Of a DNA stretch of 28,223 nucleotides, positions 1 through 28,223 are shown one piece after another. The translations under genes and the position numbers were made by a program. The stretch covers positions 1 to 28,223 of IMG/VR virus record IMGVR_UViG_3300033142_001985; one strand, given 5' to 3'. How positions within the stretch are numbered: the first letter of the stretch is position 1; the number at the start of each line of letters is the position of its first letter. The notes below the pieces were generated by a model that saw only the letters and a list, made by a program, of their open reading frames with translations, had not been told where the DNA came from and made no database searches. The DNA is from a virus.

Positions 1-55
1 CTACCTTCCCCTCCGCATTATTTGTTTCTGATTTGTGAGTGTATTATACATGTTG

Positions 56-274
56 CTACTTAAGCGCCTGCTTATCATGATTTGAAAGTGTTGACGGGTC
101 TATGCCTTGATGAATAATACGGGCTATTGCAGTGTGCGTTTTAAACACGCATTGACAAGCGTTATTACTACAAACACAATACCTTTCCACTACATTTTCT
201 GATAATTTTCTTGACGAGCGAGATAATGATGGTTGTCCGCAGTTGGGGCAAGGGGTTCTAATGTGTGATGTCAT
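56..274 (-). CDS. ogr: Ogr/Delta-like zinc-finger late transcription activator
   Basis: Small protein with the Ogr/Delta C2C2 zinc-finger layout. Counting from the longest open start at 292 (78 aa), a CPNC pair lies at C15/C18, followed by an RY-x2-C-x4-C segment with C41 and C46 and a trailing aromatic F50. P2 Ogr and P4 Delta have the same spacing; they are DNA-binding activators that recruit RNA polymerase to phage late promoters. I prefer the internal start at 274 (72 aa) because an AAGGA lies just before it, although only 2 nt away; the start at 292 has no visible ribosome site. It is the only clear minus-strand gene and is divergent from the capsid operon, with a perfect dyad (305-328) just upstream. 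Family call is fairly sure; its target promoters were not identified. Confidence 0.85.
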   Translation of the reverse strand: MTSHIRTPCPNCGQPSLSRSSRKLSENVVERYCVCSNNACQCVFKTHTAIARIIHQGIDPSTLSNHDKQALK

Positions 275-304
275 GGTCCTTATTATAACCATTTATAGAA
301 TAAA

Positions 305-328
305 TTAATTGTGCTTGAACACAATTAA
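305..328. promoter_or_regulatory. 24-bp dyad upstream of ogr (possible operator)
   Basis: Perfect 9-bp inverted repeat TTAATTGTG / CACAATTAA around a 6-bp centre CTTGAA. It lies 31-54 bp upstream of the preferred ogr start. Dyads in this position often bind a dimeric regulator, but the protein is unknown. It contains TGT-N8-ACA, not the TGT-N12-ACA spacing I recall for P2 Ogr sites, so it is not a standard Ogr box. Confidence 0.5.
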
Positions 329-416
329 GGAATTTTCTTATTTATTTACCCAAAACCCAAAAACCCCTGCTACTAAAGCATTTTGATGTTTTGAGTTGGG
401 TTTTTGAAAAAAAGCA

Positions 417-451
417 GGTGGGGTGGGGGGAATTAGGTAAAAAGGTAAAAA
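417..451 (+). repeat. Left arm of 35-bp perfect inverted repeat
   Basis: Begins GGTGGGGTGGGGGG and ends in two GGTAAAAA motifs (436-443 and 444-451). It is exactly complementary to 691-725 over 35 bases, with a 239-bp interval between the arms. The match stops at both ends of the arm. No target-site duplication is evident outside the pair, so a transposon-like origin is not supported but not excluded. Confidence 0.9.
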
Positions 452-509
452 GTATTTCAATATCAGTATATAAGCCTTACTATCATTGACTTTTAACAAT
501 TTCATTGAA

Positions 510-553
510 AGTAAAAAGTAGGTAAAAAGTAAGTAAAAAGTAAGTAAATTTTT
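510..553 (+). repeat. Iteron-like array, four units at 11-bp spacing
   Basis: Units begin at 510, 521, 532 and 543. The first three read RGTAAAAAGTA and the last is a degenerate AGTAAATTTTT that runs into an inverted TTTTTACC (549-556). An 11-bp period is close to one helical turn, so bound proteins would sit on the same DNA face, as at plasmid and phage iterons. More GGTAAA motifs occur at 436, 444 and 566. Confidence 0.7.
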
Positions 554-690
554 ACCATAGTTAAAGGTAAATTTTTAATAATTAAATTTCATTAAAAATC
601 AATAACTTAACTTTCTCTTAACTTTGATTTACTTTGGGCAGGTAAAATTTAAACATGACAACCACGCCATTTATAGCCTGTTTTTTTGAT

Positions 691-725
691 TTTTTACCTT
701 TTTACCTAATTCCCCCCACCCCACC
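691..725 (-). repeat. Right arm of 35-bp perfect inverted repeat
   Basis: Reverse complement of 417-451, running from two TTTTTACC motifs into the C-rich tail CCCCCCACCCCACC. Because each arm ends in the same GGTAAAAA motif as the central iterons, the arms may belong to the same protein-binding system. Confidence 0.9.
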
Positions 726-829
726 CAGTTTAAATGTCTTTGTTGTAATAAAACCTAACCAAACAAGAACAATAAAGATGGGGGGTTTTTTATTGTAAAA
801 AGGACTTATATTTTGAAATAAAAAGGCTT

Positions 830-1885
830 ATGTCAAAAAATCAAACATGGTATTCAATGGATGCCAAAGACAAAAACGCCAGCATCTACATTTATGAAGA
901 GATCGGTTTTTGGGGTGTTACAGCAAAAAGCTTTATACAAGATTTAAAAGCGCTTGGTGATATTGATAATATAACCCTGCACCTTCACACGCCAGGCGGC
1001 TCGGTTGGTGATGGTACTGCTATTTACAACTCTATCAAGAATCACAAAGCAACAGTCACTGTTGAAATTGAAGGTTATGCCTTATCAATGGGTTCAATTA
1101 TTGCACTTGCTGGTGATACAGTCAAAATGGCAGACAACGCATTACTGATGATTCACAACCCCATGGGGTTTGTTTTTGGCGATGCGCACGAGATGCACAA
1201 ACAAGCTGACACAACAGAAAAACACAAAGAAATAATGTTAAATACTTATCAAGCCAAAACAGGTTTAAATCGCGATATTTTGTCAAAAATGATGGATGAT
1301 GAAACTTGGTTTACAGCAGATGAAGCATTAGAAAACGGTTTTATCGATGAAGTGATTGACGCTGTAAAGCTTGTTGCGAGTGCTAATACTCAAAAATTTA
1401 TAAATGATTTAAACCTAAAAAACCAGCCCATTAATTTTTTAGGCACAGTTAAAGCAAATGATATTAATCCAACCGATGGATTAATAACAGCTTTTAAAAA
1501 GTTTGTATCACATTTTCCAAAACAAAAAAAGGAGACTAATCCAATGACTATTCAAGATTTAAAAGCATTATTTAACGCAAAAAAAGACACAAACACTGCT
1601 TATCAAGCCGCCGCCGCCGCCCATCCCGATTTAGCAAATCAGATTAGTGTTGGTGAAGACGAAACACCTAAAGCCAACAACCCAAAAATTGAGCCCGAGC
1701 CCGATGTAGATGTTGTGGCGCTGGGTGATAAGATTGATATTCTTGCTAAGCAATTAGCAACAACAAACCAAAATCACCAAGACCTAGTTTTAAAATTGAG
1801 CGCCACCATCGAAAACTTTAAGCGTGACGAATCCACAGGCATTGGCATAAGCACAGACACCGCAGACACCGACGACATTTACTAA
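830..1885 (+). CDS. ClpP-like prohead protease with C-terminal scaffold domain
   Basis: A 351-aa protein in two parts. Residues about 15-180 are a ClpP-fold serine protease: the nucleophile context GYALSMGS puts Ser86 at the active site, MIHNPMG gives His109, and DDETWFTADEAL near residue 157 is where the ClpP Asp lies, followed by NGFIDEV. The preceding TPGGSV loop is also typical. Residues from about 239 are charged and helical with an Ala/Pro-rich linker, as expected of a scaffold. Phage proteases of this kind cut the scaffold and capsid during head maturation, doing the job of P2 gpO. It lies directly before the major capsid gene. A strong internal ribosome site suggests that the scaffold part is also made alone from 1544. 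Confidence 0.88.
   Translation: MSKNQTWYSMDAKDKNASIYIYEEIGFWGVTAKSFIQDLKALGDIDNITLHLHTPGGSVGDGTAIYNSIKNHKATVTVEIEGYALSMGSIIALAGDTVKMADNALLMIHNPMGFVFGDAHEMHKQADTTEKHKEIMLNTYQAKTGLNRDILSKMMDDETWFTADEALENGFIDEVIDAVKLVASANTQKFINDLNLKNQPINFLGTVKANDINPTDGLITAFKKFVSHFPKQKKETNPMTIQDLKALFNAKKDTNTAYQAAAAAHPDLANQISVGEDETPKANNPKIEPEPDVDVVALGDKIDILAKQLATTNQNHQDLVLKLSATIENFKRDESTGIGISTDTADTDDIY
1544..1885 (+). CDS. Nested in-frame scaffold protein (internal start)
   Basis: An ATG at 1544 lies in frame within the protease gene (codon 239) and is preceded by AAAAAAAGGAG with 9-nt spacing, a stronger ribosome site than that of the full gene. The product would be 113 aa: the scaffold-like tail without the protease domain. 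The arrangement matches the nested protease/scaffold genes of lambda (C and Nu3). That the internal start is used is an inference from the ribosome site and the domain boundary. Confidence 0.55.
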   Translation: MTIQDLKALFNAKKDTNTAYQAAAAAHPDLANQISVGEDETPKANNPKIEPEPDVDVVALGDKIDILAKQLATTNQNHQDLVLKLSATIENFKRDESTGIGISTDTADTDDIY

Positions 1886-1914
1886 TCAATAATCAAAAAT
1901 TCAGGAGAATTTAA

Positions 1915-2916
1915 ATGAATAATAGCACACGTATAAAATACAACAAATTACTTGCAGTTCAAGCAGCGCTTTATGGCGTTCAAGCAATGACAGTGCCCTT
2001 TAATGTCGACCCCAAAGGGGCCCAAAGATTAATTAGCGGCATTCAGCAGAGCGATGCGTTTTTGCAAATGATCAATATGCCGACCGTAGATAACATGGTC
2101 GGTGATTCGGTGATTATGGGTGTTAGCGGCTTAACAGCAAGCCGCACAGATACGGCCGCCAACAGCCGACAGCCCAATTATGTACATAGTGCAACGGCAA
2201 ATGGCTGGTCATGTCAACAAATCAATTTCGACACAGCACTGACTTATGCACAACTAGACTCTTGGGCACATATGCGCGATTTTGGAAAGATTGTTTCAGC
2301 TCAAATTTTGAGAGCAAATAGTTTGAGCCTGATTTCGATGGGTTGGAATGGTGTTGAAATTGTGGCTGATTCAGACATTGCAGCAAACCCGCTTCTTACT
2401 GATTGCGCCGAAGGTTGGTTGCAAAAGCTAAAAGATCGAAACCCCGACAATTATCTTGATACTGATAACATTATTATTACTGATGAAAATAATATTGACG
2501 TTATTATCAATCAAATGAAAAACGCATTGAAAGAGCCTGAAAAACAAAGCCCCGATTTAGTGGTTATTTTGGGCTCTGATTTATTTGCATACAACAAAGA
2601 TCGACTGTATGCGGCCAATGGCAATACACCATCGGAAAAAAGCAAAACAGAAATGAGGCAAGTTGTTGAAACTTTTGGCGGCATGCCCGCTTTTAGTGTT
2701 CCATATTTTCCGTCGCGCGGTATTTTAGTAACCACGTTTACCAATTTATCGATCTACATTCACTCAGGCTCAATGCGTCGAAGCGTTGAAGACGAGATGA
2801 AACGCAATCGGATTATTACATATTCAAGCAAAAACATCGATTATGTAGTTGAGAATTTAGATTTAATGGTTTATATCGATTCAGAAAAAGTGTTTTTTGA
2901 AGGTGAAACCCCTTAA
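1915..2916 (+). CDS. N: Major capsid protein, P2 gpN family
   Basis: A 333-aa homologue of P2 gpN, the HK97-fold shell subunit. Recognisable shared stretches are an N-terminal TR-x-K-N block, the GVSGLTASRTDTA region (P2 has GVTGSIASTTDTA), QINFD, WNGVE, GWLQK, PDLVVI, VPYFPS, LSIY and NIDYVVE, in the same order along the protein. It is slightly shorter than P2 gpN (about 357 aa) because of a shorter C-terminus. CAGGAG lies 8 nt before the start. It sits between the protease/scaffold and the small terminase, the P2 O-N-M order. Confidence 0.95.
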   Translation: MNNSTRIKYNKLLAVQAALYGVQAMTVPFNVDPKGAQRLISGIQQSDAFLQMINMPTVDNMVGDSVIMGVSGLTASRTDTAANSRQPNYVHSATANGWSCQQINFDTALTYAQLDSWAHMRDFGKIVSAQILRANSLSLISMGWNGVEIVADSDIAANPLLTDCAEGWLQKLKDRNPDNYLDTDNIIITDENNIDVIINQMKNALKEPEKQSPDLVVILGSDLFAYNKDRLYAANGNTPSEKSKTEMRQVVETFGGMPAFSVPYFPSRGILVTTFTNLSIYIHSGSMRRSVEDEMKRNRIITYSSKNIDYVVENLDLMVYIDSEKVFFEGETP

Positions 2917-2945
2917 TATAAATTTAATCAAACTGGAAAATTATT

Positions 2946-3734
2946 ATGAATAATATTTTTACAAAACACCGAGCAAAAACTGCTAAATTCGCCAAGACTA
3001 CTACCGCCAAGACTACTGCCGCCAAGACTACTGCCGCCAAGACTACTGCCGCCAAGACTACTGCCGCCAAGACTTCAGCCGCCAAGACTTCAGCCGCCAA
3101 GACTTCAGCCGCCAAGACTTCAGCAAAAGACAGCATCTCTATGACTTTGCAGCAATTGTTTAAGTTGCTTTTAGACGATGTTAAGCTTTTAAAAGAAACA
3201 GCAACAGAAAAACGTGATGGCTTAAAAAAGCAATTTATAACTAAATATCAAGACTCTTTAAATGAGCAAATGACAGAGCAAAGTTGGACTGGCAATTTGT
3301 TTATTTTTTGGAATATTATCTGGCGATTTGATATTGGTGATTTTAATGAGGGCTGGCGGCTTGCTAAACTTGGTTTTGAACGTGGCTTAACGTCTGATAA
3401 GATTTTTAAACGCACGTTTGCAACGATTATTGCTGATATTATTTTTGAACAAGCGCAATCTGCTTATGAAAACGACAAAGATCCCTCGCCCATTTTGCAA
3501 GAAATGCTGCTAATGATCGAAGCACCAAACAGCTTAAATATTCATCCCGTGGTGCATTCCAAAATTTTAAGATTGCAGGGTATAATAATCACAAGCGACA
3601 GACAAGCAAGATTAGCACTTACTTATTTTGAAAAAGCAACTGAGTTAGCGCCAAAAATCGGCTTGAAAGGTCGAATAGATAAACTTAAAAAACAACTTAC
3701 CACTGATACCACTGATACTGATACTCAAGAATAA
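2946..3734 (+). CDS. M: Terminase small subunit, P2 gpM family, with N-terminal AAKTT/AAKTS repeats
   Basis: A 262-aa protein whose body resembles P2 gpM: WRFDIGDFNEGWRLAKLGFERGLT aligns with the gpM segment WRLDTGDIAGALEIARYALKYGLT, and the C-terminal part repeats the gpM pattern in which helices end in LTYFEKATELAPKIGLK. In P2 the small subunit works with gpP to recognise and cut DNA at cos. The unusual feature is an N-terminal tail of nine pentapeptide units (Ala-Lys-Thr-Thr/Ser-Ala) from a 15-bp tandem repeat, similar to the Lys/Ala-rich tails of histone H1-like proteins. P2 gpM carries its basic tail at the C-terminus instead. The tail is likely a nonspecific DNA-binding extension (inference). 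Confidence 0.9.
   Translation: MNNIFTKHRAKTAKFAKTTTAKTTAAKTTAAKTTAAKTTAAKTSAAKTSAAKTSAAKTSAKDSISMTLQQLFKLLLDDVKLLKETATEKRDGLKKQFITKYQDSLNEQMTEQSWTGNLFIFWNIIWRFDIGDFNEGWRLAKLGFERGLTSDKIFKRTFATIIADIIFEQAQSAYENDKDPSPILQEMLLMIEAPNSLNIHPVVHSKILRLQGIIITSDRQARLALTYFEKATELAPKIGLKGRIDKLKKQLTTDTTDTDTQE
2991..3125 (+). repeat. 15-bp tandem repeat, nine units, in the gpM gene
   Basis: Nine in-frame copies of GCCAAGACTACTGCC or its variant GCCAAGACTTCAGCC, 135 bp in total. The ACTACT form fills the first five units and the ACTTCA form the last four, indicating stepwise local duplication. Copy number changes would lengthen or shorten the basic tail without breaking the frame. Confidence 0.95.
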
Positions 3735-3735
3735 A
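3716..3735 (+). repeat. 20-bp direct repeat, copy 1 (end of gpM gene)
   Basis: Sequence TACTGATACTCAAGAATAAA, covering the last codons and stop of the gpM gene. It is identical to 3936-3955, 220 bp downstream. Confidence 0.9.
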
Positions 3736-3746
3736 GGAGGTTACAA

Positions 3747-3941
3747 ATGTCAAAGGAAGTAATATCATTGAACGAAGAAGAGATAAGTAGATATTCTCTT
3801 ATGTTGTCAATCAACAAACATGAAACAGAGCTTTGTAAATTGGGCCAAATAGACGGTTCTGAATTTAAAACCCCGTCGCAATTAGCTAAAGAATTAGATT
3901 TAATACAAAAAAAAGTGGGTAATTTAATTTACAAGTACTGA
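3747..3941 (+). CDS. Small hypothetical protein inserted between gpM and gpL genes
   Basis: A 64-aa acidic-to-neutral helical protein of no family I recognise. It has one of the best ribosome sites in the window (AAAGGAGG, 6 nt before the ATG). Residues 45-64 (SQLAKELDLIQKKVGNLI) could form a short HTH-like or coiled helix pair. It interrupts the usual P2 M-L order and is bracketed by two copies of a 20-bp sequence, one ending the gpM gene and one ending this gene, which suggests it arrived as a cassette. Confidence 0.7.
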   Translation: MSKEVISLNEEEISRYSLMLSINKHETELCKLGQIDGSEFKTPSQLAKELDLIQKKVGNLIYKY

Positions 3942-3955
3942 TACTCAAGAATAAA
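3936..3955 (+). repeat. 20-bp direct repeat, copy 2 (end of the inserted gene)
   Basis: Second copy of the 20-bp sequence. It supplies the last codon and the stop of the 64-aa gene in a different reading frame from copy 1, so the conservation is of DNA, not protein. Confidence 0.9.
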
Positions 3956-3965
3956 AGAACTACCA

Positions 3966-3978
3966 ACCCCAGAGGGGT
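3966..3978 (+). other. Short GC-rich hairpin in the gpM-gpL interval
   Basis: ACCCC-AGA-GGGGT makes a 5-bp stem with a 3-nt loop, 59 bp before the gpL start. There is no immediate T run (TTTTTT occurs only about 20 nt later), so termination is doubtful; it may simply slow polymerase or protect mRNA ends. Confidence 0.35.
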
Positions 3979-4036
3979 GCGGCGCGTGTGATGTTCATTT
4001 TTTCAAACACAAACCAAAACCCCCTCCCCTTATTTT

Positions 4037-4483
4037 ATGGCTGAATTTGTTGGACAAAATGAAAATCAAACAGGCGCAGATATTGATGTTGTTTTCTTCC
4101 CTTCAATTAATGTGTCTGATTTTCAATCAAGATTTTTTAACTTAAAACAAACAGATATTGGCGTTGTCAATGCAGCGCTCATTGATGCAAGCGATAAAGT
4201 AGCACACCACCTAAAATTCATCAAACAAAGTTTTGAAACTTGGGCTATATTTGTTACTCAACATGAGTTAGACGATGAAGCAGTCAATCGTCTATATGCT
4301 AGAGCTGTTCATCATTTTGCAATGAGCGATATTTTATCAACAAGTATTACAACAAGCGATACCAAACACGCCGAGGATCGCGCAAGCAATTTACAAGAAC
4401 GCATTGACATGCACGATGCCCAAGCACGCCAAGCAATTTCTATGCTACAAAGCAATCCAACAATATTAGCCAGAGTTGTTTAA
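4037..4483 (+). CDS. L: Head completion/stabilisation protein, P2 gpL family
   Basis: A 148-aa protein in the position of P2 gpL, which closes the portal and readies filled heads for tail joining. The central block VNRLYARAVHHFAMSDIL followed by an AEDRA segment and RQAISML matches the gpL pattern LYRRAVYCAAKASL...RRAED...DARFAI. The N-terminal VVFFPSINVSDFQSRFFN corresponds to the gpL region WFPDIDTARARDTLR. No Shine-Dalgarno is visible before the ATG, which follows a C/T-rich leader. The stop abuts the start of the next gene. Confidence 0.82.
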   Translation: MAEFVGQNENQTGADIDVVFFPSINVSDFQSRFFNLKQTDIGVVNAALIDASDKVAHHLKFIKQSFETWAIFVTQHELDDEAVNRLYARAVHHFAMSDILSTSITTSDTKHAEDRASNLQERIDMHDAQARQAISMLQSNPTILARVV

Positions 4484-4951
4484 ATGAAAAAATTACAAGA
4501 ATTATACGACGAGATTTTAAAAATCAAAGGCGTCAATAAAGCCAAAGTGCTGTCTTGGGCTGAAGACATCAGACCAAGATTTAAAAGCACAAATGTTGAT
4601 GATGGCTTCGCTATGGATTATACCGCTATGTTTTTAATGCAATCTTTAGAGCAAGATAATCAAGTAATAGAGCGCATCACCATGTTTTTAACCTCAGCAG
4701 ATCACTACGGTTCTGAGCCAATTTTTAATACAGATGTTATAAATAATGGCAAGATTGACCTGCAACTGCAGATCAATCTGGAGGAGCAGGCTGATTTTGT
4801 GGCAAATGAAAACGGAGAATGGTTGGCGAATGGCGTAGCTTCAGATTTAATTTACCAAGGCTTTGATATTTTAGACGCTGAAAATATCGGTGAATTAGAA
4901 GGGACAGACGGTAAAAATATTGATGAATCAGACAGATTAAACAATGCGTAA
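4484..4951 (+). CDS. R: Tail completion protein, P2 gpR family
   Basis: A 155-aa protein, the same length as P2 gpR, starting directly at the gpL stop (TAAATG), so probably translated by coupling. It opens with the gpR-like MKKLQELYDEIL, and the central part follows the gpR arrangement of a hydrophobic YTAMFLM strand, a segment ending in a PIFNTDVINNGKIDLQLQINLEE block, and an acidic C-terminus. In P2, gpR acts with gpS at the head-proximal end of the tail. The call depends on synteny as much as on sequence. Confidence 0.78.
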   Translation: MKKLQELYDEILKIKGVNKAKVLSWAEDIRPRFKSTNVDDGFAMDYTAMFLMQSLEQDNQVIERITMFLTSADHYGSEPIFNTDVINNGKIDLQLQINLEEQADFVANENGEWLANGVASDLIYQGFDILDAENIGELEGTDGKNIDESDRLNNA

Positions 4952-5423
4952 ATTAAACAATATTAATGAACTGGCTGATTTAATTAATGGCTTAGCATTA
5001 AACAAAGTTCAAGCAACAAAACTCAATCGCACCGCTGGCAATGCGATGCGGCGCGTGGTTCGTGCGAATTTAAAAGCCCAAAAAGACATCCACGGAAAAT
5101 CTTTTGAGCCACGAAAAAAATTAAAATATACCAAATCTTTCAGCGGTAAAATTTCGTTAAATAAAAATATGTTACGCACTGCAAGCAGATCACTTAATCA
5201 ATTTGCAGATGAAAAAGGTGTGGCACTTGGTTATTCTACTGTTGCATCTAAGATATTAAAAACTCACAACTGGGGCGCAAATGTAAAATTCAAACGAAGT
5301 TCTGGCAAATATGTTTCTTACTTAATGCCAAAAAGAGAATTTTTTGGCTGGTCAGATGCTATGATTGCTGAAGTTCGAAATTCAATTATTAATGAATATT
5401 CAAAATTAAAAGGAGCACACTAA
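4944..5423 (+). CDS. S: Tail completion/virion morphogenesis protein, P2 gpS family
   Basis: A 159-aa basic protein overlapping the gpR gene by 8 nt. It has the gpS hallmarks: an N-terminal helix, an R-x2-R-x-NLKAQKDIHGKSFEPRKK segment (P2 gpS: RIKRQQAPDGTPYAARKR), a middle K-rich strand region, a THNWG element equivalent to HQYG, and a PKREFFGWSDAMIAEVRNSI end (P2: ARPLLGFTRDDEQMIEEII). It acts with gpR in tail maturation. Followed 2 bp later by the first gene of the Mu-type tail block. Confidence 0.87.
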   Translation: MRKLNNINELADLINGLALNKVQATKLNRTAGNAMRRVVRANLKAQKDIHGKSFEPRKKLKYTKSFSGKISLNKNMLRTASRSLNQFADEKGVALGYSTVASKILKTHNWGANVKFKRSSGKYVSYLMPKREFFGWSDAMIAEVRNSIINEYSKLKGAH

Positions 5424-5425
5424 AA

Positions 5426-5626
5426 ATGTCACAAACCACATTCAAACTAAAGCCAACCAAGCCATTATCACAAGCGCTTGTGCTTGACCCAATCACCAAA
5501 AAACCATTAAAAAATGGCGAGGTCAAACCAAAAAACACATTTTGGATGGCGCGCATTGCTGAAGGTGATGTTGCAATTTTAGATTTAGACTCAAAAAATA
5601 AAGAAAACAAAAAGGAGAAAGCATAA
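5426..5626 (+). CDS. DUF2635 protein (Mu gp38-like)
   Basis: A 66-aa protein matching the DUF2635 pattern: K-P around residue 9, LVLDPITKKPLKNGEVKP, then an aromatic block TFWMARIAEGDVAIL. In Mu-like phages the equivalent gp38 lies immediately before the sheath gene, as here (its TAA overlaps the sheath ATG as TAATG). Function is unknown. The Lys/Glu-rich end overlaps the AAAAGGAG that serves as ribosome site for the sheath gene. It marks the junction from P2-type to Mu-type genes. Confidence 0.8.
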   Translation: MSQTTFKLKPTKPLSQALVLDPITKKPLKNGEVKPKNTFWMARIAEGDVAILDLDSKNKENKKEKA

Positions 5627-6741
5627 TGTCAACCATTAGTTTTAATGAAGTTCCAAACAATATTCGAGTGCCCGGCGTCCATATTGAAATAGACCCATCT
5701 TTAGCTAATAATGCTGAAGACTTGCAACAAATTTTAGTCATCGCACCCAAGGGCACGGCGGCGGCTGATATTGTTATTCCAACTGTTATTCCCGATCATG
5801 CTTCTGATGAATTTGGTGAAAACTCAGTGGCGCATCAAATGGTGAGCGCCATTTTTGACCAAACCAAATCACTACCCATCAGCACCATCGGCGTTGATGG
5901 CGTTGATATTAGCGCTGCACTCGCTGCTATTGGCGATACTCAATATCATTATATTATTAGTTCATTTAATGAAAAAGATAATATTGATCTCTTAGCCGCA
6001 TTTTTGCAAGAACGTTATCACGCCATGGCTCAAATTCCAGGCATTGGTTTTGTTGGCTTCAAAGGCACGAGCTCAGAAGTGAACGCCTTTACCATCCAAT
6101 TTAACTCACCATTTATTTCAATTCTGGCTATTAATGACCTTGGCGTAACCATCGCCGAGGCCGTGGCCGCTTACGCAGGGCAAGCCACTCACTCACTAGC
6201 TATTGACCCGGCGCGTCCATTGCAAACATTGCAAGTATTAAAAATCAAAACCATTGCGAACACTGAATGGACACCAACCGAGCGCAATCTAATGCTATAT
6301 TCCGGCGCGTCAACTTACACAAGCAACACTGCTAAAGATGTTTTTGTTGAGCGACCAATCACTACTTATCGTGAAAACAACGCAGGCGTTGCTGATGATT
6401 CATATCTTGATGTGATGACAGTTGCCACCGCTATATTTTTCAGAGCCAAGCAACGAAGCCGAATTTTAAGCCGCTACCCACGCCACAAATTAGCAAAAGA
6501 TGGCACAAACTTTGCACCTGGGCAGTCTGTCTTAACGCCCAATTTATTTAAAGCTGCTATGTTTGGGCTTTATCGTGATTTAGAAGCAGTAGGCATTGTT
6601 CAAGATTTTGAGTCTTATAAAGAAACTTTTATTGCCTCAATCGACACCAACAATCCAACACGCATTAATTATCAAGACCAGCCAGTTTTCGTAAACGGCT
6701 TAATTATTGTTGCTGGTAAAATTCAATTTCGTAAAAACTAG
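5626..6741 (+). CDS. Tail sheath protein, Mu-like
   Basis: A 371-aa contractile sheath subunit. The N-terminus ISFNEVPNNIRVPGVHIEIDPSLAN is the typical Mu-type sheath start (IRVPG then an E-x-D pair and a SLA/SRA segment), followed by a strand ending in ILVIAPKGT. The C-terminal part, with a Y-R-DLEAVGIVQDFESY segment and the PVFVNGLIIVAGKIQFRKN end, is where sheath subunits interlock. It is much shorter than Mu sheath (about 495 aa), so a mid-region domain is probably missing. A good AAAAGGAG lies upstream. Followed after 9 bp by the tube gene, the usual sheath-tube pairing. Confidence 0.88.
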   Translation: MSTISFNEVPNNIRVPGVHIEIDPSLANNAEDLQQILVIAPKGTAAADIVIPTVIPDHASDEFGENSVAHQMVSAIFDQTKSLPISTIGVDGVDISAALAAIGDTQYHYIISSFNEKDNIDLLAAFLQERYHAMAQIPGIGFVGFKGTSSEVNAFTIQFNSPFISILAINDLGVTIAEAVAAYAGQATHSLAIDPARPLQTLQVLKIKTIANTEWTPTERNLMLYSGASTYTSNTAKDVFVERPITTYRENNAGVADDSYLDVMTVATAIFFRAKQRSRILSRYPRHKLAKDGTNFAPGQSVLTPNLFKAAMFGLYRDLEAVGIVQDFESYKETFIASIDTNNPTRINYQDQPVFVNGLIIVAGKIQFRKN

Positions 6742-6750
6742 GAGACAAAA

Positions 6751-7113
6751 ATGGCAATAATTACCTCAAGAGGCACGATTGATATTCCAAGCATGGGCAG
6801 ATTGCCCACTCAAAAAGGCATCAGTTTTAGTTATGGCAATGCTAAGCGTGAGCCCGTGATGGGCGATAGTGGACTTTTAGGAAATACGGAAGAATACACA
6901 GACGCACCATCAATTAAATGCAAATTGTCAGATACAAGCGCGCTGGATAAGCAGCAATTAAAAGATGTGATTGATGAAACCGTCACGCTGCAACTCAACA
7001 ACGGCCAAACATTCACGCTTAATAATGCTTTTTTGTCCGATGTTTTAGAAATAGATGCCTCCAGCGGTGACATCGAAGTCACGTTTTTTGGTTCTGAACT
7101 GATTAAAATATAA
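6751..7113 (+). CDS. Tail tube protein, Mu gpM-like (PF10618 type)
   Basis: A 120-aa protein forming the inner tube. The order of elements follows the Mu tube family: an initial GTIDIPSMGRLPTQKGISFSYG strand-turn-strand, the KREPVMGDSGLLGNTEEYTDAPSI block (family: re-x-v-x-G-x-x-g-x2-E-x4-P-x-I), then TVTLQLNNGQTFTLNNAFLSDVLEIDASSGDIEVTFFG, matching the family pattern of paired strands ending in v-x-F-x-G. Length is typical. GGAGA lies 6 nt before the start. Confidence 0.9.
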   Translation: MAIITSRGTIDIPSMGRLPTQKGISFSYGNAKREPVMGDSGLLGNTEEYTDAPSIKCKLSDTSALDKQQLKDVIDETVTLQLNNGQTFTLNNAFLSDVLEIDASSGDIEVTFFGSELIKI

Positions 7114-7125
7114 GCTTATTATTTC

Positions 7126-7497
7126 ATGCAAAACGGCTTCTCATTTGATGCCCTAAATTTAATAACAACAAATTTAGGGCTCAGGCACGCAGTGCTTGAG
7201 TCATTATTTAGTGATGCAAAAGCGTATCAGTGGCAAGCGACAAGGTTTGGCAATGCTGATAAACGTGGCTGGTGCTTTAAATCAAATCTGGCTGAACATG
7301 GATCTAAAGTCTGGCTTTTGTTGCGAGAAAAAACCACCCCTGAAATTGAAGCCGCCCTTATCGGATATATCAACAAAGCCCTAGAATGGGTGAATGAGTT
7401 CGGAAGTTTTGAACTAATCACAGAGCGCTTAGTTAATCGTATTAATTTTCAACTTAAGGTTAATTATCACGATATAGAAATTGAGATTGTCAATTAA
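7126..7497 (+). CDS. Baseplate protein, Mu GP46 family
   Basis: A 123-aa protein with the GP46-family signature DKRGWCFKSNLAEHGSKVWLLLREKTTPEIEA, where family members show DRRGWWGD followed by GSRLWLL-x-R-x-K-x-T. The rest (YINKALEWV ... VKVNYHDIEIEI) also fits the helix-then-strand C-terminal half. This is the counterpart of P2 gpW and T4 gp25, part of the inner baseplate ring. No ribosome site is evident; the gene starts 12 bp after the tube stop. Its stop abuts the next ATG. Confidence 0.88.
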   Translation: MQNGFSFDALNLITTNLGLRHAVLESLFSDAKAYQWQATRFGNADKRGWCFKSNLAEHGSKVWLLLREKTTPEIEAALIGYINKALEWVNEFGSFELITERLVNRINFQLKVNYHDIEIEIVN

Positions 7498-8244
7498 ATG
7501 CAAACTGATTTACAAAGTGTCATAGACCGAATTATCGCTGATTATGAGCTAAGAACGGGCGAACAAGCCAATGCTAATCAAGTAATTGAGGCGCTAATCG
7601 GCGCTTACGGCGGTGCAGCACACGCTATTTATAGATATATTGATAATCGCCTTCTGCAAATATTCCCAGAAACAGCAGACGAAGATTATTTGGATTTATG
7701 GGCTGGAATCGCAGGTATTACTCGTTTTGAAAATGAAAGTATTGACGATTATCGTTTGAGAATTGAAATCGCACTTCAAGACCGCAGCCGCTTTGGCACG
7801 ATCGATGATCTGCGCGCTTGGGTGATTGTTTATGATGATATTGATTTTAGTTATGCCATTGCCAATGAGCCCGATTTTGGCTATGCCACTTTAGTTTTGG
7901 GGAATTATGGCGTTTTATCAGAAGAAAGAAAAACAGAAATAAGACTAGAGATTGAAGCAAGAATGGCGGCAGGCTCACGCTTATTTGTCATACAATCGCC
8001 AGTGCAGTTGGTTGATTTTCAAATTTCGGTTGATTTATCTTTTCAAGAAGATATTAGAACTGTCTTGAGTGCATTTATCAAGAGCACTAATATTAATATA
8101 CACGGGCAAATAACTGTTGCACAAATACATGCTCAGATTGATACTATCACTAATGATTACGTTTTAACAGCCCCCGTCATCACTCATACAGCAGAAAATT
8201 CAAATCATCTTAAATTAGGATTAATGGAATGGTTGACACCTTAA
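7498..8244 (+). CDS. Baseplate J-like protein (Mu gp47), compact form
   Basis: A 248-aa wedge protein of the baseplate. Residues 1-80 match the gp47/J N-terminus, including HAIYRYIDNRLLQIFPETADEDYLDLWAGIAGI, where the family has a Y-x-x-ID-x2-x-Q-x-PDTA-x2-x-L-x4-x-x-G. Residues 85-165 match the late region: E-S-x-D-YRLRIEIALQDRSRFGTIDDLRAWV then an RL-x-V-x-SPVQLVDFQISVDLSF segment. The large central beta domain normally between these parts (about 100 residues) is absent, making the protein much shorter than the roughly 360 aa of Mu gp47. The frame is intact and neighbours are normal, so it looks functional and streamlined. Confidence 0.85.
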   Translation: MQTDLQSVIDRIIADYELRTGEQANANQVIEALIGAYGGAAHAIYRYIDNRLLQIFPETADEDYLDLWAGIAGITRFENESIDDYRLRIEIALQDRSRFGTIDDLRAWVIVYDDIDFSYAIANEPDFGYATLVLGNYGVLSEERKTEIRLEIEARMAAGSRLFVIQSPVQLVDFQISVDLSFQEDIRTVLSAFIKSTNINIHGQITVAQIHAQIDTITNDYVLTAPVITHTAENSNHLKLGLMEWLTP

Positions 8245-8708
8245 AATCTGCTGCTGATTATGCAACAGCACTTCAACACCTACTGCCGCCAGGGCAGTAT
8301 TTTAAAGGTGAAAGTGTTGATAAAATAACGCTGGCTGAGGGCGAGGAATTAGCCCGCATTGATGCCAAAATTGATGCTGATTTTGATATTACTAACGCCT
8401 ATTTTGGTTTTAACGTTGATCAAGAAAATTTAGGCTGGACATTGGCAGATTTTGAAGCCATGCTCACCAGCGGCGGTATGAGTAATTTTCTAATATCTGA
8501 TCATTATCATTTGCCATTAGTCGCTGGCTCAAGATGCGGTACAAATTTAGGCACAACTGATAATGTATCGCTTATTCGCATTCATTATCAAGACTCGCAA
8601 CAAGTCTTATTTGATAGTTTGACGCCATTATTAATTAATCATAAACTAGCACACACTCGCATTGAAGCGATTGCCCTGCCCTCTGAAACCTCTAATATTT
8701 TTGTTTGA
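8229..8708 (+). CDS. DUF2313 tail protein (Mu gp48/P2 gpI-like)
   Basis: A 159-aa protein overlapping the J-like gene by 16 nt. The N-terminus SAADYATALQHLLPPGQYF is the DUF2313 hallmark (Y-x2-x-L-x2-LLP-x-G-x-x-x), followed by a segment of long helices (LAEGEELARIDAKIDADFD) and a C-terminal part with AGSRCGTNL and L-INHKLAHTRI, which family members end with as H-x2-H-T or similar. In Mu and P2 this protein connects the baseplate wedge to the tail fibres. The next gene is the fibre. Confidence 0.85.
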   Translation: MVDTLKSAADYATALQHLLPPGQYFKGESVDKITLAEGEELARIDAKIDADFDITNAYFGFNVDQENLGWTLADFEAMLTSGGMSNFLISDHYHLPLVAGSRCGTNLGTTDNVSLIRIHYQDSQQVLFDSLTPLLINHKLAHTRIEAIALPSETSNIFV

Positions 8709-8727
8709 AAACTGTTAAAATTAAACT

Positions 8728-9372
8728 ATGCACAAAATAAATTCCCCAGGTCACGATAATAATCAGTTTGTTGATGAAGATCCCAATAATGCAATTTCTG
8801 GGACAATATTATCAGCCAGTTGGCTCAACACCCTTCAAGAAGAGTTGATTAATATTTTGGTTCTGGCTGGTATCACACCTTCAGAAGCTGATGACGACCA
8901 GTTGGCCGCTGCGTTTATATTACTTGGCGGCTCTAAAGAATGGGCTGATATTTTAAACAAGCCATCGACTTTTAACCCATCGTCACACACTCACTCTTAT
9001 GCAAGTATCACGTCCAAGCCATCGACTTTTAACCCATCGTCACACACTCACTCTTATGCAAGTATCACGTCCAAGCCATCGACTTTTAACCCATCGTCAC
9101 ACACTCACGCTATATATGCACTAGTGTCTGATTTTGTCAAATCGCACGCACAAAGTGGCTATCAAAAATTCCCAGAAGGTTTAATTATTCAATGGAATTT
9201 CAGCATTGCTGGATCCGTATTATTCCCTATTGCTTTTCCAAACAATGTTTTCATAGTGAATGCTACAAGAGATTCCACCGGTTCTACTGATAATCCATCA
9301 AGAATTTCATCACTAACTTTCACTTCATTTACTCTTTCACACACAGGTTATTGGATCGCCATAGGTTATTAA
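8728..9372 (+). CDS. Tail fibre protein with SHTH repeats
   Basis: A 214-aa fibre in three parts. Residues 1-70 are the common attachment head found in many fibres: HKINSPGHDNNQFVDEDP, then GT-x-LSASWLNTLQEEL. Residues about 75-130 contain two and a half copies of a 19-residue unit (KPSTFNPSSHTHSYASITS) typical of collagen-like shafts. The rest, SGYQKFPEGLIIQWNF ... FTLSHTGYWIAIGY, is the short receptor-binding tip of the type that ends in an aromatic-rich sheet. Only one small fibre gene is present. The downstream gene overlaps as TAATG. No clear ribosome site precedes this ATG. Confidence 0.87.
   Translation: MHKINSPGHDNNQFVDEDPNNAISGTILSASWLNTLQEELINILVLAGITPSEADDDQLAAAFILLGGSKEWADILNKPSTFNPSSHTHSYASITSKPSTFNPSSHTHSYASITSKPSTFNPSSHTHAIYALVSDFVKSHAQSGYQKFPEGLIIQWNFSIAGSVLFPIAFPNNVFIVNATRDSTGSTDNPSRISSLTFTSFTLSHTGYWIAIGY
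8961..9108 (+). repeat. 57-bp tandem repeat in the fibre gene (2.6 copies)
   Basis: Units begin at 8961, 9018 and 9075 (the last is about 34 bp). The copies are nearly identical at DNA level, including third positions, so the duplication is recent or kept alike by recombination. One unit encodes 19 residues. Confidence 0.92.
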
Positions 9373-9839
9373 TGAAAAAAATTATGAAATTTGTAAAAAC
9401 AGATTCAAATCAGAAAATCATCGGCTTCTATGACAATATCATATCTAAAGCACCAAACGGCTCGCATGAAATTAGTGATAAAGCGTGGAAAAATGCCCTT
9501 AAAATAGGCGCAAATCATTTTGAGTTTGGGGAATTTAGCATAGTTATTGAGCCACTGACTCAAGAACAATTAATAGCAGAGATTAGAGTAAGATATGACA
9601 GAGAAATTCAAGACATTTGCACTGAAAATCTTTTAAATGATATTAATTCTGCTAGAAGCCTAGCAACAGAACCAAAATCATTATTACAACCCATCGCCAA
9701 AAAAATAACGGAATGGGAATTGGCAAACCAAGAGCAATTTATTGATTTATTTAATGCTGTGAAAGCTGGAAAATTTGACATTGAAAGTTATACGTTCGAT
9801 GATAATTTTGAGCATTTTGAGCATTTTGTTTTTGTTTAA
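9372..9839 (+). CDS. Probable tail fibre assembly protein
   Basis: A 155-aa protein when started at the ATG of the TAATG junction with the fibre stop. A longer open frame begins at 9351 inside the fibre gene, but coupling makes 9372 likelier. It opens with KFVKTDSNQKIIGFYDN, resembling proteins with a short N-terminal module followed by a long helical domain found next to fibre genes, such as Tfa-like or DUF4376 chaperones. The middle, QLIAEIRVRYDREIQDICTENLL, and the later helices support that architecture. The assignment rests on position and general shape. The last codons contain a short duplication (EHFEHF). Confidence 0.6.
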   Translation: MKKIMKFVKTDSNQKIIGFYDNIISKAPNGSHEISDKAWKNALKIGANHFEFGEFSIVIEPLTQEQLIAEIRVRYDREIQDICTENLLNDINSARSLATEPKSLLQPIAKKITEWELANQEQFIDLFNAVKAGKFDIESYTFDDNFEHFEHFVFV

Positions 9840-9854
9840 AAAGGAAGTGAAAAC

Positions 9855-10106
9855 ATGAGCGATTTAATATCAGAAAAGATTTTTTTATCAGATACAAGTT
9901 GGTTACCCATTTTAGTTGATGAAACTGCTACGATTATGCCCACAGCACATAAAGGCGTTGAAATTCGCATTGGCTTGAATGATGAAGCCAGCACGATTCC
10001 TTTTCCAGTTGAGGGCATCACATTTAATCACCCTGTAACCCTTTGGGCGAAGGGTAGAAAAACTGAATTTGGCGGCTCAGTGCTTGGAGTAATAAAAAAT
10101 GATTAA
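9855..10106 (+). CDS. Small hypothetical tail-region protein
   Basis: An 83-aa protein without a family I recognise. It has a good AAAAAGGAAG ribosome site. Alternating hydrophobic residues (LPILVDETATIMP, VEIRIGLND, VTLWAKGRKTEFGGSVLGVI) suggest a small beta-rich fold of the type seen in phage virion decoration or fibre-associated proteins. It overlaps the 957-aa gene by 8 nt, so the two are probably made together and may assemble together. Confidence 0.6.
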   Translation: MSDLISEKIFLSDTSWLPILVDETATIMPTAHKGVEIRIGLNDEASTIPFPVEGITFNHPVTLWAKGRKTEFGGSVLGVIKND

Positions 10107-12972
10107 TGTTAATGGCGATATGTCATCTGATATTGATCAAAATACTACTGATATTGCAGTAATTCAAGACACTTTAGATGCTCATCTTCATAAAACTTTA
10201 TTAGATTTATCTTTCCCTTTCGATGCACACACCATTTCCGCTGAAGCTGGCGATATTCCAGATTTTGCGGCGGCAGGTTGGGTAGCAAATAAACCTGAAA
10301 TCGTTAAAACAACGTATCAGGGGCTTGATGTTTTTGTTTTCCCTGGCACCAATTCGCCAGAAACGGGTAATTTTATTCTTGAAAAACACCTTGCCCTGCA
10401 AGATTTTCAAAATTTGCATTCTTTCGGCGGCGTGTTTGGTGGCGAAGTGGCATTAGATGCCGACCTCGGCGAATTGGGTTTTTTTGCGTCGTATGAACTA
10501 AATATTGGCACGCAGATTTTACAAGCAGATGGCATTACGCCTGTGTTTACTGCAAATTATAAAAGATTTGGCTTGTTTTTTCAGCACGATAATACAAATG
10601 TCACTTTAATTGCTTCGGGCGGCGTAACGGGTTTGATTTTTAATGGCGTTGATACTGCTAGCGTTACAGATTGGCAGGGCAATACTGTTATTAATATCGT
10701 GCCAGAAATTTTACCAGGTGAATTTTTTAAATTTGAAATTCACATTAGAGATGGGCTGGATAAACCCGCTTTTTTATATGTCAATGATATTTTAGTAGGC
10801 AATCCAACCATCACGGCAGGCCGTGGATTTAATACTGTCATTTATGAAGGCGGCTCAGCTACAGGCACTCTCAGATATACGTACGTTCGAAATTTTGGCG
10901 ATACAATTAACACATCTGAAAATGTCGTTATTGCTAATAAGGCTGATTTAGAAAATAGCCGTGGCGTTAAGATTGTTATCCCAAATGGTACTCGTGATTA
11001 TTCTATTTTGCTCGAAAAAGACTTGCATTTGCCTGTTGGTTTCACTTACGAAATCATCTCGCAAACAATCGGAACTCTTGCTTGGAGCCCCAAAGGCACC
11101 TGCTCTAACACTTCTCATATTGCCCAATTCAGTTGCGAAAAATTAAAAGAAACTTGGGATGAAACCTCTTTTTGTGAAATTAACACTATAACTGATCAAA
11201 CGATCTGTGATACCGGCTCGCCAGGACTTTGGGATCCAATTAAGGGGGTTTGCGTCATACCATCGACTGAGTCCGACTGTGCGAGTAGCGGATATCTTTG
11301 GCATGATGGTTGGTGTAGCGATGGCGAATCTAGCAACAAAGAAACTTGCGAATTGAAACCGATCAATGATTGGAATGACGATAATAACGGCATTGCTGGC
11401 ACGATTGAAGGGTTTTCAAGTGGCAAAACAGAATTAAAAGGACTGATGGAAATCGTCAAAACAAATATTTTAAAAGATGGTGCTCAATTCGTCGCTAAAA
11501 CCACATTAACTGAATTTGAATCGCTTAGAACGGGCATGATTTCATACTCAGGCATGAGTCTGCTTGTTGTTGACGGTTTGACTGTTGTTTTTAGCGCAAG
11601 AATGATGCGTTTTGTCAATGAAGTAAGGGGCTCGTCTACTATTGTCACTCGTCCAAGTGTTGAATTTGAATTTACCGAAGGCTTGCAAGCGTCTGATGAT
11701 TTGGGTGTTGTGCATTTTTACGAAGCAGTTGACGGCACCATTTTTGGCTCAGCAAAAACGGACTGGTCAACCCCAATCCAAAGACGAGATTACGCATATT
11801 TAGGCAATGCAGATGTGAATTTGAGTAAAAATGGCTTTGTTCAAGCGAATAATCCGCTTGTGTCAGCCTTTGGTTTGCTCAATGCGTTTGGCGATTATTT
11901 GGCGATTGGTGGTAGCATTAAAAGTGCGGGCGGTAAAGTTATTAATTTTTCAACTAATTTAGCATTAAATATCTCAGGTTACACAGCAGTCGCCTGGGGC
12001 AGAAACTTTAGCAATAGAGCAATGCCCCACACACCAACTTCAACTGACATTTTCAATGCAGATTTACATTTAGGTTATAGAAATTCTGATGTTTCGATGG
12101 TTTTCGGTGCATCGAGTAAAAACCTTAATCCAACCGCTTACCAAAAAATTGAAAATACTAATTTATCCACCGTTCCAGCTGGAAAATTCACAATTCAAAG
12201 GGCTTTCCAATACCCTGGGACTGATTATAATATGATTTTGTTTGGGAGCACTCTTTACGATTCGTTAGACCAAGCGATTTTAAATGCTTCAACTGAGCGT
12301 TATAATCTGCACCCCTCTCTTGTACCAGCCTGCTTTTTGGCTTATATTGTTGTCAAACAAGATGTCACTGATTTAGACGATGCTATTCATAACACCAAAA
12401 CGGCGGCGATACTAAACTACAACGGCCGCACGCATCCCCCAACTATTGGGGCAGAGGAAAGCCCTTCGCTCTCGCTGGAGGCAGGCGGTGAGTTGCGTTC
12501 GATGGTTGATCAATACGCAAATGATATTACTGATCCCATTATTTTTGTTGATTTTGAAATTGGCGAAAATTCACTTTATGGTTGCGAATGGAGCTCAGTA
12601 AGTAAATCAATCAAAAACACTTCGCAAAAAGATATGGTTGTAAATATTGTGCCCCAGGTCGGACGACGAAGCACAGGGCAGAGCGTTGGTTTAGAGATAT
12701 TTATTGATATTTCGTATGATAATGGTGCTAATTATAATGTTGATATTGCAGATACTTATGCGACTTATCAATCAATTGAGGCGCAAATTGGCTCATTAAC
12801 TGCTAGCGTTTTAATCTTTAGAGTTGTACCAAACGCGCAAGTCAGAATCGGCATGATGTTAAGCAATGATGAAACTGAGGTAGGATTAATATCAAATGGC
12901 AAGGGTAATCCAAATCCTGGCGCTTCATTAAGCGGTAGACATCTACCATCTTGCATATTAACCGTTACCTAA
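10099..12972 (+). CDS. Large tail-associated protein with Cys-rich insertion (probable host-recognition or fibre protein)
   Basis: A 957-aa protein, the largest in the window, not matched to a family. The first 35 residues contain a short helix (IDQNTTDIAVIQDTLDAHLHK) as in fibre N-termini; the rest is rich in Gly, Asn, Thr and beta-type alternation, as in fibre and receptor-binding proteins. Residues 335-417 hold eight cysteines (335, 346, 359, 370, 385, 394, 406, 417) in a repeated C-x(5-7)-W-x(4-6)-C-x(8-10)-C pattern, which is unusual for a protein assembled in the cytoplasm and suggests a disulfide-bonded or metal-binding domain exposed on the virion. It lies downstream of the fibre genes and upstream of lysis genes. 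Function is inferred from size, composition and place. Confidence 0.65.
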   Translation: MINVNGDMSSDIDQNTTDIAVIQDTLDAHLHKTLLDLSFPFDAHTISAEAGDIPDFAAAGWVANKPEIVKTTYQGLDVFVFPGTNSPETGNFILEKHLALQDFQNLHSFGGVFGGEVALDADLGELGFFASYELNIGTQILQADGITPVFTANYKRFGLFFQHDNTNVTLIASGGVTGLIFNGVDTASVTDWQGNTVINIVPEILPGEFFKFEIHIRDGLDKPAFLYVNDILVGNPTITAGRGFNTVIYEGGSATGTLRYTYVRNFGDTINTSENVVIANKADLENSRGVKIVIPNGTRDYSILLEKDLHLPVGFTYEIISQTIGTLAWSPKGTCSNTSHIAQFSCEKLKETWDETSFCEINTITDQTICDTGSPGLWDPIKGVCVIPSTESDCASSGYLWHDGWCSDGESSNKETCELKPINDWNDDNNGIAGTIEGFSSGKTELKGLMEIVKTNILKDGAQFVAKTTLTEFESLRTGMISYSGMSLLVVDGLTVVFSARMMRFVNEVRGSSTIVTRPSVEFEFTEGLQASDDLGVVHFYEAVDGTIFGSAKTDWSTPIQRRDYAYLGNADVNLSKNGFVQANNPLVSAFGLLNAFGDYLAIGGSIKSAGGKVINFSTNLALNISGYTAVAWGRNFSNRAMPHTPTSTDIFNADLHLGYRNSDVSMVFGASSKNLNPTAYQKIENTNLSTVPAGKFTIQRAFQYPGTDYNMILFGSTLYDSLDQAILNASTERYNLHPSLVPACFLAYIVVKQDVTDLDDAIHNTKTAAILNYNGRTHPPTIGAEESPSLSLEAGGELRSMVDQYANDITDPIIFVDFEIGENSLYGCEWSSVSKSIKNTSQKDMVVNIVPQVGRRSTGQSVGLEIFIDISYDNGANYNVDIADTYATYQSIEAQIGSLTASVLIFRVVPNAQVRIGMMLSNDETEVGLISNGKGNPNPGASLSGRHLPSCILTVT

Positions 12973-13218
12973 ATGCCAGAAAAATCAACAATCGAGGAGC
13001 GGTTAAGCGTCATTGAAACTGATATTCGTTATTTAACTAAGAGCATTGACCGACTTATTAATAAATTGCCCGATTTATCTGAAGTTGAAATTAGAGTAAA
13101 TGCGCTCGAGGGCAAAGTTTTGGCGTTAGAAACCAAAAGCACAAAAAAAGACTTACTAGTCTGGGGCGCGTTGATTTCTGCTATTATTATTTTAGCAATT
13201 AAGGACGTTTTTTTATGA
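12973..13218 (+). CDS. XhlA-like small membrane protein (putative holin component)
   Basis: An 81-aa protein with an N-terminal coiled coil (IEERLSVIETDIRYLTKSIDRL, then VNALEGKVLALET) and one transmembrane helix at about 61-77 (LLVWGALISAIIILAI) with a short tail. The layout is that of haemolysin XhlA-type proteins, which associate with holins in phage lysis. The gene starts directly at the stop of the large tail gene (TAAATG), with no separate ribosome site. Its end overlaps the start of the next gene by 4 nt (ATGA). A structural membrane-anchored protein is an alternative. Confidence 0.6.
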   Translation: MPEKSTIEERLSVIETDIRYLTKSIDRLINKLPDLSEVEIRVNALEGKVLALETKSTKKDLLVWGALISAIIILAIKDVFL

Positions 13219-13679
13219 AAAAAATCATCATACAATTATCAGCAAAAAACAACATAGTAAGCAGATTAACCCGTTGGGTGACTCGAGGCGAGTTTGCCCA
13301 CGTTGATTTAATTTTGCCAGCATCGCCCTTGATTTTGGTTGGTGCTCATGTATTTGGGGGCATTCAAAAACAAGTATTTAATCAAAAAGATTTTACAAAA
13401 ATCAAACGTTATGAGGTTGAAGTGCCCGATCGTGTGATTGATTGGGTGAGCAAACAAATAGGCAAAAAGTATGACATCATGGCGATTGTGGGCTTTATTT
13501 TCAAACTTCCTGCGCTTGAAAATACATCATCAATTTGCTCTGAGTTCGTATTTAACGCATTAGAACAATCACGATGTTTTCAAAAGAATGTAGATTTTCC
13601 TTCGTCTAAAATCAGTCCAAGAGATTTGCACCTTATTTTACAAATATTAGACTCTGCAGATTGTGCTAAATTATTGTGA
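13215..13679 (+). CDS. Permuted papain-fold (YiiX/NlpC-P60-like) cysteine hydrolase
   Basis: A 154-aa protein with the order His before Cys that marks circularly permuted NlpC/P60 or YiiX-like enzymes. RGEFAHVDLIL gives His29, and SSICSEFVF gives Cys108 followed by Glu110. The intervening strands (YEVEVPD) and helix (VSKQIGKKYDIMAIVGFIF) also fit. Such enzymes cleave peptide or amide bonds, often in cell-wall peptides or lipids. Placed between small membrane proteins and a likely spanin, and with no lysozyme in the window, it may be the endolysin (inference). No signal peptide is visible, so a holin would be needed for export. Confidence 0.7.
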   Translation: MKKIIIQLSAKNNIVSRLTRWVTRGEFAHVDLILPASPLILVGAHVFGGIQKQVFNQKDFTKIKRYEVEVPDRVIDWVSKQIGKKYDIMAIVGFIFKLPALENTSSICSEFVFNALEQSRCFQKNVDFPSSKISPRDLHLILQILDSADCAKLL

Positions 13680-13906
13680 AATGCACCAACGAATATCTAA
13701 AATGTATGGCATTGAGAGAGGCGGTAGTCGCAACAATCAGTAGACGTGTCTTTATCACTCTGCCTATTGTGATTTATTTAAATTATAAATACGGCGATAA
13801 TTTTTATATGCCAATGGCAACCGAAGCTTTAATTTTTGGATTTTTTGGCTCAATAATTCACGATTACACCATAAAAATGATGTTCATTAAAAGCCAGAAA
13901 AAATGA
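13676..13906 (+). CDS. Small membrane protein in lysis region (holin candidate)
   Basis: A 76-aa protein starting with GTG; the GTGA junction overlaps the preceding stop, so coupled translation is likely although no ribosome site is seen. Two hydrophobic segments are visible, about 24-36 (VFITLPIVIYLNY) and 47-63 (ATEALIFGFFGSIIHD), with basic ends (ISRR and KSQKK), consistent with a two-helix holin or antiholin. An ATG at codon 11 is an alternative start. Its stop overlaps the methyltransferase start as ATGA. Confidence 0.55.
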   Translation: MKCTNEYLKCMALREAVVATISRRVFITLPIVIYLNYKYGDNFYMPMATEALIFGFFGSIIHDYTIKMMFIKSQKK

Positions 13907-14649
13907 TAAAATTAATTAACGATGATTGTTTAAAAGCAATGGATAAATTAATTGATGACAGAATTATTGTTGACGCTATCATCACCGATCCACCATATGG
14001 CACAACAGCATGCAAATGGGACACTGTAATTCCTTTTTCTGAAATGTGGCAAAAATTGAATAAGTTAATTAAACCAAACGGCGCGGTTGTTTTGTTCGGT
14101 TCAGAGCCTTTTTCATCTGCATTAAGAATGAGTAATATCAAACGTTATAAATATGATTGGATTTGGGAGAAAGAGAGAGGTACAGGGTTTGCTAGAGCAA
14201 ATAAACAACCGATGCGCAAACATGAATTAATTAGTGTTTTTTATAAAAAACAACCTTACTATTTCAGCCAAGGTGAAAAATTAGCAAAACCATACAGCCA
14301 CGTTTTACCGATTAGTAAATCGGCATCTGATAAAATTTCTGGAACGGGTGTAGATATTAATGGAAAACGAATTAATAAATTACACACTCACACTAAAAAA
14401 CACACTATTTTAAAAATATCAAGAGAACCCAATTCTAAAAAAATACACCCAACCCAAAAGCCTGTCGAATTAATGGAATATCTTGTTAAAACTTATACTA
14501 AAAAAAATGAAACAGTGCTAGATTTCACAATGGGAAGCGGCACAACGGGCGTTGCTTGTAAAAATACAAAGCGCAATTTTATTGGCATTGAATTAGATAA
14601 TGGATATTTTGAAATTGCAAGTGAAAGAATCAACGTGAGTAAAAAATGA
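13903..14649 (+). CDS. DNA methyltransferase, N6-adenine/N4-cytosine type
   Basis: A 248-aa enzyme with the catalytic motif DPPYG at residues 29-33 near the N-terminus and the S-adenosylmethionine-binding motif at the C-terminus (DFTMGSGTTGVACKN from residue 207, then FIGIELD). The order catalytic motif, target domain, SAM motif is that of the beta class (N6_N4_Mtase family). HPTQKPVELMEYLV just before the SAM motif is also characteristic. No restriction enzyme is next to it, so it is an orphan methylase, probably protecting phage DNA from host restriction or marking it. It lies inside the lysis-type cluster, linked by ATGA to the gene before it. Confidence 0.9.
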   Translation: MIKLINDDCLKAMDKLIDDRIIVDAIITDPPYGTTACKWDTVIPFSEMWQKLNKLIKPNGAVVLFGSEPFSSALRMSNIKRYKYDWIWEKERGTGFARANKQPMRKHELISVFYKKQPYYFSQGEKLAKPYSHVLPISKSASDKISGTGVDINGKRINKLHTHTKKHTILKISREPNSKKIHPTQKPVELMEYLVKTYTKKNETVLDFTMGSGTTGVACKNTKRNFIGIELDNGYFEIASERINVSKK

Positions 14650-14665
14650 TAAAAAAAATAAAACT

Positions 14666-14818
14666 GTGGATAACTTAGTTGATAACTATTTTAAGTGTCT
14701 TTATTGTGAGAGTTTTGATTCACCATATTGCATTCACCCTAAGTATGAGTGCTATCCATTTCATCTATTTGTTGAGCATTGCAATGGGTTTATTAGAGAA
14801 CCAAAGAACACACATTAA
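14666..14818 (+). CDS. Cys-rich mini-protein (GTG start)
   Basis: A 50-aa reading frame beginning with GTG shortly after the methylase stop. It contains a C-x2-C pair (KCLYC, residues 11 and 14), further cysteines at 22, 29 and 39, and aromatic residues around a CNGF near the end, like small zinc-ribbon or knuckle proteins common in phage genomes. The start has no ribosome site and no ATG is available in frame, so the boundary is uncertain. The amino-acid pattern looks protein-like, but this could be a chance open frame. Confidence 0.45.
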   Translation: MDNLVDNYFKCLYCESFDSPYCIHPKYECYPFHLFVEHCNGFIREPKNTH

Positions 14819-14844
14819 ATTTTAAATAATATAGGAGAAATAAG

Positions 14845-15267
14845 ATGAAAATAATAACCATAGTATTTTCTTTAATTTTTCTAAATAGTTGCGTGCTTGA
14901 CGAAATTTTGAAGGCAGGAGAATCAGGCTCTAAAAGTTACGCAGTAGTTAAAACTGCTAATTCACTTAACAAGGTGGCTAATGGGTTAGAAACGTTAGCA
15001 GATACTCGTAAAATCAAAGCCAAAACTTCAGATAAATTCGTCAAGGGAATAGGGGTTTTAATCTCAAAACAGCCTTTAAAATCTCAAGAAAGATTAATTA
15101 GTCAAAGTATCGAAGCGAAAGTATCGATTGAAAATATCAGGGCTTGGCGAAGCACGGCAACAATTACATCATTTTTGCTGGGTTTGCTGGGTTTGATTAT
15201 CATATTAAAATATTTGTTTGACAGAGTGAGCCCCAAAGTCAAAAAAATTATCACAACTCATGAATAA
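14845..15267 (+). CDS. Lipoprotein with C-terminal membrane helix; candidate unimolecular spanin
   Basis: A 140-aa protein with a lipoprotein signal: a basic start, a hydrophobic stretch, and the lipobox LNSC with Cys16 as the lipid-modified residue; the next residue is Val, not Asp, so outer-membrane sorting is expected. A periplasmic helical part (about 20-100) is followed by a transmembrane helix at about 104-125 (ATITSFLLGLLGLIIILKYLF) and a short basic cytoplasmic tail. An outer-membrane lipid anchor plus a C-terminal inner-membrane helix is the layout of unimolecular spanins such as T1 gp11, which fuse the two membranes in the last step of lysis. AGGAG lies 7 nt before the start. Its place after other lysis-like genes agrees. 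The call is by topology, not sequence similarity. Confidence 0.6.
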   Translation: MKIITIVFSLIFLNSCVLDEILKAGESGSKSYAVVKTANSLNKVANGLETLADTRKIKAKTSDKFVKGIGVLISKQPLKSQERLISQSIEAKVSIENIRAWRSTATITSFLLGLLGLIIILKYLFDRVSPKVKKIITTHE

Positions 15268-15357
15268 AAAAAAGCAAGAATGGGAATATCAAAAAGACCT
15301 CGACACAAGAGAGCTTTACAATTATTTTCATATTTAAATTTATATTCTTAGGAATAA

Positions 15358-17166
15358 ATGCCTGCGTTAAGCGTCAAACAAGAAAGAGCATTAGCAATGT
15401 ATTTAGCCGCTATTTCAATTGTTGAAATTGCAGATACGCTTAAAATTGCACGCGCGACTGTAGCCGCCTGGCGTGATAAATTCCATTGGCAGGCGCAAGT
15501 TGAATATAAACCCCTTCAACAACAAATAACAGATCGTATCCATGTGCTATTGCCCATTTTTGACAAAACACTTGAGCAAAACAAAGAATTAAAAACACTT
15601 TTGGCTTGCTCTAATGATGATTATGCTCGCAGATTAGACCCCAAAGCACACAGCCAAGGGCAGGGCAGGGTTGCTAAAAGTGGAAAAGTCAACAGCAATA
15701 AATTGGTAAAAGTAAAAAACAGTTTTGAAAAAATAACTCAAAAAGATTTCGATTTAAAGTTTGATTCGCTTTTGCTGGGTTATCAAAGAAAATGGCGCGA
15801 AGCTAAAATTAGTCACTCAAAAGGCGAGATGATTACTTGCGCGAAAACGGGCAAAGCAATCAAAATGCCCCGTACTCGAGCAATACTAAAATCGCGCCAA
15901 ATTGGCGCAACTTGGTACTTCGCCGCCGAAGCATTTGAAGATGCTGTTTTAACAGGTGATAATCAAATATTTTTATCTGCTTCACAAAATCAAGCTTTTA
16001 TTTTTAGAACTTATATACGTCAATTCGCAAAAAATTGGTTTGATGTTGAACTCAAGGGCACAGACTCAATAGAGCTATGGAACGGTGCGACTATTTACTT
16101 TTTAGCGACTAGTTCACGCACCGCACAGGGCTATCATGGGCATGTCTACATGGACGAGTTTTTTTGGATGCAAAATTTTAATGAATTTAAAAAAGTAGCG
16201 ACAGGCATGGCTTCGCATAAAAAATGGCGAAGAACTTATTTCTCCACACCATCAGCACTAAGCCATCCTGCGTACAGTCTCTGGTCGGGCTCGCGCATGA
16301 AAAATACAGAAGACAAAGATAATGTAGACATTGAAAATAAGCATTTAAAATACGGCGCGATTGGCTCAGATAGAATATGGCGCATGGTAACAACAATCAA
16401 TGATGCTGAGCAAATGGGGTGCAATTTCTTTGACGTCGCTGAATTAAAAGATGAACATTCTAAATCAGAATTTGATAATCTGTTTCTTTGCAAGTTTGTT
16501 GACGATGCAGATTCTGTATTTAAACTCACTAAATTACAAAAAGGTGTTGTTGAGTCTGGTGTTTGGACTGATTTTAATCCTAAATCGTCCCAGCCGTTTG
16601 CACAAAACCCTGTTTGGCTTGGTTATGATCCAGCACGCTCAAAAGATGACGCATCACTTGTAGTCATTGCACCGCCGCTTGAGACAGGTGGTAAATTTAG
16701 ATTGTTAGAGCGGCACAGGTGGAAAGGTGAGACGTTTGAATATCAAGCGAATATGATCAAAGTCATGACGCAAAAATACAACGTGCAAAAAATTGCGATG
16801 GACGTATCAGGCATTGGCTATGGTGCATATGAAAGAGTGATGTCATTTTTTCCAATGGTGATTCCCATTTATTATTCAGTGCTTATTAAAGAGCATATGG
16901 TCGCTAAAATGCAAGATGTTGTTAATTCTGAGCGTTTTGACTTTCAAGACGATGACATTAGCATTATGTCATCGTTCATGGCCATTGGCAAAACATCAAC
17001 GGGCAGCGGTAAAATCGTCATTAATACTAAGCGATCAGATGTGATTGGTCATGCTGATGTAGCCTGGGCAATCATGCACGCTATTTATCAAGAGCCAACA
17101 AATGCAGAACACATAAACAGACAATCGTCTTTAGCCCGACGCTTGAGCAAAAATAGTAGAAAATAG
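15358..17166 (+). CDS. P: Terminase large subunit, P2 gpP family
   Basis: A 602-aa packaging motor and nuclease. An N-terminal HTH-like region (IVEIADTLKIARATVAAWRDK) precedes the ATPase. The Walker A variant is KSRQIGAT at 178-185, with the family context AILKSRQIGATWYFAAEAFEDA and NQIFLSAS; Walker B is VYMDE at 263-267 with Asp266/Glu267. The RNase H-like nuclease begins at about 420 with LGYDPARSKDDAS, where Asp424 is a probable metal ligand, and HADVAWAIMHAIY near the end supplies another acidic residue. Length is close to P2 gpP (about 590 aa). In P2 this gene neighbours the capsid genes divergently; here it lies some 12 kb away on the same strand. Confidence 0.95.
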   Translation: MPALSVKQERALAMYLAAISIVEIADTLKIARATVAAWRDKFHWQAQVEYKPLQQQITDRIHVLLPIFDKTLEQNKELKTLLACSNDDYARRLDPKAHSQGQGRVAKSGKVNSNKLVKVKNSFEKITQKDFDLKFDSLLLGYQRKWREAKISHSKGEMITCAKTGKAIKMPRTRAILKSRQIGATWYFAAEAFEDAVLTGDNQIFLSASQNQAFIFRTYIRQFAKNWFDVELKGTDSIELWNGATIYFLATSSRTAQGYHGHVYMDEFFWMQNFNEFKKVATGMASHKKWRRTYFSTPSALSHPAYSLWSGSRMKNTEDKDNVDIENKHLKYGAIGSDRIWRMVTTINDAEQMGCNFFDVAELKDEHSKSEFDNLFLCKFVDDADSVFKLTKLQKGVVESGVWTDFNPKSSQPFAQNPVWLGYDPARSKDDASLVVIAPPLETGGKFRLLERHRWKGETFEYQANMIKVMTQKYNVQKIAMDVSGIGYGAYERVMSFFPMVIPIYYSVLIKEHMVAKMQDVVNSERFDFQDDDISIMSSFMAIGKTSTGSGKIVINTKRSDVIGHADVAWAIMHAIYQEPTNAEHINRQSSLARRLSKNSRK

Positions 17167-17170
17167 CACT

Positions 17171-18145
17171 ATGAAAACTTGGACATTTGACGAGCCCATT
17201 GAAATCAGCAAAGAGACTGATTTATTAGATTATGCGCAAAGCTATTTGATTGACGGCTTTTACGAGCCACCTATTAATTTTAGCATTTTTGACAAAGCAT
17301 CACGCTCTAGCGCACATTGCGGCTCGGGTATTCAAGTGAAACGCAATATTTTAATCTCAACATTGCTTTTATCAGAGCACATCTCATTAGAGCACACCAA
17401 CGCGGCAGTGCATGATTATTTAACATGTGGGAATATGTATTTGTTTAAAGTCAAAAACATGATGGGTGAGGTTGTCAGACTAGAACACCTGCCAGCGCTG
17501 TATATGCGCGTTGGTGAAAAACGCAAAAAATACGCATATATAAAGGGCTGGATGGATAAAGACATCTATCCAGAAAATAAAATTATTCACTTGAAACAGC
17601 TGGATATGCGTCAAGAAGTTTATGGAATCCCGGAATGGTTTGCTGCTGTATCTAGCACTTTGCTTAGTGAATCAGCAACTTTATTTAGACGAAAATATTA
17701 CAAAAATGGTGCACACGCTGGATTTTTACTCTATGTCAATAATGCTACAATTGGCGTGGACGAAGAGGACGAAATTAGCGAGCAACTGAACTCACTTAAT
17801 GGCCTGGGCAATTTTAGAAATATGTTTATTAATGGCCGTGGCTTAGATAAAACCAAGCCAGAGCTGATACCCGTGGGGCAGATTGATGCCAAAGATGAAT
17901 TTTTAAACATAAAAAATGCAACACGTGACGACATAATGGCGGCACATCGAGTGCCGCCGCAGATGATGGGCATCATACCTTCGAACACGAGCGGCCTTGG
18001 TGATGTCAAAAAAGCAGCTGAGGTTTTTTTTGTTAATGAAATTATGCCAATTCAGGCGAAATTATTATCAATTAATGATATGATTGGGCAAGAAGTATTT
18101 TCAACACAGCCTTACGAATTAATCAAACAGGAGAAAGAGATATGA
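17171..18145 (+). CDS. Q: Portal protein, P2 gpQ family
   Basis: A 324-aa homologue of P2 gpQ, the dodecameric ring through which DNA enters the head. The signature lies towards the end: RDDIMAAHRVPPQMMGIIPSNTSGLGDVKKAAEVFFVNEIMPIQ, as in the gpQ pattern with HRVPPQ, a G-x-GD turn and an NE-x-x-PLQ helix. Also typical are YEPPINFS, NAAVHDYLTCGNMYLFK and KIIHLKQLDMRQEVYGIPEW. It follows the large terminase by 4 bp and overlaps the tail chaperone start by 4 nt. Confidence 0.95.
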   Translation: MKTWTFDEPIEISKETDLLDYAQSYLIDGFYEPPINFSIFDKASRSSAHCGSGIQVKRNILISTLLLSEHISLEHTNAAVHDYLTCGNMYLFKVKNMMGEVVRLEHLPALYMRVGEKRKKYAYIKGWMDKDIYPENKIIHLKQLDMRQEVYGIPEWFAAVSSTLLSESATLFRRKYYKNGAHAGFLLYVNNATIGVDEEDEISEQLNSLNGLGNFRNMFINGRGLDKTKPELIPVGQIDAKDEFLNIKNATRDDIMAAHRVPPQMMGIIPSNTSGLGDVKKAAEVFFVNEIMPIQAKLLSINDMIGQEVFSTQPYELIKQEKEI

Positions 18146-18563
18146 AAAAAGAAAACTCGTTAACAGATGACTCTATAACTGTTGTTTTAAAAACAGCCGT
18201 TGAAATTAATGGCAAAGAAGTTAAAAAAATCGTAATAAGAAATCCTGGCTCTGGCGAGCTCAGAGACATTAATATATCACAACTTTTAATACTAAATGCT
18301 GGTGTTGTTTGCAGACTCGCCCCTCGTGTGAGCGTTCTAACTGCAAGACACATGGCTAATATGAAAGGATATGATATATTAAGAATTGGCTTGGCGCTTG
18401 GCGATTTTTTTCAAGATGCCAGCTGATACCTGAAAAAGTTGAGCCAATTTATGCAGATTTGGCGGTAATTTTTGGCTGGCAGCCGTCTGAACTTGACAAA
18501 ATGAGCATTGATGACCTTATGAATTTTCATAAATTGGCACTTGAGAGAAGAGAAAATGAATAA
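18142..18563 (+). CDS. Tail assembly chaperone with -1 frameshift extension (E and E+E' type)
   Basis: The zero frame runs 18142-18426 (94 aa) and resembles the Mu gp41/P2 gpE chaperone family: TVVLKTAVEINGKEVKKIVIRNPGSGELRDI. A seven-T run at 18405-18411 is a perfect T TTT TTT slippery heptamer in register with the zero frame (gat ttt ttt). A -1 shift there joins the frame that continues to the stop at 18561-18563, with residues EPIYADLAVIFGWQPSELDKMSIDDLMNFHKLALERRE, the usual E'/GT-type extension ahead of the tape measure. The shifted product would be 140 aa. The upstream portal gene overlaps it and the tape measure start lies inside its end. Which fraction shifts is not knowable from sequence. 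Confidence 0.82.
18405..18411 (+). promoter_or_regulatory. Slippery heptamer T TTT TTT
   Basis: Seven T residues positioned exactly as X XXY YYZ against the zero-frame codons, 13 nt before the zero-frame TGA at 18424-18426. P2 uses T TTT TTG at the equivalent place. A stimulatory structure downstream was not clearly seen. Confidence 0.75.
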
Positions 18564-20739
18564 TATGGATTTAAGTATTAAGCTGAAAATGCTTGATCAG
18601 TTGACCGCGCCCGTCAAAAAAATGCAGGAAAGTTTGTATGGCACAAACACAGCATTAATAAAATTACAAACGAATCTCAAAGACACTAAAGCCAATCAAG
18701 CGCAAATAATCGCATTAAAAAATACACGTGCGCATTATATTAAAAATCAAAATCAAATTCATGAACTGAGTAAAAAACTCAAAATCAAAGGCACGCTGAC
18801 CGAGCGCCAAACTGAAAAATTAAAAGAACTTAAAGCGCTTGGTTCGCGTTATTCTAAAGACTTAAAAACTCAATCTAATGCTTTAAATAAAGCAGGCTTG
18901 GCCACAAAAAACCTCGCAGAAGCGGAAGCAAAACTGAACGCGCGGCGTGATAAGACAGTCAAAAAAATCCAGCAGGTCAACACCAAACTCAAGCGCACTA
19001 TAGCGCTGAGAAAAAGACTGTCTAAACTGCCCAAAAATTTAGCCATGGGTGGCGCGGCAGGCTTGGCTGGAGGATTGGTCGCTGGACGTGCTGCCGCTGG
19101 ATTTTTTAATCCCGCTGTTGAATTTGGAAAGGTAATGAGCACTGTTCGAGCTCGAGCACGTCTTGAAAAAACCTCTCCAGAATTTATTGCTCTGCGAAAA
19201 CAGGCAAAAATGTTGGGCGCAAAAACTAGTTTTGCAGGCTCAGAAGTTGCGGAAGGGCAAGCATTTTTAGCACAAGCCAATTTTAATGCTAAGCAAATTC
19301 AAAAAATGATGCCTGCGATGGTTGATTTAGCAAAAGCGGGCGGGCTAGATTTAGCGACAACAGCAGATGTGGCATCAAATATCATGGGTGCATTCAAATT
19401 GAGTGCTGATGAAAGTGACAGAGTGGCAGATATTTTGGCACACACAGCCATTTCTACAAATGTTGATCTGCAAATGTTGAGCGAAACATTGAAAGGTGTA
19501 GCGCCAATCGCCGCCAAAGCGGGCGCTGGCTTAGAAGAAGTGGCCGCCATGGCTGGATTGCTTGGAAATATCGGCATACAAGGCTCTAGTGCTGAAACGG
19601 CGCTGAAAAATATGTATGCAAGAATGGCATCGCCGCCAAAAGACGCACAAGATGCTTTGCAAGAATTGGGCATATCTACCAAAGACGCTGAGAATAATCT
19701 AAAAAAAATGCCTGATATTTTAAACGAAGTCGCCAAGGCGACTTCAAAAATGGGCAGCGCTGATCAATTAAAATATTTTAAAGCAATCACTGGGCTCAGA
19801 GCCATGGCGGCGGCTTCTGAACTAGTTAGTCAAGCAGAAAATGGTAAGCTTCAAGCATTTTTGAAAACTTACGAAAAAATACAAGGAACAGCTGAGAAAA
19901 CTAGAAAAATAATGGAAGATAACGCCGCTGGTGATATTGAAAAATTGAAATCTGCATGGCAAGGGCTATCGATTGAGTCACTTTCGGGCAGCAATAGTTC
20001 TTTACGCGAGACGATTCAATCGATTTCTGAATTAATTAACAGCGTCATGAAATGGACAAAAGAATATCCAAACTTCACTTCGGGCTTGATTAAGACAGTA
20101 GCAACAATCGCAGGATTGGCAGTGGTCGGTGGCACAGCTGCTATTGCAATGGCTGGGCTAGCTGGGCCAATTAAATTAGTTACTTTTCTTTTTAAAGCGC
20201 TGAAATGGCTCATAACTAAACATCCTATAATTGCTGTTATTAGCTTGCTAGCAGCGGCAGGAACAGCTATTGCAAGTAATTGGGGCAACACGGGCGATTT
20301 CTTTAAAGATATGTGGGCAGGTATTCATTTAACTTTTCTAAAAGCAATTCAGGGCATATTGTCAGTGATACCTGATGCTTGGATACCTGACTCGTGGGGG
20401 CTTGACTCTGATATGTTGATTAAGCAAATTAACGATATAGAAAAAGCGGCTAATCTAGTACCCGACTCGTTGGGGCTTGATTCTGATATGTTGATTAAGC
20501 AAATTAACGATACAGAAAAAGCGGCTAACATTGTTAAAAAAATAGGGCTAATTTCTCAAGGAATAGATTCAACTTTAACGCAAAGAATTGTTTATGACAA
20601 GCCCTTACATCAACAAAAATCAAGCGTTGATGTCAGGGTTAAAATTGACTCTCAACTGCCTGCAAGAGTGCAAGAAGTCAAAACCACGGGCGTGGCAAAT
20701 TCTCGTCTTGATCTTGGTGATTTAGCGATTGCTTATTAG
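18556..20739 (+). CDS. T: Tail tape measure protein
   Basis: A 727-aa protein from the ATG at 18556 (an in-frame TTG at 18541 would add 5 residues; the ATG follows AGAAGAG). It overlaps the E' stop by 8 nt. Residues 1-150 are coiled coil, rich in Lys, Leu and Gln. Residues about 190-440 are the TP901-type tape measure core, with FNPAVEFGKVM and AKMLGAKTSFAGSEVAEG, ending with KNMYARMASPPKDAQDALQELGI. Hydrophobic segments follow at about 515-590, as usual for tape measures that insert in the membrane. Near the C-terminus a 25-residue unit is duplicated in tandem. The protein sets tail length and passes into the host cell with DNA. Confidence 0.92.
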   Translation: MNNMDLSIKLKMLDQLTAPVKKMQESLYGTNTALIKLQTNLKDTKANQAQIIALKNTRAHYIKNQNQIHELSKKLKIKGTLTERQTEKLKELKALGSRYSKDLKTQSNALNKAGLATKNLAEAEAKLNARRDKTVKKIQQVNTKLKRTIALRKRLSKLPKNLAMGGAAGLAGGLVAGRAAAGFFNPAVEFGKVMSTVRARARLEKTSPEFIALRKQAKMLGAKTSFAGSEVAEGQAFLAQANFNAKQIQKMMPAMVDLAKAGGLDLATTADVASNIMGAFKLSADESDRVADILAHTAISTNVDLQMLSETLKGVAPIAAKAGAGLEEVAAMAGLLGNIGIQGSSAETALKNMYARMASPPKDAQDALQELGISTKDAENNLKKMPDILNEVAKATSKMGSADQLKYFKAITGLRAMAAASELVSQAENGKLQAFLKTYEKIQGTAEKTRKIMEDNAAGDIEKLKSAWQGLSIESLSGSNSSLRETIQSISELINSVMKWTKEYPNFTSGLIKTVATIAGLAVVGGTAAIAMAGLAGPIKLVTFLFKALKWLITKHPIIAVISLLAAAGTAIASNWGNTGDFFKDMWAGIHLTFLKAIQGILSVIPDAWIPDSWGLDSDMLIKQINDIEKAANLVPDSLGLDSDMLIKQINDTEKAANIVKKIGLISQGIDSTLTQRIVYDKPLHQQKSSVDVRVKIDSQLPARVQEVKTTGVANSRLDLGDLAIAY
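20386..20535 (+). repeat. 75-bp tandem duplication in the tape measure gene
   Basis: Two copies (20386-20460 and 20461-20535) encoding PDSWGLDSDMLIKQINDIEK.. and PDSLGLDSDMLIKQINDTEK... They differ at few positions, so the duplication is fairly recent. Each copy adds 25 residues, a change that could alter tail length slightly. Confidence 0.9.
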
Positions 20740-20771
20740 TTCTTTTTAAAACCTTTCTTTTTATTTGTCAA

Positions 20772-20809
20772 TTACAACTATTTTAAAATTTGTTTTAAAA
20801 TAGTTGTAA
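20772..20809. other. 17-bp perfect AT-rich hairpin after the tape measure gene
   Basis: Arms 20772-20788 and 20793-20809 pair perfectly around the loop TTTG. Neither strand has the T run of an intrinsic terminator directly after it. It sits in the 248-bp gap between the last structural gene and the first accessory cassette, so it may end or process the late transcript, or be a protein-binding site. A weaker 7-bp hairpin lies at 20840-20858 (ATGAATT/AATTCAT), upstream of a TCGCTTTTTTT run. Confidence 0.55.
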
Positions 20810-20880
20810 AACGTCGTAAAAAGACGTATAATTCTTTACATGAATTAAATAAATTCATCTGAATAGTCGCTTTTTTTATT

Positions 20881-20987
20881 TATTTTCAAAAATAATTAAA
20901 TAAATGCTTGACTTATGTAATAATTGTTGTATAATGTACTCATCTAAAGCAATAACGCATTAGATAAACAAAAAATGGAGTTTTAAA
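20881..20987 (+). promoter_or_regulatory. Promoter-leader cassette, copy 1
   Basis: Near-consensus sigma-70 promoter: TTGACT at 20908-20913, 16-bp spacer, TATAAT at 20930-20935, with an AT-rich upstream stretch. The leader has a 6-bp inverted repeat ATCTAA (20942-20947)/TTAGAT (20960-20965) and ends with GGAG 7 nt before the ATG at 20988. Almost identical 107-109-bp cassettes lie at 27454-27560 and 27888-27996. Confidence 0.88.
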
Positions 20988-21236
20988 ATGATAGACGAGA
21001 ACAATAATGAAATCGAGGAAATGTCAATTCAGCAAGTAACAGCACAACTATTTAGAACAGTTGATCGCATGGGTCTTGCTAAGAATCACCAAGAAAAATT
21101 AATCACACTTTTAACGACTCTGGAGATAGCAGTCAACAAAGCAAGAGATGACAATCATAGCAAGATTAAAGAAATAGCAGACATCTTGCAAGAGTCTGTC
21201 ATTAAAGACTTTAAACAATACAATTCAAAAGTTTAA
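20988..21236 (+). CDS. Small cassette protein, paralogue A
   Basis: An 82-aa charged, helical protein of no family I recognise. It shares its first 16 residues (M-x-DENNNEIEEMSIQQ), a central EKL-x2-L segment, an AVNKA motif and an ILQE ... KQYN end with the 81-aa product at 27561, so the two are paralogues with diverged middles. It has its own strong promoter and a terminator behind it (21256-21287), making a self-contained expression unit. Small independently expressed phage proteins of this sort are often host-takeover or anti-defence factors, but nothing in the sequence shows which. Confidence 0.75.
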   Translation: MIDENNNEIEEMSIQQVTAQLFRTVDRMGLAKNHQEKLITLLTTLEIAVNKARDDNHSKIKEIADILQESVIKDFKQYNSKV

Positions 21237-21255
21237 AAAAAAGTACAAGGGCTTG

Positions 21256-21287
21256 GCGACTTAACCATAAAAATGAAGTCGCTTTTT
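21256..21287 (+). terminator. Intrinsic terminator after paralogue A
   Basis: Stem GCGACTT (21256-21262) pairs with AAGTCGC (21276-21282) around a 13-nt loop and is followed by TTTTT (21283-21287). Confidence 0.75.
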
Positions 21288-21305
21288 ATATCAAACTACA
21301 TAATC

Positions 21306-21641
21306 ATGACAAAAAATCAATTAAGAACATTGAGTGGCGGCGAATGGGTCGTGAGCAAAATTACTGGAAAAATATTTAATTTCTGCGGTTATTACAAAAA
21401 TTCAACACTTGTGGGCATTAAAAATCGGCGCACAAAAGAATGGAGTTTGATACCCAAAAGAATTTTTTTACAAAAATATCGAGCCAAATTCTACAGCAGT
21501 TCCGACCTTGTAAAATTCCCTTTAAAAAATCAAGACGTAATAGATTATTTAGAAATAAACACAGAGACAAAAGAGAAGGTAATTACATTCCCTTTAAAAA
21601 ATCAAGCTGTGATAGATTATTTAGAAAAGTCCCCAGCGTGA
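21306..21641 (+). CDS. Hypothetical protein with duplicated C-terminal motif
   Basis: A 111-aa basic protein started at 21306; an earlier in-frame ATG at 21273 lies inside the terminator stem-loop and is less likely. The N-terminal part (NQLRTLSGGEW ... EWSLIPKRIFLQKYRAKF) shows a weak, spaced resemblance to the partial protein at the right end of the window (NQELKTITKG ... WITSRLYKNVFLERWSFK). The end has two copies of FPLKNQ-x-VIDYLE, 24 residues apart, from a 72-bp direct repeat. Function unknown; it may bind DNA or another phage protein through the repeated motif. Confidence 0.6.
   Translation: MTKNQLRTLSGGEWVVSKITGKIFNFCGYYKNSTLVGIKNRRTKEWSLIPKRIFLQKYRAKFYSSSDLVKFPLKNQDVIDYLEINTETKEKVITFPLKNQAVIDYLEKSPA
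21515..21627 (+). repeat. Direct repeat of about 41 bp, period 72 bp
   Basis: Copies at 21515-21555 and 21587-21627 differ at only a few positions. Both encode FPLKNQ-x-VIDYLE in frame. The 31 bp between them is different in character and encodes a charged linker. Confidence 0.85.
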
Positions 21642-21838
21642 GTAATGTGGCTAACGAAGCTCATAACTTATTGATAGTATTTGATGTAGAGTTAGTTTCT
21701 GCTACAGACACTGACGCAGTTCTAAAAGTTGTTAGAGATCTATTAGAAGCGCACGCAAGAAAGGAGTTTGGTTTTTCAAGTCTTGCTCATCCAACGCGAT
21801 TACGTGTTAAGCATTTAAGTAGTCAAAAAAAAGGATAA
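21638..21838 (+). CDS. Small hypothetical protein (GTG start)
   Basis: A 66-aa protein starting at the GTG of a GTGA overlap with the preceding stop. The same frame is open further upstream to 21440, but that part overlaps the previous gene and is low-complexity basic, so it is a shadow. The body, LLIVFDVELVSATDTDAVLKVVRDLLEAHARKEFGFSSL, has a strand followed by an amphipathic helix and could be a small alpha/beta fold. No family recognised. The next gene begins after 3 bp. Confidence 0.55.
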   Translation: MSNVANEAHNLLIVFDVELVSATDTDAVLKVVRDLLEAHARKEFGFSSLAHPTRLRVKHLSSQKKG

Positions 21839-21841
21839 ATT

Positions 21842-22066
21842 ATGACAAAAAAAGACTTAATTAAAGCATTAGAAAAATATGAGGATGACGCATTGGTCAT
21901 TGTTGATGTGTTCAATAAACATCACTCAATTGCCTTAACGCCCAGTTCTATATCTACTAACTGTTTGGCTTTGAGTATTCAAATTAGTGCAGAAGAAACG
22001 GAAAAAGTTAGACTTTTATTTGAACAAGTCAGAAAAGACAATGAAATTACAGAGGTAAAAAAATGA
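21842..22066 (+). CDS. Small hypothetical phage protein
   Basis: A 74-aa protein with an AAAAAAGGA ribosome site. The N-terminal segment KKDLIKALEKYEDDALVIVDVF (a helix leading into an acidic strand) is a pattern seen in small phage proteins of unknown role. The rest alternates a strand (CLALSIQIS) and a helix. It overlaps the next gene by 4 nt (ATGA), so the two are probably cotranslated. Confidence 0.65.
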   Translation: MTKKDLIKALEKYEDDALVIVDVFNKHHSIALTPSSISTNCLALSIQISAEETEKVRLLFEQVRKDNEITEVKK

Positions 22067-22290
22067 AGGAATCAGAAGCAATTAATATGGTTAAGAATTT
22101 GCCAGAGGTCAAGGCCAATATTTACGCCTTGGCTTTTGGATTTTCAAATAAAAAAGTAAATGAACTTTGTTCTAACAAAAAAATTCCTTGCCGAAAAATT
22201 GGGCAAGCAAAAACACGCACCAAAGACAACAGAACCTGGATGGTGAATATGATAAAAGTAAGAGCAGAATTGGGAAAAAATAGTGAATGA
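22063..22290 (+). CDS. Small HTH-type DNA-binding protein (excisionase-like)
   Basis: A 75-aa protein whose central part reads as a winged-helix of the excisionase/MerR type: ALAFGFSNKKVNELCSNKKIPCRKIG, where the second helix is followed by the short wing IPCRKIG, then RTWMVNMIKV as the closing strand and helix. The layout matches small factors that bind DNA for excision or transcription control. No integrase lies nearby, so a regulator of the replication operon is as likely. The stop overlaps the next start by 8 nt. Confidence 0.55.
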   Translation: MKESEAINMVKNLPEVKANIYALAFGFSNKKVNELCSNKKIPCRKIGQAKTRTKDNRTWMVNMIKVRAELGKNSE

Positions 22291-22540
22291 TCTTAGCTTG
22301 CTTATATTAATGTGCGGCTCTCAATTCGCCCTTGTTTTTTTTAAGCATCTCAATGTTCGAGTGATTATCACTGAAAACGCTTTAAACACTGTTTTTATCA
22401 CATTTTTAATTCAAGCAACTTGGTTAATCAGCGTGGCAATTGGCATAAAAGCAGTTTGGGCAGGCAATGTGATGATGATTGTGGCTTATTTATCATCAGG
22501 AATGCTGGGTGCATATTTCAGTTTCAGAGTAAAAGTATGA
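22283..22540 (+). CDS. Small membrane protein
   Basis: An 85-aa protein with three hydrophobic segments: about 4-22 (LSLLILMCGSQFALVFF), 35-55 (LNTVFITFLIQATWLISVAIG) and 58-79 (AVWAGNVMMIVAYLSSGMLGAYF). Basic residues sit between the first two (KHLNVR). It overlaps the primase-helicase start by 4 nt (ATGA), tying it to the replication gene. Small membrane proteins in this position may anchor replication or alter the host membrane (for example superinfection exclusion), but no family was recognised. Confidence 0.6.
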   Translation: MNDLSLLILMCGSQFALVFFKHLNVRVIITENALNTVFITFLIQATWLISVAIGIKAVWAGNVMMIVAYLSSGMLGAYFSFRVKV

Positions 22541-25212
22541 ACACACAACGCATTGAGCAAATCAAAAAAAGCAACTCTTTAAAAGACGTAGTCGCTGATT
22601 TCGGCATCACGCTGAAGGCAAAAAGAGGCAAGTGCCCGTTTTGAGATAATGGCACTGGGGCATTTAGTGTTAATGATGATTATTATAAATGCTTTAAATG
22701 CGATGCCAAGGGTGATGTCGTTGAGTTTGTCAAGCAAACTCAAAACTTAGATTTTGTAAGTGCAATGAAACAACTGGGCAATAGAGCTGGCATATCGACT
22801 GAAGAATCTATTACTAAAATGGCTGGCAATGAGCCCAAAGCGGCGGCAGAAATGTATCTTGAGTCTGAGCGACAATTAACGATCCCAAAAAATTGGTACA
22901 CACAAGAAACTTTTGGCTACGGCAATACGCAATCCGCCACGGTGCGATTTCAAATTGGGGATACGTTTTGGGAGCGCATTATTGATGCGCATTTGTTTAC
23001 TCATAAAGCGCATTTCAAAAAAGGCGGAACGTACAAGGGCGAATCTTGGCAACCACCAACGCAGCGCATTTGCAAAAATGATAAGGTTTATATCACAGAA
23101 GGCATTTTTGACGCGATCGCTATCATGCTTGCTTTCAAGCACAAGGTCGCTAGTGCTATGAGCACTAGCAATTTTCCAAAAAAATTGATTGAAAAATACA
23201 AGGGAAAAAATATCACTTGGTGTTTAATGTTAGATTTTGGCGATGCTGGCAGTGTTGCTGCCAAAAAATGGACGTCAATACTTCGTAAAATGAATGAAAA
23301 AGTTGAGGTTTATTATCCAAGTGACACAAAAGATTGGAACGATTTATATCGTTCAAAAATGCTCACAGATGATTTATTAAAAAAATATTGGTGGCGTGGT
23401 CAAATTTTAGTCGCTCAATCTGTTGCTGAAAAAATGGCATGGTTAATCATAAAAGCGAAAGTGGCTAAATTGTTCGTGCCAATGCTTAAAGTTTTAACAT
23501 TTAATCATTGCTATTTTAATTGCAAAATAATCAAAGATTCAGAGGACACCAAATCTTTAAATGATTTCATTGAAAATAATCAATATTTTGAGGCTGTAAA
23601 TGTTATAAAGACGCTTGTTCGAAGTGTGCGAATATCAACCGCAACTGCTCAACTGCTTTACACGCAAATTGATAATGTTGATCAAACTTACTCTTATTAT
23701 TTTGACATCGCCATGCTCGATGTTAAAAAGCATAAAAAAGTAGCGTTTGATTCTAATATGATTGTTGACGCTAATTCTTTTAATCTAGCACTTTTAAAAC
23801 GAGTGGGGCAGTCTACCTTCAGCGGCGAAGGCAAAGACATGCGTCAAATTTTAGACGGTTGGTTTGTCAATCGCAAACCCACGATTGAAACTATACGACA
23901 CATGGGCTATAGCCCTATTCACAAGGCTTATGTTTTTGAAAATTTTGGTTATAAAGACGGGCGCTTGGTCAAAACCAACAAGCACGATTATTTAAATATG
24001 GGCAATTTTTCACTCAAAACAACATTTATTGGTTGGAAAATTCCAAACCCTGATGACAAAAAATCGCCCTGGTTCGATGATTTTTTTCTGGCAGGCGGCA
24101 ACACAGCACTAACGGGCTTGGCGTTTTGGCTAATGAGTCTTTTTGCATCGCAAATAAGAGAAAAAGACAACCAAGGCACAATCCCATTTTTCGAATACAC
24201 GGGCGTTGCACACTCTGGAAAATCAACAATTATTGAATTTTTGTGGAAGCTGATTGGTCGTGATGGTTTTGAAGGAGAAGACCCCGAAAAACACACAAAA
24301 ACATCATTAGCTCGCTACTTAATGCAAGCCTCAAATATTCCAGCTGTTTTGCTAGAAGGCGATCGCGCAGCAGATGGTCATCGTCAAAAAAAATTCTCGA
24401 TGGATCAAATAAAAACCATGTTTAGAGGTCAGAGCCCCTACGGGCGCGGCATCAGAAATAACGGCATTGATATTGATAACGTGCCATTTTTGGGTACATT
24501 AGTCATCAGCCAAAACGCACAAATCGAAGGCGAGCCACAAATTTTAAGCAGAATTGTACAGTGCATTGCAACTAAAGCCGATTTTTCTAATGAAGGTTTG
24601 GCCGCAGCTAATCGCTTAAAGCGATTAAACGGCGAGCAAGTCATCCATTTTTTGCACGCAGCTTTGAGTCAAGAAAAAGTAATAATGGATACTTACAGCA
24701 CTTGGTTTAAAAAATATAAGCAGTTTTTATTTAAAAGCAACAAGATATTTGATGCACGCATCGCTGAAAATCATGCGCAATTAATGGCGTTTGGTAAATG
24801 TTTGCAATTAATCGTGCCAGAATTTGACGCTCTTCGCTTGAAAAATTGGCTCAATTTTATTGTTAATTTAGCTGAGAAGCGACAGATTGCTTGTCAATCA
24901 GATTCTGCTTTAGTGAACAGATTCTGGGAAATTTACGAGACTTTTAATGAAAAAATTGGCGCTAGTGATACAGATGCAATTTTGGGTTATGCAGCAACAG
25001 AACAACTCATTAATCACTCAAAAGACCCTGATTTAATCGCTATTAATCTACCACTTTTTAAAAAAATAGCGGAAGAAAACAGGCAACAGATTGATGTTGA
25101 TGCAATGAAAGCATTGTTGGTAAATTCAAAACGTTACAAGTTTTTAAAACAAAAAAAGATCGGCAGCGCAATCTTGGGAAAAGTGTTGCACTGTTGGATT
25201 TTCAAAAAATAA
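22537..25212 (+). CDS. Primase-helicase with in-frame TGA at codon 36 (CHC2-type zinc finger, TOPRIM, ATPase)
   Basis: The full frame is 892 codons including the stop, but codon 36 is TGA (22642-22644). Residues 20-70 form a primase zinc finger: KCPF gives Cys33, the TGA takes the second ligand place (C-x2-X), and KCFKC gives Cys52 and Cys55, followed by GDVVEFV. Residues about 184-240 are TOPRIM-like: ITEGIFD with Glu188 and LDFGDAG with Asp233/Asp236. A P-loop GVAHSGKST lies at 556-564 and LLEGD at 605-609, giving a helicase ATPase. The stretch after the TGA is clearly coding. If TGA stops translation, a product from the ATG at 22765 (815 aa) would lack the zinc finger. The start overlaps the previous gene as ATGA. 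The lesion may be a nonsense mutation, a sequence error, or a recoded codon. Confidence 0.82.
22642..22644 (+). other. In-frame TGA at a zinc-ligand codon
   Basis: TGA lies between CPF and DNG, where family members carry Cys or His. TGA serves as a normal stop elsewhere in the window (for example after the methyltransferase), so a reassigned genetic code is not supported. A possible 6-bp stem GGCACT (22651-22656)/AGTGTT (22666-22671) follows, with two G-U pairs and a 9-nt loop. Confidence 0.9.
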
Positions 25213-25223
25213 GGAGTTTCAAA

Positions 25224-25463
25224 ATGAAAAGACAACGATATAAAAAGCATTTAATCGATGGAAAATACTACACCATCAGGCAATTATCAATTAAATTGAA
25301 AAGGTCTAATTACGTAATTAAAGACAAAATTTTGGAAGGTGCTACGACTTTATCAGCGCTTAAAGCGCCGATATTCGCCAAACAATCGTCAAATTTTTAT
25401 CGCTCAATGTACGCAGATAAACACGGCCACTGGCGACTTTTAGCAAGAGTTTTAAAGTGTTAA
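25224..25463 (+). CDS. Small basic HTH-like protein
   Basis: A 79-aa basic protein. The ATG at 25224 is preceded by AAGGAG with 7-nt spacing; a longer frame from 25194 would overlap the primase gene and lacks a ribosome site. The segment YYTIRQLSIKLKRSNYVIKDKILEGATTLSALKAP resembles small DNA-binding repeats in which a helix pair ends in a G-x-T/S-x2-x-AL motif, as found in phage regulators and beside homing endonucleases. Probably a regulator or accessory DNA-binding protein; family not certain. Confidence 0.6.
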   Translation: MKRQRYKKHLIDGKYYTIRQLSIKLKRSNYVIKDKILEGATTLSALKAPIFAKQSSNFYRSMYADKHGHWRLLARVLKC

Positions 25464-25490
25464 TAATCAAAAAAATAAGGAGTTAAAAAA

Positions 25491-25679
25491 ATGAACGGAA
25501 AAAAAGCAAAAATACTCAGAAAGCGCGCTGAAACAAAAAAAATAGGCACTGCTACAGAATACCAATATCATAAAAAAAGTATTTATGAGAGAGAAGGCAC
25601 TAAATATTGTGGAACAAAAGAATTGAAAAAATGCACTAGAAAGACTTATAAACAACTCAAAAAAGGAGAAACAATATGA
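25491..25679 (+). CDS. Small basic phage protein
   Basis: A 62-aa highly basic protein (KKAKILRKRAETKK at the start, RKTYKQLKKGE at the end) with AAGGAG upstream. Proteins of this kind, with an N-terminal K/R-rich helix and a C-terminal Y-x-x-LKK, are common and uncharacterised in phages; nucleic-acid binding is likely from charge alone. Its last codons contain the AAAAGGAG that serves the next gene, which it overlaps as ATGA. Confidence 0.65.
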   Translation: MNGKKAKILRKRAETKKIGTATEYQYHKKSIYEREGTKYCGTKELKKCTRKTYKQLKKGETI

Positions 25680-27433
25680 GCAAAATACATAAATCGTCTG
25701 TAAAAGAATTAAAAAAAGTTAATGAATTAAACGACAAAATAGTTATAGAAACAAATTTCCAAGGCTCAAAGCGTGTATACACAAAAGAAGGAGTCACGTA
25801 TATACTCAATCTAAATGAGAACGAAATGCTTACATTAGATGAGCTAGATAAGTTAGACATCAAGAACATAGATGATGACTTATATATCTATTTGCCTAAC
25901 AGCAAAATTATAATATTTGTTGACTTTTATATTATTTATGAGACTCAATTATCTTGCAATATTGCACTATTCAGCACAGATAATGACTATTATTATTGCA
26001 TAGAGCCTTCAGATGAAGCGTTTGCATTTAATCCATTTTTTGCCTTGCCTTTGGCATTAATGGGTGGTGGTGGTGGAGACGAAAACAATGGATTGTTTGA
26101 TTATGAAAGTGCTTTACGAAGCAAACCCGAAGCCACAAACAAGCCAAAAAACACAAATGATGGCGCTTCTGCTAACCCTTCTAACCCTGTTGAACCTAAC
26201 CCACAACCTGAGCCACAACCTAACCCACAACCTAACCCACAACCTGAGCCACAACCTGAGCCACAACCTAACCCACAACCTAACCCACAACCTGAGCCAC
26301 AACCTGAGCCCGATTTAAATAACGCACCAATTCTTGTTAATCTTATTTTCAATCAAAATGCTTTATTGAACGCAGATTTCAGTTTCCAATTTTCTGAAAA
26401 TGCTTTTAATGATCCTGATGGCGACGCCCTCACTTACACAGCCACCCTAGAGAGTGGGGGTGCTCTGCCTGCTTGGCTTGTATTTGACCCCATCACCAGA
26501 ACATTTAGCGGCAAACCCACAGTGCTCAACTCGCTAAATGTGCGAGTTACCGCATCTGATGGCATTGCTTATGCTTCTGATGATTTCAAAATAACAACTT
26601 ACGACAACACAGAATATGAAAAAGAGGAATATCAAAAAGAGATTGTGGGTGACGGAAGCAATTCAGCCCCAGTGCGTGGGCCAGATGTCATTCGTTTAGA
26701 TTTTACAGAAGGGCGTGTGGATTCGTACGATCTAACTAGCTATTTTAGCGATGCTGATGGCGACATTTTGACTTATGAATTTGAAGGATCTTCAAGGTAT
26801 AGAAACTGGCTAAAACTAAGTGATCATGGTCAAATTAGCGTTCCTTTTCCAATCCGCATGGAAAGCCCTAGCGACTATAATTCTAATACGAAAAACGGGA
26901 AAATTAAGATGTCTGTAAATGATGGCAACGGCGGTGAGGTAGTTGTTTATGTCAATCTTACAATAGAAGCAAAAGCAACTTACACAGCACCCGTTTTTGA
27001 TTACACAAATCCCAATATTATCAAGAATGACGCGTACGATGCTTTGCAAAATGATCGTCATAAAATAATTGGACATGTTGAAGAGGCATCAAAAGGAAGC
27101 TTTGATTTATCTGATTATTTTCAAAACGAAGACTCGAGCAATAATAAAGCTATTACATTTGATAATTTAGCAATGTACGACGGCTCAGAAGTACCATTTT
27201 GGCTAGACTTGGCAACTGATGGCACGCTTAGCGTTGATTTAAATATCAGAGGCTCAGGCAGAAGTAGCGTTGAAATGCAAGCAATTAGAGACATCACAAC
27301 ACAGGGCGAAATCAGATCATTTTCTATTACTGCAGAAGCAACAAACGGCCCGCCAGGGCCGCACTCAGGAACAAATGGCGGCATATTTCATTTTCTTGTT
27401 TACAATTACCAAATGGATTCTTATATTTTATAA
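25676..27433 (+). CDS. Adhesin-like surface protein with Pro-rich linker and cadherin/Ig-type domains
   Basis: A 585-aa protein. The N-terminal domain (1-128) has a strand-rich part with LPNSKIIIFVDFYIIYE and ends with FFALPLALM followed by five glycines (130-134), similar to the retention/prefix part of large type I-secreted adhesins. A Pro-rich linker of ten PNPQ/PEPQ units spans about 174-212. Then come three cadherin-like or Ig-like domains: about 220-305 (DPDGDALTYTATLESGGALPAWLVFDPITRTFSGKPT, a dystroglycan-type cadherin signature), about 335-430 (SYFSDADGDILTYEF) and about 460-555 (SDYFQNEDSSNNKAITFD ... PFWLDLATDGTLSV). No signal peptide and no C-terminal RTX signal is seen. It may be a virion decoration protein or a bacterial adhesin fragment carried as cargo. 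Confidence 0.72.
   Translation: MSKIHKSSVKELKKVNELNDKIVIETNFQGSKRVYTKEGVTYILNLNENEMLTLDELDKLDIKNIDDDLYIYLPNSKIIIFVDFYIIYETQLSCNIALFSTDNDYYYCIEPSDEAFAFNPFFALPLALMGGGGGDENNGLFDYESALRSKPEATNKPKNTNDGASANPSNPVEPNPQPEPQPNPQPNPQPEPQPEPQPNPQPNPQPEPQPEPDLNNAPILVNLIFNQNALLNADFSFQFSENAFNDPDGDALTYTATLESGGALPAWLVFDPITRTFSGKPTVLNSLNVRVTASDGIAYASDDFKITTYDNTEYEKEEYQKEIVGDGSNSAPVRGPDVIRLDFTEGRVDSYDLTSYFSDADGDILTYEFEGSSRYRNWLKLSDHGQISVPFPIRMESPSDYNSNTKNGKIKMSVNDGNGGEVVVYVNLTIEAKATYTAPVFDYTNPNIIKNDAYDALQNDRHKIIGHVEEASKGSFDLSDYFQNEDSSNNKAITFDNLAMYDGSEVPFWLDLATDGTLSVDLNIRGSGRSSVEMQAIRDITTQGEIRSFSITAEATNGPPGPHSGTNGGIFHFLVYNYQMDSYIL
26195..26311 (+). repeat. 12-bp tandem repeat coding PNPQ/PEPQ units
   Basis: Ten units of CCTAACCCACAA or CCTGAGCCACAA in the order N, E, N, N, E, E, N, N, E, E. 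The paired alternation shows growth by 24- or 48-bp steps. Length changes would keep the frame. Confidence 0.93.
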
Positions 27434-27453
27434 AAAAAACACATTATTTAATG

Positions 27454-27560
27454 TATTTTCAAAAATAATTAAATAAATGCTTGACTTATGTAAGAATTGT
27501 TGTATAATGTACTCATCTAAAGCAATAACGCATTAGATAAACAAAAAATGGAGTTTCAAA
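27454..27560 (+). promoter_or_regulatory. Promoter-leader cassette, copy 2
   Basis: TTGACT at 27481-27486, 16-bp spacer, TATAAT at 27503-27508, followed by the same leader with ATCTAA/TTAGAT and GGAG. It differs from copy 1 at one spacer base and near the start codon. Confidence 0.88.
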
Positions 27561-27806
27561 ATGGTAGACGAGAATAACAATGAAATCGAGGAAATGTCAA
27601 TTCAACAAGGTTTGGGACAATTGCTTAATGTCATTAGCAACAATAATTCTATTAATGACAAAGAAAAATTAATGAGGCTTTGGCATATCATAGATACTGC
27701 TGTCAATAAAGCAGAAAAAGATCATCAAAAAAAGATGAGGGCTATTTCTCTCATCTTGCAAGAGCCAGTTGTTAGAAGTGCCAAACAATACAATCCAAAA
27801 AGTTAA
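27561..27806 (+). CDS. Small cassette protein, paralogue B
   Basis: An 81-aa helical protein paralogous to the 82-aa product at 20988. Start (M-x-DENNNEIEEMSIQQ), the KEKL motif, the A-VNKA segment and the ILQE-x-V ... KQYN end are kept, while the middle (GLGQLLNVISNNNSIND against VTAQLFRTVDRMGLAKN) has diverged. Such a pattern suggests selection for new specificity in the middle with fixed ends, or simple drift. Driven by cassette copy 2 and followed by a hairpin region like that of copy 1. Confidence 0.75.
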   Translation: MVDENNNEIEEMSIQQGLGQLLNVISNNNSINDKEKLMRLWHIIDTAVNKAEKDHQKKMRAISLILQEPVVRSAKQYNPKS

Positions 27807-27820
27807 AAAGTCCCAAGGGC

Positions 27821-27871
27821 TTGGTGGCTTAGAAAAAAAACATGGTGGTTTGCTAAGTTGCAAGCCACCAA
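27821..27871 (+). terminator. Hairpin region after paralogue B (competing stems)
   Basis: TTGGTGGCTT (27821-27830) pairs perfectly with AAGCCACCAA (27862-27871). A second stem, TGGTGGTTTGC (27843-27853) with GCAAGCCACCA (27860-27870), uses the same 3' arm, has one G-U pair and a 6-nt loop. No T run follows, so it may be a weak or factor-dependent terminator, or a switch. The paralogue A region has the shared start CAAGGGCTTGG but a standard terminator. Confidence 0.5.
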
Positions 27872-27887
27872 ATCACATTAATTAACT

Positions 27888-27996
27888 TATTTTCAAAAAT
27901 AATTAAATAAATGCTTGACTTATGTAAGAATTGTTGTATAATGTACTCATCTAAAGTAATAACGCATTAGATAAACAAAAAATGGAGTTTTAAAAA
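27888..27996 (+). promoter_or_regulatory. Promoter-leader cassette, copy 3
   Basis: TTGACT at 27915-27920, 16-bp spacer, TATAAT at 27937-27942, same leader with two extra A residues before the ATG at 27997. It drives a gene that is not a paralogue of the 82-aa family. Confidence 0.88.
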
Positions 27997-28223
27997 ATGA
28001 ATAATCAAGAATTAAAAACAATAACAAAAGGCTCAAATATTTTAAATTTGTTTACAGGAGACAAGGGGATTTTTGTAAAAACTTATTTACAAGATGGGCG
28101 CGAAATGATGGAAATTTTAATCAGCACCACTGGCAATGGCTGGATAACATCTAGACTGTATAAGAACGTCTTTTTGGAAAGATGGAGCTTTAAAATGAAA
28201 AAATTAACAAAAAAACTAATAAA
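27997..28223 (+). CDS. Partial hypothetical protein, cut by window end
   Basis: Open from the ATG at 27997 to the right edge (75 codons seen, no stop), with GGAG upstream in cassette copy 3. The start NQELKTITKG and the WITSRLYKNVFLERWSFK segment show weak spaced similarity to the 111-aa protein at 21306 (NQLRTLSGG ... WSLIPKRIFLQKYRAKF). If real, the accessory region has two copies of a gene pair: the 82-aa family then this family. Alignment by eye only. Confidence 0.65.
   Translation, partial: MNNQELKTITKGSNILNLFTGDKGIFVKTYLQDGREMMEILISTTGNGWITSRLYKNVFLERWSFKMKKLTKKLI

Follow-up and report, generated by a model that had tools for sequence, protein, structure and literature searches.

An in-frame TGA at a zinc-ligand codon of a P2-like phage primase-helicase gene, very probably a recent mutation or a sequence error

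Introduction

We wondered how a TGA codon is to be read when it interrupts a phage primase-helicase gene precisely at a zinc ligand. The gene lies on the 28,223-base virus sequence IMGVR_UViG_3300033142_001985, all of which was analysed here and is referred to as the window. It is the record of a P2-like phage and carries genes for terminase, portal, capsid, protease, sheath and tape-measure proteins. A first-pass annotation, made from the letters of the window, had offered three options for the TGA: a nonsense mutation or sequence error, readthrough giving isoforms with and without the zinc finger, or selenocysteine (Sec) in place of cysteine.

Results

A TGA at the second zinc ligand of a DnaG-type ribbon

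The primase-helicase frame starts with an ATG at 22537 and ends with a TAA at 25210-25212, and the TGA at 22642-22644 is its sole internal stop (Table 1). When the TGA was read through, Pfam recognised a Zn_ribbon_DnaG (CHC2) domain in residues 3-90 (E 5e-15) as well as a Toprim domain. The PHROG 1139 DNA primase profile matched the read-through product at full length, spanning residues 24-891 (E 9e-161) and taking in zinc ribbon, Toprim and helicase. Judged by this similarity, both flanks of the TGA are homologous to primase, far above chance. The ribbon reads CPF-TGA-DNGTGAFSVNDDYYKCFKCDAKGD, a pattern of the CHC2/DnaG type (CPF-TGA-x15-CFKC). When it is aligned with 1d0q, a DnaG zinc domain of solved structure, codon 36 lies opposite zinc ligand 2, which in 1d0q is the His of CPFH. 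The frame, the Pfam and PHROG matches and the 1d0q alignment therefore confirm what had been read from the letters alone, namely an in-frame TGA at ligand 2 within a primase-helicase. The gene belongs to PHROG 1139 by descent and this copy is interrupted; four zinc ligands in sense codons are not present in it, ligand 2 being TGA. The Cys expected at this position is a structural zinc ligand and not a redox-active residue. An AlphaFold model of the zinc domain, computed from single-sequence input, reached a pLDDT of 48 and was discarded.

Table 1. Positions in the window of the interrupted primase-helicase gene and of features around its TGA codon.
Feature	Position	Strand	Remark
Primase-helicase frame, 891 codons, one internal TGA	22537..25212	+	P2-like primase family PHROG 1139
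Cys33, zinc ligand 1	22633..22635	+	Pairs with first Cys of CPFH in 1d0q; invariant Cys
In-frame TGA, codon 36, zinc ligand 2 of CHC2 ribbon	22642..22644	+	Cys in 83/83 homologues covering the site
Weak hairpin behind the TGA, with a GAUG loop 30 nt away	22656..22696	+	Not above background
Cys52-Phe-Lys-Cys55, zinc ligands 3 and 4	22690..22701	+	Pairs with CFGC of 1d0q
Longest conventional ORF after the TGA, 815 aa, start Met77, no Shine-Dalgarno; product would be without zinc ribbon	22765..25212	+	

Several other features of the window were recorded. An ORF of 957 residues following the tail genes (10099-12972) is without a PHROG match. Directly downstream of the primase gene, a 585-residue ORF (25676-27433) carries Ig-like (He_PIG) domains and a Pro-Gln-Pro-Glu/Asn repeat. 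A 166-base leader containing a TTGACT/TATAAT-like promoter is present in three copies (20871-21036, 27444-27609 and 27878-28043), the second and third sharing 77% and 95% identity with the first. Behind each copy lies a small ORF, of which the first two are alike at their start and then differ. Upstream of the primase gene (20740-22536), neither an integrase nor a repressor gene could be recognised, in contrast to the relative L009; the record may be incomplete.

Relatives carry cysteine at codon 36

We compared the site across 85 distinct homologues whose frames are long and open, drawn from a family scan of IMG/VR and from annotated phages. Two of them (L015 and L025) begin at contig ends past codon 36 and were left out of the site count, and each of the 83 usable homologues has Cys at this codon. 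A second scan, with patterns common to the window and its nearest relative, yielded the close records L009/L214 and L213, the only close primase relatives found. Their proteins are 68% identical to the window protein and 97% identical to each other, and both have TGT at codon 36. The first-pass annotation had named TGC or TGT in close relatives as an observation that would refute a special reading of the TGA, and it is TGT that L009 and L213 carry.

These comparisons bear on the possibility that the TGA is read as Sec by host SelA/B/C/D, in which case one Cys of the ribbon would be replaced by Sec as a structural zinc ligand. A TGA opposite an invariant Cys, with the protein conserved on both flanks, is what a selenoprotein gene would present, and Cys in the homologues is equally to be expected of a true Sec family, a point that counts against mutation or error. 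A second homologue with TGA, however, was not found among the matches listed. Among these matches, the IMG/VR pattern scans showed no other DnaG-type ribbon whose ligand 2 is TGA or TAA; the gapped scans covered the first ligand codon in its TGC spelling alone, and the reach of the patterns was partial. For other viral zinc ribbons with such a stop at this ligand, the listed matches were chance ones in unrelated frames. Retention of the TGA in at least one independent homologue, by which selenoproteins are recognised, was thus not seen within the limited reach of the collections and patterns.

Hairpins downstream of the TGA do not exceed the background

We explored the Sec reading further at the level of RNA folding. 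For bacterial SECIS elements, published limits place the apical loop 16-37 nt downstream of the TGA, with a G in the first two loop positions and an MFE <= -7.5 (PMC13188914). A weak hairpin with a G-starting GAUG loop (-11 kcal/mol on 56 nt) lies within the published spacing and MFE limit and so speaks for Sec, but 12% of the phage's ordinary codons satisfy the formal limits as well. Shuffling of a 60-nt stretch gave an equally good fold in 11 of 200 cases, about 5%. A lax version of the SECIS test, which recovers E. coli fdhF, was passed by 22% of ordinary codons, while 12% passed a strict one that fails to recover fdhF; that comparable tests are passed so often in the same phage argues against Sec. 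The hairpin that the first-pass annotation had described exists (-7.0 kcal/mol on 45 nt) and, as had been stated there, lies nearer than SECIS spacing, its loop being 14 nt after the TGA and outside 16-37 nt; on longer stretches, however, a different stem wins. Neither hairpin is unusual for this AT-rich sequence.

Further points stand against Sec. Codon 36 corresponds to a structural zinc ligand, and a search of the 28,223-base window found neither tRNA-Sec nor any other tRNA. A 2026 review that inventories prokaryotic selenoproteins does not contain the words primase, phage or virus in its main text. We therefore regard decoding as Sec as very unlikely. This estimate is a judgement and not a computed value; in it, the coincidence of the TGA with a ligand codon is set against the prior for Sec in the role of a phage zinc ligand, which is very low, and against the fact that the case was picked from a large scan.

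The segment behind the TGA has been conserved as protein

If the TGA terminates translation and only internal initiation follows, codons 37-76, the stretch from the TGA to the next in-frame ATG, remain untranslated. We analysed how this segment has diverged from L009 and L213 and counted 17-19 changes at third positions and 14-15 at first and second positions together. For the zinc-ribbon segment pN was 0.17-0.19 and pS 0.57-0.71, rough values with synonymous sites near saturation. For most of the divergence separating the window from these relatives, purifying selection clearly acted on codons 37-76 as protein. The predominance of third-position changes and a pN below pS indicate that the TGA has not been terminating for long, and a segment selected as protein implies that the TGA is young, is a sequencing error or is decoded. 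The primase gene was also inspected for excess decay, and 17 departures from family-conserved positions against 13 in the intact L009 gave no clear sign of it.

The same segment is informative about programmed truncation, in which the TGA would abolish the zinc-ribbon form and an internal start at Met77 would give a helicase-only protein. A zinc-free product of this kind is known as gp4B of T7, and the next in-frame ATG of the window gene does fall between the zinc ribbon and the Toprim/helicase part. Met77 is not preceded by a Shine-Dalgarno sequence, however, the wider family has Phe at position 77, and codons 37-76 are still conserved as protein. Programmed truncation is thus improbable, and a long-standing two-isoform arrangement with a zinc-free form is unlikely.

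Enough full-length primase might also arise from ordinary leakiness or suppression, with Trp or another residue inserted at the TGA. UGA is the leakiest stop codon in many bacteria. An inserted Trp, however, would not bind zinc and would leave the ribbon damaged, the window is without a suppressor tRNA, and TGA serves as terminator in other window genes (7 of the 25 ORFs counted). We consider this explanation extremely unlikely. With these TGA-terminated ORFs and with the other long genes open, a general reassignment of UGA in the phage was rejected as well.

Single-base nonsense changes in the lineage

The record of the closest relative (L092/G001) has stop or deletion sites at 15278-15280, 26189-26191 and about 26315. 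In place of the Gln codons CAA and CAG of the window, it carries TAA in its gene for the tail sheath and TAG in that for the terminase, so that single-base nonsense changes do arise in this lineage. A code change in this relative was considered for its internal TAA and TAG at Gln positions and was rejected in favour of prophage decay, the stops standing beside a terminase/portal deletion.

Two observations count against mutation or error in the window. The remaining window genes shared with this relative have no other disabling stop. A chance nonsense change on a zinc-ligand Cys is also a small coincidence: one-step nonsense routes hit the four zinc ligands in 4 of 402 cases in the whole gene and in 4 of 29 upstream of Met77. 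From this coincidence a special reading gains a factor of about 7 to 100.

Discussion

Taken together, the TGA very probably stems from one recent substitution that turned Cys into a stop, or else from a sequence error, and is private to this phage copy of an otherwise ordinary P2-like primase-helicase. This is favoured by Cys in 83 of 83 homologues and TGT in the two close relatives, by the single base that separates TGA from TGT or TGC, by the absence of a second TGA-bearing relative among the IMG/VR matches listed, and by the lack of a SECIS above background and of a tRNA in the window. We infer that the TGA in codon 36 is not decoded. At zinc ligand 2, a single-base change, or a sequencing or assembly error, would have put TGA in place of the Cys codon. 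Should the change be real, most ribosomes would halt after 35 residues, leaving the phage without primase-helicase or with a little N-truncated protein that lacks the zinc ribbon. From the options initially proposed for this site, nonsense mutation or error is thus the one retained, and for readthrough isoforms and selenocysteine no positive support was found.

The case serves mainly as a caution: a lone TGA at a Cys codon, known from one assembled record, argues weakly for recoding. Were the Sec reading true, a protein of viral replication would hold structural zinc with Sec, an unusual use of this residue, and phage replication would be linked to selenium.

The window primase matches the P2-like primase-helicases of PHROG 1139, among them those of Pseudomonas phages Dobby and phi3 and of Stenotrophomonas phage Smp131, over its full length. 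Its ribbon is nearer to the CHC2 DnaG pattern (CPFx...CFKC), whereas most relatives have CPxCGK ribbons, and the relatives have Cys at ligand 2 where the window copy has TGA. The primases of IMGVR_UViG_2751185563_000001 and IMGVR_UViG_3300021980_000085 have the same architecture and 68% identity over the full length; they are uninterrupted and have TGT at codon 36, in contrast to the TGA of the window copy. Dual products like gp4A/4B of T7 would call for an internal start with a ribosome binding site, and no Shine-Dalgarno sequence precedes Met77. With bacterial selenoproteins the window primase shares the in-frame TGA at a conserved Cys, but it differs from them in that the TGA does not recur, no SECIS stands above background and the residue is not redox-active.
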